Origin: Flavobacteriales bacterium
GTDB lineage: Bacteria; Bacteroidota; Bacteroidia; Flavobacteriales; Flavobacteriaceae
Length of the DNA: 64,000 bases
Reading direction: 5' to 3'
Assembly (NCBI GenBank): GCA_027067965.1
Contig: JAMOUV010000004.1
Span: 1-64,000, forward strand
The position numbers and the translations under genes are program-made. Shown here one piece after another: positions 1 through 64,000 of the stretch. Below the pieces are notes generated by a model. The model worked only from the letters and a program-made list of their open reading frames with translations, did not search any database and was not told the origin of the DNA. Every line of letters begins with the position of its first letter. The first letter of the stretch is position 1.

Positions 1-640
1 TATTTTTTTTAAAATCCTTTCAATGATCTTTATCGAACCTGCGTCCGCCTCTGGCGGATATGAGCCCGACTGCCTGTCCGCCTACGGCGGAAGCTACCTG
101 CTGCTCTACTCCGCGATGTATTTTTTTAAAATCCTTTCAATGATCTTTATCGAACCTGCGTCCGCCTCTGGCGGATATGAGCCCGACTGCCTGTCCGCCT
201 ACGGCGGAAGCTACCTGCTGCTCTACTCCGCGATGTATTTTTTTTAAAATCCTTTCAATGATCTTTATCGAACCTGCGTCCGCCTCTGGCGGATATGAGC
301 CCGACTGCCTGTCCGCCTACGGCGGAAGCTACCTGCTGCTCTACTCCGCGATGTATTTTTTTTAAAATCCTTTCAATGATCTTTATCGAACCTGCGTCCG
401 CCTCTGGCGGATATGAGCCCGACTGCCTGTCCGCCTACGGCGGAAGCTACCTGCTGCTCTACTCCGCGATGTATTTTTTTAAATTCTTTTCAATGATCTT
501 TATCGAACCTGCGAGCATAACTGCCTGTCCGCCTACGGCGGAAGCTACCTGCTGCTCTACTCCGCGATGTATTTTTTTTAAATTCTTTTCAATGATCTTT
601 ATCGAACATGCGAGCATAACTACTTGTCCGCTTGCAGGAA
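1..640. repeat. Tandem array of ~117-118 bp hairpin-bearing units
   Basis: The landmark CAATGATCTTTATCGAAC recurs at 21, 138, 256, 374, 491 and 590, giving periods of 117, 118, 118, 117 and 99. Full units carry two short palindromes, TCCGCC-TCT-GGCGGA (44-58 in the first unit) and TCCGCC-TAC-GGCGGA (77-91), plus a poly-T tract of variable length. The unit at 491 lacks the first palindrome and the unit at 590 is degenerate. Periods of 117 and 118 alternate, so the open frames across the array change frame and the array is probably non-coding. It starts before the window, so its full length is unknown. Confidence 0.95.
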
Positions 641-722
641 TAATTTTCTATCATTCTATCATGCAGAGTTTTTTACTCTTGATGTCAAAAATCACCTCGT
701 TTTCAAACCACATTTTCCGGTG

Positions 723-754
723 CAAATATACAAAAATATTTAACTCATCCCAAA
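723..754 (-). promoter_or_regulatory. Leftward Bacteroidota promoter reading into the tandem array
   Basis: On the minus strand this reads TTTG (754-751), a 20-nt spacer, then TATATTTG (730-723). This is a good match to the Bacteroidota TTTG/TAnnTTTG promoter. The inferred start near 716 would send a transcript through the hairpin AGAGT-TTTTT-ACTCT (665-679) and into the repeat array. No credible minus-strand gene is seen before the window edge, so the product is either a non-coding RNA or a long leader for a gene outside. Confidence 0.55.
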
Positions 755-807
755 TTTATAAAATATTATCTTTTATTTGGCCCCGGGCATTTATTCATAT
801 TATTTTA

Positions 808-815
808 TAAATTTG
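808..815 (+). promoter_or_regulatory. Candidate -7 box for the metallopeptidase gene
   Basis: TAAATTTG fits TAnnTTTG and ends 26 nt before the ATG at 842. The nearest upstream TTTG (776-779) is too far away for a normal -33 element, so only the -7 element is supported. Confidence 0.4.
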
Positions 816-841
816 CATCAAATACGTAAATAAATAAATAT

Positions 842-1699
842 ATGCGTTGGAGAGGAAGAGAAAAAAGCACCCATGTGGAAGACCGCCGTGGCACCTCAAC
901 CGGCAAGGTTATCGGAGGAAGCATCGGGGTCGGTGCCCTACTATTTATTTTGGCTTACACTTTAATTACCGGAGAAATACCTACGGATTTATTGAAACAA
1001 ACTCAATTGCCTCCTGCCCAAACTCAACAAACCGGTAAAACGACAACCGAAAATGACGAATTGGCCGAATTCACCAAAGTGGTTTTAAAAGACACGGAAG
1101 ACGTATGGGCTAAAGTTTTTCGTGACGAATTAAACAGAAATTATCGTCCGCCCGTGATGGTTTTGTACGATGGATATACACCGGCCGCTTGTGGTATGGC
1201 TAATGCGGCAGTCGGACCTTTTTATTGTCCGGCCGATGAAAAAATCTATGTCGATTTGAGTTTTTTCCGGGATTTGAAAAGAAAATTCGGGGCTTCGGGC
1301 GATTTTGCCATTGCTTACATTCTGGCTCATGAAGTTGGACATCATGTGCAAAATTTGTTGGGTATTACTCGAAAAGTACAAAGTTTAAGACCTCGCTTGA
1401 GTAATCGAGAATACAACAAATTATCCGTACGATTAGAATTACAAGCCGATTATTTGGCCGGTGTTTGGGCTCATCATATCGAAAAAATGAAACATGTCTT
1501 AAACGAAGGCGATATTGAAGAAGCCGTAAACGCCGCTGCTGCCGTAGGTGATGATCGTTTGCAAAAAAGACATACGGGGAGAGTTGTGCCCGATGCATTC
1601 ACCCATGGTACTTCCGAACAACGTGTTCGATGGTTTTTAAAAGGATTTCAATCGGGTGATATCCGCCAAGGCGATACCTTTAATGCAACCGAATTATAA
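842..1699 (+). CDS. Membrane-anchored neutral zinc metallopeptidase (YpfJ family)
   Basis: A 285-residue protein of the putative neutral zinc metallopeptidase family (Zn_peptidase, YpfJ-like). The N-terminus is short and basic, followed by one membrane segment at about residues 24-43 and then a Q/T-rich linker. The zinc motif HEVGHH near residue 163 has the HExxH form. A downstream ELQADYLAGVWAHH segment supplies the expected third ligand region. Substrates of this family are poorly known; a role in envelope protein turnover is inference. The gene follows the tandem array and has a TAnnTTTG box upstream. Start chosen at the first ATG, directly before the basic N-terminus. Confidence 0.88.
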   Translation: MRWRGREKSTHVEDRRGTSTGKVIGGSIGVGALLFILAYTLITGEIPTDLLKQTQLPPAQTQQTGKTTTENDELAEFTKVVLKDTEDVWAKVFRDELNRNYRPPVMVLYDGYTPAACGMANAAVGPFYCPADEKIYVDLSFFRDLKRKFGASGDFAIAYILAHEVGHHVQNLLGITRKVQSLRPRLSNREYNKLSVRLELQADYLAGVWAHHIEKMKHVLNEGDIEEAVNAAAAVGDDRLQKRHTGRVVPDAFTHGTSEQRVRWFLKGFQSGDIRQGDTFNATEL

Positions 1700-1733
1700 A
1701 CCTTTTACATTTTAGTTTAATCCGGGAAAAATA

Positions 1734-1871
1734 ATGGAAAACAAAGATATATGGTATCATATCGGTTATTGGATAACCGCTCTTTTACCGGTATTGATAG
1801 GTGTGATATTCACCGTATTATTTGTGAGGTATGCCCATAAAACTTATAAAGAATCCGAGGATGAAGAATAA
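1734..1871 (+). CDS. Small single-span membrane protein (45 aa)
   Basis: An ATG-initiated 45-codon frame beginning MENKDIWYHIGYW, with a hydrophobic stretch at about residues 13-32 and a charged, acidic C-terminus ending ESEDEE. It lies 34 nt after the metallopeptidase and overlaps the likely queD start by 11 nt, which suggests translational coupling. The layout of one helix followed by a charged tail recalls small oxidase or transporter accessory subunits (CcoQ-like), but no partner is encoded nearby, so no function is assigned. Confidence 0.55.
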   Translation: MENKDIWYHIGYWITALLPVLIGVIFTVLFVRYAHKTYKESEDEE

Positions 1872-2316
1872 AATAAGATTAACCAAAATTTTTCATTTCG
1901 AAACGGGACATGCACTCGCCGGTTACGATGGAAAATGTCGCAATGTCCATGGCCATAGTTACAGACTGGAAGTTACCGTCATCGGAACTCCTATATCCGA
2001 TCCCAATCATGTGAAATACGGTATGGTAATTGACTTCGGAGATCTCAAAAAAATTGTTAATGAGCAAGTGGTCGATATATATGATCACTCTCTCTTACTA
2101 AACAAAAACGGCGGATACAGGGAAATGGGCGAACGCTTAAAAGCCGAAGGACACAGAATATTACTTGTTGATTTTCAACCTACTGGAGAAATGATGTTAT
2201 TGGATATCGCCCGGAGAATTTCTCCCCATTTACCCGAACACATTCAATTATTTTCGCTTAAATTATACGAAACCGGCACTTCATTTGCCGAATGGTATGC
2301 CGATGATCAAAACTAA
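1861..2316 (+). CDS. queD: 6-carboxytetrahydropterin synthase (QueD/PTPS family)
   Basis: A T-fold enzyme of the 6-pyruvoyl-tetrahydropterin synthase family. It is predicted to convert 7,8-dihydroneopterin triphosphate to 6-carboxytetrahydropterin for queuosine (preQ0) synthesis. With the start at the ATG at 1861 it has 151 residues. Zinc ligands are visible as H17 (FETGH) and H30/H32 in CRNVHGHS, with C26 as the catalytic cysteine. The CxxxHGH spacing favours QueD over mammalian-type PTPS. An upstream ATG at 1831 would add ten residues unlike the family start. No queC/queE is nearby, and the 3' end overlaps lpxH. Confidence 0.85.
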   Translation: MKNKIRLTKIFHFETGHALAGYDGKCRNVHGHSYRLEVTVIGTPISDPNHVKYGMVIDFGDLKKIVNEQVVDIYDHSLLLNKNGGYREMGERLKAEGHRILLVDFQPTGEMMLLDIARRISPHLPEHIQLFSLKLYETGTSFAEWYADDQN

Positions 2317-3088
2317 AATAGAATTAAACGTTCCCGCCGGAAAAAAAGTGTATTTCACTTCCGATTGGCATCTGGGTTATCCGAATTATTCCGAAAGTTT
2401 TAAACGGGAACAAATTATTTTAAAATGGCTGAAGGAAATTGAAAAGGATGCCTATGCTTTATTCCTTCTTGGCGATATATTTGATTTTTGGTATGATTAT
2501 AAATATGCCGCATCCCAAAATTTTGTCCGAATTTTAGGACAATTGGCTTCTATAGCCGATAGTGGTATTAAAATTTTCTATTTTTTCGGTAATCACGATA
2601 TGTGGCACGAGCATTATTTAGAAAAAGAAATCGGCATGCAAATGGTCACTGATGATGCCGAAGTAAAATTAAATGACCTTGCCATATATGCCGCCCATGG
2701 CGACGGTCTGGGGGCCGGGGACAAAACATATAAATTATTAAAAAAATTATTTCGCAATCCGTTAGCCCGCTGGGCATTCCGTTGGCTTCATCCTGATTTA
2801 GGCATACCCTTAGCCGGATTTTTCTCCCATACGAGTAGAAACCATTCCGCCGAAAATATATCCGAATTTTTGGGAGCGGACAAAGAACGTTTGATTCTTT
2901 ACAGCCAAGAAATTTTAAAAACCAAACATTTCGATTATTTTATTTTCGGCCATCGCCATCATATGGTAACACATGCCCTCAACCCTTCAAGCACCTATAT
3001 TAATTTGGGCGATTGGGTAAAATGGTATTCTTACGCCGAATTCGACGGAGAGCAAATCCAATTGAAAAAATATCCCGTAACGGATTAA
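2303..3088 (+). CDS. lpxH: UDP-2,3-diacylglucosamine diphosphatase (LpxH)
   Basis: A calcineurin-like metallophosphoesterase of lipid A synthesis that hydrolyses UDP-2,3-diacylglucosamine to lipid X and UMP at the inner membrane. In order, the dimetal motifs are SDWHLG near residue 20, LLGDIFDFWYDY, GNHDMWH, AHGDGLG and FGHRHH, which matches the LpxH/YbbF family. At 261 residues the length is normal. The chosen ATG overlaps the end of queD by 14 nt. An ATG six bases upstream is equally possible. lpxK lies elsewhere in this window (26259), so the lipid A genes are scattered. Confidence 0.88.
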   Translation: MIKTKIELNVPAGKKVYFTSDWHLGYPNYSESFKREQIILKWLKEIEKDAYALFLLGDIFDFWYDYKYAASQNFVRILGQLASIADSGIKIFYFFGNHDMWHEHYLEKEIGMQMVTDDAEVKLNDLAIYAAHGDGLGAGDKTYKLLKKLFRNPLARWAFRWLHPDLGIPLAGFFSHTSRNHSAENISEFLGADKERLILYSQEILKTKHFDYFIFGHRHHMVTHALNPSSTYINLGDWVKWYSYAEFDGEQIQLKKYPVTD

Positions 3089-3119
3089 ATTCTTCGTGAG
3101 ATTAGAAGAAAATTAATTC

Positions 3120-3620
3120 CTATAAATGCTTTAATACATCTTCATAATCCGGCTCATCCACAATTTCCTTAACCTGTTGAGTATAAGCGATTTTTCCTTC
3201 TTCATCAATTATAACAACAGCTCTTGAATACAACTCGCTCAAAGGCCCGTCAATAATTTCGACCCCATAATCTTTACCGAAGGTACTACTACATTTAAAT
3301 CCGGAAAGATTGATTACATTTTCAATTCCTTCACTAGTGCAAAAGCGTGCATGCGCAAAAGGCAAATCCTTGGAAATGGCCAAAACCTTAACGCCTTTTA
3401 AACCCGTTGCCAATTCATTAAATTTTCTAACCGATGCCGCACAGGTCGGCGTATCGAGACTGGGAAAAATATTCAATACTAATTTCGAATCCACAAAGTC
3501 TTTTAAAGTTTTATCGGATAAATCGGTAGCGGTGAGTTTAAAGTCCGGGGCTTTGCTTCCCACGGGAGATAATTCGCCGATGGTGTGTACGGGATTTCCT
3601 TTTAATGTAATTTTAGACAT
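3120..3620 (-). CDS. tpx: Thiol peroxidase Tpx (atypical 2-Cys peroxiredoxin)
   Basis: A 166-residue peroxiredoxin that reduces peroxides using thioredoxin. The peroxidatic cysteine is C60 in PSLDTPTCAASVR. The resolving cysteine is C94 in ARFCTSEG, at the positions typical of Tpx (about 61 and 95). It is convergent with lpxH, with 31 nt between the stops. The ~270 bp upstream, towards the fur-like gene, is AT-rich and gave no clear TAnnTTTG box for this gene. Confidence 0.93.
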   Translation of the reverse strand: MSKITLKGNPVHTIGELSPVGSKAPDFKLTATDLSDKTLKDFVDSKLVLNIFPSLDTPTCAASVRKFNELATGLKGVKVLAISKDLPFAHARFCTSEGIENVINLSGFKCSSTFGKDYGVEIIDGPLSELYSRAVVIIDEEGKIAYTQQVKEIVDEPDYEDVLKHL

Positions 3621-3893
3621 AATAATAGAATTTTTAATTCAATAGCAAGTTAAAGCCATATTTTGTGTCTTCCTATTCAAAACCATAAATATTTTTTATA
3701 ATGGGAAATTATTAATTTATTCATCCGATATCTTATTTTATATATGAATAAAAATTAAGTTAATACCCGAATTTATCATTTGAATATTAGAAGGTAAATA
3801 AAATTGAAAAATTATTTTTTGATAAAATTTCAGAAAAAAATATCATTAGAAAAACGAGAAAAAGTCGTATCTTTATCACAATGAAATCATGCC

Positions 3894-4343
3894 ATGGCAA
3901 AGCCCGAAATTATTAAAAGCGTAACGGAAATTTTACATAAATATATGGAACAAAATAAATTGCGTAAAACGCAAGAACGGTTCCAAATATTAAAATTTAT
4001 CTATGATTGGGATAGACATTTTGATGTGGATGATTTGTATAATCACCTGAAAGAGAGCGGGTTTGCCGTTAGCAAAGCCACAGTTTACAATACATTGGAA
4101 TTATTGCTCGAAGCCGGTTTAATCAGAAAACATCATTTTAGAAACAATACATCATATTACGAGAAAAGTTATTTTAACCACTCTCATGACCATGTGATAT
4201 TTTTGGATGAAGAAGGTAATGTAAAAGAAATTGTCGAATTTTGTGACCCGCGAATAGATTCCATTAAGGCCGATTTGGAAAAAATTCTGGATATTAATAT
4301 AACGGGACACGATTTGTATTTTTATACCAAATCAAAAAAATAA
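3894..4343 (+). CDS. Fur-family transcriptional regulator without CxxC motifs
   Basis: A 149-residue metal-dependent repressor of the Fur/PerR/Zur superfamily. The winged-helix recognition segment KATVYNTLELLLEAGLI lies at residues 61-77 and the HSHDHV metal-binding cluster at 95-101. The CxxC pair that usually follows HDH in Fur and PerR is absent: the sequence there is FLDEEGNV, and only one cysteine (C117) is present. The structural zinc site is therefore missing. It is the first gene of a rightward run with dnaB nine bases downstream. Which metal or peroxide it senses cannot be told from sequence. Confidence 0.85.
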   Translation: MAKPEIIKSVTEILHKYMEQNKLRKTQERFQILKFIYDWDRHFDVDDLYNHLKESGFAVSKATVYNTLELLLEAGLIRKHHFRNNTSYYEKSYFNHSHDHVIFLDEEGNVKEIVEFCDPRIDSIKADLEKILDINITGHDLYFYTKSKK

Positions 4344-4352
4344 AATAAGAAC

Positions 4353-5906
4353 ATGCAAGCACCTTTAGGAGAAGATTTTTCCCGCAAAGGACGGGCACAA
4401 TTTTTTGATATGGAAGGAGCCAAAATCCCTCCTCATTCCATTGAATTGGAAAAAAACGTATTGGGAGCTATGTTAGTGGATAAACGTGGTATTAACGAAG
4501 TCATAGATATTCTTCACCCCGATACTTTTTACGATCCTAAGCATCAATTAATTTATCAAGCCATTTTCGACCTTTTTGAATCCGGACATCCCGTGGATTT
4601 ATTGACCGTAACCAAACAACTCGAAAAAAACGGAAATTTGGATGAAGCAGGTGGCGCGGCTTATTTAATGGAATTATCCAATTTGGTAACCTCGGCAGCC
4701 AATATCAAATATCACACCCACATTTTAATGGAATTTTACATTCGCCGCCAATTGATTACCATTGGGCAAAAAATGCAAATGGAAGGATATGATGAAACCA
4801 AAGACATCTTTAATATTCTGGACGAAGCCGAAAGAGATTTATTTAATATTTCTCAAGGCGGATTAAAGCAGAGTGTCGCACCAATGGACGATGTCCTTTT
4901 ACGCATCAAGCACGAATTGGAAGAAATGACCCAACATGATAAATTGCCCGGGGTACCGTCGGGTTATCCCAGTTTGGATGAAATAACCGCCGGTTGGCAA
5001 CGAGGCGACCTTATTATCCTGGCAGCACGGCCTTCCATGGGTAAAACTGCCTTTGCCCTCAATATGGCCCGCAACATGGTGATCGATCATAAAATTCCCG
5101 TGGCTTTCTTTTCTTTGGAAATGAATGCGGAACAATTAATTAAACGAATTCTGTCTCGCGAAACCCTAATTCCTTCCGAAAAATTTAGAACCGGAAAATT
5201 CACCAAACAAGAACTTATCGTGTTGGAAGAAAAAACAAGATTTCTGGCTGCCAATCCGCATTTATACATCAACGATAGTTCCGTATTGAGCATTTTTGAT
5301 TTACGTGCCCAAGCACGACGCTTAAAACAAAAACATCATATTCAAGCCATTTTTATTGACTATTTGCAACTTATGCATGCCTCCGACCGGATGAAACCCG
5401 GAAATCGCGAACAGGAAATTTCAACCATTTCACGTAACCTCAAAGCATTGGCCAAAGAATTGGATATTCCCATTATCGCCCTATCACAATTGTCACGGAA
5501 AGTGGAAGACCGGGCAAGGCATGAAAGTGCTCATAAACGTCCTATGCTATCCGACTTACGGGAATCCGGTGCCATTGAACAAGATGCGGATATCGTGGCC
5601 TTTATTTACCGGCCGGAATATTATAAAATTTTCGAATGGGACGATGCCGAAGGCACACCCGCCGAAGGAGAAGTGGAACTCTATATTGCCAAGCATCGAA
5701 ACGGGAAAACCGCCCAATTATATTTCAAATTCCAAAAAGAATTCGGGCTCATTACCGAAAGAGACGCCACCTTTAATTTGGACACAGGAGGAAGCGTTTT
5801 CCCTTCTCAAATGAATACCATCCATCCTCCTAACGATCCCTTCGGACTAAATGAAGATAAAGATCATGATCCGTCAAAACCCGATGAAAATGACATGCCG
5901 TTTTAA
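4353..5906 (+). CDS. dnaB: Replicative DNA helicase DnaB
   Basis: The hexameric 5'-3' helicase at the replication fork, 517 residues. The N-terminal primase-interacting domain starts around IPPHSIELEKNVLGAML. The RecA-like domain has the Walker A motif ARPSMGKTAFA near residue 230, Walker B at IFIDYLQLM, and the arginine-finger region in DLRESGAIEQDADIV. The C-terminus is acidic (ENDMPF), as in many DnaB proteins. No intein is present. Co-transcription with the fur-like gene is likely, and the stop overlaps the next gene's start region. Confidence 0.96.
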   Translation: MQAPLGEDFSRKGRAQFFDMEGAKIPPHSIELEKNVLGAMLVDKRGINEVIDILHPDTFYDPKHQLIYQAIFDLFESGHPVDLLTVTKQLEKNGNLDEAGGAAYLMELSNLVTSAANIKYHTHILMEFYIRRQLITIGQKMQMEGYDETKDIFNILDEAERDLFNISQGGLKQSVAPMDDVLLRIKHELEEMTQHDKLPGVPSGYPSLDEITAGWQRGDLIILAARPSMGKTAFALNMARNMVIDHKIPVAFFSLEMNAEQLIKRILSRETLIPSEKFRTGKFTKQELIVLEEKTRFLAANPHLYINDSSVLSIFDLRAQARRLKQKHHIQAIFIDYLQLMHASDRMKPGNREQEISTISRNLKALAKELDIPIIALSQLSRKVEDRARHESAHKRPMLSDLRESGAIEQDADIVAFIYRPEYYKIFEWDDAEGTPAEGEVELYIAKHRNGKTAQLYFKFQKEFGLITERDATFNLDTGGSVFPSQMNTIHPPNDPFGLNEDKDHDPSKPDENDMPF

Positions 5907-7161
5907 ATGCAAATTCTTCATAATTTTTCTTCTTTTTTTGGGAATGAATCAAATTGTTGCCCAATTTATGCTTATTCCCATGGACGAAAATCAACACGAG
6001 CATCTCAAGGCATACGGCGTGGTATATCGAACGCTCGAACGAGGTATTAAAGTCAAATGGCTTCTCAATTATAGAGGCGGGGCGTTTTTAATTCCATACG
6101 ATGAAGAAATAAAAGATGATTGCTTGATGAAAAATGTTGATTATGAAGAAATTACATCCGACGAATCGATACAAATTCTAAACGAAGTAGAGAGTCCGGC
6201 CGTGAATATGCATGCAGTAATTTTAGAAAAACCGCCTAAAATTGCCGTTTACTCACCCAAAGATAACATGCCATGGGACGACGCCGTCACCCTGGCCTTG
6301 ACTTATGCAGAAATACCTTATGATGTGGTCTATGACAAAGAAGTTCTCAGCGGAGAGTTAATGAAATACGACTGGCTGCACCTGCATCATGAAGATTTTA
6401 CCGGCCAATACGGCCGTTTCTATGCCGGTTACCGAACCGCTCCCTGGTATGTGGAAAGAAAACAACAACTCGAGAAATTGGCACAAGAATTGGGTTTTAA
6501 TAAAGTATCGAAACTCAAATTGGCTGTGGCTGAAGAGATTCTAAAATTCGTTCAAGGAGGCGGTTTTTTGTTTGCCATGTGCTCGGCCACAGACACTTTG
6601 GATATCGCGCTTGCCGCTCACAATACCGACATTTGCGAAGCCATGTATGACGGCGACCCTTCGGAGCCCAATTATCAGGAAAAATTGGATTTTACCAAAA
6701 CTTTCGCTTTTGAAAATTTCATTTTGGAACCCGATCCGATGGTATATGAATTTTCAAATATAGACACTTCGCGTAAACGGAACGTACCGATGAAAAACGA
6801 CTATTTCGAACTATATGAATTTTCAGCCAAATATGACCCCGTTCCTACTATGCTCACCCAAAATCATACGGTATTAATTAAAGGTTTCTATGGTCAAACC
6901 ACGGCTTTTAACCCCAAAACCATCAAGAAAAATATTATCATTTTAGCCGAAACCGGCTGGAACGGAGAAGTAAAATATTTACACGGAAAAAAAGGCAAAG
7001 GCATGTTTACTTTCTATGGCGGCCATGATCCCGAGGATTACAAACATAAAGTCGGCGACCCGAAGACCGAACTTAAACTCTACCCTACCTCTCCGGGTTA
7101 CAGGTTGATACTCAACAACATATTATTTCCCGCCGCCGAAAAACAAAAGAAAAAAACTTAA
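5884..7161 (+). CDS. Conserved secreted Bacteroidota protein (often labelled asparagine synthetase B)
   Basis: About 425 residues with a signal peptide (FFIIFLLFLGMNQIVAQ). The mature part opens FMLIPMDENQHEHLKAYG, typical of a Bacteroidota family that databases frequently name asparagine synthetase B. I see neither the glutaminase N-terminal Cys nor the PP-loop of true AsnB, so that name should not be taken as function. ThuA or glutamine-amidotransferase-like fold features are possible (GGGFLFAMCSATDTL). Start chosen at 5884 or 5890, overlapping the end of dnaB. recN follows after 6 nt, so it sits inside the dnaB-recN run. Function unknown. Confidence 0.7.
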   Translation: MKMTCRFKCKFFIIFLLFLGMNQIVAQFMLIPMDENQHEHLKAYGVVYRTLERGIKVKWLLNYRGGAFLIPYDEEIKDDCLMKNVDYEEITSDESIQILNEVESPAVNMHAVILEKPPKIAVYSPKDNMPWDDAVTLALTYAEIPYDVVYDKEVLSGELMKYDWLHLHHEDFTGQYGRFYAGYRTAPWYVERKQQLEKLAQELGFNKVSKLKLAVAEEILKFVQGGGFLFAMCSATDTLDIALAAHNTDICEAMYDGDPSEPNYQEKLDFTKTFAFENFILEPDPMVYEFSNIDTSRKRNVPMKNDYFELYEFSAKYDPVPTMLTQNHTVLIKGFYGQTTAFNPKTIKKNIIILAETGWNGEVKYLHGKKGKGMFTFYGGHDPEDYKHKVGDPKTELKLYPTSPGYRLILNNILFPAAEKQKKKT

Positions 7162-7167
7162 TGCCGG

Positions 7168-8832
7168 ATGCTGGAATCCTTACACATAAAAAATTATGCA
7201 CTGATTGATCAAATGCAAATGGAATTCTCCCCGGATTTGAATGTAATAACAGGAGAAACCGGCACGGGTAAATCCATTATGATAAAAGGTTTATCGCTTA
7301 TATTAGGAAAACGTGCCGACAAAGATGCCATCCGCAATAAAAATGAAAAAATCATTGTGGAAGGACATTTCCGTCTCAATGAAAAGGAATTAAAACCTCT
7401 CTTCGATCATCTTGATTTGGATTTTGACAAGCATACCATTATCCGACGTGAAATAACGCCTTCCGGAAAATCACGCGCCTTTGTGAACGATACACCCGTG
7501 CGCTTGGATGATTTGGAAAAAATAGGCGAAAAAATTATCGATATTCATTCCCAACATCAACAAATCCTGCTCCAACGAAAGGATTTTCAATTTGATTTTA
7601 TTGATAGTTTATCCAATAATTTGGACTTACGAAATCGATACGCCGGCTTATTATATGAATTCCGGGAAAACCGAAAGGAACTGGAAAAATGGAAAATGCA
7701 TAAACAACAATTGCTGGCCAATGAAGATTACAGGCGGTTCCAATTGAACGAATTGGCTTCGCTTAATTGGGATTTGGATTTGGATAAGGCGGAACTACAA
7801 TTAAAAAATTTTCAAAATCAGGAAGAAATTCTAATTAAATTAAATGAAGCCATTCAATTATTGGATGACGATAATTTCGGGATAATCGAGCGTTTCCGGC
7901 AAGTAAAAAACACCATGGAAAATCTTTCCGGATTTGATAAACGTTTGGAAGAATTGCATACCCGAACCGAGAATCTTTTCCCCGAATTGGGTGAGTTATC
8001 CTACGACATACACCAATTATTCGAAGAATTTCAATTGATGGATACAAGCGAAAAAGAAAAATTGGAAAGAGAAATTAACCGATTTTTCGAACTTATGCAA
8101 AAACACCGCGTCAATACCAAAGAAGAACTGAAAGCGCTTTATGACAAATGGCAATCCGAACAATCAGACCTTTCCCTTGTGGATGAAAAAATCAAATTTC
8201 TCCATCACAAAACCGATGAATTACAGAATCAATTAAAAAAATTATCTCGTCAATTACATGAAAAACGTCTGAAAAGCATCCCCGAGATTGAAAATCTCAT
8301 GCACAAATTCATGGCGGATTTAGGCATGGAAAACAGCCGGATAAAAATTCATTTAACCCCCGGAGACACATTCGACCGGTTCGGAACGGATGAATTACAA
8401 ATTTTGTTGTCACCTGATAAAGGCAAAACTTTCGGACAAATAAATAAAATTGCCTCCGGCGGAGAAATTTCACGTATCATGTTGATTATCAAGTATCTTA
8501 TCTCTCAAAAGAAACATCTCCCTGCCATTATTTTTGATGAAATCGATGCCGGTGTGTCAGGAGAAATCGCAAGAAAAATGGCTCGGCTTATCGAAAAAAT
8601 GAGTGGTCATATGCAAGTCATTGTCATTACTCATCTTCCGCAAATGGCAGTCAAAGGAAGCCGCCATTTTAAAGTACTAAAAGAAGAAATTAACGGACAA
8701 ATCGTTTCCGGCATAAAAGAACTCCGGAAAAACGAACGAATCCATGAAATTGCTGAAATGTTGGAAGGCAAACCACCTTCAGCTTCTGCACTCGAACATG
8801 CCGCCCACCTACTCGGTGTAAAATCTAAGTAA
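7168..8832 (+). CDS. recN: DNA repair protein RecN
   Basis: An SMC-like ATPase of double-strand-break repair, 554 residues. Walker A is GETGTGKS at residues 29-36 and the middle of the protein is a long coiled coil (about 150-370). An ABC signature ASGGEISRIML and a Walker B segment AIIFDEIDAGVSG complete the C-terminal half. Length and motif order are normal for RecN. It is the last gene of the rightward run starting at the fur-like gene, and the 420 bp after it are AT-rich and gene-free. Confidence 0.95.
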   Translation: MLESLHIKNYALIDQMQMEFSPDLNVITGETGTGKSIMIKGLSLILGKRADKDAIRNKNEKIIVEGHFRLNEKELKPLFDHLDLDFDKHTIIRREITPSGKSRAFVNDTPVRLDDLEKIGEKIIDIHSQHQQILLQRKDFQFDFIDSLSNNLDLRNRYAGLLYEFRENRKELEKWKMHKQQLLANEDYRRFQLNELASLNWDLDLDKAELQLKNFQNQEEILIKLNEAIQLLDDDNFGIIERFRQVKNTMENLSGFDKRLEELHTRTENLFPELGELSYDIHQLFEEFQLMDTSEKEKLEREINRFFELMQKHRVNTKEELKALYDKWQSEQSDLSLVDEKIKFLHHKTDELQNQLKKLSRQLHEKRLKSIPEIENLMHKFMADLGMENSRIKIHLTPGDTFDRFGTDELQILLSPDKGKTFGQINKIASGGEISRIMLIIKYLISQKKHLPAIIFDEIDAGVSGEIARKMARLIEKMSGHMQVIVITHLPQMAVKGSRHFKVLKEEINGQIVSGIKELRKNERIHEIAEMLEGKPPSASALEHAAHLLGVKSK

Positions 8833-9171
8833 ATCCATGCCAAATCATTCCCATTTTTATATCTATTGATACATTATTATATTTTTTCATATGAATTTAT
8901 GTTCATAATTATAATTTTTCATACGAATTTTTGTCACAGATTACATTTTTTCGTACGAAACATAGAACAAGATTACGTTTTTTGAACGAATGCACAGGTC
9001 CCGATAGCGCCGGACGGGCAATTTTTTCCCTATTTTTTTCCGGATTATATCGCAATAAATCGCATTTCCATAAAATTATATTTTTTTTCCTTGAAAAATT
9101 ATTCACTAATTCACTATCTCACTAATTCTCTCAAAAAAATTGTTCATTGTTCATTGTTCATTTTTCATTGA

Positions 9172-9192
9172 AAACGCCCGATTCGGGCGTTT
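9172..9192 (-). terminator. Rho-independent-type hairpin downstream of reverse gyrase
   Basis: AAACGCCCG-ATT-CGGGCGTTT is a perfect 9-bp stem with a 3-nt loop. On the minus strand it lies about 60 nt beyond the reverse gyrase stop and ends in a short T run. It could act in both directions. Confidence 0.6.
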
Positions 9193-9214
9193 CAACGTTC
9201 CGGTTGGATATTTC

Positions 9215-9236
9215 GCGACGCGAGGCATCGCGTCGC
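9215..9236. repeat. Perfect inverted repeat GCGACGCGA-GGCA-TCGCGTCGC
   Basis: Nine paired bases with a 4-nt loop, far more GC-rich than the surrounding sequence. Motifs of this look occur as dispersed repeats in Bacteroidota genomes (recalled, not checked). It lies between the terminator hairpin and the reverse gyrase stop codon. Confidence 0.75.
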
Positions 9237-9253
9237 TACTATTCACTAAAACA

Positions 9254-12200
9254 CTATTTCACTGATTCACTAGGAAAAACCTTCTCATACAACCTTTCCA
9301 ATTCCTGCTTATAATCCCTCCTGCCCGCTTCAATTTCATCCATTATCCCTTCCAATTTGGCCGTAAAATCCACATTTACAAATTCTTTAAATGGCGATTG
9401 ATATACCAAATCGTTTACTTTGAAACCCAGCTTGGTGGCGAACAAAAATCCTTTGCGTTCCACCACGTATTTACGCTGTAATAATTTTTCCAGTGTCACG
9501 GCGTAGGTGGACGGCCGGCCGATGCCTTCTTCCTTCATTTTTTGGATGATATCGGCATAGGTGTAAGGCGGATATTTGGATTTTTCGGTCAAGGTTTTGT
9601 CAGCAGGATAGAGGCCTTCGCGGATTTCCGTTATATGCACGGGATAAATCAAATCGAAACCGTGTTCCAAAATGCGGGTGATAAACTCCTTTTCGACATC
9701 CAAAATGCGGAAGCGTTCTTTCAGGACACGGGTTTCTTTCATTTGCGAAGCGATAAAGCGCCGGAAAATCAAATCGTATAAACGCAAGTGTTCGTCCGAA
9801 AGTTCCATGCCGCGGCTAAGAAGGAAACTTTGCAGGTCGTCACGGTCCATGGTAGTGGTGGCGCGAATGGCTTCGTGGGCACCGTCTTCGTTGAAAGGGC
9901 GAAGTTTTACGAATGCTTCACCGAAATATTCCGTAATGTATTCCTTGGCCAAATGCATCCCCACGGGCGAAATACGGTGACTGTCCGTACGGTGGTAAGT
10001 AATATGACCTTGTTCGAATAGGTCTTGCGCCAGTTGCATGGTCTTTTGCGGCGAAAAACGAAGTTGCACGGCCGCTTCGCGCAATAAATCCGGCGTATTG
10101 AAGGGACGAACGATCAAATCGTCTTCGCTTTCGCCCGTTTTGATGACTTGAATTTCAGCGGGAATGCTTTGGAGAAATCGTTCCGCTTCGTCCCGGGTAT
10201 CGAATTCAAAATCGACGGAAATGCCGTTCAAACTAACCCGGACAATATAGATTTTCTCGTCCAAAGCGCGGGTGCGTTCGCAAATCCAATTCAATACGGG
10301 CGTTTGGACACGTCCGGCCGAAAGATGCGCATTTTTCAATTCTTTTTGGACATATTGGGAGACTTTAAAACCCACCCAACGATCGGCAATGCGGCGAACG
10401 AATTGAGCGGCGGTGCGGTGAAGGTCCACCTCACGCGGTTGGTGCAGTGCCTGTTCAAAAGCATATTTGGTGATTTCGTGAAATTCCGCTCTGCTTATGT
10501 TTTTATTGTAGGGCGTGTTGTTCAACCATAAATCGAAAGCAATTTTTTCCCCTTCGCGGTCCGGATCGGTGGCAATAAAGGTTTCGGCGGTTTCATGCGC
10601 CGCCAAATGCAATGCTTTCAGGATGTTTTCTTTCTCTTCCAATACGCGATATACCGGGACATACCGGTTGATAACGCCCCAAAGACCTTCGTTTTCGATT
10701 AAATCGAAATCATGACCGATGCTTGCGGACAGTACCAACACGCGGTCTTCCAAAAGCACTTCATAGACGCTCACCCCATTGACAATCCTTCGTCCGGGAC
10801 GGCCGTAAAAGTTGGCGATGGTTTTGGCTTTGGTAGGCGATTCCACCACGACAAAAGTGGTTTTCCACTCGATTTTTTCGTCGCTCCTGCGGGTGCGGTC
10901 GATTTCTTCCCATATTTCGCTCCATTCGATTTCATCCGCCGGTTTGAGTTCCGTTCCGGCAAACCAACGCAATTTTTTTCGCAACGAATAAAAGGCCTTT
11001 TCGTTATCTACCAGCGTTAAGGCCAAGCCTTTGGTCAGATGACCGCGATAAAACCGGCTTGTCCGTCCCGATGCTTGAATATAACCCGTTATGTCGGCCG
11101 TGATCATTTTCTCGCCGTCAAAAGCGATTTCGGGCGATTGGCGAATTTCCGTTTCAAACCGGCGCACCAAGTCCCGGAAATTTTCGGCAATGGTTTCCAG
11201 CCGCTCCCGGATTTTTTCGCTCACTTGCGGCAGAAACACATATTGTTTCATGAATTGAACATCTTGCCGGATACGTGCCGCTTGGCCCGGGTTCAATAAT
11301 TTCTTTTTGATTAAATAAGGAAAAACCGCCAGCATGATAAAATACATGCTTCGCAAATAGTCATCGTTCAGGCGGAATTCCATTTTCGGGACGCCTACAA
11401 ACAACGCATAACGCACCGCTTCGGGCAAGTCGATGCCCCGCGCCAAGGGATTGCGATAGGAAGCAAAACCGGCAAAAAAACATTCACCCCGCCTGAATGC
11501 ATCCAAATGTTCGCGAAATTCATCATAAGTATATGTACGAACGGCTTGACGATTTAGATATGCCACATATTCCGTTAAAGTTTCCCGGGTTTCGTTGCCC
11601 GGTAGAAACAGAAGGCCGCCCCGTCCCAGCCGGCGGATCCAATCTACCGATTTCTCCCAAGAAAATTCCCGGTCATACACATCCTCGATATTGCGCAGAC
11701 GCAGATTGGGTTTGCTCACTTCAAAACCCAGTAAATAGCGAAACAACAAAATCCGTCGTGAACGCGGATTGGCCGTAGCGGAACTAACAATCAAATTGCC
11801 TTTTTTCCTGCGGGACAGCCGGTCTAATTTTTCATATTCCTTCCGGTCGATATACCGAAGCGCCCGTTCCAAATCCCGGTCCGAAAAACCCACCAGCGAC
11901 AATACGTCCGTTATCTTGCGTCCGCTTTTAAGAATACTGTCCACATCGTCCACAAACACCAGGCGGAAATCCTTCCGGATAAGGTCGCGGTTTTTATACA
12001 GGAATTGCGTGGTGGTAATCAAAATATCGTATTCCCCGCGCGCGATTTGTTCCTTTTCCCGCTTTTTGCCCGTGTAGGCCAAGCCGTCAATGCCCCATTG
12101 TTGCAAGCGTTCCAATGCTTGAAAAACCAACAGTCGCGTGGGAAAAAGCAAGTAGGTATTTTTGACAAACCCCGCCAAAAGCAATCCGAAGGTTGTCTTA

Positions 12201-12499
12201 CCGATACCCGTGGGTGCCAGCATGGCAAAAGAATGTCCCAGAAAAAAACGTTTGGCCCACATCCGCTGAATGGGACTGAGATCACTACCCACCTTTTCGC
12301 GAAAAAACCGGTTAAAGCCATCCGTATTTTCGTCCGCCGTGCAAAAAGCATGATAATTTCCCAAGTTTTCGCAATCCGTTTCCCCTTCGAGTTCCGCCAT
12401 ACAACGGTCGCAAAATTCCCCCTTCGCCAAGCGCTCGGACGTAATATCGCCCCCGCATCGCGGGCATTGGTTTTTGTAGATGGCGGGTAATGGTTGCAT
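9254..12499 (-). CDS. rgy: Reverse gyrase (helicase-topoisomerase IA fusion)
   Basis: A 1081-residue ATP-dependent enzyme that introduces positive supercoils, normally found only in organisms growing at very high temperature. The order is: zinc finger C12/C15/C30/C33; helicase domain with Walker A APTGIGKT (95-102), DDVD (184-187) and SSATANPRS (~238); helicase motif VI QASGRTSRFYRG (~476); topoisomerase part from VVESPTKAKT (~547); TOPRIM TDPDREGEK (~641); active-site tyrosine in ITYHRTDSH (~830); and GIGRPSTYA near the C-terminus. The second zinc finger usually present between the topoisomerase start and TOPRIM is not seen. Sampled GC is about 47% (10081-10380) against 37% in recN (7501-7800), which suggests horizontal acquisition. 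Its last codons run into an ATTCACTA repeat. The frame is intact. Confidence 0.95.
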   Translation of the reverse strand: MQPLPAIYKNQCPRCGGDITSERLAKGEFCDRCMAELEGETDCENLGNYHAFCTADENTDGFNRFFREKVGSDLSPIQRMWAKRFFLGHSFAMLAPTGIGKTTFGLLLAGFVKNTYLLFPTRLLVFQALERLQQWGIDGLAYTGKKREKEQIARGEYDILITTTQFLYKNRDLIRKDFRLVFVDDVDSILKSGRKITDVLSLVGFSDRDLERALRYIDRKEYEKLDRLSRRKKGNLIVSSATANPRSRRILLFRYLLGFEVSKPNLRLRNIEDVYDREFSWEKSVDWIRRLGRGGLLFLPGNETRETLTEYVAYLNRQAVRTYTYDEFREHLDAFRRGECFFAGFASYRNPLARGIDLPEAVRYALFVGVPKMEFRLNDDYLRSMYFIMLAVFPYLIKKKLLNPGQAARIRQDVQFMKQYVFLPQVSEKIRERLETIAENFRDLVRRFETEIRQSPEIAFDGEKMITADITGYIQASGRTSRFYRGHLTKGLALTLVDNEKAFYSLRKKLRWFAGTELKPADEIEWSEIWEEIDRTRRSDEKIEWKTTFVVVESPTKAKTIANFYGRPGRRIVNGVSVYEVLLEDRVLVLSASIGHDFDLIENEGLWGVINRYVPVYRVLEEKENILKALHLAAHETAETFIATDPDREGEKIAFDLWLNNTPYNKNISRAEFHEITKYAFEQALHQPREVDLHRTAAQFVRRIADRWVGFKVSQYVQKELKNAHLSAGRVQTPVLNWICERTRALDEKIYIVRVSLNGISVDFEFDTRDEAERFLQSIPAEIQVIKTGESEDDLIVRPFNTPDLLREAAVQLRFSPQKTMQLAQDLFEQGHITYHRTDSHRISPVGMHLAKEYITEYFGEAFVKLRPFNEDGAHEAIRATTTMDRDDLQSFLLSRGMELSDEHLRLYDLIFRRFIASQMKETRVLKERFRILDVEKEFITRILEHGFDLIYPVHITEIREGLYPADKTLTEKSKYPPYTYADIIQKMKEEGIGRPSTYAVTLEKLLQRKYVVERKGFLFATKLGFKVNDLVYQSPFKEFVNVDFTAKLEGIMDEIEAGRRDYKQELERLYEKVFPSESVK

Positions 12500-12554
12500 G
12501 GGTGAGGTTTTGAGGGTTTAAATTACGATATTTTTTGGATTTTTTGTTTTAGGG

Positions 12555-12990
12555 TCGGCCCTTCGACGGTGGTTCGACAAGTCCTTCGATTACACTCAGG
12601 AACCACTCACCAACAGCTCAGGGGCCGGTTCTTCGGCAAACTCAGAGGCCCAGCTAATCAGAGCCTGAGCAAGGTCGAAGGCGGTGGTTCAGCCCTTCGG
12701 CAGGCTCAGGGCCTGGTCTTCAATAAACTCAAGTATCGGCCCTTCGACGGGTGGTTCGATAAGTCCTTCGATTACACTCAGGAACCACTCACCAACCGCT
12801 CAGGGGCCCGGCTAATCGGAGCCTGAGCGAAGTCGAAGGCGGGGGTTCAGGCCTTCGATAAATTCAAAAACCGGCCCTTCGGCAGGCTCAGGGCCCGGTT
12901 TTTCGACTGGCTCAGGGGCCGGACGATTGGAGCCCGATTCTGCTCGTTATGAGCTTACCAAATAGTCGAAGGCGGTTATTCGACTTGTCC
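12555..12990. repeat. Repeat block A: CTTCGACAAGCTCAGG-type palindromic repeats
   Basis: Forward cores of the type CCCTTCGGCAGGCTCAGGG occur at about 12631, 12693, 12875 and 12901. Inverted cores of the type GCCTGAGCGAAGTCGAAGGC occur at 12663 and 12821, and a broken one at 12931-12973. About 182 bp is duplicated: the stretch from 12554 (GGCCCTTCGACGG, then CTTCGATTACACTCAGGAAC) returns from 12736 with few changes. Forward and inverted cores can pair CTTCGAC with GTCGAAG and CTCAGG with CCTGAG. The block lies upstream of reverse gyrase and ends in a gene remnant. Confidence 0.9.
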
Positions 12991-13075
12991 TTCAGCTTGC
13001 AACGGAACCGGCAAAGACGAACAGGGCAACACATGTAAGACATGTAACGGAACGGGAAGAGTAAATAGGCATTAG
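12953..13075 (+). pseudogene. Remnant of a CxxCxGxG (DnaJ zinc-finger-like) small protein
   Basis: The frame ending at the TAG at 13073 reads CNGTGKDEQGNTCKTCNGTG followed by RVNRH, two DnaJ-type CxxCxGxG modules (the first has lost its leading C-x-x spacing). A stop at 12950-12952 lies just upstream, no start codon exists in frame, and the codons before CPSACNGTG are repeat sequence (GTCGAAGGC). This looks like the 3' end of a small cysteine-rich gene whose 5' part was replaced or cut by repeat block A. Confidence 0.6.
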
Positions 13076-13169
13076 AATTTATTTTCATAGTCATGTTATG
13101 CGGAATTTTTCTACTTTATAAATTGAGGAGAAATGGGCTTATTATGATTAATATAAAGAAAATTTTCTT

Positions 13170-13177
13170 TATTTTTG
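13170..13177 (+). promoter_or_regulatory. Candidate -7 box for the TlpA-like lipoprotein gene
   Basis: TATTTTTG fits TAnnTTTG and ends 18 nt before the ATG at 13196. No TTTG is seen at the -33 distance. Confidence 0.4.
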
Positions 13178-13195
13178 AAAAAATAAACATTCTTT

Positions 13196-14341
13196 ATGAA
13201 AAATTTCTTTTTTTTCGTCGTGGTATTTTTCCTCGTCGATTGTCATTCCACTAAAAAAATTATTCCCGAGAACAAACCTACCGGTATTATTATTGAAGGA
13301 AATGTAACGGGTTTCCCGGATAGCACAAAGGTATATCTCCAAAATCAATCTTTGGAAAAATATGTTGACAGTACGTTTTTAATACGCAACCGTTTTGTAT
13401 TGCGAACCCGGTTGGAACAAGACAGCATCCCCGAAGAATTATTAGTATACCTTGAAGCGAACGGTAATCCGTTTACATACGTGAATCTTTTCCTGCGCAA
13501 CGGCGACAGTGTCCGCATCAGCGGAGATAAAAATGATTTTCCATTCAACCTGAAAATAGAAGGGTCAACCACTCAAGATGAAATGAATGAATTGAGGCGC
13601 AAAGTAATACCTTATGAATTGAAATCTCAAGAATTATATGAAAAGATCATGCGATTGAAACCCGATGAAAAAACCAAACGCGACAGTCTCTACCTACTGG
13701 CAAAACAATTGGAAGATTCGGTACGGCAAGCCGAAAAGGAATATATCCTTCAACATCCCAATACTTTTGCTTCGGCTTTATTATTGAGTTATGAAAACGA
13801 TTTGTTTCCAAAAGATACCATTAAAATGTTGCTCAATCGTATGTCTCCGTTGATAAGAAAGAGTAAATACGGGAAATTATTAGAAAACCTGGTAAACAGC
13901 GGTCAAGTAGAAGAAGGCAAACCCTTCTATGATTTTACCGCCTTAGACCCCCAAGGAAAAGAAATCCGCTTTTCGGATTTGATGGAACCGGGGAAATATA
14001 TTTTATTGGAATTTACATCCGCAAGTTGTGCTCCTTGTGTCTATGCTGCTAAAGAATTAGCTGAAATCAACCGGCAATACGGAAATAAAATCAAAATCGT
14101 GAGTTTTTCGGTAGATGCATCCAAGGAAACATGGCTCCATACTATAAAAAGAGATAGCGTTACTTGGACATATTTATGGGATGGCAAAGGACGTTACAGC
14201 CCGGTTGTCATATCATATCAAGTGCAAGGCGTACCTACATTTGTATTGATTAGTCCGCAAGGGATAGTACAAAAAATGTTTTCAGGTTATGGTAAAGGCA
14301 TATTGCTTACCACACTGAAAAAAGAAGGGGTAATTGAATAA
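13196..14341 (+). CDS. TlpA-like thioredoxin-fold lipoprotein with DUF4369-type N-terminus
   Basis: A 381-residue envelope protein. A hydrophobic N-terminus ends in a lipobox (FFLVDC), so lipidation at the cysteine is likely. Residues ~30-130 resemble the DUF4369 beta domain that commonly precedes Bacteroidota thioredoxins, followed by a charged helical linker. From about residue 240 the thioredoxin-like domain begins (FYDFTALDPQGKEIRF), with the active site SCAPC near 282 and the cis-proline loop GVPTFVL. It probably reduces or isomerises disulfides of envelope proteins. It stands alone between repeat blocks A and B, so no partner is indicated. Confidence 0.85.
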   Translation: MKNFFFFVVVFFLVDCHSTKKIIPENKPTGIIIEGNVTGFPDSTKVYLQNQSLEKYVDSTFLIRNRFVLRTRLEQDSIPEELLVYLEANGNPFTYVNLFLRNGDSVRISGDKNDFPFNLKIEGSTTQDEMNELRRKVIPYELKSQELYEKIMRLKPDEKTKRDSLYLLAKQLEDSVRQAEKEYILQHPNTFASALLLSYENDLFPKDTIKMLLNRMSPLIRKSKYGKLLENLVNSGQVEEGKPFYDFTALDPQGKEIRFSDLMEPGKYILLEFTSASCAPCVYAAKELAEINRQYGNKIKIVSFSVDASKETWLHTIKRDSVTWTYLWDGKGRYSPVVISYQVQGVPTFVLISPQGIVQKMFSGYGKGILLTTLKKEGVIE

Positions 14342-14391
14342 CAAGATTTTTTTAATAAAAGGGAGAATAAATCATCCTATGAAGATCATGG

Positions 14392-14554
14392 TTCGGCCCT
14401 TAGACAAGCTCAGGGCCCGGTCGATTGGAGCCTGAGCGAAGTCAAAGGCGGGGGTTTAGCCCTTCGATAAATTCAAAAACCGGCCCTTCGGCAGGCTCAG
14501 GGACCGGTCTTTCGGCAGGCTCAAGGACCGGTCTTTTGATTAACTCAGGGGCCG
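14392..14554. repeat. Repeat block B, directly upstream of the GIY-YIG gene
   Basis: In order: a forward core (14397-14420, CCCTTAGACAAGCTCAGGG), an inverted core (14427-14449, GAGCCTGAGCGAAGTCAAAG), then four forward cores, the last two more decayed, each closed by a GG(A/G)CCGG segment. The block ends 28 nt before the start codon of the GIY-YIG gene. Similar words AATAAATCATCCTATGAA (14367-14384) and AATAAATCATCATGAA (14572-14587) flank it. Confidence 0.9.
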
Positions 14555-14582
14555 GTCATTAAGTAAACCTAAATAAATCATC

Positions 14583-14888
14583 ATGAAAGGATATGTTTAC
14601 ATTCTCAAATGCGCCGATGGAAGTTACTACACAGGTAGTACCAAAAATTTATGGAAAAGATTAATGGAGCATCAAAGTGGCGAAGGTGCCAATTACACCC
14701 GAAAGCGGCTTCCGGTGGAACTGGTATATTACGAAGAATTTAATCGAATTGATGAAGCTTTTTATAGAGAACACCAAATTAAAAAATGGAGTAGAAAGAA
14801 AAAGGAAGCATTGATAGAACGTAATTTTGAAGTGTTGAAAAAATTGTCTAAATCAAAAAGAAAGAATAAAGAGAATAGGTCTTTTTAG
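14583..14888 (+). CDS. Small GIY-YIG nuclease domain protein (YhbQ/UPF0213-like)
   Basis: A 101-residue protein made almost entirely of one GIY-YIG nuclease domain. The two half-motifs are GYVYILKC (residues 3-10) and YYTGST (15-20). Catalytic residues can be proposed as Y6, Y16, R26, H30 and E63 (YREHQIKKWSR). The C-terminus is a lysine-rich tail. Stand-alone proteins of this class have mostly unassigned roles in DNA repair or processing. The gene is flanked on both sides by CTTCGACAAGCTCAGG-type repeats, with the stop codon only a few bases before the downstream block. That arrangement suggests the nuclease and repeats form one element (inference). Confidence 0.88.
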   Translation: MKGYVYILKCADGSYYTGSTKNLWKRLMEHQSGEGANYTRKRLPVELVYYEEFNRIDEAFYREHQIKKWSRKKKEALIERNFEVLKKLSKSKRKNKENRSF

Positions 14889-14892
14889 AAAA

Positions 14893-15360
14893 GGGCCTTC
14901 GGTAAGATCAGGGGCCGGCCCTTCGATAAACTCAGGGACCAGCCCTTCAAAAAACTCAAAAAATCGGCCCTTCGACAAGCTCAGGGGCCGGTTCTTCGAC
15001 AAGCTCAGGGGCCGGCCGATTGGAGCCTGAGCGAAGTCGAAGGCAATGGTTCGGCCCTTCGACAAGCTCAGGGGCCGGTTCTTCGACAAGCTCAGGGGCC
15101 GGCCGATTGGAGCCTGAGCGAAGTCGAAGGCAATGGTTCGGCCCTTCGGCAGGCTCAGGGCCAGGATATTCGATAAACTCAAGGACCGGACCTTCGACTG
15201 GCTCAGGGACCGGCTAATTGGAGCCTGAGCAAGGTCGAAGGCGGGGGTTTAATACTTCAATAAACTCAAAGACCGGCCTTTCGACATGCTCAAGGACCGG
15301 TCTTTTGATAATAGTTAGACTCGCTCACCAAACACTCAGGGGCCGGGTAATCAGAGCCAA
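14893..15360. repeat. Repeat block C, downstream of the GIY-YIG gene, with an 87-bp tandem unit
   Basis: Forward cores CTTCGACAAGCTCAGG (or variants) alternate with inverted cores CCTGAGCGAAGTCGAAG. A unit of two forward cores and one inverted core repeats at 14965, 15052 and 15139 with a period of exactly 87 bp. The third copy diverges after its first core. The block decays towards 15360 (TCGCTCACCAAACACTCAGG). Frames that stay open through this block, on either strand, are products of the repeats and not genes. Confidence 0.92.
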
Positions 15361-15695
15361 ACCTAACTTGCATAAGAATTAATTATTATGAAATATGATC
15401 AATGAAATTTTAAATCATTTTCCATCCGAAACATGCCCCTTAAAATGACAAATATCATGGGATAAAAAAAATTTATGTGATTTTAATCTTTATCAAACTT
15501 TATTCTTGCAATATGCTGACAATTAGCATATTATTGTTTGTTCGACCAAATTATTGTGTGGGGCATAAAAAGATTTTAAAGTAAATTATAGGAGATAAAA
15601 CTTCTTAAAACCTTACATTTTTTCGATGATTTTTACCGGATTTCTATCAACTTCCGAAAAAAACTTAAATTTGTATTTCAAAAAAACAAAAAATT
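15361..15695. other. AT-rich intergenic region before fabI
   Basis: No coding frame or RNA gene is supported. A TATTCTTG word at 15501-15508 and the candidate fabI -7 box at 15666 are the only signals seen. Confidence 0.5.
15666..15673 (+). promoter_or_regulatory. Candidate -7 box for fabI
   Basis: TAAATTTG fits TAnnTTTG and would place the transcript start about 15-20 nt before the fabI ATG. There is no clean TTTG at the -33 distance. Confidence 0.45.
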
Positions 15696-16523
15696 ATGGC
15701 CTATAATTTACTGAAAGGAAAGAAAGGAATTATTTTTGGAGCGCTGGACGAGAATTCCATTGCATGGAAAGTGGCTGAAAAGGCCCATGAAGAAGGTGCT
15801 CAATTTGTTTTAACTAATGCCCCCGCCGCCATGCGTTTGGGAGAGATTAATGAACTTGCCGAAAAAACAGGCAGTGAAATAATCCCCGCAGACGCCACGA
15901 GTTTGGAAGATTTGGAAAATCTCATAGACAAGTCCATGGAAATCCTGGGTGGAAAATTGGATTTTGTTCTACATTCAATCGGTATGTCACTGAACGTCCG
16001 TAAAAAACGGCCTTATACCAACTTGCGATATGATTGGTTAACCAAAGGTTGGGACGTATCGGCCGTTTCGTTTCATAAATTAATGCAATTACTCTACAAT
16101 AAAGAAGCCATGAACGAATGGGGCTCCATTGTAGCATACACATACATTGCAGCCCAACGGGTCTTTCCCGATTACAACGATATGGCGGATAACAAAGCGT
16201 ATTTGGAAAGCATCGCACGTAATTTCGGATACTGGTTCGGAAAGAAATTCAAAGTACGAGTCAATACCATTTCGCAGTCTCCTACCCCGACTACGGCAGG
16301 TAAGGGCGTGAAAAGTTTTGAAATTTTCTTGGATTATGCCGATAAAATGTCGCCTTTGGGCAACGCTACCGCCGAAGATTGTGCCGATTATACCATTACG
16401 CTTTTCTCGGATTTGACCCGTAAAGTAACCATGCAAAACCTCTTTCACGACGGCGGTTTTTCCACCACCGGCGTATCGAAAGAAATCATGGAAATCTTTA
16501 CGAAAAATTCCGGCTCGAAATAA
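15696..16523 (+). CDS. fabI: Enoyl-[acyl-carrier-protein] reductase (NADH) FabI
   Basis: A short-chain dehydrogenase that reduces trans-2-enoyl-ACP in the last step of each type II fatty-acid elongation round; the target of triclosan-type inhibitors. 275 residues. The nucleotide-binding start GIIFGALDENSIAWKVA is the FabI variant of the Rossmann motif. The catalytic set is Y150, Y160 and K167, keeping the FabI Y-x6-Y-type spacing (10 and 7 residues). QSPTPTTAGKG resembles the substrate loop of Bacteroidota FabI. Expressed alone, with no acyl-carrier gene adjacent. Confidence 0.94.
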   Translation: MAYNLLKGKKGIIFGALDENSIAWKVAEKAHEEGAQFVLTNAPAAMRLGEINELAEKTGSEIIPADATSLEDLENLIDKSMEILGGKLDFVLHSIGMSLNVRKKRPYTNLRYDWLTKGWDVSAVSFHKLMQLLYNKEAMNEWGSIVAYTYIAAQRVFPDYNDMADNKAYLESIARNFGYWFGKKFKVRVNTISQSPTPTTAGKGVKSFEIFLDYADKMSPLGNATAEDCADYTITLFSDLTRKVTMQNLFHDGGFSTTGVSKEIMEIFTKNSGSK

Positions 16524-16532
16524 TCATTCATA

Positions 16533-16592
16533 TTTTTATTTTGGCATTATTCTTTTTACTCCTTTTTATTTTGGCATTATTCTTTTTACTCC
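16533..16592. repeat. Perfect 30-bp tandem duplication after fabI
   Basis: The 30-bp unit starting TTTTTATTTTGGCATTATTC occurs twice with no mismatch (16533-16562 and 16563-16592), in the gap between fabI and the DUF3810 gene. It looks like a recent slippage or duplication. Confidence 0.9.
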
Positions 16593-16670
16593 GGTAAATC
16601 CCTATTCCATCTTAAAACCGAATATTTGCCTATATTTTTTTATTTTGCCATCAATATTAAATTATTTTAA

Positions 16671-17735
16671 TTGGGCGAAAAATTTTTTACCAAACACCTT
16701 CCCAAATGGTTGGTATTTGTATTTATTATACTCTTGATAGCAAGAATGCCCGGCATTATCGAACAATTTTATAGCCGGGGTATATATCCCATCATGCGTG
16801 CCATTGATTTGTTTTTTCTTCGCTTTATTCCATTTTCCGTAGGAGATGTGATCTATCTTGCTTTTCCCGGATGGTTTCTTTATCAACTTTACGGTAAAAT
16901 TAAATCCGGGCAGTCTATCATGTTCTATATAATAAACATGCTTTGGAAAATTATAGCATGGTTCTATTTACTTTGGGGCTTAAATTACTTCCGGGTTCCC
17001 ATGTATCAACAAATGAATCTGGATATACACAACTCATCCGAAAAAAATTTCTGGATAATCGCCCGAGCAACCGCCGACAGTTTAAATGCGCTACACGGCG
17101 CTCTCGGTTTATCTGATTCCATGGCCCTTATGTCCGAATCGCCTCAATTAATTAGCCGGCAAGCCGTAAATATATACAAAAGGCAAATTTCCGTTCGACC
17201 CTACTTGCACCAATATTTTTATGTATTAAAACCTTCGCTTCTTTCCTTACCGGTTTCGTATCTCGGTGTAAGCGGTTATTTCAATCCTTTTACACATGAA
17301 GCACAATATAATTCACGATATCCCCGCATATTTCTCCCTCATATTATGTTACACGAACTGGCGCATCAATCCGGTATTGCTTATGAAAATGAAGCCGAGT
17401 TTATTGCATGGCTCACCGCAATGGAATACGGCGATAAAAAATTTCGTTATGCCACTCATCTGAACACAATGGAATACTTTTTGAGGCGTTATTTTATAAC
17501 GGATATAAATAAATATAATCAGCTGATGAATAACTTAAATGGCGGAGTAATAAAAAACCTGGAAGAAGCCCGTCGATTTTCCGAAAAATACCGGATTCGG
17601 ATTAATTTGACCAGGCCTTATGATTATTATCTCAAAGTCAATCAACAAGGCAAAGGTATGATTGCGTATTCGGAACTATTACAATATATTGAAGCATATT
17701 ACAGAAAAAACAATAAAATCATCAATGAACATTAA
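16671..17735 (+). CDS. DUF3810 membrane-bound putative zinc peptidase
   Basis: A 354-residue protein of the DUF3810 family. It has three or so membrane segments in the first 110 residues (VFVFIILLIARMPGI and IAWFYLLWGLNYFRVP among them). A soluble domain follows with HELAHQSGIAYENEAEF near residue 228, an HExxH metal motif plus a downstream glutamate, as in gluzincin peptidases. Substrate unknown. Start: an in-frame TAA lies immediately before the TTG at 16671, and no ATG occurs until residue 26, inside the first membrane segment, so a TTG start is most likely. It overlaps the next gene by 11 nt. Confidence 0.82.
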   Translation: MGEKFFTKHLPKWLVFVFIILLIARMPGIIEQFYSRGIYPIMRAIDLFFLRFIPFSVGDVIYLAFPGWFLYQLYGKIKSGQSIMFYIINMLWKIIAWFYLLWGLNYFRVPMYQQMNLDIHNSSEKNFWIIARATADSLNALHGALGLSDSMALMSESPQLISRQAVNIYKRQISVRPYLHQYFYVLKPSLLSLPVSYLGVSGYFNPFTHEAQYNSRYPRIFLPHIMLHELAHQSGIAYENEAEFIAWLTAMEYGDKKFRYATHLNTMEYFLRRYFITDINKYNQLMNNLNGGVIKNLEEARRFSEKYRIRINLTRPYDYYLKVNQQGKGMIAYSELLQYIEAYYRKNNKIINEH

Positions 17736-18102
17736 ATCTCTTTTAAAATTTTTAATTAGTGTATTGGCACTTATTCTAGCCGATCGTTTATTCGAATCGG
17801 TATATTTTGATAATTACACCGTGGTGCTATTATTTGCATTGGTTTTGTATTTACTGGATACCTTTGTCCGGCCTATTATTATTCTTCTCACTTTACCCCT
17901 TACCCTTTTTACTTTAGGTCTTTTTCTATTGATTATCAACGGTTTCATCATGTATTCGGCCGCCATGCTGGTCGATGGGATACATATCCCTGATTTTTGG
18001 ACCGTATTTTGGTTTGCCCTGGTTTATTCTTTAATTAAATTGGGTTTGGAAAGTATTTTTATTAAAGAAACGAAGTGGAAGATCAAAATCGAGAAATATT
18101 GA
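17725..18102 (+). CDS. Phage holin family / mycobacterial 4-TMS membrane protein
   Basis: 125 residues with four hydrophobic segments, including FALVLYLLDTFVRPIIILLTLPLTLFTLGL split by a short loop. This resembles the Phage_holin_4_2 (YvlD-like) family of chromosomal membrane proteins. The name does not imply a prophage, since no lysis or phage genes are nearby. The ATG at 17725 overlaps the DUF3810 stop within ATGAACATTAA, so the two are translationally coupled. Function unknown; an envelope role is likely. Confidence 0.78.
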   Translation: MNIKSLLKFLISVLALILADRLFESVYFDNYTVVLLFALVLYLLDTFVRPIIILLTLPLTLFTLGLFLLIINGFIMYSAAMLVDGIHIPDFWTVFWFALVYSLIKLGLESIFIKETKWKIKIEKY

Positions 18103-18111
18103 ATAATTTAA

Positions 18112-19044
18112 TCATTCATTTGCTTGGCCGTAACTATCGGTTTCCAAGAAAATATGCTTAATATCGGGGTTAGTTTGCACGATTTTTTCTTTAATTTCCT
18201 TTACTATCGGTTCTATTTGCCGAATAGTCAAATCGTCTTTAAAATTAATATTGGCACCCAACATAATATCATTCGGTCCCATATGCATGGTTTTGATATT
18301 ACCGAAATTTTCTAATTGAGGATATTGTTTCAAAATGGCCACAACCTTCTCTATTTCTTCTTCATCGGCCGATTCACCGATCAATAAATGTTTGGTTTCC
18401 TTTGCCATAAAAAAGGCCACATAGCTCAACAACAAACCGATGAGTATGGATGCCCAACCGTCAAAAACAGGGTTATGAAAATAATAAGTTAAACTAATGC
18501 CGGCCAAAGCAATCAATAAACCCAATACGGCCGCACCGTTTTCCACTATCACGGCAATGGACACGGCATCCTTGCTTTTTCGTAATGCATCAACAAAACC
18601 TTCGGGATGCAGTTTTCTAAATTCTTTCCATGCAATCCAAAGACTGATGCCTTCAAACAAAATCGAACCGGCCAGTACACCGTAATTCCAAAACATCATT
18701 TTTCTTGAAAAGACCGCTTCATGATGACTTTGAAGCAAGTGCTTGATCCCTTCGTAAAGGGCCACCCCGCCACCGAGGGCAAAAATAAATATCGCTACAA
18801 TAAAACTCCAAAAATAAATTTCCTTCCCGTGTCCAAAGGGGTGTTGTTTATCGGGAAGTACTTTACTTTTTTTCATTCCCCATAACAATAAAAAACCGTT
18901 AGTGGTATCGACAAGCGAATGGATTCCTTCGGATAGCATCGCGGAACTTCCCGTAAAAAATGCAGCAATAAATTTCATAATTGCAATACCCAAATTGGCT
19001 GCCATGGAAGCAAATACGGATAATTTGGATCCTCCTCCGGCCAT
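18112..19044 (-). CDS. Cation diffusion facilitator (CDF) family transporter
   Basis: A proton-coupled efflux transporter for Zn2+, Fe2+ or Mn2+, 310 residues. Six membrane segments are seen, with the TM2 metal site H42xxxD46 in SEGIHSLVDTTN and the cytosolic HPFGHGKE loop (68-75). The C-terminal cytoplasmic domain includes DDLTIRQIEPIVKEIKEK. The ATG at 19044 is chosen because a TAnnTTTG box (TACATTTG, 19067-19060 on the minus strand) would start transcription about 10 nt upstream of it. A longer TTG form would overlap that box. Metal specificity cannot be told. Confidence 0.9.
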   Translation of the reverse strand: MAGGGSKLSVFASMAANLGIAIMKFIAAFFTGSSAMLSEGIHSLVDTTNGFLLLWGMKKSKVLPDKQHPFGHGKEIYFWSFIVAIFIFALGGGVALYEGIKHLLQSHHEAVFSRKMMFWNYGVLAGSILFEGISLWIAWKEFRKLHPEGFVDALRKSKDAVSIAVIVENGAAVLGLLIALAGISLTYYFHNPVFDGWASILIGLLLSYVAFFMAKETKHLLIGESADEEEIEKVVAILKQYPQLENFGNIKTMHMGPNDIMLGANINFKDDLTIRQIEPIVKEIKEKIVQTNPDIKHIFLETDSYGQANE

Positions 19045-19059
19045 ATAAATAGTTTTTTG

Positions 19060-19067
19060 CAAATGTA
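19060..19067 (-). promoter_or_regulatory. Candidate -7 box for the CDF transporter
   Basis: TACATTTG on the minus strand fits TAnnTTTG. It fixes the CDF start at the ATG at 19044, with a leader of about 10 nt. Confidence 0.5.
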
Positions 19068-19125
19068 CATTATTTCATCTAATTAATAACGATTCGGGAG
19101 TTTTTTTCCACACAATATTCTCTTT

Positions 19126-20019
19126 TCAATCGACGGAAAAAACTTCCAATATTTTCGGAACTATATTAATTTTTACCGGCAAGCGGCCGATAATTTCTCC
19201 GTCTGGTGCCAATAATTTGCTATGGCCCGGTGATTCGAAACTTATGGAAGAGACTTTAAAATACGAGGTGTCTGGATGATGAATATGGGTACCCGAAAAG
19301 ATTTTAGGAAAAGTTTTTAGCAATTCCATTCTCCCTATATTGTTCACTATCAACACTTCCAATTTTCCGTCGGAAATTTCGGCATCTGGAGCCATTAGAA
19401 ATTTCCCTCCCGCATAGCGAGAATTACTAATGGCTACAAATACATTATTCATCATATGTATTTTATTTTCATAATGCATCACAAGCGGATACTTTTTTAA
19501 TCCAAATAATTCACGCAATACCGCCAATGAATAAGCATGCTTACCGAATCTCCGAAACTTCATGCCTCGAATGCTCACATCGGTGGTAAAACCAAATCCC
19601 ATCATATTAATAAAATAAAAAGAATGTTTGTTCGTATACACCTTTCCCAAATCGATTTTTCGCAAACGGCCTTCTTTTAGTAAAGCCACATAATCTTGCA
19701 ATTTAAAATGATCGGGCGCCAAATCTTTAATAAATGAATTTCCCGTTCCCAACGGAATAATTCCCAAGGGTTTTTTATCGGCATGATGCATCAGTCCGTT
19801 TACCGTATCGAATAAAGTACCATCTCCTCCTATGGCCACCACTGCATCGTATTTTTTTAAATTCATTTCTTTCAGAGCATGCCATGGATGATGAGGATAG
19901 GCGGAAACAAACCATTCCGGTTTAATATGGTTATCTTTAAATATTTTATGCAACAAATCCAGATGTCTTTTGACCTTTCCCCGACCTGCAAACGGATTAA
20001 TAACCGCCAATACTTTCAT
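19126..20019 (-). CDS. YegS/BmrU-family diacylglycerol kinase-like lipid kinase
   Basis: 297 residues of the DAGK catalytic domain family, which phosphorylates lipid hydroxyls such as diacylglycerol. Motifs: NPFAGRGK at the N-terminus, GGDGTLFDTVNGL (64-76) for nucleotide binding, IPLGTGNSFIKDL, and a C-terminal beta domain including LEVLIVNN and APDGEIIG. ATGs at 20028 and 20019 are both possible. The second matches the usual family start (MKVLxxINP). It is divergent from the cytochrome b561 gene with about 40 bp between starts. Confidence 0.88.
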   Translation of the reverse strand: MKVLAVINPFAGRGKVKRHLDLLHKIFKDNHIKPEWFVSAYPHHPWHALKEMNLKKYDAVVAIGGDGTLFDTVNGLMHHADKKPLGIIPLGTGNSFIKDLAPDHFKLQDYVALLKEGRLRKIDLGKVYTNKHSFYFINMMGFGFTTDVSIRGMKFRRFGKHAYSLAVLRELFGLKKYPLVMHYENKIHMMNNVFVAISNSRYAGGKFLMAPDAEISDGKLEVLIVNNIGRMELLKTFPKIFSGTHIHHPDTSYFKVSSISFESPGHSKLLAPDGEIIGRLPVKINIVPKILEVFSVD

Positions 20020-20036
20020 TCCATTCAATTTTTATG

Positions 20037-20044
20037 TAAATTTG
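20037..20044 (+). promoter_or_regulatory. Candidate -7 box for the cytochrome b561 gene
   Basis: TAAATTTG fits TAnnTTTG and ends 15 nt before the ATG at 20060, which supports that start over longer upstream frames. Confidence 0.5.
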
Positions 20045-20059
20045 GGAAAAATTCGAATT

Positions 20060-20578
20060 ATGAAAAAGTATCCTGCTTCAATCATTGTATTGCATTGGCT
20101 TACAGTTATTTTAGTTGCAATTGTGGCCTACAAGGGCTTTCATCTGGAAGACTATGAATTTAATGCGGCGAATTTCAGTAAATTCCGCAATCATGCTTTA
20201 TTGGGCATACTTATTTTAATCATTACCCTTGTCAGGTTTTATCTGATAAAAAAGCACCAAAACAACTTGCCGCAACTTCACTATTACAGTAATTTCCATC
20301 GTTTGGTGGTTAATGCCGTCCATGCCATGATCTACACCCTTTTGATACTGATTCCCATCGTCGGATTTTTGAATGTCCTTCAAACAGGGGCTTTCGGCTA
20401 CTGTTTCGGAAAAGAATTTCCCGAAGGTGCCCAATTAAATGACACTTTACACGAAATGCATGAAATTCTGGCATGGTTTTTATTTTTTCTGATTGCCGCT
20501 CACGTGCTGGGAGTTTTGATGTATATGATCAAAACCAAAGAAAAATTAATAAAACGCATGTGCCTGCTTGCCAAATAG
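20060..20578 (+). CDS. Cytochrome b561-type membrane protein
   Basis: A 172-residue four-helix diheme cytochrome b, probably passing electrons between the quinone pool and an unknown partner. Candidate haem ligands are H12 (VLHW), H45 (FRNHALLG), H88 (NAVHAM) and a histidine in the last helix (IAAHVLGV), the pattern of the bacterial b561 family. The N-terminal KKYPASIIVLHW is the usual family opening. It has its own TAnnTTTG box. No redox partner is adjacent. Confidence 0.85.
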   Translation: MKKYPASIIVLHWLTVILVAIVAYKGFHLEDYEFNAANFSKFRNHALLGILILIITLVRFYLIKKHQNNLPQLHYYSNFHRLVVNAVHAMIYTLLILIPIVGFLNVLQTGAFGYCFGKEFPEGAQLNDTLHEMHEILAWFLFFLIAAHVLGVLMYMIKTKEKLIKRMCLLAK

Positions 20579-20640
20579 TTATTTAAAACATACGTCCGGC
20601 TTCATTTTCTTTTTGTAAATTGCGTAAGAAAATTACGCGG

Positions 20641-21144
20641 ATGGAATTTTATTTGGAAAAATTAAAAGACGTCAAGGCATTCATATTCGATGTGGACGGC
20701 GTATTTACCGATGGCAAGGTATATATCACCCCCGAAGGAGACCTAATGCGAAGCATGCATACCAAAGACGGATTGGCCGTCAAAAAAGCCGTGGACGAAG
20801 GATTTCCGGTCGGCATTATTACCGGCGGCAATAACACGAATATCATCAAACGCTTCGAATATTTGGGCGTGAAGGATGTTTATTTGAATGCACACAATAA
20901 AGCCGAATTTCTTTGTGATTTTTTGCATCATCATCAATTAAAACGGGAAGATATTGCATACATGGGTGATGACATTCCGGATATGGAACCCATGCAAATG
21001 AGCGGTTTCTCCGCTTGTCCTGGCGATGCCGTCGATGAAGTCAAGGAAATTGCCGATTATATATCCCCCTTGCCCGGTGGGAGCGGATGTGTAAGAGATT
21101 TAATCGAAAAAGTTTTAAAAATTCATGGAAAATGGTTCAAATAG
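20641..21144 (+). CDS. kdsC: 3-deoxy-D-manno-octulosonate 8-phosphate phosphatase (KdsC family)
   Basis: A 167-residue HAD-superfamily phosphatase of the capless C0 type that dephosphorylates KDO-8-P to supply KDO for lipopolysaccharide. Motif I FDVDGVFTDG (catalytic D17, D19), motif II ITGGNN and motif IV YMGDDIPD are present and in KdsC order. The ATG at 20641 fits the family. A TTG 21 nt upstream is less likely. The 3' end overlaps the UbiA-like gene by 20 nt, forming a kdsC-ubiA-maf run. Confidence 0.88.
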   Translation: MEFYLEKLKDVKAFIFDVDGVFTDGKVYITPEGDLMRSMHTKDGLAVKKAVDEGFPVGIITGGNNTNIIKRFEYLGVKDVYLNAHNKAEFLCDFLHHHQLKREDIAYMGDDIPDMEPMQMSGFSACPGDAVDEVKEIADYISPLPGGSGCVRDLIEKVLKIHGKWFK

Positions 21145-21979
21145 CCGGCTCCTACATGCAATAATCAAAGGCATCCGGCTACCGAATTTGTTACTAATCC
21201 TTTTATTCCATTTTTTGGTCTATATCAAATTTTTCAACGAATCGGACCCGCATATTTTTTTTCTTCTAGCCGCTTCGGTTCTCGTTTTTATGGCCGGTGC
21301 CAATTTGGAAAATGATCTCAAGGATTTGTATGCCGACCGGATGAATCGCAAAACCAATTTTTATCATGTCTATCGGGCCGAATTTCTCAAAATACTTCCT
21401 TATGTATTATATGGCTTGAGTTTATTCGGATTTTATATTTTTCTTTACCGAATCAAGATGACTTCATGGATTTTATATTTTATTTCAATTACCATTCTCA
21501 TGATAAATTATAATCATATTTTAAAAAAAATGCCTTTCTTGGGGAATTTTATTATTTCTCTCTTATCCATGATTGTCATTATTCAATTATTGATCTTTTT
21601 TCCGGCCTCCATGGAAGCCGCCCGGATATTGGTTTTATTGGGATTCATTATATTTTTCGTCACACTCAATCGCGAAATGCTCAAAGATCTCGAAGACCGG
21701 AAAGGCGACCGGCGTGCCGGATATTATACATTGGCCACCCTCTCGCCGGACAAAACATTTAAAATTATTTTTTTTCAATCAGTAGTTACACTTATCCTAT
21801 TGAGTGTTTTAATTCTGCATCTGCAGAACACGTATTCCGTTTTATTTTATGTCGGCGTCTTTCTGTTTCAATTATTCATTTTGATGAATTTATTTAAACT
21901 CAAAAAGTCGGTTAAAACACTAAAAAATCTACATAAATGGCTAATTTTCATGGGGATAGCGGGCATAGCCGTACTCTAA
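21125..21979 (+). CDS. UbiA-superfamily prenyltransferase (GGGP geranylgeranyltransferase-like)
   Basis: 284 residues with about eight membrane segments. The two aspartate motifs of the superfamily are visible: NDLKDLYADRMN (first, NDxxDxxxD) and DLEDRKGDRRAG (second). Homologues in Bacteroidota are frequently annotated as geranylgeranylglycerol-phosphate geranylgeranyltransferase, after the archaeal lipid enzyme, but the in vivo substrate is not established. It overlaps kdsC upstream and maf downstream (43 nt), so all three are probably co-translated. Confidence 0.8.
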   Translation: MENGSNSRLLHAIIKGIRLPNLLLILLFHFLVYIKFFNESDPHIFFLLAASVLVFMAGANLENDLKDLYADRMNRKTNFYHVYRAEFLKILPYVLYGLSLFGFYIFLYRIKMTSWILYFISITILMINYNHILKKMPFLGNFIISLLSMIVIIQLLIFFPASMEAARILVLLGFIIFFVTLNREMLKDLEDRKGDRRAGYYTLATLSPDKTFKIIFFQSVVTLILLSVLILHLQNTYSVLFYVGVFLFQLFILMNLFKLKKSVKTLKNLHKWLIFMGIAGIAVL

Positions 21980-22566
21980 AATTCTTTTGGCCGGAAAATT
22001 TCAAATTAATTTTGGCCACACGTTCACCGCGAAGGATTCAATTGATAAAGCAGATGGATATTCCTTTTGAAATAGTAACGATTCCATTCGACGAATCGTC
22101 TATCGAAACAAAAGATGTAGTCCATATAGCCCGAATGAAAAATATGGCCTATTCTCATGATTTAAAAAAAGGAGAAATTTTGCTTACCGCCGACACATTG
22201 GTTATTTTGGATGACGAAATTATGGGAAAACCTGCAAATGAAACGGAAGCAAAAATAATGTTGAAAAAATTATCCGGGCGAAAACATCTTGTCGAAACGG
22301 GCGTTTGCCTGCGCACATCCGAAGAAATACGTTGTTTCAAAGAGCGAACCAAAATATTTTTTAAAAATTTACAAGACCGCGAAATCGAATATTATGTACG
22401 CACATACAAACCCTTTGACAAAGCGGGTGGCTACGGTATTCAGGAATGGATCGGACTAACCGGAATCGAGAAAATAAGCGGTGATTACTACAACGTCATG
22501 GGATTGCCCACTTCCGCCTTATGGCAAGAATTAAAAGAAATACTCCGGCGGACTTCAAATATTTGA
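21937..22566 (+). CDS. maf: Maf-family nucleotide pyrophosphatase
   Basis: 209 residues. Maf proteins hydrolyse non-canonical or canonical nucleoside triphosphates (dTTP/UTP in the YhdE type). The motif ATRSPRRIQLI stands for the usual ASxSPRRxxLL. ADTLVILDDEIMGKP provides the catalytic aspartate and KPFDKAGGYGIQ the conserved loop. The ATG at 21937 lies well inside the ubiA-like gene, giving a short extension before NFKLILATRSP. A later start is possible but no ATG occurs before the P-loop-like motif. The rpsA promoter overlaps its stop codon. Confidence 0.87.
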   Translation: MANFHGDSGHSRTLKFFWPENFKLILATRSPRRIQLIKQMDIPFEIVTIPFDESSIETKDVVHIARMKNMAYSHDLKKGEILLTADTLVILDDEIMGKPANETEAKIMLKKLSGRKHLVETGVCLRTSEEIRCFKERTKIFFKNLQDREIEYYVRTYKPFDKAGGYGIQEWIGLTGIEKISGDYYNVMGLPTSALWQELKEILRRTSNI

Positions 22567-22592
22567 ATATCAAAAGAAATGTAGTATTTTTG
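22562..22592 (+). promoter_or_regulatory. rpsA promoter, TTTG-N19-TATTTTTG
   Basis: TTTG at 22562-22565 and TATTTTTG at 22585-22592 are 19 nt apart, an ideal Bacteroidota housekeeping promoter. The -33 element overlaps the maf stop codon. Transcription would begin at about 22599. Confidence 0.75.
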
Positions 22593-22595
22593 CAC

Positions 22596-22625
22596 GTCGT
22601 TTCCGGGAACAAGGCAGGAAACGAC
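22596..22625 (+). promoter_or_regulatory. Hairpin at the 5' end of the rpsA leader
   Basis: GTCGTTTCC (22596-22604) and GGAAACGAC (22617-22625) form a perfect 9-bp stem with a 12-nt loop, almost exactly at the inferred transcript start. The leader is about 105 nt long, long enough for autogenous control by S1, which is known for rpsA in other bacteria. No known leader class was recognised. Confidence 0.5.
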
Positions 22626-22704
22626 ACGGGAGAATAAAGTTTAACCCCTTCCGTTTGATTCCCTTAATTGCCTTGGTCAAGCGGAATACAAAGATATATT
22701 TATT

Positions 22705-24657
22705 ATGTCTGACGAAATGAAAAATCAGGAACAAAATCCTGAAGAACTTCAAGCGCAAGAACAAGAAAAACAAGAAACAAAAGCGCAGGAAACACAAGAA
22801 ACGGTTGAAGCCGAAGTCCAAGAACAAACCGAACAAAAAGTAGAGCAACCGGTAGAAGAAACCGTGCCGGCCAAAGTCGAACCGGTTACCTCACCAGACA
22901 GCGATGAGGATTTCGATTGGGAATCTTTCGAAGAAGGTATCGATAATTTGGACTCGGATAAACTTAAGGAATTTGAAAAACTTATCGAACAACAACTTCA
23001 TGTTTTCGAAGAAAACGACGTTATCGAAGGCGTGGTTACCAAAATTACCGATAAGGATGTGATTATCGATATCAATTCCAAATCCGAAGGCGTTATTTCG
23101 AGAAACGAATTCCGGTATAATCCCGATTTAAAACCCGGCGACAAAGTGGAAGTAATGGTCGTAAAAAAAGAAGATAAAAACGGCCAATTAGTACTTTCAC
23201 ACCGAAAAGCCCGCCTACTCAATGCATGGGAAAAAGTAAACGAAGTTTACGAAAAAGGCGAAATTGTCAAAGGGTATATTAAATCCCGCACCAAAGGTGG
23301 AATGATTGTAGATGTATTCGGTATCGAATCATTCCTCCCGGGTTCGCAAATCGATGTAAAACCCATTACCGACTACGATTCGTATGTAGGTAAGACGATG
23401 GATTTTAAAGTGGTAAAAATCAATCCCGAATTCAAGAATGTGGTAGTTTCGCATAAAGCCATCATCGAAGAAGAACTCGAAAAGAGAAAAAGAGAAATCA
23501 TCAAGACACTTGAAAAAGGTCAAATCCTTGAAGGTGTGGTTAAAAATATCACTTCATACGGCGTATTTGTAGATTTGGACGGTTTGATCGACGGATTGAT
23601 TCACATCACCGACTTATCTTGGAGTCGCATAAATCACCCCAGTGAAGTGGTTAATGTGGGAGATAAGGTTAAAGTGGTTATCTTAAACTTCGATGAAAAT
23701 AAATCGAGAATTCAGTTGGGTATCAAGCAATTGGAACCTCATCCGTGGGAAACACTCGATCCTGATTTGAAAGAAGGAGATAAGGTAAAAGGTAAAGTTA
23801 CAGTCGTGGCCGATTATGGTGCATTTGTGGAAATTGCACCCGGTGTGGAAGGTCTTTTACACGTATCGGAAATGTCATGGAGCACTCACTTGCGATCCGC
23901 ACAAGACTTTGTGAACGTCGGTGACGAGGTGGAAGTCGTTATTCTGGAACTCGATAGAAAAAACAGAAAACTTTCCCTCGGTATGAAACAATTGACCGAA
24001 GACCCATGGAAGGATATTGAGAAAAAATATCCCGTGGGATCCAAACATAAAGGAAAAGTCAGAAACTTTACCAATTTCGGTGCATTTATAGAACTGGAAG
24101 AAGGCGTGGACGGATTAATCTACATTAAAGATCTCACTTGGGATAGAAATGTAAAACATCCCTCGGAAGTATTAAACATCGGCGACGAAGTAGAAGTCGT
24201 GGTATTGGAAGTTGATCCGGAAGGAAGAAAAATCAGTCTCGGATTGAAACAACTTCAAGAAAATCCATGGGACAAATACGAAGAAAAATACCAAGTAGGT
24301 AAAGTTTTCGAAGGCGTAGTAAAAGAAGTTTCCGGCAAAGGTGCCATTATCTTGCTTGACAATGAAGTGGAAGCATTTGCACCCGGACGGTTACTTATCA
24401 AAGAAGACGGTAAGAAACTGAAGAAAGGAGAAACCGCTAAATTCAAAATCAAAGAATTTGATAAAGAATTCCAAAAAATCGTTGTTTCTCATACCGACAC
24501 ATATCGCGAAGATGAAGAAAGTGTGAAAGATACGCTGAAAAAACTTAACAAATCGGCGGGAAAAGCCACTTTGGGCGACTTGGAAGAATTGCAAGAACTA
24601 AAAAAACGAATGGAGAAAGCCCAAAAAGACGATACCGATACAAAAGAAGAAGAATAA
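22705..24657 (+). CDS. rpsA: 30S ribosomal protein S1
   Basis: 650 residues, the mRNA-binding protein of the small subunit. An acidic, glutamine-rich extension (about residues 1-85) precedes six S1 (OB-fold) repeats. These start near GVVTKITDKDVIID, GYIKSRTKGGMIVD, GVVKNITSYGVFVD, GKVTVVADYGAFVE, GKVRNFTNFGAFIE and GVVKEVSGKGAIIL. The first, second and last are the more divergent ones, as usual. The tail is charged and helical. A strong promoter and structured leader lie upstream and an intrinsic terminator downstream, so it is a single-gene unit. Confidence 0.95.
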   Translation: MSDEMKNQEQNPEELQAQEQEKQETKAQETQETVEAEVQEQTEQKVEQPVEETVPAKVEPVTSPDSDEDFDWESFEEGIDNLDSDKLKEFEKLIEQQLHVFEENDVIEGVVTKITDKDVIIDINSKSEGVISRNEFRYNPDLKPGDKVEVMVVKKEDKNGQLVLSHRKARLLNAWEKVNEVYEKGEIVKGYIKSRTKGGMIVDVFGIESFLPGSQIDVKPITDYDSYVGKTMDFKVVKINPEFKNVVVSHKAIIEEELEKRKREIIKTLEKGQILEGVVKNITSYGVFVDLDGLIDGLIHITDLSWSRINHPSEVVNVGDKVKVVILNFDENKSRIQLGIKQLEPHPWETLDPDLKEGDKVKGKVTVVADYGAFVEIAPGVEGLLHVSEMSWSTHLRSAQDFVNVGDEVEVVILELDRKNRKLSLGMKQLTEDPWKDIEKKYPVGSKHKGKVRNFTNFGAFIELEEGVDGLIYIKDLTWDRNVKHPSEVLNIGDEVEVVVLEVDPEGRKISLGLKQLQENPWDKYEEKYQVGKVFEGVVKEVSGKGAIILLDNEVEAFAPGRLLIKEDGKKLKKGETAKFKIKEFDKEFQKIVVSHTDTYREDEESVKDTLKKLNKSAGKATLGDLEELQELKKRMEKAQKDDTDTKEEE

Positions 24658-24680
24658 AAATTATTCCTCTTACAAAACAA

Positions 24681-24712
24681 AAAACCGCCCTTTCTCGAGG
24701 GCGGTTTTTTTA
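24681..24712 (+). terminator. Intrinsic terminator of rpsA
   Basis: AAACCGCCC pairs with GGGCGGTTT, followed by a T run. It lies 24 nt after the rpsA stop and can also serve the convergent superoxide dismutase gene. Confidence 0.9.
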
Positions 24713-24752
24713 CATGATTTCAAAATAATCCCGTCATCCGTAACCGGAAGTG

Positions 24753-25355
24753 TCATTTGCTTTCGGCAAATAATTCGGCTACTTTGTCCCAATTAATCAC
24801 CCGGAAAAAGTCATCGATGTAATTTCCCCTTTTATTTTGATGCTTTAAATAATAGGCGTGTTCCCACACGTCCATGCCCAAAATCGGCTTGCCCGAACAA
24901 TCTACAAATTTCATCAACGGATTGTCTTGATTGGCCGTGGTACAAATCGATAATTTTCCGTGGCTACTTACCAGCCAAGCCCATCCGGAACCGAAACGTC
25001 CCAGCCCGGCTTTTTTAAATGCGTCTTTGAAACTATCGATAGACCCGAAATCTCTTTTGATGGCATCGGACAGTTCGCCTCGGGGTTCGCCGCCACCATC
25101 GGGCGACATGATTTGCCAATAAAGATTATGATTCCAATATCCGCCGCCATTGTTTCGAATTGCCGTTTCGTGAATATGAATGGTTTTCAAAATCTCGTCG
25201 ATACTCATATTCTCGTAACACGTGCCTTCAATGGCAGCGTTTAATTTGTTGGTATAACCTTGATGATGTCCCGTATGATGTACACGCATAGTGGCTTCAT
25301 CGATATAGGGTTCCAAGGCATTATAATCGTACGGTAAATCCGGTAATTTGAACAT
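24753..25355 (-). CDS. sodA: Superoxide dismutase (Mn/Fe family)
   Basis: 200 residues that dismutate superoxide. Metal ligands are visible as the HHTGHHQGY histidine in the N-terminal helix, the histidine of GGGYWNHNLYW, and D and H of DVWEHAYYLKHQ. The GGG run before the second ligand and TANQDNPL later on (glutamine near position 146) are Mn-type or cambialistic features, so the symbol sodA is preferred over sodB but is not certain. It has a -7 box (TATTTTTG) about 25 nt upstream. Confidence 0.93.
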   Translation of the reverse strand: MFKLPDLPYDYNALEPYIDEATMRVHHTGHHQGYTNKLNAAIEGTCYENMSIDEILKTIHIHETAIRNNGGGYWNHNLYWQIMSPDGGGEPRGELSDAIKRDFGSIDSFKDAFKKAGLGRFGSGWAWLVSSHGKLSICTTANQDNPLMKFVDCSGKPILGMDVWEHAYYLKHQNKRGNYIDDFFRVINWDKVAELFAESK

Positions 25356-25379
25356 AACTTTAAATTTAATTGGTTAAAA

Positions 25380-25387
25380 CAAAAATA
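25380..25387 (-). promoter_or_regulatory. Candidate -7 box for superoxide dismutase
   Basis: TATTTTTG on the minus strand fits TAnnTTTG and gives a leader of about 20 nt. A TTTG lies on the minus strand 14 nt further upstream, closer than usual. Confidence 0.45.
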
Positions 25388-25450
25388 AACAAAAGTTACG
25401 TCAAATCGGGATAAAGGTTATAATTTTTTCCAATAAACAAATAAAGCATC

Positions 25451-26284
25451 TCAATATAATTTGACCAAAGCCCTGACTAATTCTCTTACGACAGGTTCCG
25501 CTTTTTTGGCTTCTTTCATGACTTCTTCATGATTGACGCTTTGGATTAATTCCGGATCATCGATGTCAGTGATAACCGAAATACCGAAAACTTCCATATT
25601 CATGTGTTTGGCCACAATAACTTCCGGCACGGTACTCATTCCCACTGCATCGGCACCCAATACCCGCACCATATTATATTCGGCTATGGTTTCGAAAGTA
25701 GGTCCCGAAAGTCCGAGATACACACCTTTTTGATAACAAATTTTATGTTCCTTGGCATATTTTTCCACCACGGCAATCATTTTTTTGCTATACGGCTCGC
25801 TCATATTGACGAATCTCGGGCCGAAACGCGGATCATTCTTCCCTCGCAGCGGATGTTCGGGAAAGAAGTTGATATGGTCGCGAATGAGCATCACATCACC
25901 TATTTTATAACTTTTATTAACGCCTCCCGAAGCATTGGACACGATTAATTTATCGATACCCATTAGTTTCATCACCCGTTCGGGGAAAGTAACCTGATAC
26001 ATGGAGTAACCTTCATAAAAATGAAATCGCCCGTTCATAGCCATTACAAATTTTCCGGACAACATGCCGAAAATCAACGATCCTTTGTGTCCTTCGACCG
26101 TGGATACGGGAAAATTGGGAATATCTTTGTAAGCCAGTTCGATTTCTATATCTATATCCTCAATTAAGGTGCCCAATCCGCTTCCCAAAACAATCGCATA
26201 TTCGGGAACACGACCGCCGGTTTTGTTCAGCAGGAATTTAGCGGTCTCATTGGCTTTGTCAAACAAATTTTCCGGTGTTAGCAT
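25451..26284 (-). CDS. Purine-nucleoside phosphorylase
   Basis: 277 residues of the trimeric PNP/MTAP family, which splits purine nucleosides with phosphate to base plus ribose-1-phosphate. Recognised by the phosphate loop LGSGLG, VEGHKGSLIFG, the GRFHFYEGY segment, the ASGGVNKSYK strand and the base-binding segments GLSGPTFET and VGMSTVPE. It is the last gene of a minus-strand run and begins 26 nt inside lpxK. Confidence 0.9.
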   Translation of the reverse strand: MLTPENLFDKANETAKFLLNKTGGRVPEYAIVLGSGLGTLIEDIDIEIELAYKDIPNFPVSTVEGHKGSLIFGMLSGKFVMAMNGRFHFYEGYSMYQVTFPERVMKLMGIDKLIVSNASGGVNKSYKIGDVMLIRDHINFFPEHPLRGKNDPRFGPRFVNMSEPYSKKMIAVVEKYAKEHKICYQKGVYLGLSGPTFETIAEYNMVRVLGADAVGMSTVPEVIVAKHMNMEVFGISVITDIDDPELIQSVNHEEVMKEAKKAEPVVRELVRALVKLY

Positions 26285-27299
26285 AATTCAATATTTTTTG
26301 GTTAAATTTTTCTTTTTCTTCAATTTCCGCCCTGACGGGAATATAATACAAGGCCTCTATTTTATTTTTCAATTTATAAAAATCCTTTTCCGTTGTCAAA
26401 ACGACATCGATTTTTTTCCGTTCCATCATTTTTCGAATTTCGTTCAGTTCCTTATTTCCGTACTTTGCGTGGTCGGGAAAAGCAATGCTTGCAAATTTAA
26501 TCTTTTTCGCATTAAGAAACCGGTACAAAGGTTCCACTCGCGCAATTCCGGTAATAAGCAAGACATTTTTTTGTCGCAATTCGTCCCATGAAATTTGTCC
26601 GCCGGCTTGATTGACGGGATTTTCATGTGCCAAATAAGAAAAAAATATTTCCTTGCCATAGATTTTTAAACGTTTTTCAATTTCTTTTTTTCTTTTATTC
26701 GCCCCTTGGGGCGATTTGGTTACGACAATCATATCGGCGGCACGTGCACGATCGGGCAAATCCCGCAGATTTCCTAACGGGAAAAGAGAATCTTCATCAA
26801 ATGTTTTATCAAAAAGAGTAAGCAAGATATTCATCCCGGCCTGAATACGGCGGTGCTGAAAAGCATCATCCAGAATAATCACATCAGGCCTGCAATTTTC
26901 CTGCAATTTTGTAATTCCTTCCGCGCGATTTTCGGCCACGGCCAAGCAAAATGCGGAATTTTTGAATTTTAAATAAATTTGATAGGGTTCGTCGCCGATA
27001 TTTTCCGGTAAGGCCTTTTCGTCTGCCAGGACAAAACCTTTAGTTTTTCGTTTGTAACCCCGGCTTAAAACGGCTACTTTCTTATTTTTTGATAATAAAA
27101 AACGACTTAAATATTCTACCATCGGCGTTTTGCCACTTCCTCCGAGATTGAGATTCCCTACATTAATTACGGGAATATCGAAACGCCGGGATTTCAGGAT
27201 ATGCCAATCATATAATCTATGGCGAAACCATAAAATGCCATAAACAAATGCGGAAACAGGTCCGAACAAAACAAACCGAAATATTTTTTTTAGTCCCAT
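26259..27299 (-). CDS. lpxK: Tetraacyldisaccharide 4'-kinase (LpxK)
   Basis: 346 residues. LpxK phosphorylates the 4' position of the lipid A disaccharide at the inner membrane. An N-terminal membrane-associated helix is followed by the P-loop GNLNLGGSGKTP near residue 50, the LSRGYKRK segment, DDAFQHRRIQ (catalytic aspartate region) and LPLGNLRD-type FPLGNLRDLP. The ATG at 27299 is preferred, as the TTG two codons earlier is unnecessary. It overlaps the BatA-like gene by 10 nt and pnp by 26 nt, so these form one transcript. Confidence 0.92.
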   Translation of the reverse strand: MGLKKIFRFVLFGPVSAFVYGILWFRHRLYDWHILKSRRFDIPVINVGNLNLGGSGKTPMVEYLSRFLLSKNKKVAVLSRGYKRKTKGFVLADEKALPENIGDEPYQIYLKFKNSAFCLAVAENRAEGITKLQENCRPDVIILDDAFQHRRIQAGMNILLTLFDKTFDEDSLFPLGNLRDLPDRARAADMIVVTKSPQGANKRKKEIEKRLKIYGKEIFFSYLAHENPVNQAGGQISWDELRQKNVLLITGIARVEPLYRFLNAKKIKFASIAFPDHAKYGNKELNEIRKMMERKKIDVVLTTEKDFYKLKNKIEALYYIPVRAEIEEKEKFNQKILNYANTGKFV

Positions 27300-29197
27300 T
27301 TCCAAAATCTTAGCATTAGCGTTTCGATAAGTATAAAAATGAGCGCCAAGATGAGAAAGAAACGTCCCAAATCAATCGAAGAGAAATTATGGTCTTGTTT
27401 TCCTTCTTTTTCCGCTTTAAATAGGTCGGCATTGTAAGGTAACGAACCATAATCGTCGAAATATTTTAAGATACTTTCACTTCTGTGATAATTCAAGGCC
27501 ACCACATCAACCGTATCCCCTTGATGGACTACATAATAAATTCCCGCTTCCCGAATCAAATCTTCGGGATATAACACCGTAAATTGGCCGTGTTGTTCCT
27601 GATAGGGAATGATTGAAAAATCACCTTTTAGCAGTCGTAAGGGTTTGTTTGAATTCCGTTCCAATTTGACAGGAAATTTCATGTCCGTGGTCAAGTATTG
27701 ATATAAACTATTTTTATCCGAATCCATCCATAAGGGTTTAAAAAAAACCGGAATAACCAACGGAGACAAATAAAAATCCGAAACCGGATGGCCAAGTGCC
27801 GATGAGAAAATAAACATATTGCCTTGTTTCACCAATAAGGGACGCCCGCCTTCCAATTGCAATAAATCCAATGTGCGGGATGGAAGACGATAGGAAGATT
27901 TGAATACGGGTGCCCTGAAATTGGTTTCTTTTTTCTTAAACACATTTCTAAAAAAAGGATGATTGTACCGAATACGCACCAATTCCCTTGTAATCGTGTC
28001 GGATTGCGTATGGGGCCAACCCAATGATGCATAAAAGATTTGATCGTTACTTGTAAAATCAGGAATAAAAATAAATTTTCCTTTATGCTTGCCGGTATAT
28101 CGCTTGATCAAATCGATATTATAAAAAGGTTTCCACCCTTTAAAAATAATCAAATCGAAATTTTCCAATTCATCCCAAGGAATTTTTCCCGGTTTGACAA
28201 AATTCACTTGTATATTGGGATGGTCATAAAGCGTTTCGAAAAACGAAGGGATTTCATCTCCTGCTATTAAGATGTTATAAGTCAACGGGATAGGCATTTT
28301 AAAATACATATCGTTATCAAATCCCAAATTATTTTCACCTTTCAAACTTATTTTCCCGTACCGGACCCTGTGTTTTTTAGGAATTTCAAAGCGAAGTGTA
28401 TCCGATTTGTTTTTTTCCAACGAAAACCGCCGCTTATATAAAATATTATTTTCGGTATAAAGTTCCACGGCCAAATCAAAATGCCTACCCATACTTGCCA
28501 CCACCACGTTCATTTCATAGGATTCCAACCTGTTTGAAGTGAGATATAGCGTATCAATCCATGCATTGGCCGGAAAAGCGGGTTTTTTAAATATAAAATG
28601 CCATTTAGACAACGTATCGGCCCCAATCAATTTAAAATCCGCCGAAGTTAAAAATTGACCGTCCGTAAGATAAAATATTTCCTTATTCTCGGACTTACGT
28701 ATTAATTGATTAATAATCGCTTCGTGATCAAATACAAAGGGAGAAAATCCCGCTTCCGTCACTTTCTTAAGCACGGTCTCTTCGCCCTCGTATTCATACA
28801 ACGTGTTGGATATTAACAATTTGTAATCTGAATTTTTATTTAAAACGGCTTGAAGATCGGACAAAAGATCTGCCCGGATACTTCCCGTCGATTCCGTGTA
28901 GGAAGTGCTCAAGGAATTGTCAAAAACAAGATAATAATCGATTTTTTTTTGTTGCTCCCGTGGAATATAGGGCCGTGCAAAAGCCAATACCAAAAAAAGA
29001 AAAATCAACATCCGCGTAAGCAAAACCAAATATTTTTTTAACCGCCTGTTACGTCTCGATTCCTTTTCCACTTGGCTTAGAAAAGCCACATTGGAAAAAT
29101 CCACTTTTTTGAATCGCCGGAATTTAAATAAATGAACAAAAATAGGTATTAGCAAAAAGGCAAGTGCGTATAATATGTGCGGATTCATGAATTTCAT
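27290..29197 (-). CDS. BatA-domain membrane protein
   Basis: 635 residues. The N-terminus carries the aerotolerance (BatA) domain signature: NPHILYALAFLLIPIFVHLF, then FRRFKKVDFSNVAFL, and a second membrane helix. A von Willebrand-like stretch follows (YYLVFDNSLSTS, with D-x-S-x-S), then a long extracytoplasmic region. A final helix (FFLILALIFILIETLML) is followed by a short end. This class is widespread in Bacteroidota and its role is not established, though envelope maintenance is assumed. ATGs at 29197 and 29188 are both possible. A TAnnTTTG box (29211-29204) argues for a very short leader. Confidence 0.82.
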   Translation of the reverse strand: MKFMNPHILYALAFLLIPIFVHLFKFRRFKKVDFSNVAFLSQVEKESRRNRRLKKYLVLLTRMLIFLFLVLAFARPYIPREQQKKIDYYLVFDNSLSTSYTESTGSIRADLLSDLQAVLNKNSDYKLLISNTLYEYEGEETVLKKVTEAGFSPFVFDHEAIINQLIRKSENKEIFYLTDGQFLTSADFKLIGADTLSKWHFIFKKPAFPANAWIDTLYLTSNRLESYEMNVVVASMGRHFDLAVELYTENNILYKRRFSLEKNKSDTLRFEIPKKHRVRYGKISLKGENNLGFDNDMYFKMPIPLTYNILIAGDEIPSFFETLYDHPNIQVNFVKPGKIPWDELENFDLIIFKGWKPFYNIDLIKRYTGKHKGKFIFIPDFTSNDQIFYASLGWPHTQSDTITRELVRIRYNHPFFRNVFKKKETNFRAPVFKSSYRLPSRTLDLLQLEGGRPLLVKQGNMFIFSSALGHPVSDFYLSPLVIPVFFKPLWMDSDKNSLYQYLTTDMKFPVKLERNSNKPLRLLKGDFSIIPYQEQHGQFTVLYPEDLIREAGIYYVVHQGDTVDVVALNYHRSESILKYFDDYGSLPYNADLFKAEKEGKQDHNFSSIDLGRFFLILALIFILIETLMLRFWKWD

Positions 29198-29203
29198 CAA
29201 TAG

Positions 29204-29211
29204 CAAAGATA
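29204..29211 (-). promoter_or_regulatory. Candidate -7 box for batA-lpxK-pnp
   Basis: TATCTTTG on the minus strand fits TAnnTTTG. It would start transcription about 29197, giving a leaderless or nearly leaderless message. Confidence 0.45.
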
Positions 29212-29227
29212 TTAAATTTATATCCTT

Positions 29228-29235
29228 TATATTTG
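29228..29235 (+). promoter_or_regulatory. Candidate -7 box for nadE
   Basis: TATATTTG fits TAnnTTTG and ends 21 nt before the ATG at 29256. It supports that ATG over a longer upstream frame that would overlap the divergent promoter. Confidence 0.5.
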
Positions 29236-29255
29236 TACACCTAATTTTTTTCGGA

Positions 29256-30881
29256 ATGAAAATAGCGCTTGCTCAAATCAATGTGATTATCGGGGATTTT
29301 GAAGGCAATTTTCAAAAACATGTTCACTATATCAACCGGACCATACGGGAAGGCGCAGATATGATTGTTTTTCCCGAATTAAGCATCACGGGCTATCCGC
29401 CCCGCGATTTTTTGGAGTTTAAGGATTTTGTAATCCGGGCCAACGAAACGGTTGAACGGCTAAAAGAATTTTCCCGCGAAATAGCCATAATCGTAGGCAC
29501 TCCGACCGTAAATCCGGTCATCGAAGGGAAAGACCTGTTTAATTCGGCCGTATTTTTATATGAAGGCAAAGAAATTTTCAGACAACATAAAACTTTGCTT
29601 CCGACCTATGATATTTTTGACGAAGCGCGCTATTTCGAGCCGGCTTCTTCATGGAAAATAATTGAATTTAAGGGAAAGAAATTGGCATTGAGCATTTGTG
29701 AAGATTTATGGAATTTGGGTAATGAAAATCCACTTTATACCATCAATCCTTTGGATCAACTCATGGCTTCCGGGCCGGATTTAATTATCAATCTTTCGGC
29801 CTCGCCATTTGATTACGAACATGCCAAAGAGCGCATTAAAGTGCTGAAAGCCAACGTTAAAGCATACGGATTGCCCATTGTGTACGTCAATCATACCGGC
29901 GCCCAAACCGATTTGGTTTTTGACGGCGGTTCACTTGTTATGACGCCAGAGGGAAATCTTTATCGCGAACTTCCTTTCTTTGAAGAGGCATTTGAAATAA
30001 TCGATATCGAACGGATGGACCAAGTGAACCGCGAACGTCCCAAAGAAAAGATACCGCTCATTCATCAAGCATTGGTAACCGGCATCAAGGATTATTTCGG
30101 AAAAATCGGTTTAAAGTCCGCTATTCTCGGACTTTCCGGCGGAATTGATTCCGCCGTGGTCGCCGTTTTGGCTGTCGAATCTTTAGGAAAAGAGAATGTG
30201 CATGCCCTATTGATGCCATCGCGTTATTCCTCTCCTTCTTCCGTAAGTGACGCAGTTGAATTAGCCGAAAATCTGGGCATCTCATATGATATCATCTCCA
30301 TTGACAAACCCTTCGAAGCCATTGAGCACGAACTCGATCGCTATTTTCCCACCGACGGCATTACCGAAGAAAATATTCAACCCCGCATTCGCATGATTTA
30401 TTTGATGGCCTATTCCAACAAAAAAGGATATATCTTGCTTAACACAAGCAATAAAAGCGAGTTGGCCGTCGGCTACGGCACCCTCTACGGCGATTTGGCA
30501 GGCGGACTTTCGGTACTCGGTGATGTATATAAAACCGAAGTTTACGAATTGGCCGAATATATTAACAGCCAAAAAGAAATTATTCCCCGTTCGATTATCA
30601 CCAAGCCGCCCTCGGCCGAACTTCGACCCGATCAAAAAGATACGGACACTTTACCTCCTTACGAAACGCTTGACAATATTCTTCGTCTATATATTGAAAA
30701 ACGTCTGGGCCCCCAAGAAATTATTGCGCGGGGTTTTGACGAATATTTAGTCCGGCGGGTATTGAAAATGGTTAATCGCAATGAGTTTAAACGTTACCAA
30801 ACCGCACCTGTTATCCGGGTCAGTCCGAAGGCGTTCGGAATGGGAAGGCGCATGCCGATTGTAGGTAAATATTTGGAATAA
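29256..30881 (+). CDS. nadE: Glutamine-dependent NAD+ synthetase
   Basis: 541 residues in two domains. An N-terminal nitrilase-type glutaminase (about 1-260) carries the Glu-Lys-Cys triad in FPELSITGY, HKTLLPTYD and LSICEDLW. A C-terminal NAD synthase domain begins near LGLSGGIDSAVVA (SGGxDS, PP-loop). GYILLNTSNKSELAVGYGTLYGD and LRPDQKDTDTLPPYE are further NadE motifs. It makes NAD+ from deamido-NAD+, ATP and glutamine. It is convergent with rmuC with a single base between the stops. Confidence 0.95.
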   Translation: MKIALAQINVIIGDFEGNFQKHVHYINRTIREGADMIVFPELSITGYPPRDFLEFKDFVIRANETVERLKEFSREIAIIVGTPTVNPVIEGKDLFNSAVFLYEGKEIFRQHKTLLPTYDIFDEARYFEPASSWKIIEFKGKKLALSICEDLWNLGNENPLYTINPLDQLMASGPDLIINLSASPFDYEHAKERIKVLKANVKAYGLPIVYVNHTGAQTDLVFDGGSLVMTPEGNLYRELPFFEEAFEIIDIERMDQVNRERPKEKIPLIHQALVTGIKDYFGKIGLKSAILGLSGGIDSAVVAVLAVESLGKENVHALLMPSRYSSPSSVSDAVELAENLGISYDIISIDKPFEAIEHELDRYFPTDGITEENIQPRIRMIYLMAYSNKKGYILLNTSNKSELAVGYGTLYGDLAGGLSVLGDVYKTEVYELAEYINSQKEIIPRSIITKPPSAELRPDQKDTDTLPPYETLDNILRLYIEKRLGPQEIIARGFDEYLVRRVLKMVNRNEFKRYQTAPVIRVSPKAFGMGRRMPIVGKYLE

Positions 30882-30882
30882 C

Positions 30883-32310
30883 TCATTCGAGCGATTCGGG
30901 CGAATCATCTCCTTGGTCTTCGGCACGGCGAAGTAAATCTTCCCGAAGACGTTTTTTGGGCGACAAACCCAATTTCCGGATATTTTCGACCCGTTTTACC
31001 AAACTTCCCCTTTTACCGTCGGTTAATTTATTCATCGATGCTTCATAAAACCCCTTGGCATCGTCCAATTTTTTACCCAATTGAATCAAATCTTCACTGA
31101 ATCCGACGAATTTATCGTATAATTCACTGGCTTGTCTTATAATTTCGCGCGTATTTTGATGTTGGCGTTCGGTTTTCCATAAAGATTCCACCACTTTTAG
31201 GGTGGCCAACAAAGTGGAAGGCGTAACCATCACCACATGCGACCGCAAGGCCTCGTCGTAAAGTCCCGGGTCTGCTTTTAATGCCAATGCAAATGCCGGC
31301 TCCAACGGTATGAACATCAATACGAATTCGGGTGTTTTGCCTTGCAATTCCTCCAACGCATGATAATTTTTTCTGGCCAACTCCCGGATATGATTTCTTA
31401 CGGACATCAAATGGGCCTGCAATAATCGTCTTCTTTCGTTTTCGTCCTCGGCACGTATATACTCCGTATAATGTTTGATAGATACCTTGGCATCTATTAC
31501 CAAGACTTTGTTTTCAGGCAAATAAACAATCACATCGGGACGGTAGCGTTTGAAATCTTCGCCGGATTCCGAAAAACTTTGTTGCATTTTATATTCCCTA
31601 CCCTCTTCCAATCCTGATAATTCCAATAAACGTTTCAATGTAATTTCGCCCCAATCGCCCATTACTTTACTGTCTCCTTTCAGCGCTTTGGTTAAATTGA
31701 CCGCTTCATCGGCCATTTGCTTATTCAAATCGCGCAGATGCTTGATTTGCTCGGACAATTCGCGAATGCGGCCGTATTGTTCCTTATCGGTCTTTTCCAC
31801 CTTGGTTTTAAACTCGTTCAATTGTTCCTTAAACGGTTCGATAATATGTTTGAGTTGCGTGGTTTGTTGTTCGGATAATTTTTTGCCGGTTTCTTCCAAT
31901 AATTTATTGGCCAAATTTTGAAATTTCTCTTCCAAAAGCGTTTCGTTTTCTTTGGCTTGTTGTTGCAATTCGTCCAAACGCTGACGCCAACGCTTGATTT
32001 CGGCTTCGAAATTCTTACGTTCACTTTCGATTTGCATCAATAAGCGGCCGGTTTCTTTGTCCTTCTCCGACTGTAAGCGCACCATTTCCTTATCCAAAGT
32101 ATTATATTGCGCTTGCCATTTTTCGCTTTCGGTTTTCCATTTTTCATTGTCGGCCGATAAATTTTCTATTTGGTTTTTTAAATCCGTATTGGCGGTTTCC
32201 AAACGGACAATTTCGGCTGTTAAACGCGAGCGTTGCAGCAAAAAGGCAATGGCAAAGCCAATGATAAAACCCGTCAAAACCCACATCAATATGAAATACC
32301 ACTCCATCAT
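30883..32310 (-). CDS. rmuC: DNA recombination protein RmuC homologue
   Basis: 475 residues. One N-terminal membrane helix (FILMWVLTGFIIGFAIAFLL), a long glutamine/glutamate-rich coiled coil to about residue 210, and the RmuC nuclease-like domain: GDWGEITLKRLLELSGLEEG, then YRPDVIVYLPENKVLVIDAKV. The last two stretches resemble the PD-(D/E)xK core. RmuC limits rearrangements at inverted repeats in E. coli. It ends a run of four genes; its ATG overlaps the ABC gene stop (ATGA). Confidence 0.92.
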   Translation of the reverse strand: MMEWYFILMWVLTGFIIGFAIAFLLQRSRLTAEIVRLETANTDLKNQIENLSADNEKWKTESEKWQAQYNTLDKEMVRLQSEKDKETGRLLMQIESERKNFEAEIKRWRQRLDELQQQAKENETLLEEKFQNLANKLLEETGKKLSEQQTTQLKHIIEPFKEQLNEFKTKVEKTDKEQYGRIRELSEQIKHLRDLNKQMADEAVNLTKALKGDSKVMGDWGEITLKRLLELSGLEEGREYKMQQSFSESGEDFKRYRPDVIVYLPENKVLVIDAKVSIKHYTEYIRAEDENERRRLLQAHLMSVRNHIRELARKNYHALEELQGKTPEFVLMFIPLEPAFALALKADPGLYDEALRSHVVMVTPSTLLATLKVVESLWKTERQHQNTREIIRQASELYDKFVGFSEDLIQLGKKLDDAKGFYEASMNKLTDGKRGSLVKRVENIRKLGLSPKKRLREDLLRRAEDQGDDSPESLE

Positions 32311-33059
32311 TTTCTTAATTTAAATTGCCGGTTATTTTTATCAAAGATAAGCAAATCGTTGGTAAATACCCGGGCGAAATCTCCGTTTTCCATGGCCGTG
32401 TCCATAGCGGATTTTGTTAGTTTTCCCTCATGAATGATGACGACGTCATCGGCGATATCGGTTATTAAATCAAGATAATGAGTGGAAAATAACACGGTCT
32501 TGCCGGAACGGGCAATGCGCTTGAGCAACACCAACATTTCCGCCCGGTGGGTGATGTCCAAATGCGTGTCGGGTTCATCGAGTAACATTACGGGCGTATC
32601 TTGCACCAAGGCCCGGGCAATCATAACCCGTTGGCGTTCGCCGTCGCTCAATTCCGTCACGGGCCGCCGGGCAAAACGGCTGAGGTCCAAGTCGTCCATC
32701 ACTTCGTCGATTTTTTTCAAATCGTTATTTTTCAACAGGTTAAGTTTGTTTACATACGGAAACCGCCCCGAAGCCACCACTTCCCGCACGCGCAAGGGCG
32801 TTTGCACGGGTACGGTTAATACCACGGAAATAAATTTGGAAATTTCTTCTCCTTTGAAATCCCTGATGTTCCGGTTGCCGATCCATACTTCGCCCGAAAA
32901 ATCCCGGTGCATGCCGGCCAAAATGCGCAACAAGGTGGTTTTTCCCGAGCCGTTTAATCCCAATAACACACTGAGATTGCCCGGCGTAATTTCAAAATCC
33001 GCATGCGAGAATACTTCATGGTGTCCGTAGCGGGCCGTTAAATCCTTGGCTTTAATCAT
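32307..33059 (-). CDS. ABC transporter ATP-binding protein (FecE/BtuD-like)
   Basis: 250 residues. Walker A GLNGSGKTT at 34-42, signature ELSDGERQRV with LSDGE in place of LSGGE, Walker B VMLLDEPDTHLD and the switch histidine in FSTHYLD. It resembles the ATPases of iron-siderophore and cobalamin importers (TVPVQTPLRVREVVASGRFPY). No permease or substrate-binding protein is nearby: its neighbours are glycosyltransferases and rmuC. Higher GC than its flanks by eye. Overlaps GT39 by 8 nt and rmuC by 4 nt. Confidence 0.87.
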   Translation of the reverse strand: MIKAKDLTARYGHHEVFSHADFEITPGNLSVLLGLNGSGKTTLLRILAGMHRDFSGEVWIGNRNIRDFKGEEISKFISVVLTVPVQTPLRVREVVASGRFPYVNKLNLLKNNDLKKIDEVMDDLDLSRFARRPVTELSDGERQRVMIARALVQDTPVMLLDEPDTHLDITHRAEMLVLLKRIARSGKTVLFSTHYLDLITDIADDVVIIHEGKLTKSAMDTAMENGDFARVFTNDLLIFDKNNRQFKLRK

Positions 33060-34704
33060 TTGGAAAAATTATTACATAATCGTTTTTTCCTACACTTCCG
33101 GTAGAAATGCCGGATACGGGAAATGCTTGGAGTTTGCGACGCACATCTTCCGGGAGATTTTCCCATTGCGCTCTACTCAAAATATATACCGCTCCCGGGC
33201 TGAATAGCGGTTTTTCTTCAAAAAAATTATCCGGATTTTCCGGCACTATTATTTGGCTCGAAGGATGGTATTTTTCCAAATAAAAAATCAAACTGGGCGG
33301 ATGGGCATAATGATTCAATACAATAATTTTACCGGCATTTTTGTTCCGGTTTTCTATCGTTTTCGCGACGCGAAAAGTAGCGTTTTTGTATGATTCGGCA
33401 AGAGGAAGCACAAGCGTGAGTAATCCGGCGCTCCACCAAATCCCTGAAAATAATAATATGACCAGTACATGAGACGAATACCCTTTTTCGTGGGTTTTCA
33501 TGGCCCATACGGTTAGAAACACCACACCTATTAATAAAAGAAATAGCATGAAGAAAACAACCGAACTTCTTTCGGGTATCGGAAACGGTTTAAAGGAATA
33601 TATAAAAGGAACCGCTATACTTAATCCGGCAAAAATAATCCACTGAACGATCAATGGAATCCTCAAATCGATTTTCCATTCCCTTTGCATTACCTTTTCC
33701 GCAGCCACTCCGAAAAGCAAAGCGCCGGCAGGATAAGCCGCCAATACATAAGCGGGCAATTTACTGGGCAAAAATTCATAAGGAAGCCAGCCGGCAATAA
33801 ACCATAGTATGAGAAAACGAATTGTTTTGTCGTTGATTTTCAAATACTTCCATATAAATTTAAATACCAACCACACCAAGGGCAAATAAGCCAATCCGAA
33901 TAGAAAAAACAAAATAAAATAACTTCCCGGCGGACCTGTCTGCCCCAATACCGCCGAGTGGGTCCGTTTCAGAATGTACCAGTCCGTCCACCACCGGACA
34001 AATCCGGGATTTTGTTGCCATACCGCGAATATCCATATTCCGAAGGGAAGAAGAGCCAATATTCCGAAAAACCACGGATGGGTACGAATAACGGATTTTT
34101 TATCAGGAAAAAATAATATCAACAACAACCATAAAAAACCCGCCCAAAGCAAAATAGGCGGACCTTTGACCAACATACCCAAAGCAACGGACAAATAAAA
34201 AGAAACCAAAGCGATTTTCCTGTTTTTTATTAAATAATCAGCCAACGATAGCCCCGCCCAAGTATAAAAAAATAAAAGCAACCCGTCCGTCACGGCCATT
34301 TTACCCAACATCAAAATAAACACATTTCCCGCCATAAACATTGCAGCCAAAAGAGAAGAACGGTCTCCTAATAATTTTTTTCCTTTAAAACGAATCAAAA
34401 ATATGCTTAACCATACCGCTACCGCCGAAAAAAAACGAACGGCAAAAGTGTTGATACCGAACAATTTATAACTTAATGCCATCAGCCAGAAATGAAGAGG
34501 CGGCTTGCGGTGAATATTGCTCCAAGTAAAATCGGGAATTATCCAATCTTTTCCTTCGAAAATGCGTTTGGCAAAACCGGCATAAGCGGCTTCATCTTGA
34601 TCCCAAAGGGAAATATAATTATTAAATGCCAATAAAACCAAGGCCAAAAAGCCGAAAAAAATCAAATCAAACGGGGAGACCTTATTTTTAAAAGTAAATG
34701 TCAC
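33052..34704 (-). CDS. Glycosyltransferase family 39 (ArnT/PMT-like) membrane protein
   Basis: 550 residues with about a dozen membrane segments. The first periplasmic loop has [15 protein letters not shown], the acidic motif of PMT/ArnT-type GT-C enzymes, and [12 protein letters not shown] follows. These enzymes move a sugar from a polyprenyl-phosphate donor to lipid A, protein or glycan on the periplasmic side. The upstream GT2 is a likely supplier of the lipid-linked sugar. GTG start overlapping the GT2 stop (GTGA). Confidence 0.86.
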
Positions 34705-35435
34705 TTAACAAAACGTTTGAATAATCCGTATTTAAAAATCACATAAATAGCCCGGAAACCGTCCTTCCATCCGATTTTTTTGCCTTCGGCATAGGTGCGG
34801 CCGTAATAGGCGATGCCCACTTCATAAATACGGACGCCCGGAATGCGCGCGATTTTATTGGTGACCTCCGGTTCGAAACCGAATCTTTTTTCTTTTAAGT
34901 CCAAATTTTGTATCATTTTGGTGTCAAACAACTTATAACAAGTTTCCATGTCGGTCATGTTCAAATCCGTGAAAACATTGGACAAAAAAGTGAGGAACCG
35001 GTTGCCGATGGTATGCCAGAAAAACAAAAGCCGGTGGGGTTTGCTTCCTTTGAATCTGGAACCGTAAACCACATCGGCAAAGCCCTTTAGTACGGGATGC
35101 AAAAGTGCGTTGTAATCCTGCGGGTCGTATTCCAAATCGGCGTCTTGAATAATGAGATATTCGCCTGTGGCTTCCTTGATGCCTTTGTGCAAGGCGGCGC
35201 CTTTGCCCATATTTTGCGGTTGCAAGAAATATTTGAATTCCGTTTCGGGATGTTGGTCGATGTATTTCAATACTACTTCTTCCGTATTGTCGGTTGAGGC
35301 GTCGTTGACGATAATGATTTCTTTTTTAATACCGTTTGGCAAATCCACAGCCAAAACCGCATCTAACAATTGCACGATAGTATTGGCTTCATTGTATGCC
35401 GGGATGATGACGGAGAGTTTACGGATTTGCTTCAT
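34701..35435 (-). CDS. Family 2 glycosyltransferase (polyprenyl-phosphate sugar synthase-like)
   Basis: 244 residues. [17 protein letters not shown], the nucleotide-binding [11 protein letters not shown] and the metal-binding DADLEYDP are the GT-A/GT2 signatures. Together they resemble dolichol-phosphate mannosyltransferase-like enzymes, without C-terminal membrane helices. It probably charges a polyprenyl phosphate with a hexose for the GT39 encoded downstream. The rest of the run (ABC ATPase, rmuC) overlaps in series. A -7 box lies about 35 nt upstream. Confidence 0.88.
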
Positions 35436-35469
35436 AAAATTTTGCTAATTGCTACTTGGATTTTAAATT

Positions 35470-35477
35470 CAAAAATA
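35470..35477 (-). promoter_or_regulatory. Candidate -7 box for the GT2-GT39-ABC-rmuC run
   Basis: TATTTTTG on the minus strand fits TAnnTTTG, with a leader of about 28 nt before the GT2 gene. No convincing -33 element. Confidence 0.45.
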
Positions 35478-35500
35478 CATAATTCCTTCTTAATTTCCTT

Positions 35501-36976
35501 TTACATTTCCGGGTTAGCATTAAAAATCATCATTCCACCGGGAAAGGAATGTCTATAAGTCGAAGGGAAAAGTTGCATTAATGTATCACGACTTATAAAT
35601 CTTTTTCGTTTGATGGCATCAAAATAAATAATCATTGCTCCCGAATCTTTTACTTGGTAAAGCAATTGTTCGGCCGGGATCAACCGGTCCGTAATCACCA
35701 TTTCTGTGCAATCCGTATATTCGGGTTTGTATCCGAATTTAAATGCCAGATATTCCGGCGCATTGGAGATGATCTTATGATGGCTATTTTGTATCACGGG
35801 AATAAGCGCGCTTACCGATTTTTCAAAATCTTTACCCGAAAATGCATATCCGTTTTGATAATGAAATACCGCGGACCTTAATCCACTCAAAATCATTAAT
35901 CCGGCTAACAGATATGCCAAATACGGACGTCGAATACATTTTATCGAAAACCAAAGTAAAGTCAAATAAATAAACGGAAATACGGGCAATAAAATGCGAC
36001 CGTTAAAATCCGTAAGCGGATCGAAAAAATGCACGGTTACCCAAATAAAAAGAAAATAAACCACGGAAATAATTATCCATTCACGCAATTGTTTGAATTG
36101 GTGTGCATGACAAGGAACAATTTTTTTTCTTTCCCTTATAAATAACCAAGCGAAAATAAAACCTGCCAATATTAAAATGATAATAAATACATATTTTTCT
36201 CTAAACGGCAAAAACCACATCAAAATAGACTTAATTCCCCAGATATATTGATCAATGTTTGCAGGATGCCATGAGAGATGTCTATCTACCGCATTGATAT
36301 GATAATTCAGGACAAAAAATATCCATGATAAGATGATCATAGACGAGGGTAATAAAACAATAACAAGTTGACGAATCTTCTCTTTAACGTTATTTTGTTG
36401 CAGGATGATTAATATAACATAAGCACCTATAATGCCTAATGCGGCATAACGAACCATGAACATCAAGCCGAGAAAAAATCCCAAGAGTATGATATAAAAA
36501 ATCCGGTTTGTACTTCGAAATTTCAACCAGAAAAAATAGGAACACAACAATAACCACAAAAATAAAATCTCACTCCAGACCATTAAGGAACTAAATATTA
36601 CGGCATGTGACAATACAAATGCAAATGAAAAAATATAAGATTCAACCGGCCCGAAAGAAAGTTTTATTAATATATGACGAAAAGAAAATGCTATGAGTAA
36701 AAGCAATAATAAATTCAAGATTCTTGCACAAATCAATAACGAATCCGTTTGAATCGATTTACATAGAGCCCCTAAAACGAACGGATAACCCGGCGGCCAA
36801 TGTGTTTGAAGGTGCCCGTCTATAAAAAACGAGGTATAACGGGAAAAGGATTCGGCTGTTAATAGATAACAAACCGAATCGGGCGAAACACCCATACCAT
36901 ATGAAGTTGTTGAAAACCAGTAAATTACAATTATTATTATAAAAATAACAATCTGTACCGGCCAAAATTTCTTCAT
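35501..36976 (-). CDS. GT-C fold membrane glycosyltransferase (family 39-like)
   Basis: 491 residues, about eleven membrane segments. The first loop has SPDSVCYLLTAESF and then THWPPGYPFVLGAL, the D-x-x-Y and PPGYP features of GT39/GT83-like enzymes. A soluble C-terminal end of about 90 residues follows. Start at the ATG at 36976, 9 nt after the sialidase-like gene, so both are probably on one message. Donor and acceptor unknown. This is a separate unit from the GT2-GT39 pair further on. Confidence 0.78.
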   Translation of the reverse strand: MKKFWPVQIVIFIIIIVIYWFSTTSYGMGVSPDSVCYLLTAESFSRYTSFFIDGHLQTHWPPGYPFVLGALCKSIQTDSLLICARILNLLLLLLIAFSFRHILIKLSFGPVESYIFSFAFVLSHAVIFSSLMVWSEILFLWLLLCSYFFWLKFRSTNRIFYIILLGFFLGLMFMVRYAALGIIGAYVILIILQQNNVKEKIRQLVIVLLPSSMIILSWIFFVLNYHINAVDRHLSWHPANIDQYIWGIKSILMWFLPFREKYVFIIILILAGFIFAWLFIRERKKIVPCHAHQFKQLREWIIISVVYFLFIWVTVHFFDPLTDFNGRILLPVFPFIYLTLLWFSIKCIRRPYLAYLLAGLMILSGLRSAVFHYQNGYAFSGKDFEKSVSALIPVIQNSHHKIISNAPEYLAFKFGYKPEYTDCTEMVITDRLIPAEQLLYQVKDSGAMIIYFDAIKRKRFISRDTLMQLFPSTYRHSFPGGMMIFNANPEM

Positions 36977-36985
36977 TCTTTTTTT

Positions 36986-38248
36986 TTATTTAATGATTTT
37001 TATTTTTAATGCCGTACTTTTCTTATCGCTGATTTCAGTCCAAACCGCTGCTATAATTCCTTTATAATAATCCAACCCTATATAGTCGCCAAAAAAAACA
37101 TCCTTCACCGGCACAAAAGGTTTTTCACTCATTTCAAGAATTTTACGGGTTTTCCGGGCCGGATTATAAAACAATAATTTTACTTCCGTAAGCGGACCTT
37201 TTGTTTGGCTCCTGTCATAATATAACATGATTATATTGCCGTGCTTATCCAATGAGAAGGCGGGGAAAAATTGGTCGCGGTTCACATCTCCTAATAATTG
37301 CGGCCCGTGCCATGTTTTTCCTTTGTTTTTACTGTAAATCATTTTGATATCGGCGCCGGTTTCCTCATTATAATCACCGAAAATCACGTAAAAATTTTCT
37401 TTATCGTCCATTTTAAAATTAGGAAGTCCGTTGGTCCTGTATATACCTTCCACATCGAAGGACCATCCCGCTTCCTGCTCGGCTATAGGTTGATCTTTAT
37501 GCCATGTTTTACCGCCGTCGGTGGAATAATCCAGCCAAATCTTGCCGTCATAAGCCCAGACCACATAGACATTTCCATCATTATCAAATAAGGGAACCGC
37601 CCCTTCGACCGTTTTGTCGTCATCCAAGCAATCCCCTTCTATATCGTTGATTCTTAACGGTTTGCTCCAATTTTCTCCTTGATCGTCCGAAAAGGAAATT
37701 AAAATTCGTGATTTGTCTTCCGGATTTTTACTGCCGTATTTGTCAAATTCCGTCCATGCAAGCGCCAAACGTTGGGTTTTGCTGTCAACGGCCGGCCACG
37801 GTTTATCTTGTTGTTTTTCTCCGTTTTTTCCGATTAATATTCCGTCGTTCCATGTTGTTCCGCCGTCATCGGAATATTGCATCACAATACCTTCCAACCA
37901 ATGACCTCCCTTGCGCAGGCCGCTCGCCAAATGGAAATAATAAACCCGACCCCTACTGTCCGAAATTAATACCGGATCGCCATATACGCCGTATCGGGAC
38001 TGCAATTTGTTTTTATGCCAAGTTTTCCCCGTATCCCGTGAATAGAATACATTGTCCAATACCGCCCCGCCTACAATATTTGCCGGCTCTTTCCTGTTTA
38101 TTACAATATGAGGTTCGGAAAACGGATAGTCGAATTTTCCGGAAAAAAAACTCCGTTCTGCAGCAGTTTCATAATCGGGCAAACGTATATCTACGGTCCT
38201 ACATCCGGAGAAAAAGAAGATAATTAATAAAGGAAAGAAATATTTCAT
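36986..38248 (-). CDS. BNR/Asp-box repeat (sialidase-like) lipoprotein
   Basis: 420 residues. Signal peptide with lipobox FFSGC, so it is lipid-anchored. At least five Asp-box motifs (SxDxGxTW): SRDTGKTW, SDDGGTTW, SDDQGENW, STDGGKTW and SKNKGKTW, the hallmark of six-bladed sialidase-like propellers. Asp boxes alone do not prove sialidase activity: the arginine triad and the Tyr/Glu pair would need alignment. It precedes the GT-C gene and follows three small lipoproteins. The ATG at 38248 gives the standard signal peptide. Confidence 0.82.
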   Translation of the reverse strand: MKYFFPLLIIFFFSGCRTVDIRLPDYETAAERSFFSGKFDYPFSEPHIVINRKEPANIVGGAVLDNVFYSRDTGKTWHKNKLQSRYGVYGDPVLISDSRGRVYYFHLASGLRKGGHWLEGIVMQYSDDGGTTWNDGILIGKNGEKQQDKPWPAVDSKTQRLALAWTEFDKYGSKNPEDKSRILISFSDDQGENWSKPLRINDIEGDCLDDDKTVEGAVPLFDNDGNVYVVWAYDGKIWLDYSTDGGKTWHKDQPIAEQEAGWSFDVEGIYRTNGLPNFKMDDKENFYVIFGDYNEETGADIKMIYSKNKGKTWHGPQLLGDVNRDQFFPAFSLDKHGNIIMLYYDRSQTKGPLTEVKLLFYNPARKTRKILEMSEKPFVPVKDVFFGDYIGLDYYKGIIAAVWTEISDKKSTALKIKIIK

Positions 38249-38278
38249 GGGAAAATTTTTCCCAAAATACAAAAAAGT

Positions 38279-38686
38279 TTATCGTCTGTGTTTTAATAAT
38301 AGATAACCCGTATTATTCACATATTTTAGAATCATTTCGGTTCTATTTATTTTAATGATTTCAAATTCGCTTCTATACCCTCCCCTATCGATTAATATTA
38401 ATTTTTCGGGTTCGGTATCTTCCTTCAATTCATAGTTAAAGTAAATAATTAAAATTCCCATACTGTTATAAAAATAGATATGATGATGGGGTGTGATTTC
38501 CACTTTGTTATCATAAGCCGTGGCGGAAATTAAATGACCGTTCGAGTCATATTCTTCCATTTCGTAATATTCCCATAATGGACCGGTCAATAATTCTTTG
38601 ACCGACGGTTCAGCTTCTTTTTTCTTGCAGGAATTACCTGCTATCATTAGAACAGGAAAGATTAAAAAAATGAATAGTTTACGCAT
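38279..38686 (-). CDS. Small lipoprotein, paralogue 1 of 3
   Basis: 135 residues with a lipobox NSCKKK and a short linker, then PSVKELLTGPLWEYYEMEEYD. The mature part is beta-rich and ends with a MILKYVNNTGYLLLKH strand. It shares the KELLTG(P/S)xW opening, a YEL(K)EDTEP segment and the (E)MxxK strand with the next two genes. The fold recalls the small lipocalin-like Bacteroidota lipoproteins (inference). No function known. 18 nt separate it from paralogue 2. Confidence 0.75.
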   Translation of the reverse strand: MRKLFIFLIFPVLMIAGNSCKKKEAEPSVKELLTGPLWEYYEMEEYDSNGHLISATAYDNKVEITPHHHIYFYNSMGILIIYFNYELKEDTEPEKLILIDRGGYRSEFEIIKINRTEMILKYVNNTGYLLLKHRR

Positions 38687-38704
38687 TTTATTTTTATTTA
38701 ATTA

Positions 38705-39112
38705 CTATTCTTTTTTATACTTATAAATAAAATATCCGTCACTAATGTCTTTTCTCAAAATCATTTCATTTTCATTAATCTCCAATATTTTATTTTCAAC
38801 CGGAGTTCCTTGATAGGGTGTGGCAATAATTTTTTTGTCAGATTCGATGACTTCGTATTTACCGTAAATTATCAAATTTCTCGAATTCGTAAATGCATAA
38901 AAATTCCCAGAAGGAGTAAATTCATAATATAATTTGACGGAAATATAAAATACCTCATTGCCTTGAGCGTCGAATTTTTTCGATTCGTAATTATACCATA
39001 CGCCGGAGGTGAGCAATTCTTTGATTGTTGGTTCTTTTGCTTTCTTCTTGCAAGAATAAAGTCCGGTCATTAATAAAACCGTAGAAAGTAGGAGGAATAA
39101 TTTAGTTTTCAT
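38705..39112 (-). CDS. Small lipoprotein, paralogue 2 of 3
   Basis: 135 residues with lipobox YSCKKK, then TIKELLTSGVWYNYESKKFD. Same plan as its neighbours: signal peptide, EP-containing linker, one small beta domain and the NEMILRKDISDGYFIYKYKK end. It is separated by short gaps (14-18 nt) from the flanking paralogues, so the three were formed by tandem duplication and are likely co-transcribed. Function unknown. Confidence 0.75.
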   Translation of the reverse strand: MKTKLFLLLSTVLLMTGLYSCKKKAKEPTIKELLTSGVWYNYESKKFDAQGNEVFYISVKLYYEFTPSGNFYAFTNSRNLIIYGKYEVIESDKKIIATPYQGTPVENKILEINENEMILRKDISDGYFIYKYKKE

Positions 39113-39126
39113 TACTAACGGATTAA

Positions 39127-39552
39127 TTAATTTATTTTATTGAATTTATAAATCACATAATAGGATCCGTGATCTTCTTTGAATTCCATTTCGGATTCAT
39201 CGAATTTAGCTACGCTATAAGTAACGGGATTCCCGTTTCGGGGTAGTAAACTAATGGTCATAGGGTCGATGTCTTCTTTCAACTCATAACTTCCATATTC
39301 CACAACTTGGCCGGTATTATCATAGATATAATAATAATCATTCATCGTAAATTCATAATCTTTATCCATAGCGAGCACGGCCGACACATTACCCGTACTT
39401 GTTTCATGTCTTTCCAATAAATAAAGATTCCACATGGACCCAGTCAATAACTCCTTCACCGTAGGTTCCGGCTCCGGCTGATTTTTCTTGCATGATACAA
39501 GACTTGACACAATAAAAATGCCTAGAATCAATAGAATGAATTTCTTTTTCAT
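39127..39552 (-). CDS. Small lipoprotein, paralogue 3 of 3
   Basis: 141 residues, with lipobox VSCKKN, then TVKELLTGSMWNLYLLER and a SYELKEDIDPMTISLLPR segment matching paralogue 1. It is the promoter-proximal copy in the minus-strand array. About 290 bp of very AT-rich, gene-free sequence lie upstream, between it and the XRE regulator. Function unknown. Confidence 0.75.
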   Translation of the reverse strand: MKKKFILLILGIFIVSSLVSCKKNQPEPEPTVKELLTGSMWNLYLLERHETSTGNVSAVLAMDKDYEFTMNDYYYIYDNTGQVVEYGSYELKEDIDPMTISLLPRNGNPVTYSVAKFDESEMEFKEDHGSYYVIYKFNKIN

Positions 39553-39839
39553 GGCTTGCGTTTATATGTTACTATTTAAATATAAATTATAAAATAAAAA
39601 TTTACAATGTTAAAAGTCATAAAATAGATATTTTTATTATTTCTTTATAAATTTTTATTCTTGAAATAATGAAATATGAATTCTAAATAAATGAAACTTA
39701 GTGTTTTTTTATGATAACATATTAAATGAAGTTACATAATATAATATAGATGCCTCAAAAAAAATAGGATTAAAACATACTTAAATCAAACAAAAACTAA
39801 AAGAGAAATACATAAAATATTTTTTAAAATGATAAAAAT

Positions 39840-40046
39840 TTATTTCCAATCCGATTCTTCCAATATAAATAGTTCCTTTACATCTTTATTAAAGATATGA
39901 GCTAATTTCAGCGCCAATAAAGTGGATGGTATATATTTCCCTTTTTCGATGGCATGAACGGTTTGTCGACTCACCCCGACCAATTGGGCCAACTCTTCTT
40001 GTGTCAGATTTTTTTTGGCTCGTTCGACTTTTAATAAGTTTTTCAT
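39840..40046 (-). CDS. XRE-family helix-turn-helix regulator
   Basis: 68 residues, a minimal Cro/CI-type DNA-binding domain: LTQEELAQLVGVSRQTVHAIE at about 14-34, GKYIPSTLLALKLAHIF for the closing helices. Its ATG overlaps the stop of the upstream membrane-protein gene (ATGA), so the two are co-translated. Regulators of this YozG-like size often control the membrane protein beside them. A palindromic operator overlaps the operon's -7 box (40552-40569). Confidence 0.88.
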   Translation of the reverse strand: MKNLLKVERAKKNLTQEELAQLVGVSRQTVHAIEKGKYIPSTLLALKLAHIFNKDVKELFILEESDWK

Positions 40047-40531
40047 ATGCGCATTTCTTTTTTCAATTTATACAACGACCAATGGAATTTAAAAATAAAG
40101 AAAAACAATACTGTAAACATATTGAATACCATCACCCAAAGAAAATCCAGTCCGTAAAACAATAAGAAGGCAAGTAAAAGAATAAAATAATTTACATATA
40201 CCGCCCAAACCAAGGAGTCCAGCCGGATTTTGGTAATAAATTCATCTTCATTCTCCACGCGGGAAAAAGCCACCAAAATTCCACCGATAATCAATAAGAG
40301 TCCGATAATTTCTTCGATAAGGTTGTCTTGTACAAATCCGAACGAAATCCATCCGCGCTTCGTGCTTTGACTCAAGAGGTCATTATCAATAATAATGGCC
40401 GGCATTTTGGCATTTAAAAAATCCGGCTCAAACGGATAGAAAATATACACCAACCCTAAAATTAAGCCGGGAATAAATAAAAACCATCCGATTTTTTTCC
40501 ATTTGGCAGGAAATAAATATTGTGTTTTCAT
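40043..40531 (-). CDS. Four-helix membrane protein partnered with an XRE regulator
   Basis: 162 residues with four hydrophobic segments (GWFLFIPGLILGLVYIF, IGLLLIIGGILVAF, YFILLLAFLLFYGL, VMVFNMFTVLFFFIF). A soluble loop lies between the first two. Such DUF2178/DUF2975-like proteins recur next to small XRE regulators in many bacteria, with roles unknown. First gene of a two-gene unit with its own promoter. No toxin motif is seen. Confidence 0.72.
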   Translation of the reverse strand: MKTQYLFPAKWKKIGWFLFIPGLILGLVYIFYPFEPDFLNAKMPAIIIDNDLLSQSTKRGWISFGFVQDNLIEEIIGLLLIIGGILVAFSRVENEDEFITKIRLDSLVWAVYVNYFILLLAFLLFYGLDFLWVMVFNMFTVLFFFIFKFHWSLYKLKKEMRI

Positions 40532-40547
40532 AAGATAAAATTTTCTA

Positions 40548-40579
40548 CAAATGTAAAACTTATTTTACAATATGTCAAG
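40548..40579 (-). promoter_or_regulatory. Promoter and palindromic operator of the membrane protein-XRE unit
   Basis: On the minus strand, CTTG (40579-40576), a 20-nt spacer and TACATTTG (40555-40548). The 18-bp palindrome TGTAAAA-CTTA-TTTTACA (40552-40569) overlaps the -7 box and the spacer, where a repressor would block polymerase. It is the natural candidate site for the XRE protein of the same operon. Confidence 0.55.
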
Positions 40580-40736
40580 TTTACTTTACTTTATTCGTAT
40601 ATTTTACTCAAAATTTTTCATTTTAATTCTATATATTTCTTTAAATAAGGGTATATGGCGTGCATGGAAACAATCCGTTCCGAAAAAAAATAAAAACATG
40701 GAAGCCAAAGGATTTTAACGGCGTTTTTTTTTAATT

Positions 40737-42542
40737 CTAATCCTTCAATTTCAGCACTGCCATAAATGCCGATTGCGGGATTTGGACTTTACCTATTTGA
40801 CGCATTCGTTTTTTACCTTTCTTTTGTTTCTCGAGGAGTTTGCGCTTACGGGAGATATCACCGCCATAACATTTGGCGGTTACATCTTTGCGAAGGGCTT
40901 TGACGGTTTCGCGAGCGATGATTTTAGATCCGATTGCAGCTTGAATCGGAACGTCGAATTGTTGACGAGGAATAAGTTCTTTGAGTTTACTTACCATTTT
41001 TCGTCCGATTTCATAAGCCCTGTCCTTATGGATAAGGGCCGACAGGGCATCTACGGGTTGACCGTTTAGTAAAATATCCACTTTTACCAATTTTGAAGGA
41101 CGAAACCCGATTTGGTGATAGTCAAATGAGGCATAACCCCGTGAAACCGTTTTAAGTTTATCATAAAAATCAAATACAATTTCCGCCAGCGGCATATCGA
41201 AAGTCAATTCCACGCGTTCGGGCGTCAAGTAGATTTGATTTTTAATTTCGCCACGTTTGTCCATAGCCAATTTCATAATGTTGCCCACATATTCGGCTTT
41301 GGTGATAATAGTGGCTTTGATATACGGTTCTTCCACCCGATCCAATTTGCCCGGGTCGGGCAGATCCGAAGGATTATGGATTTCTATGGCTTTATCGGGA
41401 TTTTTTTTAGTATAAGCGCGGTAAGGCACGTTGGGCACGGTAGTAATGACATTCATTCCAAACTCCCTTTCCAAACGTTCCTGGATAATTTCCATATGAA
41501 GCATTCCTAAAAAGCCGGCGCGAAAGCCGAATCCCAATGCAGCGGAAGATTCGGGTTCGAAGGTTAGACTGGCATCATTGAGGCGTAATTTTTCCAATGC
41601 CGAACGTAAATCTTCATAATCTTCGGTATCCACCGGATAAAGACCGGCAAAAACCATGGGTTTCACTTCTTCGAAACCTTCAATGGGTTTATCGGTGGGA
41701 TTTTGTGCATCGGTGATGGTATCGCCCACTTTGACTTCACGCGCATCTTTGATTCCGGAAATCAGATAACCCACATCTCCGGTTCCAACTTTAGGTTGCG
41801 GCATTTTTTTTAGTTTCAAAAAACCGACTTCTTCTGCTTCATATTCTCGTCCCGTGGCCATAAATTTTACTTTTTGGCCTTTTCGCAGGGTACCGTTAAA
41901 TACTCGAAAATATACTTCGATTCCGCGATACGGATTATAAACCGAATCGAAAATCAAGGCCTGTAAAGGCGCATCCGGGTCTCCTTGAGGCGGGGGAATA
42001 CGTTTGATAATGGCTTCCAGAATTTTGTCCACGCCTTGCCCTGTTTTTGCACTTGCCCATATAACATCATCGGGGTCGCAGCCGATCAGATCCACTATGT
42101 CTTCGGTTACCTTCTCGGGATCGGCACCGGGCAAATCCACTTTATTTACAATCGGAATAATTTCCAAATCGTGTTCCAAGGCGATATAAAGATTAGAGAT
42201 GGTTTGCGCTTGAATGCTCTGCGAAGCATCAACCACAAGCAGTGCACCTTCGCATGCGGCAATGGCGCGGGAAACTTCGTAGGAAAAATCCACATGACCG
42301 GGTGTATCGATCAGGTTGAGTTTATATTTTTTCCCTTCGAATTCATAATCCATTTGAATGGCATGGCTTTTAATGGTAATTCCCCGTTCGCGTTCCAAAT
42401 CCATATCATCCAAAACCTGGTTTTTCATCTCTCTTTCGGTCAGGGTGCCGGTGAGTTCCAATAACCTGTCGGCCAAGGTACTTTTACCATGATCAATATG
42501 AGCAATGATGGAAAAATTACGTATATTATCTATTACGGCCAT
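40737..42542 (-). CDS. lepA: Elongation factor 4 (LepA)
   Basis: 601 residues. A ribosomal GTPase acting on stalled or pre-translocation ribosomes. G1 [11 protein letters not shown] near the N-terminus, G2 [11 protein letters not shown]3 DTPGHVDF and G4 NKVD are all standard. The C-terminus has the LepA-specific ending with [20 protein letters not shown]. The ATG at 42542 gives the usual [21 protein letters not shown] opening. A frame start seven codons upstream would lie inside the -7 box and is rejected. Confidence 0.95.
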
Positions 42543-42560
42543 CCCCTTGATGAATTTGCA

Positions 42561-42568
42561 CAAAAATA
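42561..42568 (-). promoter_or_regulatory. Candidate -7 box for lepA
   Basis: TATTTTTG on the minus strand fits TAnnTTTG and gives a leader of about 12 nt before the ATG at 42542. Confidence 0.45.
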
Positions 42569-42628
42569 CATTAAAATTATTTACCGGAATTTATTATTTC
42601 AATGTCATACAAAAAATCCAATTTTTGA

Positions 42629-42780
42629 GCAGAGACCGCTATGCAGGGCTCTGCGAAACAAAGGCAAGACCGAAGGGCTTGCCGGTAAGAGCGGAAACCG
42701 TAACGGGTTCCGCGGCAAGCGGAGGAGACGCGTTTTTGCGGCTCCGAAGCGCTAACAAAAACAAAAATAAGCGGTTTCCG
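42629..42780. other. GC-rich hairpin-dense island between lepA and the EF-G paralogue
   Basis: Three hairpins in a row: GCAGAG/CTCTGC (42629-42654), GGCAAG/CTTGCC (42663-42683) and GCGGAA-A-CCG-TAA-CGG-G-TTCCGC (42691-42713). They are followed by GCGGCTCCGAAGCGC and a closing GCGGTTTCCG (42771-42780). Its base composition is quite unlike the AT-rich flanks. No coding frame is credible. It may be a dispersed repeat or a structured RNA. Confidence 0.6.
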
Positions 42781-42842
42781 ATAAATCTCAATTTCAACTA
42801 TAATTTTTTTCATATCTTTATTTCAAATCAAAAATTTACGAT

Positions 42843-44972
42843 ATGAAGACATATGATGACAAACACATTAAGAACGTGGCTTTTGTCGGCAGCCACCATA
42901 GCGGCAAGACTACTCTTGCCGAAACTATGTTATATGAAGCGGGTTTACTGAACAGAAGAGGACGGGTGGAGGAGAAAAATACCGTGTCGGATTTTCATGA
43001 AATAGAAAAGGAACGTCGTAGTTCGGTATTTGCCACACCCTTGCATACCGAGTGGCGCAATTACAAGATAAATATTATCGACACGCCGGGTTTGGATGAT
43101 TTTGTAGGCGAAGTGATTTCGTCGATGCGCGTGGCCGATACGGCATTAATGGTGATTAACGGACAGCATGGCGCCGAAGTGGGCACGGAAATTATTTGGG
43201 ATTATATTCAACGTTTTCAAAGACCTACCGTGTTCGTTATCAACCAAATAGACCACGAAGATTTGGATTATGAAAAGGCGTTTCAAAGCATAAGGGAATT
43301 GGTTGGAAAAAATGCCATTAAAATCCAATATCCTTATAAAACACCGGACGGCCGTCAGGCAATTATCGATGTGTTGAAAATGAAGATGTATGTTTTCGGT
43401 CCGGAAGGCGGCAAGCCGGAAAAACATCCTATTCCGGACGATCAGAAAGAAATAGCCGAAGAATTACATAACGAATTGGTGGAAAAGGCCGCCGAAAATG
43501 ACGAGGAATTGATGGAATTGTTCTTTGACAAAGGCACTTTATCGGAAGATGAAATGAAAATAGGAATCAAAAAAGGTATGCTCAATTTGGAACTCTTCCC
43601 GGTATTTGCTGTTTCGGCCTTGAATAATATGGGTAGCGGACGTTTGATGGGCTTTATTGATAACGTGGCTCCGGCCGCAGCCGATTTGCCGCCGGAACAA
43701 ACTTTGGAAGACCAAATCGTGGAATCGAAACCCGATGCACCGGTTTCGTTGTTTGTATATAAAACCTTTTACGAGCCCAATGTAGGTAAGGTAACCTATT
43801 TTAAAGTCAAGTCCGGTAAGGTAAAAACCGGTGACAAACTACTGAATACGCGTACGGGCGAAATGGAAAATATGGGTCAACTTTATATTGTGAACGGCAA
43901 AAAACGGGAAGCGGTTGAAGAATTAACCGACGGCGATTTGGGCGCAGTTATCAAATTAAAAACCACCGAAACTTCCGACACATTGAGTGATCCGGAACAT
44001 CCCGTTCGTTTTCGTCCGATTCAGTATCCGCAACCGCGTTTGCGTAAGGCCGTAAAAGCGGAATCCAAAAATGATGAAGAAAAATTGCAAGATGCCTTGC
44101 GTCGTATTCACAGCCAGGATCCTACGGTTTTAATTCAATACGACCGGGAAATGAAGCAACAAATTGTAGCCACACAAGGGGAACTGCATTTGCAAATCGT
44201 GGACTGGATGCTCAAAAAAGAATTCGGTATTAAAGCCGAATTTACCAAGCCCAAAATCTCATACCGTGAGACCATTCAACGACCGGCTTCGGCCTCTTAC
44301 AGGCATAAAAAACAATCGGGAGGTGCCGGTCAATTCGGAGAAGTACATTTGAAAATCGAACCCTATACCGAAGGCATGCCCGATCCGGAAGGATTTCCCG
44401 TTCGGGGCAAGGAAGAAGAAGACTTGCCTTGGGGCGGCAAGATGGTATTTATCAATTCCATCGTCGGCGGGGTAATTGACTCACGATTTATGCCCTCGAT
44501 TAAAAAAGGTATTTTGGAAGTGATGGAAGCGGGACCGATGACTTCATCACCGGTTCGTGATGTGCGGGTCATCGTATATGACGGAAAAATGCACCCTGTA
44601 GATTCCAATGATATCTCCTTTAAAATTGCGGGTGCACAGGCGTTTAAAAAGGCCTTTATGGATGCCAATCCGAAATTATTGGAACCCATCATGCACGTGG
44701 AAGTGAAGGTTCCCGAAGATGCTTTGGGAAGCGTAATGACCGACTTGCAAGGACGGCGGGCCATTATATTGGGCATTGACAGTGCGGGTAAGTATCAAAA
44801 AATTACCGCTCGGGTGCCGCTTGCCGAAATGTACAGGTATTCCACCTCATTGCGGTCCCTTACACAAGGGCGAGGTACTTTTACAAGTGAATTTGCCTCT
44901 TACGAAACGGTACCTTCCAACATCCAAGAAGAATTGATTAAAAAACATCAGGAAGAAAAGGATAACAAATAA
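42843..44972 (+). CDS. EF-G paralogue (EF-G2-like) with altered GTPase motifs
   Basis: 709 residues with all EF-G domains. The P-loop is GSHHSGKTT (16-24), and G2 reads KERRSSV where EF-G has ERGITI. In G3 the catalytic histidine is replaced by L84 (DTPGLDDF instead of DTPGHVDF), and G4 is NQID instead of NKxD. These changes suggest absent or weak GTP hydrolysis. An EF-G2 of Bacteroides thetaiotaomicron is reported to work in translation without GTPase activity; this may be its orthologue (inference). It is not the housekeeping fusA, which would lie with rpsL/rpsG. Confidence 0.9.
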   Translation: MKTYDDKHIKNVAFVGSHHSGKTTLAETMLYEAGLLNRRGRVEEKNTVSDFHEIEKERRSSVFATPLHTEWRNYKINIIDTPGLDDFVGEVISSMRVADTALMVINGQHGAEVGTEIIWDYIQRFQRPTVFVINQIDHEDLDYEKAFQSIRELVGKNAIKIQYPYKTPDGRQAIIDVLKMKMYVFGPEGGKPEKHPIPDDQKEIAEELHNELVEKAAENDEELMELFFDKGTLSEDEMKIGIKKGMLNLELFPVFAVSALNNMGSGRLMGFIDNVAPAAADLPPEQTLEDQIVESKPDAPVSLFVYKTFYEPNVGKVTYFKVKSGKVKTGDKLLNTRTGEMENMGQLYIVNGKKREAVEELTDGDLGAVIKLKTTETSDTLSDPEHPVRFRPIQYPQPRLRKAVKAESKNDEEKLQDALRRIHSQDPTVLIQYDREMKQQIVATQGELHLQIVDWMLKKEFGIKAEFTKPKISYRETIQRPASASYRHKKQSGGAGQFGEVHLKIEPYTEGMPDPEGFPVRGKEEEDLPWGGKMVFINSIVGGVIDSRFMPSIKKGILEVMEAGPMTSSPVRDVRVIVYDGKMHPVDSNDISFKIAGAQAFKKAFMDANPKLLEPIMHVEVKVPEDALGSVMTDLQGRRAIILGIDSAGKYQKITARVPLAEMYRYSTSLRSLTQGRGTFTSEFASYETVPSNIQEELIKKHQEEKDNK

Positions 44973-44977
44973 ACTCA

Positions 44978-45003
44978 AAACCGCCTTTCGAGGCGGTTTT
45001 TTT
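44978..45003 (+). terminator. Intrinsic terminator after the EF-G paralogue
   Basis: AAACCGCC-TTTCGA-GGCGGTTT followed by a T run, 6 nt after the stop. The stem closely resembles the rpsA terminator stem. Confidence 0.9.
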
Positions 45004-45028
45004 ACATATTGTTTTTTTAATTTGGGAT

Positions 45029-46135
45029 ATGAAACGTAAACTCACGGCGGTTTTCATATTATTTTTCTTTATGCTTTCGGCCCAGCAAAGACCGGTATAT
45101 AAACTTTCTATAGAAAAACCCTTTTCATATTCGTATGCTCATCATCGCTACATGAATTTTTTGACCGGTAGGTATGTAAACGGATTTCAAATCGGATGGA
45201 TATTCGACCACAAAAATAAAAATACCAAGTGGGCCAAGGCCTATAATTTCCCCGAAAACGGTCTGATATTTACTTATCAAAATTTTAATCATCAAATTTT
45301 AGGCGAGGTATTCGGTTTATTTTATCATTATACATTCTTCCTTCTTCCAAGAAAATATGCTTCCAACCTGCTGCTGCAAATAGGACAAGGGGTTGCTTAT
45401 AATACCCATCCATACGATAAAGCCGTAAATCCCAAAAATGTTATTTTTAGTACCCATCTGCTATTTTCATTATATTTCTCATTAAAATACCGCTATCGTT
45501 TAAATAAATTACCTTTGGAAACCGAAGCAGGGCTCAGCATTTATCATTACTCTAACGGCAGTTATAAACATCCGAATAACGGATTGAATTTGCCGGGTAT
45601 GAACATTTCCTTGATCTATACCTTATCCCCTACCCGTCGGGACACCCTTGTTCAGTCCGGAAAAATTCATTTTGTTCCGCAGCATTCATGGAGCGTATTT
45701 TTCAAAACCACACTCAACATGCCAGATGTGCCGGGAATTAAAATGCGTCCCGGTTATTTGTTCGGTATGGAACATACATGGCGTCCCGGTTATAAAAATA
45801 TTTTTTATGCGGGCATGGAAATAATGATAAATTATGCTTTGAAAAATTATTTGCAATATGAAGAAGCGGCCTATGGATTATATAAAGGAGATATTCCGGA
45901 TTTTAAACGGATGGCCGTTACATTAGGACATCAATTGTATTTAAATAAAATGAATTTGGTAACCGGAATCGGTATATATTTTTATAATCCTTCGAAAAAA
46001 GAAGCCCCATGGTATTTTCGAGCGGGTTGCCGGTATCGAATTTCTAAGAAATGGCAATTAAGTGCCGTGTTAAAAACACATTATTTTACCGCCGAAGAAA
46101 TGGATTTCGGCATACATTACAATTTTAATTTTTAA
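45029..46135 (+). CDS. PagL-like lipid A 3-O-deacylase / acyloxyacyl hydrolase family protein
   Basis: 368 residues, signal peptide ending at about SAQQ, then an outer-membrane beta-barrel. The catalytic His-Ser pair of PagL-type enzymes fits IYHYSNGSYKHPNNGLN (H and S near residues 173-175, with N after the Ser), as in Bacteroidota proteins labelled acyloxyacyl hydrolase. It would trim acyl chains from lipid A at the cell surface. The extra length over PagL (about 150 residues) is in N- and C-terminal barrel strands. Aspartate/glutamate partner not located. Confidence 0.8.
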   Translation: MKRKLTAVFILFFFMLSAQQRPVYKLSIEKPFSYSYAHHRYMNFLTGRYVNGFQIGWIFDHKNKNTKWAKAYNFPENGLIFTYQNFNHQILGEVFGLFYHYTFFLLPRKYASNLLLQIGQGVAYNTHPYDKAVNPKNVIFSTHLLFSLYFSLKYRYRLNKLPLETEAGLSIYHYSNGSYKHPNNGLNLPGMNISLIYTLSPTRRDTLVQSGKIHFVPQHSWSVFFKTTLNMPDVPGIKMRPGYLFGMEHTWRPGYKNIFYAGMEIMINYALKNYLQYEEAAYGLYKGDIPDFKRMAVTLGHQLYLNKMNLVTGIGIYFYNPSKKEAPWYFRAGCRYRISKKWQLSAVLKTHYFTAEEMDFGIHYNFNF

Positions 46136-46154
46136 GCCATGAAAACTATAAGCC

Positions 46155-46916
46155 GTGAAAACAAAAAGATTTTTTTTATTAATTATCACAGGGGTCCTTA
46201 TTTTACCTTTGCTATGTTCGTGTAAGAAAACTTTTCATTGCACACATTCGGGTGAATTATCCTCTATGCGCATTGAACTCAAGCCGGTTAAGCGGGTAGA
46301 AACTTGTAATAACATCGAATTGCATGTGGTCCAAGATCCGCGAACTTTTATATTGGTTCGGGGCGGTCGTGAAATGCTTCCTCATTTTTCCTATTTAATT
46401 GAAAACGGAAAACTTGTTTTGGATGATGCCGGAAAATGTATATTCAGGGGAGATGAATATAAAATCGAGGTCACCTTACATACCCCCGATTTGAGAGAAA
46501 TAAGAAACTCCGCCAATTTCGGTATTTATTCTTCGGACACTTTAAAATTTGAGGAATTAAGATTGATTTCGGAAAATTATCATCAACCGGAATCCCCTGC
46601 TGCGGGCGATTTCGATTTAATTGTAAAAACTAATTATTTGGAAATTATTTCCAATAATTTATCCATGTTTAGCATAAAGGGTGAAACGCAACAATTACGA
46701 ATAGGATTTTATTCGGGGATGAGTAAATTTATGGGAAAAAATCTGCGAGCCGAGCGCATATATTTCCTGCAAAGAAGCGTAAACGACTTGGAATTATTCC
46801 CGTTGCATGACTTGAAAGGTCATATTTATTCTACGGGCAACGTATTGATATTCAACGAACCGGACAGTATTCAGGTAACTCAACATTATACAGGTTCATT
46901 GATATGTAAATATTGA
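46155..46916 (+). CDS. GIN-domain (DUF2807-like) lipoprotein
   Basis: 253 residues with a lipobox LLCSC. The mature part has the right-handed beta character of the head GIN domain: LKPVKRVETCNNIELHVVQ opening, repeated asparagine- and serine-rich turns (NSANFGIYSSDTLKF, NYLEIISNNLSMFSI), and a final YSTGNVLIFNEPDS strand. Function unknown; secreted or surface beta-helix proteins of this kind are common in Bacteroidota. The gap after the PagL-like gene is 19 nt, so co-transcription is likely. Confidence 0.75.
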   Translation: MKTKRFFLLIITGVLILPLLCSCKKTFHCTHSGELSSMRIELKPVKRVETCNNIELHVVQDPRTFILVRGGREMLPHFSYLIENGKLVLDDAGKCIFRGDEYKIEVTLHTPDLREIRNSANFGIYSSDTLKFEELRLISENYHQPESPAAGDFDLIVKTNYLEIISNNLSMFSIKGETQQLRIGFYSGMSKFMGKNLRAERIYFLQRSVNDLELFPLHDLKGHIYSTGNVLIFNEPDSIQVTQHYTGSLICKY

Positions 46917-46924
46917 TTTTTTTG

Positions 46925-46932
46925 TATATTTG
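46925..46932 (+). promoter_or_regulatory. Candidate -7 box for tRNA-His
   Basis: TATATTTG fits TAnnTTTG and ends 15 nt before the tRNA, giving a start near 46939. Confidence 0.5.
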
Positions 46933-46947
46933 CATCGCTTTTAAAAC

Positions 46948-47022
46948 GGTGGCTATAGCTCAGTTGGTTAGAGCGCCTGACTGTGGCTCAGGAGGTCGTC
47001 GGTTCGAGCCCGATTAGCCACC
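46948..47022 (+). tRNA. tRNA-His (anticodon GTG)
   Basis: Acceptor stem GTGGCTA/TAGCCAC, D arm GCTC-AGTTGGTTA-GAGC, anticodon stem CCTGA/TCAGG around loop CTGTGGC (anticodon GTG), and T arm GTCGG-TTCGAGC-CCGAT. The extra G at 46948 opposite C at 47022 is the G-1:C73 pair specific to tRNA-His. CCA is not encoded. The 3' end is followed closely by a terminator. Confidence 0.97.
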
Positions 47023-47028
47023 CCGTTT

Positions 47029-47054
47029 AACCACCTCAACCGGGTGGTTTTTTT
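47029..47054 (+). terminator. Terminator of tRNA-His
   Basis: AACCACC/GGTGGTT stem with a 7-nt loop, then a T run, 7 nt after the tRNA. Confidence 0.85.
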
Positions 47055-47091
47055 ATTGTCTATATCAAAGAATTACAAATTCATCATACAA

Positions 47092-47116
47092 AAAAACCGG
47101 TCTTTGACCGGTTTTT
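47092..47116 (-). terminator. Terminator of the ECF sigma operon
   Basis: AAAAACCGGT/ACCGGTTTTT with loop CTTTG. It lies 32 nt beyond the stop of the outer-membrane protein gene on the minus strand and has T runs on both strands. Confidence 0.8.
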
Positions 47117-47147
47117 CATATTCAGATGAGAACAAAGTAAATATTAT

Positions 47148-48191
47148 TTACTTCAAACGGATGCCTATTTGATAGAGTTTCAAATCATGATCCGTAAAAT
47201 ACGGGGCAAAATCCATACCAAAGTATAATTGAATGCCTTTTACACCTATAAAACCACCCGCACCCCAAATCAATTTATTTTGATTGAAATATCTTTTTTC
47301 CTTTACATCATAGTGTGCATAATTGTCTTTAAATTGTAATCGTTGTTTGGCGCTCCTATAGAATTTTCCGTAGGCATGAAGCCCTAATCGCCATTTTTTG
47401 CTCAATTTTATTTTAAAGCCCACCGGCACTTTATAAAATAATGTTCTTAATTGGGTTTTATCCAAATTCTGACCGAAGTCCGTAAGTACCAATTTGCCAT
47501 TATGGTCGATTTCATGATACATATTTGGTTTTTCGGGTTTGAGATAACTCCAAAGGAAATGAAACCCGGTATAGAAATTAAAAGTTTCTTTTTTATCCAA
47601 AGGAAAATTTAAATCGAAATCGATTGAAAAATAATCCGATTTCCATACATGATATGCCGAATTAGCGGTTAAGGCGGAAGTTTGGCCGAAGAAATTATTC
47701 AAACCGTATTGAAAGGCCATGTCCATATATATTTTGCGTCTTTTGGTTTCTTTTTTCTTTTCGGACTTGGACTTGTCATGCTTCGGTTTGCTACTTTCTT
47801 TATCTTCTTTATTTTTTTGAATGGATTTAATGATGGTTTTGGTAATAATTTCAATCGGTTGTTCCAATTCTTTGTCGAATTCCGTTTCCACTAATTCCAA
47901 TTCCGCCTTGAGTTTTTCGGTTTCGGAGAAAATGCTGTAATTCATTTGATCTTCGAAACTATCCAGCAAGTCCAACATCATTAATTTTTTTAATTCCAAC
48001 GAATCTTTTTCGGCATCCGTCAATGAATCGGTTAAGCGGGCCGTTTTCTCGAGTAAATTTTCGGATAATTTTTCTTGAATGCTGTCCAAACGTTGCACAA
48101 AGGTCTTGGTCTTTTGATACCACAAGGTATCTTGGGCTGCTAAATTCGACCATATACCGAATGCAAGCAGGATAAATGTTAGTTTTTTCAT
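47148..48191 (-). CDS. Outer-membrane beta-barrel-like protein with coiled-coil N-terminus
   Basis: 347 residues. Signal peptide (SNLAAQ), then a helical, glutamate- and lysine-rich segment of about 110 residues, a very basic linker (KPKHDKSKSEKKKETKRRK), and from about residue 165 alternating hydrophobic-aromatic strands (YSIDFDLNFP, FYTGFHFLWSYL, LGLHAYGKFY). It ends in LYQIGIRLK as expected for barrel proteins. It is the last gene of the ECF sigma operon, two bases after the repeat protein. Function unknown. Confidence 0.65.
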   Translation of the reverse strand: MKKLTFILLAFGIWSNLAAQDTLWYQKTKTFVQRLDSIQEKLSENLLEKTARLTDSLTDAEKDSLELKKLMMLDLLDSFEDQMNYSIFSETEKLKAELELVETEFDKELEQPIEIITKTIIKSIQKNKEDKESSKPKHDKSKSEKKKETKRRKIYMDMAFQYGLNNFFGQTSALTANSAYHVWKSDYFSIDFDLNFPLDKKETFNFYTGFHFLWSYLKPEKPNMYHEIDHNGKLVLTDFGQNLDKTQLRTLFYKVPVGFKIKLSKKWRLGLHAYGKFYRSAKQRLQFKDNYAHYDVKEKRYFNQNKLIWGAGGFIGVKGIQLYFGMDFAPYFTDHDLKLYQIGIRLK

Positions 48192-48193
48192 GA

Positions 48194-49258
48194 TTATTTA
48201 TTTTTGTTTTTCAAATTAATTTCACTGTAATCCATGTCCATAAATATAACGGATTTGGCATGGGGAGATTTAAAAAATCCTTTGTAATACTTCTTTCCGA
48301 TTTTTTCTATTTTTTCTAAAAACTGCAGGCCGTTAAATTTAAAATCCCCATAATTAAGTTTTATTTCAAATACATAGGGCACTCCCCTATTATTATTTAT
48401 TTCCACTTCTTGGTAATCACCATGTAATTTTATAATCCGGAAATTTTCAGGCAAATCCGTGATGTCGTATTCGTTAAAATCTCCTTTGCCCATCACATAA
48501 AAAGTTCGCTTGAGTTGGAAATCGCTATTATCCGAATCGATATTGATTTTGTAAACCCTGTTGGATTGCAAGTCTATAAAATCGCCGTCCACTTCCATTT
48601 TTTTACCTCTTTTGATGTAATAATCTGTATGATCGCCTTCGGCTTTTAATTTAAAATTCAAGTCCATCTTAAATTCCGAAAAATCGGAGTCTATCGCGAC
48701 CGAATGAATATATTTGATATCCGCCTCCAAATAATCGCCCTTAATTTCGTTTTCCGTTCCATGAATATATCCCAATTGCAAATCACTGAAATCGGAATCT
48801 ATTTTCAAGTTGGCTTTTAATTCCGGAATAGAAATTTTTAAATAATCGCCACGAATTTCCATATTCACATTTTCGGGCAATAAAATCATGAGTTGATGAT
48901 GGAATTTTACATTATTAAATAAATTTATTTCGTATTGGCGGATGATAAAATTCAATTCTATTCGGTCGTCTTCGATGTTTTCTTCTACCGACCAGCCCTC
49001 CAGAAATTCTTCCAATTTATTCGCCGGACCGGATGCTTTGAGAATGGAATTTACCACGATTTTTTGTTCATCGTGTTTCCGCACGTCTATATGGGCAAAA
49101 TCGGCATCGATCACCAATGTATTTCGACCGGGCTCGATATCGAAAACTTTTACATAATTTCTTACTTTTTCCACTTGTTGGGCATGCATGCTCAAAAGCG
49201 GCAGCGCAAAAAAAGCAAGCAGGATTTTTAGTTTATAAACTATGTTTGCGGTTTTCAT
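48194..49258 (-). CDS. Secreted beta-repeat (adhesin/DUF4097-like) protein
   Basis: 354 residues with a signal peptide ending MHAQQ. From about residue 110 repeated phrases appear: IRGDYLKISI, IDSDFSDLQL, IKGDYLEADI, IDSDFSEFKM, VDGDFIDLQ, IDSDNSDFQL. These suggest a right-handed beta-solenoid with about 20-residue rungs alternating GDY and DSDxSD, like DUF4097/GIN-type proteins. Encoded between an anti-sigma candidate and an outer-membrane protein in one operon; it begins 26 nt inside the preceding gene. No function known. Confidence 0.7.
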   Translation of the reverse strand: MKTANIVYKLKILLAFFALPLLSMHAQQVEKVRNYVKVFDIEPGRNTLVIDADFAHIDVRKHDEQKIVVNSILKASGPANKLEEFLEGWSVEENIEDDRIELNFIIRQYEINLFNNVKFHHQLMILLPENVNMEIRGDYLKISIPELKANLKIDSDFSDLQLGYIHGTENEIKGDYLEADIKYIHSVAIDSDFSEFKMDLNFKLKAEGDHTDYYIKRGKKMEVDGDFIDLQSNRVYKINIDSDNSDFQLKRTFYVMGKGDFNEYDITDLPENFRIIKLHGDYQEVEINNNRGVPYVFEIKLNYGDFKFNGLQFLEKIEKIGKKYYKGFFKSPHAKSVIFMDMDYSEINLKNKNK

Positions 49259-49745
49259 AGCGTTTCATTTTTTCGATTTGTATTAATTTGGTTTTCAAAT
49301 CTTGAAGAATTTTGTCTCTTCGTTTGGTATTTTCGATCATGGCATCCAACACAAAGCGATTGCCCGTCCGGTGAAATTCTCGGCGGAGTTTGTTGTAATC
49401 ATTATCCAATCTTTCCAAATATTGGTATGTTTCTTCGATAAGTTTTCGGGATTCGGGCGTTTCGAATTTTTCCCAGGTTAAAAAGTTTTCCTTTAGATAA
49501 TCCGATATTTCTTCTTGTTTTTCAATAACTTTGGGGTAGATTTTATCGCCATAGAGAATGGATTTCCACGAATCGTTCATGAAAAACAATCCCAAAAGTA
49601 TCAACACGGAAGCCACCGCCAATTCACGCTTAATGCTGAATTTTCTTCGGCGCGGTTCGAACCTGGCTTTTAATTTCCTTTCAAATCGTTCCCGGTGACC
49701 TGCGGTCGGTTCGAACAAATCATAAGGATTTTGATGTATGTTCAT
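49233..49745 (-). CDS. Single-span membrane protein, candidate anti-sigma factor
   Basis: 170 residues: a basic cytosolic segment of about 42 residues (HRERFERKLKARFEPRRRKF), one membrane helix (LAVASVLILLGLFFM) and an extracytoplasmic coiled-coil-like part of about 110 residues. The gene overlaps the sigma factor stop by 4 nt (ATGA), the classic anti-sigma arrangement. It lacks the HxxxCxxC zinc motif of ZAS anti-sigmas, so the call is by position and topology only. Confidence 0.65.
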   Translation of the reverse strand: MNIHQNPYDLFEPTAGHRERFERKLKARFEPRRRKFSIKRELAVASVLILLGLFFMNDSWKSILYGDKIYPKVIEKQEEISDYLKENFLTWEKFETPESRKLIEETYQYLERLDNDYNKLRREFHRTGNRFVLDAMIENTKRRDKILQDLKTKLIQIEKMKRYENRKHSL

Positions 49746-50281
49746 AATATATTGTTTTCGGTTAATATTTTTTTCAATGCCGCCTTGGCTCGCGAAAGCA
49801 TGGTACGGGCATTTTCGTAACTGATTCCCATAATTTGAGTAATTTCTTCGTAATCATATCCTTCCATATAATATAAACTCAATATGGTGCGGTAATTATC
49901 TCGTAATTTTCGCATGGCGCGAATAATTTTTTCTGGTTTTTCGCTTGGCCAATCCGTTTCGTCCGGTTCTTCAACGGCTTCGAATTCATTTTCGTTCCGG
50001 TTGGTACTAAAACGGCCGTATTTTTTTATCCATTGCAAACTTTCGTTAATAATAATTCGTTTGAGCCATGCCCCGAAACTCGCACTTCCCCGGAAACTTT
50101 CTATCCGTTCGAATGCCTTGATGAATGCTTCATGCATCACATCTTCGGCGAAATGAAAATCATTTACAATACGCAATGCCGTATTGAACATAGGGCGATA
50201 ATACATTTCATAAAGCATACTCATGGCCTTGGTATCGCCTTGTTTACATTTCTCGATTAATATCCTTTCCTTTTCATTCAT
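49742..50281 (-). CDS. ECF-type RNA polymerase sigma factor
   Basis: 179 residues. Region 2 helices (SMLYEMYYRPMFNTALRIV and HEAFIKAFERIESFRG) and the region 4 helix-turn-helix (YEEITQIMGISYENARTMLSRAK) are clear. No region 1 or 3, as expected for the extracytoplasmic-function group. First gene of a four-gene operon encoding a one-span protein, a secreted repeat protein and an outer-membrane protein. A TAnnTTTG box lies about 64 nt upstream of its start. Autoregulation would be typical but is not shown by the sequence. Confidence 0.9.
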   Translation of the reverse strand: MNEKERILIEKCKQGDTKAMSMLYEMYYRPMFNTALRIVNDFHFAEDVMHEAFIKAFERIESFRGSASFGAWLKRIIINESLQWIKKYGRFSTNRNENEFEAVEEPDETDWPSEKPEKIIRAMRKLRDNYRTILSLYYMEGYDYEEITQIMGISYENARTMLSRAKAALKKILTENNIL

Positions 50282-50344
50282 TCGCCGGGAAAGTTCTTTT
50301 CATGGTAAAGATAAGTTTTTAGCCCAAATGTTACACTTGCATCA

Positions 50345-50352
50345 CAAAAGTA
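50345..50352 (-). promoter_or_regulatory. Candidate -7 box for the ECF sigma operon
   Basis: TACTTTTG on the minus strand fits TAnnTTTG, about 64 nt before the sigma factor ATG. No TTTG at the -33 distance. Confidence 0.4.
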
Positions 50353-50450
50353 GTCGCAATCATAAAATCCGGCCGTGATATTTCTTTTTTCATATCAAAT
50401 AAAAAAATAAAATGCCCCTTTTTTCTTATTTTGCAAAAAAAATACCTCCG

Positions 50451-52868
50451 ATGAAAGCATTTTTCATGAAATATAAATATTGGTTTGCAGGTTTCGTTAT
50501 TTTTCTTTTAACCGCCTTTTACCTGTATAAACCCGTATTGGAAGGAAAAAAATTAATGGGCACGGATAGTTTGATGTTTCTTGCCATGGAACAAGAAAGG
50601 ATTAATTATTTAAAAGAACACGGACATGAGACTTATTGGACCAATTCGGTATTCGGCGGTATGCCGACTTATCTGCTCGGCGCAAGCTACCCAAACGATT
50701 TGCCTTCGAAAATCGATAAAATTCTAAAATTTTTTCCTCGCCCTATTGATTCGCTCTTCCTGTATTTCATTGGATTTTTGATCTTAATGTGGGTATTAGG
50801 TGTCCGGCCCTTGCCCGCCATTGCCGGTGCCATGGGTTTTACTTTATCGACCTATCTGATTATCATCCTGCAAGTCGGCCATTATGCGAAGGCCACTGCC
50901 ATTGCCTATTTTCCTTGGGTATTGGCTGGCGTTTTTTTGGTCTGGAAAAGGCATAAATACCTGCCGGGATTCATTCTGACCGCCATAGCCATGGCATTGG
51001 AAATTCATGCCAAACATTATCAAATGACCTATTATCTGGGACTTGCCATCGTGATTCTGGGTATTTTGTATTTGATCCGGGCAGTTGAAGAAAAACGCAT
51101 CAAACAATTCTTTTTTGAAAGTTTATTGTTATTAGCGGCCGTAGTCATTGCCACAGGTCTTAATTGGACCAGCATGGCCGCCACCAAGCAATATATTTCG
51201 CAGAGCATTAGAGGCGAACAATTTTTGACTATCAATCCCGACGGAAGCAAGAAAAATAAAAAAGAAGGACTCGATTATAATTATATCACGGAATACAGTT
51301 ACGGCATAGCCGAAAGCATGAATTTATTCATTCCCGGATTTTACGGGGGTTCCAATCAGGAAAAATTGGGCGAAAATTCCGCGTTATATCAGGTGGTTAA
51401 AGAAAAGGCCGGTACCAAAACAGCCAAACAATTTATCGAAAGGGTTTCGTTGTATTGGGGCGACCAACCTATTGTGATGGCGCCCGCTTATATCGGGGCG
51501 GTAATTTGGTTATTGGCATTATTGGGATTGCTTCTTAGCAGAGGCACCCTAAGGAAATGGATAATCATTACGTCCATTTTGGTTTTGTTGCTTTCATGGG
51601 GAAAGAATTTTTCATGGCTGACGGATTTGTTTATTAATTATGTGCCCTATTACAATAAATTTAGAGTAGTGGCCTCCATTCAAGTCATTTTGGAATTGCT
51701 CGTTCCGGTATTGGCCGTATTGGGAATCACCGCTTTTTTCGATACCCGGATTGATAAAAATCGCAAATTAAAGGCCTTAAAAATTTCAACGGGCATTTTG
51801 GCCGGATTGGCGTTGCTGTTTATGATACTCGGCGGAAGTTTGTTTGATTTCACTTCTCCTCATGATAGTATGTACGAGCAATACGGTTTGTTGGATGCAT
51901 TAATCAGGGACCGTAAAACCCTGTTATTCAACGATAGTTTGCGAAGTTTGGTTTTTGTTTTGCTTACCGCAGCCGTATTATGGGCATATTTGCAAAGGAA
52001 AATTAATGAAGTTTGGGGCATATCAATTGTCATATTATTGATAATCATAGACTTGGGAGGCGTCGCCATGCGATATATCCACCAAGACGATTTTATGACC
52101 CAAAGAGAGATTAATCGAATTTTTCAACCTACTCCGGTTGACAAGGCGATTTTAAAAGACAACACCTATTACCGTGTCATCAACTTGGCCCGGAATCCCC
52201 TTACGGACGGTTTGACCTCCTATCATCATAAAAATCTAGGCGGATATCATGCAGCCAAACCTCGACGAATTCAAGATATTTTCGATTTTCACCTTACCGG
52301 AAACATTCACTATCCGGTGCTTAATATGTATAATGTAAAATACATCATTTTCAACGATAAAAAGGGTTTAAATTACACCCCCAACCCCGAAGCATTCGGA
52401 AATGCATGGTTTGTGGATAAATTGGTAAAAACCGGTCATCAAAACGAAGAGATAAAAAAATTGGATTCTATTGACAAATCAGTGGCCTACTACTCGGAGG
52501 GCTATCCGGATTTGGAAGGATTTACACCGGTTAAGGATTCTACTTCCACCGTCAAATTAGTTCGCTATGAACCTAACCGGTTGGAATACGAAGCATCGAA
52601 TCCGGGTGACGGATTTATTGTTTTTTCGGAAAATTATTATCCATACGGGTGGCATGCGGAAATTGACGGCAATCCGGCCGAAATTTATCGAGTCAATTAT
52701 AGTTTGCGTGCAATTAAGTTTCCGGCCGGAACCCATAAAATTGTTATGAAATTCGATCCGGAAGTGGTGCGAAAAGGCAGTTATATCCAATTGATTTTCA
52801 TTACCTTATTGCTTATTTCAATATTAATTTATGTGATTAAAATTGCATGGAAGAACAAAAGAAAATAA
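50451..52868 (+). CDS. YfhO-family membrane protein
   Basis: 805 residues with about a dozen membrane segments and two extracytoplasmic parts. YfhO proteins are GT-C-like membrane enzymes; in Gram-positives they attach sugars to teichoic acids. The family-typical region FWLKEHGHETYWTNSVFGGMP (50591-50680) and the C-terminal bell-shaped domain DGFIVFSENYYPYGWHAEIDG are present. The ATG at 50451 is chosen over an upstream ATG at 50412 because it gives a direct start to the first membrane helix. The next gene (GT2) begins 22 nt before its stop. Confidence 0.85.
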   Translation: MKAFFMKYKYWFAGFVIFLLTAFYLYKPVLEGKKLMGTDSLMFLAMEQERINYLKEHGHETYWTNSVFGGMPTYLLGASYPNDLPSKIDKILKFFPRPIDSLFLYFIGFLILMWVLGVRPLPAIAGAMGFTLSTYLIIILQVGHYAKATAIAYFPWVLAGVFLVWKRHKYLPGFILTAIAMALEIHAKHYQMTYYLGLAIVILGILYLIRAVEEKRIKQFFFESLLLLAAVVIATGLNWTSMAATKQYISQSIRGEQFLTINPDGSKKNKKEGLDYNYITEYSYGIAESMNLFIPGFYGGSNQEKLGENSALYQVVKEKAGTKTAKQFIERVSLYWGDQPIVMAPAYIGAVIWLLALLGLLLSRGTLRKWIIITSILVLLLSWGKNFSWLTDLFINYVPYYNKFRVVASIQVILELLVPVLAVLGITAFFDTRIDKNRKLKALKISTGILAGLALLFMILGGSLFDFTSPHDSMYEQYGLLDALIRDRKTLLFNDSLRSLVFVLLTAAVLWAYLQRKINEVWGISIVILLIIIDLGGVAMRYIHQDDFMTQREINRIFQPTPVDKAILKDNTYYRVINLARNPLTDGLTSYHHKNLGGYHAAKPRRIQDIFDFHLTGNIHYPVLNMYNVKYIIFNDKKGLNYTPNPEAFGNAWFVDKLVKTGHQNEEIKKLDSIDKSVAYYSEGYPDLEGFTPVKDSTSTVKLVRYEPNRLEYEASNPGDGFIVFSENYYPYGWHAEIDGNPAEIYRVNYSLRAIKFPAGTHKIVMKFDPEVVRKGSYIQLIFITLLLISILIYVIKIAWKNKRK

Positions 52869-53785
52869 AATTTTCATTCATCATTCCGGTAAGTTCGGAA
52901 TTGCATCATATTCGCAATCTGTTGGACAGCATTGCCATTCAGGATTTCGATCCGGAAGAATTCGAATTTATCCTGATAGACACGCGCCGAGACGGTAAGT
53001 TAAAAACCCTCGCGGAAGAATTCAAAAAATTACATCCGGCCTATCAAATTAAAATCATTCAAAAACCGTCCGCGTCTTTGCTGGAAGCCCGTAATGCCGG
53101 TATCGGTCAGGCACAAGGAGAAATATTGATTTTTGTAGAAGACGATGTGATTTTCGAAAAGGATTATTTTAAAAATCTCGTCGAAAATATTTCACAAATA
53201 AGCGGGGCTTTTGCGGGGGGCGGTAAAATTATTCCCGTTTTTGAACAACAAAAACCGCCTTGGCTCATTAAATTTTTCATGCCCTTATTGGCGGAAGTCA
53301 ATTTAAAAGAAAAACATAAAGTCTTTCCGAAAAAATTATATCCATACGGCATTAATATGCTTGTACACCGGAAAATTTTTGAAAAAACCGGACTTTTCGA
53401 TCCGACGCCCGAAACAAATCACGGTCCCGAACATACTACTTTGTCGGAAAAAAAATTCATTGACAGGGTTAGACAAGCAGGATTTCCGGTTTATTATTTC
53501 GGCAATTTATTGGTTTGGAACTATATTCCGGATGAACAATTAAACCGGAAATATATCAGAAAACAAGCCGAAATTGCCCTTCAAATGGAGTTGGAAAATG
53601 CCAAAGAAAAAGGAAAAATCAAGTTTTGGCGGTTTATTTTAAAAGAACTCCTCAAATACATCGCCACCATAGGTATCGGATTTTATTACTTAATCACCAC
53701 CCAATGGGAAAAATTAAAGTCCATTTTTCAATACCGGTACTGGTCTTTCAAAATTATCCTCCAAAGATTATTAAATAAAAAATAG
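52847..53785 (+). CDS. Family 2 glycosyltransferase with C-terminal membrane segment
   Basis: 312 residues. SFIIPVSSELHHIRNLLDSI is the Rossmann-like GT-A opening and EDDVIFEKDYFKNL the DxD region. A hydrophobic stretch (LLKYIATIGIGFYYLI) near the end suggests membrane attachment. It overlaps yfhO by 22 nt, so the pair may build a glycolipid or glycan together. Acceptor and donor unknown. Confidence 0.85.
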   Translation: MEEQKKIKFSFIIPVSSELHHIRNLLDSIAIQDFDPEEFEFILIDTRRDGKLKTLAEEFKKLHPAYQIKIIQKPSASLLEARNAGIGQAQGEILIFVEDDVIFEKDYFKNLVENISQISGAFAGGGKIIPVFEQQKPPWLIKFFMPLLAEVNLKEKHKVFPKKLYPYGINMLVHRKIFEKTGLFDPTPETNHGPEHTTLSEKKFIDRVRQAGFPVYYFGNLLVWNYIPDEQLNRKYIRKQAEIALQMELENAKEKGKIKFWRFILKELLKYIATIGIGFYYLITTQWEKLKSIFQYRYWSFKIILQRLLNKK

Positions 53786-53860
53786 CCACTTTTCTGACGA
53801 TTGTCATTTTACTTGATATTTTTTTTCATAAGTTTACTTTACGATAAAAGAAACTCTATT

Positions 53861-53992
53861 ATGAAAGACAATATGTTTACTTCACCGGAACCCTGGGAAA
53901 AATGGGAAACCAAATTAGTAGTTTACAGCATATTGACCGGCATTGCGGGATTAATTGTTTTGGGGATTTTAATTAATTGGCTCATCCTCTGA
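53861..53992 (+). CDS. Small membrane protein upstream of the YeiH-type transporter (43 aa)
   Basis: 43 residues: a charged N-terminus (MKDNMFTSPEPWEKWETK) and one membrane helix (VVYSILTGIAGLIVLGILINWLIL) reaching the C-terminus. The ATG at 53861 is preferred to a longer frame start because upstream codons lie in an AT-rich spacer. Its stop overlaps the next gene's ATG (TGATG). Probably a transporter accessory peptide (inference). Confidence 0.6.
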   Translation: MKDNMFTSPEPWEKWETKLVVYSILTGIAGLIVLGILINWLIL

Positions 53993-54240
53993 TGAAATCA
54001 TTAAAATTCGATTGCCGGCTTGTTTTCGAACAAAACAAATGGGTTTTGTTATGTCCCGCTTTTAATATTTCCGGTTCGGAATGGGAAGATTTAAAAACGG
54101 GTTTAATAGATTTTTTATCGCAAAATTATCCCGGCCGTCATATTGAAATTTCCTATTATTTTGACATGAGCAGCATTCCGAAATGGTTTCATCAATATCA
54201 AAACCACTACTTCAACGGAAAATTTAAATTAACAACATAA
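53992..54240 (+). CDS. Small soluble protein upstream of the YeiH-type transporter (82 aa)
   Basis: 82 residues: MKSLKFDCRLVFEQNKWVLL, then PAFNISGSEWEDLKTGLIDF and a basic C-terminus. The pattern of a short strand pair, a GSxWEDL helix and a WF-rich end is loosely HicB-like, but without recognisable catalytic or binding residues. It is translationally coupled to the 43-aa gene (TGATG) and lies 7 nt before the transporter, so it is probably part of the same unit. Function unknown. Confidence 0.6.
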   Translation: MKSLKFDCRLVFEQNKWVLLCPAFNISGSEWEDLKTGLIDFLSQNYPGRHIEISYYFDMSSIPKWFHQYQNHYFNGKFKLTT

Positions 54241-54246
54241 CGCGCT

Positions 54247-55749
54247 ATGGAACAAACAAATACAAAATGGTATTCAGGCATGCTCACCAAAGAAGACTGG
54301 TGGGCGGCATGGCTTGGATTATTCTTTTTCGGTTTGGGTTTATTATCCATTTGGGGACTCGATGCAGTGGGTTGGATGATTAAGCCCAAAACATGGGAAT
54401 TCACCGATTTAATGAGTGATTTTTCATGGACGAAATTATTAAAAACTTCATCCAAGCATTACAAGGATTTACATCCACTGATTGCATTATTTCTATCTTA
54501 TTTTGTTTTTACATTTCTTACAGGGCTTGGTGCCTATTTCATGAATTGGAACGTAAAAAAATACCTTAAAGGTTTTACCATTATCTTTTTCTTAACGGTT
54601 CTGATGTGGATTATCGGACATGAAGCCCATTTGTCGGCAGTGGATGCAAATGTAAAAGGACACAATTATTACAAAGAATTTAATTTGAGTTGGGGATTGC
54701 AGCTCGGCGGCGGGGTTTCCTTTATCATTGCCTTACTGGTAGGTTTGATAATCGGGAATTTTATGCGTCAATTCGCCGAAGAACTCCGCGAAGCGGCCAA
54801 ACCGGAATGGTTCATCAAGACCGCTATTGTATTATTGGGTATCAAATTAGGCATCATGACCATGAAAGCCGCAGGATTTACCTATGAATTGGCCTTGGCC
54901 GGTGCGGCGGCCGCATTTGTCGCTTATTTGCTTTTCTGGCCCATCGTTTATTTCATTGCCCGGAAGTATTTCAAGCTCAATCGCGAATCGGCAGCGGTTC
55001 TTTCCTCGGGCATCTCCATATGCGGGGTATCGGCTTCGATTGCAACGGCCGGTGCCATCAAAGCCAAACCTTTGATTCCGGTAGCGGTTTCTACATTAAT
55101 TATCATCTTTGCCATGTTTGAAATGATTGTATTGCCACCGTTTTATGTGAACGTCGCATCCAACCAACCGATTGTGAACGGAGCCGCCATGGGAATGACC
55201 GTCAAGACGGACGGCGCCGATGCAGCCGCCGGTGCCATACTCGAAGAACTTCATCAGATTAAATTCATGAAAAAAACCGGCAAAAAATACGAAGAAGGAA
55301 GTATTTTAAGTGCCGCTATTTTAACCAAAATATGGATTGACATTTTTATCGGTATTTGGGCATTCGTATTGGCGGTAATTTGGATGAAATTCGTGGAGAA
55401 AAAGCGTGTACAGCAAAAAATTTCGGCCATGGAAATATGGCATCGCTTGCCCAAATTCGTTTTGGCTTACCTTTTGGTTTGGTTTATTTTATTGGGTATT
55501 ATGTACTTTTTGCCCGATATATTGGATGCCGTTAAATATGGTGCCAATATCGTGCAGGGGTCGTATAGAAAATTCCTTTTCATGCTGACCTTCCTTAGCA
55601 TTGGTATAGTAACCGATTTCAGCAAACTGAAAGGCATGGGACGTTTAACCCTCTTGTATGCCATTGCTTTATTTTTGATCATTGCACCGATTGCTTATCT
55701 GGTCGCAGTGATTTTCCATCACGGCATGTTGCCTCCGTTGGCAGATTAA
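54247..55749 (+). CDS. YeiH/UPF0324-type putative sulfate exporter family membrane protein
   Basis: 500 residues, about eleven membrane segments. The family motif SSGISICGVSASIATAGAI is present, as is the GNFMRQFAEELREAAKPEWFIKTAIVLLGIKLG block. The N-terminal 130 residues are longer than in E. coli YeiH and contain extra helices. The family is named for an assumed sulfate or sulfonate exporter role, which is only partly tested. It is followed directly (no gap) by lhgO and preceded by two tiny genes. Confidence 0.85.
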   Translation: MEQTNTKWYSGMLTKEDWWAAWLGLFFFGLGLLSIWGLDAVGWMIKPKTWEFTDLMSDFSWTKLLKTSSKHYKDLHPLIALFLSYFVFTFLTGLGAYFMNWNVKKYLKGFTIIFFLTVLMWIIGHEAHLSAVDANVKGHNYYKEFNLSWGLQLGGGVSFIIALLVGLIIGNFMRQFAEELREAAKPEWFIKTAIVLLGIKLGIMTMKAAGFTYELALAGAAAAFVAYLLFWPIVYFIARKYFKLNRESAAVLSSGISICGVSASIATAGAIKAKPLIPVAVSTLIIIFAMFEMIVLPPFYVNVASNQPIVNGAAMGMTVKTDGADAAAGAILEELHQIKFMKKTGKKYEEGSILSAAILTKIWIDIFIGIWAFVLAVIWMKFVEKKRVQQKISAMEIWHRLPKFVLAYLLVWFILLGIMYFLPDILDAVKYGANIVQGSYRKFLFMLTFLSIGIVTDFSKLKGMGRLTLLYAIALFLIIAPIAYLVAVIFHHGMLPPLAD

Positions 55750-56931
55750 ATGGCCGACAATAAAATATATGATTTTGCGGTAGTCGGAACCGGTATAGTC
55801 GGACTGGCTACCGCATATTTTTTGAGCCGCAAATTTCCTTCGGCCTCAATCCTTATGCTGGAAAAAGCACATGACGTGGCCTTACATCAAAGCGGACATA
55901 ACAGCGGCGTAATTCATTCGGGCATTTATTACAAACCGGGTAGTTTTAAAGCCGAAAATTGTTTGGCGGGATATAAATTATTAATCGAATTTTTGGAAAA
56001 ACATCATTTGCCATATCGCTTAGACGGAAAATTAATTGTGGCAACAGACAACAAGGAAATAGAGCGATTAATCCGCTTGTATGAAAACGGCCTCCAAAAC
56101 GGGCTTCGAAAAATCATTTTACTCGACCGGGAAGGTATAAAAAATTACGAACCGCATATTGCGGGACTTCAGGGTATTTATGTCCCCTACACCGGCGTTA
56201 CGGATTACCGGCTTGTAAGCAAAAAACTCTTGGAAATCATACAAGCCGAAGGCGCCAAAGTCCTGTTTAATACCAATGTTGAAAAAATTATTCCCGGCAA
56301 TATTCCCGACCTATTAACCGGTAAAGGTACTTATAGAGCCGCCAAGGTGGTAGTGGCTGCAGGGCTCCATTCCGACCGGCTTTACGGCGAAAACGAATTT
56401 CGTATTATCCCTTTTAGAGGCGAATATTATTATTTGAAAAAACCGTGGGCCGAAAAAATTCGTTCTATGATTTACCCGGTGCCGGATCCCCGTTATCCTT
56501 TCCTAGGTATTCATCTGACGCGCCATATTGATTCAATGGTGAGTGCCGGTCCCAGTGCGGTCTTATCGCCCGGAAGAGAAACCTACCGGAAATTTCAAAT
56601 AAATGTTCATGATTTAAAAGACACTTTTCTTTATAAAGGTTTCCGGAAAATGGCATTTAAAAATTTTCATACGGGAATAAACGAAATTTTCCGTTCGCTA
56701 TTCAAACCGCTTTTTGTAAAAGAGGTACGAAAATTTTTACCCGGCATTCCCACACATGCTTTATACGGTTATCATAGCGGCATTCGGGCCCAATTGACTG
56801 ACCGCCAAGGAAATTTGATTGACGATTTTGTGATTCGCCATAAACAAAATGTAACTTATGTCTTGAATGCCCCTTCTCCGGCCGCTACGGCATCCTTGGC
56901 TATCGGCGAACAGGTATCAAACGAAGTATAA
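55750..56931 (+). CDS. lhgO: L-2-hydroxyglutarate oxidase (LhgO)
   Basis: 393 residues of the FAD-dependent DAO superfamily that oxidises L-2-hydroxyglutarate to 2-oxoglutarate. The dinucleotide motif VGTGIVGLATAY (residues 12-23), HQSGHNSGVIHSGIYY and RLDGKLIVATD identify LhgO, and the C-terminal GYHSGIRAQLTD and LNAPSPAATASLAIG close the FAD site. It starts right after the transporter stop, so it is probably on the same message. Other members of this family oxidise other 2-hydroxyacids, so substrate is likely but not certain. Confidence 0.9.
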   Translation: MADNKIYDFAVVGTGIVGLATAYFLSRKFPSASILMLEKAHDVALHQSGHNSGVIHSGIYYKPGSFKAENCLAGYKLLIEFLEKHHLPYRLDGKLIVATDNKEIERLIRLYENGLQNGLRKIILLDREGIKNYEPHIAGLQGIYVPYTGVTDYRLVSKKLLEIIQAEGAKVLFNTNVEKIIPGNIPDLLTGKGTYRAAKVVVAAGLHSDRLYGENEFRIIPFRGEYYYLKKPWAEKIRSMIYPVPDPRYPFLGIHLTRHIDSMVSAGPSAVLSPGRETYRKFQINVHDLKDTFLYKGFRKMAFKNFHTGINEIFRSLFKPLFVKEVRKFLPGIPTHALYGYHSGIRAQLTDRQGNLIDDFVIRHKQNVTYVLNAPSPAATASLAIGEQVSNEV

Positions 56932-57044
56932 ATATTTCTAAAAACAATTTGAAATCGATTTAATTCCAAAGTAGATAAAAATACAATTCATACACATCAA
57001 ACTTCCCGTAAAAAAATAGTAAATTGCACTTCATTCCATATCGT

Positions 57045-57923
57045 ATGAAACAAACAACCAAACAACCGGAAAGAAAAAGAAATACCATTTATCCGATTCC
57101 CAAGCCCATTGTATTCACCGCACGCATATTAGAAAGAATTTCTCCTTCCACCGCCGCTTCTTTTTCACGGTTTTTCTTTAAAAGGCCGTTTTCCAGAAAA
57201 ATTCGTCCCGAAGAAAAAGCATGGCGAGCCAAGGCCAAACAAGCGGATTTACATATAGAAAGCATTGGAAAGACCATCAAAACATATAAATGGGGCGATT
57301 CACCGCGAAGAGCATTGGTTGTACACGGATGGTCGGGACATGGCACCTCGTTATGGAAATTGATACAAAGACTTTTGGAAGCCGGGTTTGAAATATATAG
57401 TTTTGATGCCCCCGCTCACGGTCAATCCCCCACTTCATCCACATTAATGTTGGAATTCATCGAAAGCATAAAAAAAATGCATGAAGCATACGGCCCCTTC
57501 GAAGTGATTATAGGCCATAGTATGGGAGGCATTTCCGCCTTAAATGCCGCCGGCTCACATGGCGTAGTGCCGAAAAAATTGATTACCATCGGCATTCCGG
57601 ATAGTATTAAACGAATTTTTTATCAATTTGCCGAAGCCATGGGTTTAAGCCCCAAAATAGCGGAAAAAAATATTGTGTATTTGAATAAAGTTTATGGAAT
57701 GGATATCGACAAAATATCCGGTAGTTATAATGCCAAACGAATTGATATCCCCGTTCTTGTCATTCATGATAAAGATGACAAGGAAGTTCCTTATACGGAA
57801 GCGCTTTCCATTGCCAAAAATTTAAAGCATGGACAATTATTGCTCACAAAAGGATTCGGTCACAGGCGTATAATTCGTATGCCAGAGATTCTAAACACCA
57901 TAATCGAATTTATAAATAACTGA
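57045..57923 (+). CDS. Alpha/beta-hydrolase fold protein
   Basis: 292 residues. The catalytic serine is in GHSMGGIS, with VVHGWSGHGTSLW for the oxyanion region, a likely aspartate in VIHDKDDKEVPY, and H in GFGHRRIIR. An N-terminal extension of 50 basic residues precedes the domain. Chosen start is the ATG at 57045, since the TTG seven codons upstream adds nothing typical. trmB follows after 3 nt. The substrate (ester or thioester) is unknown. Confidence 0.82.
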   Translation: MKQTTKQPERKRNTIYPIPKPIVFTARILERISPSTAASFSRFFFKRPFSRKIRPEEKAWRAKAKQADLHIESIGKTIKTYKWGDSPRRALVVHGWSGHGTSLWKLIQRLLEAGFEIYSFDAPAHGQSPTSSTLMLEFIESIKKMHEAYGPFEVIIGHSMGGISALNAAGSHGVVPKKLITIGIPDSIKRIFYQFAEAMGLSPKIAEKNIVYLNKVYGMDIDKISGSYNAKRIDIPVLVIHDKDDKEVPYTEALSIAKNLKHGQLLLTKGFGHRRIIRMPEILNTIIEFINN

Positions 57924-57926
57924 CCG

Positions 57927-58595
57927 ATGGGAAAAAACAAATTGCAACGTTTTGCCGAAAACGAGACGTTTCCACATTTTTTTCAACCCGGACGTAATGA
58001 ATTATTATCAGGAAATTTTCCATTAAAAGGCCGCTGGAATATCGATTTTTTTAAAAACAATAATCCGATTGTATTGGAGTTAGGGTGTGGAAAGGGCGAT
58101 TATACCATTGCCCTTGCCAAACGTTTTCCAAAAAAAAATTTTATCGGTATTGACATCAAAGGAGCACGTATGTGGAGGGGAGCTAAAACCGCACTGGAAG
58201 AGAACTTACCCCATGTCGCATTCTTACGCATGCAAATCGAATTAATTGACTACGCTTTTTCGAAAAACGAAGTCAACGAAATATGGATCACTTTTCCAGA
58301 TCCCCAAATGAAATTCAAACGGAGCAAACACCGGTTGACCAATCCTTCATTTTTAAATAAATACAAACGTATTCTTTCACCCAATCATATCATTCATCTC
58401 AAAACGGATAGCGAATTTTTATACGGTTACACATTAGGTGTCCTCGAAGCCGGCAATCATGAAATCCTTTATGCACATCATGATATTTATCACAATCCCC
58501 ATGCACCGGAATTGGCGGTAAAGATTCAAACTTTTTATGAAAAAAAATGGCTTGAGGAAGGAAAAAAAATTACCTATCTCAAATTCAGAGTTTGA
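57927..58595 (+). CDS. trmB: tRNA (guanine-N7-)-methyltransferase TrmB
   Basis: 222 residues. SAM-dependent enzyme that makes m7G46 in tRNA variable loops. The SAM motif VLELGCGKGDYTIALA and FIGIDIKGARMW (motif II) are present, followed by the family signature FPDPQMKFKRSKHRL, a Bacteroidota form of FPDPWPKKRHxKRRL. It overlaps the convergent xrtF by 11 nt at their 3' ends. Confidence 0.93.
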   Translation: MGKNKLQRFAENETFPHFFQPGRNELLSGNFPLKGRWNIDFFKNNNPIVLELGCGKGDYTIALAKRFPKKNFIGIDIKGARMWRGAKTALEENLPHVAFLRMQIELIDYAFSKNEVNEIWITFPDPQMKFKRSKHRLTNPSFLNKYKRILSPNHIIHLKTDSEFLYGYTLGVLEAGNHEILYAHHDIYHNPHAPELAVKIQTFYEKKWLEEGKKITYLKFRV

Positions 58596-59109
58596 CTATT
58601 TTTCTAATCCAAAGGATCCATAATAATATCACTATTCCATAAATGGAAGCAGGGAAGAATACCCGATGACTCACATCAAACCATTGTGGATAAAAACGGT
58701 AAATTAAACCTAAAACGTAGATTCTCAACAAATTAATTCCCCAAATAAGAATCATTCCTATAATCGAATACCATATTTTTCGTGATAATTCGGCAGGAAA
58801 AGCCCATATAAAAGCCAAAAAAACAATAATGACACTGATGCCGTTACAACCTTCTATTATTTTTACCAACCAGTCATGCCCCGAAAAAATTCCGATTTCG
58901 GCAGGATTGGAAAGAATTTCATAATGGGCATTAAAACCCGTCAAATTATATAAAAAAGTAACTTGTTTGGAGGTCAATACGGTAAAGAAATCCGGTGTGT
59001 GTGCAGAAAGTATAAAATTATAAATTATCAATAGAAAAAAATACAAAATAAAAAATAATAATACAATTTTCAGGATAAGTTTTTGCGAGTCATTTAATTT
59101 CACACTCAT
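58585..59109 (-). CDS. xrtF: Exosortase family protein (XrtF-like)
   Basis: 174 residues with about five membrane segments. The exosortase triad is visible: C88 in EGCNGISVIIVF, R129 in INLLRIYVLG and H148 in DVSHRVFFPASIYG. Exosortases cut and transfer proteins bearing C-terminal sorting signals (PEP-CTERM-like) to an unknown acceptor at the membrane. XrtF is the small Flavobacteriia form, usually accompanied by a partner membrane protein; none is seen beside it here. Confidence 0.86.
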   Translation of the reverse strand: MSVKLNDSQKLILKIVLLFFILYFFLLIIYNFILSAHTPDFFTVLTSKQVTFLYNLTGFNAHYEILSNPAEIGIFSGHDWLVKIIEGCNGISVIIVFLAFIWAFPAELSRKIWYSIIGMILIWGINLLRIYVLGLIYRFYPQWFDVSHRVFFPASIYGIVILLWILWIRKIVKL

Positions 59110-59235
59110 TTTTTTCGCTTAATTATTCACATTTCCTTCGAAAAGATATAAATTTTTTTTTATACATGAATAAATTCCTCTAAAAATAAGTAATAAAATC
59201 TACCGGCTGCATGATTTGACAGGGCGTTTGCAGAG

Positions 59236-60519
59236 TTATTTATTGTTTTGACCGCCATAGCGATATTTCCATTTTTTTTTCAAAAATTCTTTCATTTTTA
59301 TTTCACGTGGATTTTCTTGCGGTACATAAAAATTAAGGGCTTCCATGTCCGAAGGCCAGTAATGCTGATTGACGAAATTCCCCGGATAGCCATGCGGATA
59401 TTTATATTCGCGACCGTAACCTTGTTTTTTCATAAAACTATTGACCGCATTACGTAAATGGAGCGGTACATCCAAATCGCCCGTTTCCCTTACTTTCTTT
59501 TCGGCGGCTTTGATGGCCTTGTAAGCGGAGTTGCTTTTGGGCGACGCAGCCAAATAAATCACGGCCTCGGATAAAATAATTTTTGCTTCGGGCATACCGA
59601 TTTTATTTACGGCATCAAATGCCGCATTGGCAATTAACAATGCATTCGGATTGGCCAACCCGATGTCTTCCGCCGCCGAAATAACCAAACGTCTTGCAAT
59701 AAAAACCGGATCTTCGCCGGCACCCAGCATCCGGGCCAACCAATATAAAGCCGCATCCGGATCGCTGCCCCGAATCGATTTGATAAACGCGGAAATGATA
59801 TCATAATGCCAATCGGATTTTTTATCATACATAGCGGGGCGTACCTTGGCCGCTTCTTTGATATCTTCGCGGGTGATTTCCTTTTTATCGCTCGACCATA
59901 CCACGGCTTCCAATAAATTCAACATTTTTCTTACATCTCCCCCACTATATGCGATCAAACTTTCTTCATCTATTTTGGTTATATTTTTTCGTTTTAAATA
60001 TTCATCTTCCGCCATTACACGCTTTAAAATCGACCGAAGGGCCGATTCTTCCAACGGATAAAGGACAAAAGTATGCATGCGGGAGAGCAGCGCATTATTT
60101 ACTTCAAAACCCGGGTTTTCGGTGGTGGCTCCTATTAAAATGATTTGACCGGTTTCCACCGCTTCCAATAATGCGTCCTGCTGGGCTTTATTAAACCGGT
60201 GAATCTCGTCGATAAACACAACCGGTGCTTTGGAAAACAAGCCGGATTTAGGATGCTTGGCTAATATTTGTTTAATATCTTTTACGCCCGAAGAAACGGC
60301 GCTCAGCGCATAAAAAGGACGTCCCGATTGCTTGGCAATTATTTTGGCCAATGTCGTCTTTCCGCTTCCGGGAGGCCCCCAAAAAAGCATGGAAGGAATA
60401 AAATCGCGGGCTAACATTCGTCGCAAAATACCATTCTTGCCGGTCAGGTGTTCTTGCCCGGCAACCTCATCCAAAGTTTTCGGCCGCATTCTTTCGGCCA
60501 AAGGTGTATAATCTTCCAT
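59236..60519 (-). CDS. rarA: Replication-associated recombination protein RarA (MgsA)
   Basis: 427 residues. An AAA+ ATPase acting at stalled forks. Walker A FWGPPGSGKTTLAKI, Walker B VVFIDEIHRFNKAQQDALLEA, sensor 1 LIGATTENPGFEVN and the RarA C-terminal helical tetramerisation domain including SDWHYDIISAFIKSIRGSDP. The end (YPHGYPGNFVNQHYWPSD) is the usual family end. A -7 box lies only 8 nt upstream of the ATG, so the message could be nearly leaderless. Confidence 0.94.
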   Translation of the reverse strand: MEDYTPLAERMRPKTLDEVAGQEHLTGKNGILRRMLARDFIPSMLFWGPPGSGKTTLAKIIAKQSGRPFYALSAVSSGVKDIKQILAKHPKSGLFSKAPVVFIDEIHRFNKAQQDALLEAVETGQIILIGATTENPGFEVNNALLSRMHTFVLYPLEESALRSILKRVMAEDEYLKRKNITKIDEESLIAYSGGDVRKMLNLLEAVVWSSDKKEITREDIKEAAKVRPAMYDKKSDWHYDIISAFIKSIRGSDPDAALYWLARMLGAGEDPVFIARRLVISAAEDIGLANPNALLIANAAFDAVNKIGMPEAKIILSEAVIYLAASPKSNSAYKAIKAAEKKVRETGDLDVPLHLRNAVNSFMKKQGYGREYKYPHGYPGNFVNQHYWPSDMEALNFYVPQENPREIKMKEFLKKKWKYRYGGQNNK

Positions 60520-60526
60520 ACATTTA

Positions 60527-60534
60527 CAAAGGTA
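60527..60534 (-). promoter_or_regulatory. Candidate -7 box for rarA
   Basis: TACCTTTG on the minus strand fits TAnnTTTG. It would give a start within a few bases of the rarA ATG. Confidence 0.45.
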
Positions 60535-60620
60535 AATATTATTTAATTTCCATTTCCGCTAGTTCAACTTCGGCATCTCAAACCGATATTAATCGTATTG
60601 GATATGCATTGTTTTTTTCT

Positions 60621-60628
60621 TAATTTTG
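60621..60628 (+). promoter_or_regulatory. Candidate -7 box for the phosphate transporter
   Basis: TAATTTTG fits TAnnTTTG; ATTG at 60597-60600 is 20 nt upstream. The inferred start (~60635) excludes an upstream start at 60598 and supports the ATG at 60646. Confidence 0.5.
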
Positions 60629-60645
60629 AAACAAATTTAGCCCTC

Positions 60646-62931
60646 ATGAATATCTATGAAATTGTTATCATAATCCTCATTTTGTTAGCAGTCATCGATT
60701 TGGTTGTAGGCGTCAGCAACGACGCCGTTAATTTTCTCAATTCGGCATTAGGAACCAAGGCCTTTTCTTATCGCACCATTATGATTGTAGCGAGTTTGGG
60801 AATTTTCGCGGGAGCGGTTTTTTCCAGTGGTATGATGGAGGTGGCCAGAAAGGGAATTTTTCATCCGCAAATGTTTACTTTTCATGAAATCATCGTGATT
60901 TTTTTGGCGGTCATGCTGACCGATATTATCCTTTTGGATACATTCAACCGCTTGGGGCTGCCTACTTCCACTACCGTTTCCATTGTATTCGAATTACTTG
61001 GAGCGGCCGTTGCGGTCAGTTTATGGAAAATATACGAGAGTCCCGATTTTCAACTGGCTCATTTGGGATCTTTTATTAACAGCTCGCGAGCTTTAATTAT
61101 CATAGGTGGGATTTTGTTATCCATTGTTGTGGCATTTACCATTGCCGCTATCGTACAATTTTTTGCCCGTTTGATGTTTACCTTTCAATACAATTTGGAA
61201 ACACGCAATGTTTCGGTAGCCATTTTCGGGGGTATCGCTTTTGCCAGCATCAGTTATTTTATTGTACTCAAAGGACTCAAAGGCACGCCTTTTTATGGAG
61301 ACGTGAAAGATTTTATCAAGGAACATACTTGGAATATTATACTTATTTCACTCGTTGCAGGCATGATATTATCTTATGTTTTAAATAAATATTTGAAATA
61401 TAACGTATTTAAACTCATCATTTTATTAGGTACTTTTTCGTTGGCACTTGCCTTTGCGGGAAACGATTTGGTCAATTTTATCGGTGTGCCGATTGCGGCC
61501 TATAATTCTTATGAATTTCTCATGCAAAGCCACGGCGATCCCATGACATTTATGATGGAAGGACTGGCAAAAAAAGTGCCCACCCCCACCCTGTTTTTAA
61601 TCGGCGCGGGCGTAATTATGGTGCTTACCTTGTGGTTCTCTAAAAAGGCCTTAAAAGTCACCCAAACCACTTTGAATTTAGCATCGCAAAGTGCTACGGA
61701 CGAAAAATTCGAACCGAATCTTTTCTCCAGAGGTATCGTTAAATCGGCCATCGAAGTAAACAAGGCGCTTATGTCATTGTTACCTAAGAAAACCATCGAT
61801 TGGATTAATTCACGATTCCAAACTCCTGATAAACATAAAATCAATAAAAAAATAAAAGACGCACCTGATTTCGATTTGATTCGCGCATCGGTAAATTTAC
61901 TTGTGGCCGCTATTTTGATTAGCATTGCCACCTCTTATAAATTGCCTTTATCTACCACTTACGTAACTTTCATGGTGGCTATGGGCTCCTCTTTAGCCGA
62001 CAGGGCTTGGGGTCGAGAAAGTGCCGTGTATCGAATAGCAGGAGTAATCGGCGTGATAGCCGGATGGTTTGCCACCGCTCTTATAGCATTTACTGTAGCA
62101 GCCATTTTTGCATCCTTAATTTATCATTGGTTCGGCTTCACTTTTATTCTCTTTGCCATCGCCATGTTTTTGGTTTATAAAAATCATCTGCGTTTCAAGA
62201 AAGAAACCAAAGAAAAGAAAGAAGAAGTTATCAGCATCACCCATATTATCAGTGACGACTTGAAACAAATACTTACCAAAACCTTTATGCGCTTGAGTTC
62301 CTTACTTTCGTTATTAAAAACTCAATATTCGGGCATCGTAGAAGGTATCAAAGCATACGACGACGATAAACTGGAAGAAATTAATACGGATATAAAGAAA
62401 ATATTTTCACAAGGCAACAAATTGCGGGAACAATTGTATTATGTACTGCAATATGTGGACAAAAGCCAAATTAAAATTGCCAACAATTATATTAAACTTA
62501 TCAACAGGGTGCAAGATATTATTCAATCCTTGCATTTTATCTCCAAAGCATCACGGGATTATATCAACAATCAACATGCGCCCTTGTTAAAAGATCAAAT
62601 CCAAGATTTGGAGAATATTTCCAATCGATTTACCGAATTTATCGAAATTGTAGAAAATGCCTATAAGAATAATGATTTTAGTACGCTAAAAAAATTCTAT
62701 AAATCCACTTCGGAATTGGAACAAATTATTGACGAAAGCATAGAAAGACAAATCAACAGGGTGCAGGAAGGCAAAGTGGATGTTAAAAATAATGCTTATA
62801 TGATGGGAATTCTCAATGAATCGCGTGATTTAATTGATAGTTTCAGACGAATTATTAAAATAAGCATCAAATTGAATAAACCGATTAAAAAAGCCGCCAA
62901 TCTTCAACAGGATACCGGTGAAGAATCATAA
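60646..62931 (+). CDS. PiT-family inorganic phosphate transporter with C-terminal PhoU-like domain
   Basis: 761 residues. The two inverted PiT signature repeats are visible: GVSNDAVNFLNSALGTKA near residue 22 and AGNDLVNFIGVPIAAYNS near 275. About eleven membrane segments run to residue ~510. The C-terminal 220 residues are charged, helical and PhoU-like (KIFSQGNKLREQLYYVLQY). The fused regulatory domain is larger than in E. coli PitA, where none is present. It moves phosphate with a cation. It stands alone with its own promoter. Confidence 0.9.
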   Translation: MNIYEIVIIILILLAVIDLVVGVSNDAVNFLNSALGTKAFSYRTIMIVASLGIFAGAVFSSGMMEVARKGIFHPQMFTFHEIIVIFLAVMLTDIILLDTFNRLGLPTSTTVSIVFELLGAAVAVSLWKIYESPDFQLAHLGSFINSSRALIIIGGILLSIVVAFTIAAIVQFFARLMFTFQYNLETRNVSVAIFGGIAFASISYFIVLKGLKGTPFYGDVKDFIKEHTWNIILISLVAGMILSYVLNKYLKYNVFKLIILLGTFSLALAFAGNDLVNFIGVPIAAYNSYEFLMQSHGDPMTFMMEGLAKKVPTPTLFLIGAGVIMVLTLWFSKKALKVTQTTLNLASQSATDEKFEPNLFSRGIVKSAIEVNKALMSLLPKKTIDWINSRFQTPDKHKINKKIKDAPDFDLIRASVNLLVAAILISIATSYKLPLSTTYVTFMVAMGSSLADRAWGRESAVYRIAGVIGVIAGWFATALIAFTVAAIFASLIYHWFGFTFILFAIAMFLVYKNHLRFKKETKEKKEEVISITHIISDDLKQILTKTFMRLSSLLSLLKTQYSGIVEGIKAYDDDKLEEINTDIKKIFSQGNKLREQLYYVLQYVDKSQIKIANNYIKLINRVQDIIQSLHFISKASRDYINNQHAPLLKDQIQDLENISNRFTEFIEIVENAYKNNDFSTLKKFYKSTSELEQIIDESIERQINRVQEGKVDVKNNAYMMGILNESRDLIDSFRRIIKISIKLNKPIKKAANLQQDTGEES

Positions 62932-62973
62932 TAAACCGGGCATATTGGAGTTAGTATAAATAAAAGTTTGCGA

Positions 62974-63921
62974 ATGAAATTCAGAAAGATTCCGATATTC
63001 ATATTATTTGTCTTTTTTGTCATATCGATGAATGCCCAATTATTTGACACCTCGAAGGATTTCAATTTATTTAGAAAATATAAACCCTGGGGAATTCAAT
63101 TTTCGGCTAATTTATATCCGTTTTACACCCATACGACCCCTTCCGTTGCGGAACTGACACCCTTGCGGTACATGATGTGGGGCGGTTCGGCCGGATTGGT
63201 CTATCATTTGCGTTTTACCAATCATTTCGGGCTCAAATTCAACCTCAAAGCTGAAATGCAACCCGTTTATTCCTATAAATTTCATTTGAATGACGCTCAG
63301 ACAAGCGATGGAAATGATTTTAATGACAATACGGGAAATCAATATGGCTCATTTCAATTCAGGTTACCGGTCGGAATGGAATTTCGAAGTTATTACATGC
63401 GGCGATATATTTTCTTTATGCAAGCCGGTATGGATTTCGGTTATATGTTGGGGTATAACAAGATAAAATCGCATAACACTTATTTTCAAACGGCTTTTAT
63501 AGGTAAAAATTTCTTCACTTACGACCCGTATGTCAAATTCGGATGGTATTATGAATTTCCGCGACTTTTATGGCAAACGGCCATAGTATATCGGCATACT
63601 TTAAAAAATTATTACAAAGGCGGCTATACCGTCAATCATATGAAAACCGCTCCTTCGGAAACGGGATTCATTTCTCAAAGCGGCAAATATATTGGCTTGG
63701 AATTTGTATTGTATTTCAAGCGGCCCGATACCGGCGAAGCCGACTGTCCCGGCAAAGTGCATAGCAAAAAGGTTTTGAAAAGACAACGAGCCATCCAAAA
63801 AGCCCGCCGGCGTGCAGAAAAAGCCGAAGACAAGATTCGCCGAAAAGAAATCAAACGTAACAGAAGATTGAAACGAAAAAACAAAAAGAATAAAAAAAGA
63901 AAAAAATTTATTATATTTTGA
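62974..63921 (+). CDS. Outer-membrane beta-barrel protein with a basic C-terminal tail
   Basis: 315 residues. Signal peptide ending MNAQ, then a barrel of alternating strands (WGIQFSANLYPFY, SAGLVYHLRFTNHF, FFTYDPYVKFGWYYEF) through to about residue 255. The last ~65 residues are almost all K and R (for example RRRAEKAEDKIRRKEIKRNR), unusual for a barrel end. The tail might sit at the periplasmic face or bind polyanions (inference). The next lipoprotein gene starts 14 nt downstream. Confidence 0.72.
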   Translation: MKFRKIPIFILFVFFVISMNAQLFDTSKDFNLFRKYKPWGIQFSANLYPFYTHTTPSVAELTPLRYMMWGGSAGLVYHLRFTNHFGLKFNLKAEMQPVYSYKFHLNDAQTSDGNDFNDNTGNQYGSFQFRLPVGMEFRSYYMRRYIFFMQAGMDFGYMLGYNKIKSHNTYFQTAFIGKNFFTYDPYVKFGWYYEFPRLLWQTAIVYRHTLKNYYKGGYTVNHMKTAPSETGFISQSGKYIGLEFVLYFKRPDTGEADCPGKVHSKKVLKRQRAIQKARRRAEKAEDKIRRKEIKRNRRLKRKNKKNKKRKKFIIF

Positions 63922-63935
63922 TAAATGTTAGCCCT

Positions 63936-64000
63936 ATGAAAAGATTTATTTACATCGGATTAATCGCCTTATTTATTATTTCTTGCAAAACCGTAAGTTT
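63936..64000 (+). CDS. Lipoprotein gene, start only (cut by window end)
   Basis: The 21 visible codons give a signal peptide MKRFIYIGLIALFIIS followed by CKTVS, a type II (lipoprotein) signal with the lipobox FIISC. It follows the outer-membrane protein closely, so the two may be one operon. Nothing can be said about the mature domain. Confidence 0.7.
   Translation, partial: MKRFIYIGLIALFIISCKTVS

Follow-up and report, generated by a model that had tools for sequence, protein, structure and literature searches.

A Campylobacterota-type reverse gyrase gene in a recN-fabI insert of a Bacteroidota genome

The window (the whole 64,000-nucleotide stretch analysed here, taken from the beginning of a contig of 159,521 bases) contains a gene, rgy, that encodes a complete reverse gyrase (RG). 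It is likely that this is a genuine, probably active RG of the Nautiliaceae type (Campylobacterota), which a moderately thermophilic member of the Bacteroidota acquired horizontally and which now lies in an insert between its recN and fabI genes. RGs combine an ATP-driven helicase domain with a topoisomerase domain that carries out strand passage, and they re-anneal DNA and supercoil it positively; for organisms that are uncultured or ancestral, growth temperature is inferred from the presence of RG. Moderate thermophiles with RG are known already, and what is new here is the Campylobacterota-type RG in an unexpected Bacteroidota host with a clean empty site. The rgy gene and its parts, in window coordinates, are:

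9254-12499, minus strand: rgy, reverse gyrase, 1081 aa (open reading frame, profile matches, alignment)
12398-12466, minus strand: Zn1 zinc finger, C12/C15/C30/C33 (alignment; zf_Rg PF17915)
12185-12220, minus strand: Walker A, LAPTGIGKTTFG, residues 94-105 (alignment)
11939-11950, minus strand: Walker B, DDVD, residues 184-187 (alignment)
11774-11785, minus strand: helicase motif III, SSAT, residues 239-242 (alignment)
11054-11077, minus strand: helicase motif VI, QASGRTSR, residues 475-482 (alignment)
10472-10852, minus strand: TOPRIM domain, residues 550-676, including E553 (Pfam and alignment)
10553-10567, minus strand: TOPRIM acidic motif DPDRE, residues 645-649 (alignment)
9305-10417, minus strand: type IA topoisomerase domain, residues 695-1065 (Pfam)
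9995-9997, minus strand: catalytic tyrosine Y835 (alignment)
9172-9192, minus strand: palindrome AAACGCCCGATTCGGGCGTTT 3' of rgy, picked out by eye, a possible terminator

The rgy reading frame runs from an ATG at 12499 to a stop codon ending at 9254, 1081 codons with no internal stop. Its product scores 1021.4 bits against TIGR01054, the curated equivalog model for rgy (cut-off 471.7), carries the Pfam domains zf_Rg, DEAD, Toprim and Topoisom_bac in the RG order in a single chain, and aligns over nearly its full length with the RGs of T. maritima and A. fulgidus, whose structures are solved. In an alignment with those two proteins, 18 full-length Campylobacterota RGs and a Thermus plasmid RG, the helicase half has intact Zn1, Walker A, DDVD, SSAT and motif VI, and the topoisomerase half has intact TOPRIM E553, DPDRE, SAGRVQ, Y835, GAHEAIR and GIGRPSTYA; all of the ATPase and TOPRIM residues checked for changes are in place. 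The profile match, the domain order and the catalytic motifs thus bear out the claim, made in an earlier note on this DNA, that the gene encodes a complete RG. That note's phrase "every part" of the enzyme holds for Zn1 and for the helicase, TOPRIM and tyrosine motifs, but is slightly too strong because the enzyme lacks a second zinc finger (Zn2): the alignment shows no CxxC in residues 610-630. Zn2 is also absent from all 18 of the full-length Campylobacterota RGs aligned, and, since just 62% of RGs conserve it and 38% lack it (PMC6878951), it does not define the family. It is cited by Catchpole and Forterre as important for positive supercoiling (PMC6878951), so supercoiling by the predicted enzyme may be weak. 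The latch lies between motifs V and VI, and this segment is present and of normal length. The whole architecture and the catalytic residues are shared with the T. maritima RG (PDB 4ddt), although the two proteins are 36% identical and the latter has a second zinc finger region. An AlphaFold2 model built from a two-row alignment (mean pLDDT 33.9) plays no part in our conclusions.

The closest named relative of the window RG, at 61% identity, is encoded by a Nautiliaceae MAG (JALTBU010000074, L015). Matches to RG are present in 19 of 397 Campylobacterota genomes and fall into two clades: clade A, which includes the Nautiliaceae MAG and eight other Campylobacterota genomes, has RGs of 1069-1079 aa after trimming that are 57-64% identical to the window RG, and the RGs of clade B are 1106-1145 aa long and 45-49% identical to it. 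A maximum-likelihood tree, which left out the RGs of Aquificota, Thermodesulfobacteriota and Kryptonia, groups the window RG with clade A with 100/100 support, as does a tree with the distant outgroups removed; the AU test of a position nested in clade A versus one sister to it gives p = 0.052 with and 0.21 without those outgroups. On this grouping an archaeal origin or join is rejected; the earlier note, too, had not taken a simple assembly join with an archaeon as the first explanation. The apt comparison group for the window RG is Campylobacterota, not archaea. The window RG shares with the Nautiliaceae-type RGs its full-length identity of 57-64%, its domain order, a size of ~1070-1080 aa, the lack of Zn2 and all motifs, and differs from them in host phylum, gene GC (48% against 25-34%), neighbourhood and the repeat-bearing recN-fabI insert. 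Since an RG of Campylobacterota type is now seen in another phylum, genes of this type in environmental DNA need not all be from Campylobacterota. Published "Epsilon-like" rgy primers (PMC2628731) have 8-9 mismatches to the window gene, no better than background. The RG of Thermus thermophilus pTT27 is likewise bacterial and accessory, but is carried on a megaplasmid, is ~41% identical to the window RG (tblastn) and does not group with the Campylobacterota RGs in the tree. When carriage by phages and plasmids was searched, full-length RG was found only on Thermus plasmids and, at the sensitivity used, none in phages or IMG/VR.

The earlier note had called RG rare in this phylum, and in overlapping samples of 395 genomes from the phylum, 396 from the order and 395 from the class, the window's own genome is indeed the only carrier; no RG above the TIGR01054 cut-off is present in 59 relatives, of which eight are congeners and 51 are other members of the family and order. 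We found no report of RG from this part of the Bacteroidota in the open-access papers that were searched. The known nearby case is Kryptonia, a lineage of the Bacteroidetes-Chlorobi-Fibrobacteres superphylum that is related to Bacteroidetes but separate from them (PMC4737851), whose RGs are absent from the matches in the sampled phylum, order and class genomes. The Kryptonia RG resembles the window RG in superphylum and in horizontal acquisition; unlike the window RG, its reported source is the archaeal order Thermoproteales, and, unlike the window lineage, all Kryptonia genomes carry RG and are inferred to be extreme thermophiles (PMC4737851).

The host MAG is 2.05 Mb, 98.3% complete and 0.79% contaminated, and has no 16S gene, so that of a congener (G005; L115 1501-3039) was used for placement. 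Its best named matches are all Bacteroidota, at 78-82.5% identity, and it is 80-84% identical to the 16S genes of family and order members, which are themselves 84-93% identical to one among them, G022. By this congener 16S the host phylum is Bacteroidota, and the lineage is divergent; at lower rank the host probably belongs in or near the Flavobacteriales, on the basis of kinship labels and of the 16S of one family member, which is nearest Flavobacterium among named records. We note that the G005 16S is unusually divergent and GC-rich (56%), suggesting that this genus forms a thermophilic lineage of its own in the Bacteroidota.

The features of the locus around rgy are:

7168-8832, plus strand: recN, left flank, syntenic in congeners
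8833-15695, no strand: insert between recN and fabI, ~6.9 kb (6.86), absent in congener G007
12568-12990, no strand: 24-nt-period repeats in the insert (repeat analysis)
13196-14341, plus strand: TlpA-like / DUF4369 gene in the insert (domain match)
14382-14570, no strand: 24-nt-period repeats in the insert (repeat analysis)
14583-14888, plus strand: GIY-YIG domain protein in the insert (domain match)
14896-15350, no strand: 24- and 87-nt-period repeats in the insert (repeat analysis)
15696-16523, plus strand: fabI, right flank, with 92% identity to the orthologue in G007

rgy is flanked by DnaB and recN genes on one side and by the TlpA/DUF4369, GIY-YIG, fabI and DUF3810 genes on the other. 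Congener G007 (L078) has the empty site, in which recN (5805-7463) and fabI (7517-8338) are separated by 53 bp; its order is DnaB, a conserved gene, recN, the 53 bp, fabI and DUF3810, and the same genes flank the window insert. The gene order of the genus is kept on both sides; the earlier note had described the flanking genes as ordinary Bacteroidota genes. The other congeners have different genes 3' of recN: in G006, G008 and G002 (L080, L081, L082) recN is followed not by fabI but by a gene starting MKVLGIMSGTSLDG, which by eye is anmK-like, so gene order at recN varies within the genus. The 24-nt-period repeats are GC-rich (CCTTCGACAAGCTCAGGGGCCGG), and their core pattern occurs in seven copies in the insert, but neither elsewhere in ~460 kb of host DNA nor in the congener DNA sampled. 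For the insert's TlpA/DUF4369 gene, a paralogue with 51% identity lies at G000:C10:44088-45185, and the codon usage of this gene matches that of the host well; the insert may therefore have a mixed origin. With an acquisition seen in one species, the G007 empty site and eight congeners that lack RG, nature offers closely related genomes with and without RG in a lineage of moderate thermophiles, so that the contribution of RG to a genome that is not made for extreme heat can be put to the test.

The GC content of the window rgy is 48.1% (GC3 53.6%), in the top 2-3% of host genes, and that of the clade A RG genes is 25-34% (GC3 12-31%). Codon fit per codon is -1.03 to -1.05 to congener genomes, -1.08 to the host and -1.58 to the clade A loci, and rgy ranks fourth among 289 host genes in preferring congener over host codon usage. 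This host-genus codon usage and GC, unlike that of clade A, makes contamination very unlikely, and contamination from Nautiliaceae in particular is rejected on both counts. The GC of rgy exceeds that of the presumed donors in clade A as well as the mean of the host, so the gene did not arrive by a recent, direct jump out of a known Nautiliaceae. Judging from codon fit, rgy was probably an earlier resident of a Bacteroidota-like genome of ~48% GC, either this lineage at an earlier time or a relative.

The fraction of IVYWREL residues is 0.410 in the host, 0.404 in one congener and 0.383 in one family member. A published linear relation connects this fraction with growth temperature and gives rough estimates of ~49 °C, ~44 °C and ~24 °C, respectively. 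The congener 16S has a GC content of 56.1%, and the values measured for other members of the family and order are 46-54%; tRNA GC was dropped as a proxy, as the sampled host DNA contains too few tRNAs. These compositional proxies suggest that the host is a moderate thermophile growing at roughly 45-55 °C. The earlier note's reading, in which RG marks growth at very high temperature, is not supported, as the proteome and congener 16S proxies point to moderate thermophily instead and the RG clade includes Nautiliaceae, a family with moderate thermophiles. Published moderate thermophiles of the Nautiliaceae carry RG (PMC2628731, PMC6878951); N. profundicola grows best at 40-45 °C and at 65 °C induces rgy more than 100-fold (PMC2628731). 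The proxies for the host fit this RG clade.

The window RG is most likely a horizontally acquired, probably heat-responsive DNA-protection enzyme. Its helicase-like N-terminal half would open and rewind duplex DNA with ATP hydrolysis, and its type IA topoisomerase half would pass strands by means of Y835, so raising the linking number and re-annealing single-stranded regions; the enzyme would protect the chromosome during heat, perhaps in a vent-like habitat. Horizontal transfer, whether direct or via an intermediate, would have brought the gene out of the Nautiliaceae-type Campylobacterota RG pool and into a moderately thermophilic Bacteroidota, where it occupies a small insert in the chromosome, between recN and fabI. 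That the insert is in addition a small mobile heat-protection island circulating among thermophilic Bacteroidota, with an RG pre-adapted to Bacteroidota codons that would confer tolerance to heat spikes without a hyperthermophilic genome background, is a speculative extension that we regard as unlikely.

Among other explanations, an intact enzyme with a shifted function, one that lacks Zn2 and is induced by heat mainly for DNA annealing or strand-break protection with little positive supercoiling, is possible though doubtful; Zn2 is missing from the window RG and from all 18 Campylobacterota RGs aligned with it, but 38% of RGs overall lack it (PMC6878951) and the latch segment has kept its length. 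It is improbable that the host is an extreme thermophile or hyperthermophile with an optimum above 65-75 °C and a constitutive need for RG, as in most carriers. Its proteome and its congener's 16S are shifted toward thermophily relative to the family, and 89% of RG species with a known optimum grow best above 65 °C (PMC6878951), but the rough IVYWREL estimate is ~49 °C, the congener 16S GC is 56%, eight congeners have no RG and the nearest RG clade comes from a group with moderate thermophiles (PMC2628731).

Assembly chimerism or a binning error, in which a fragment of a vent Campylobacterota or another thermophile was joined to a Bacteroidota contig, has very little probability. The host is a MAG, rgy has atypical GC for it and repeats adjoin the gene; against this stand the 159.5-kb contig, on which synteny conserved in the genus flanks the insert left and right, codon usage that fits the genus and not the clade A donors, and a MAG contamination of 0.79%, and two breaks would be required within a recN-fabI junction that is intact in G007. 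Hardly credible is an ancestral Bacteroidota RG retained in this lineage only: Kryptonia, a separate FCB lineage, does have RG (PMC4737851), but for that RG a source in Thermoproteales is reported (PMC4737851), the tree disfavours such ancestry by placing the window RG inside or beside a Campylobacterota clade (100/100), and rgy lies in an insert that is absent from G007.

We also note an exact 30-bp tandem duplication just after fabI (16533-16592) and, at the start of the contig (1-612), about five tandem copies of a 118-bp repeat that probably ended the assembly there.
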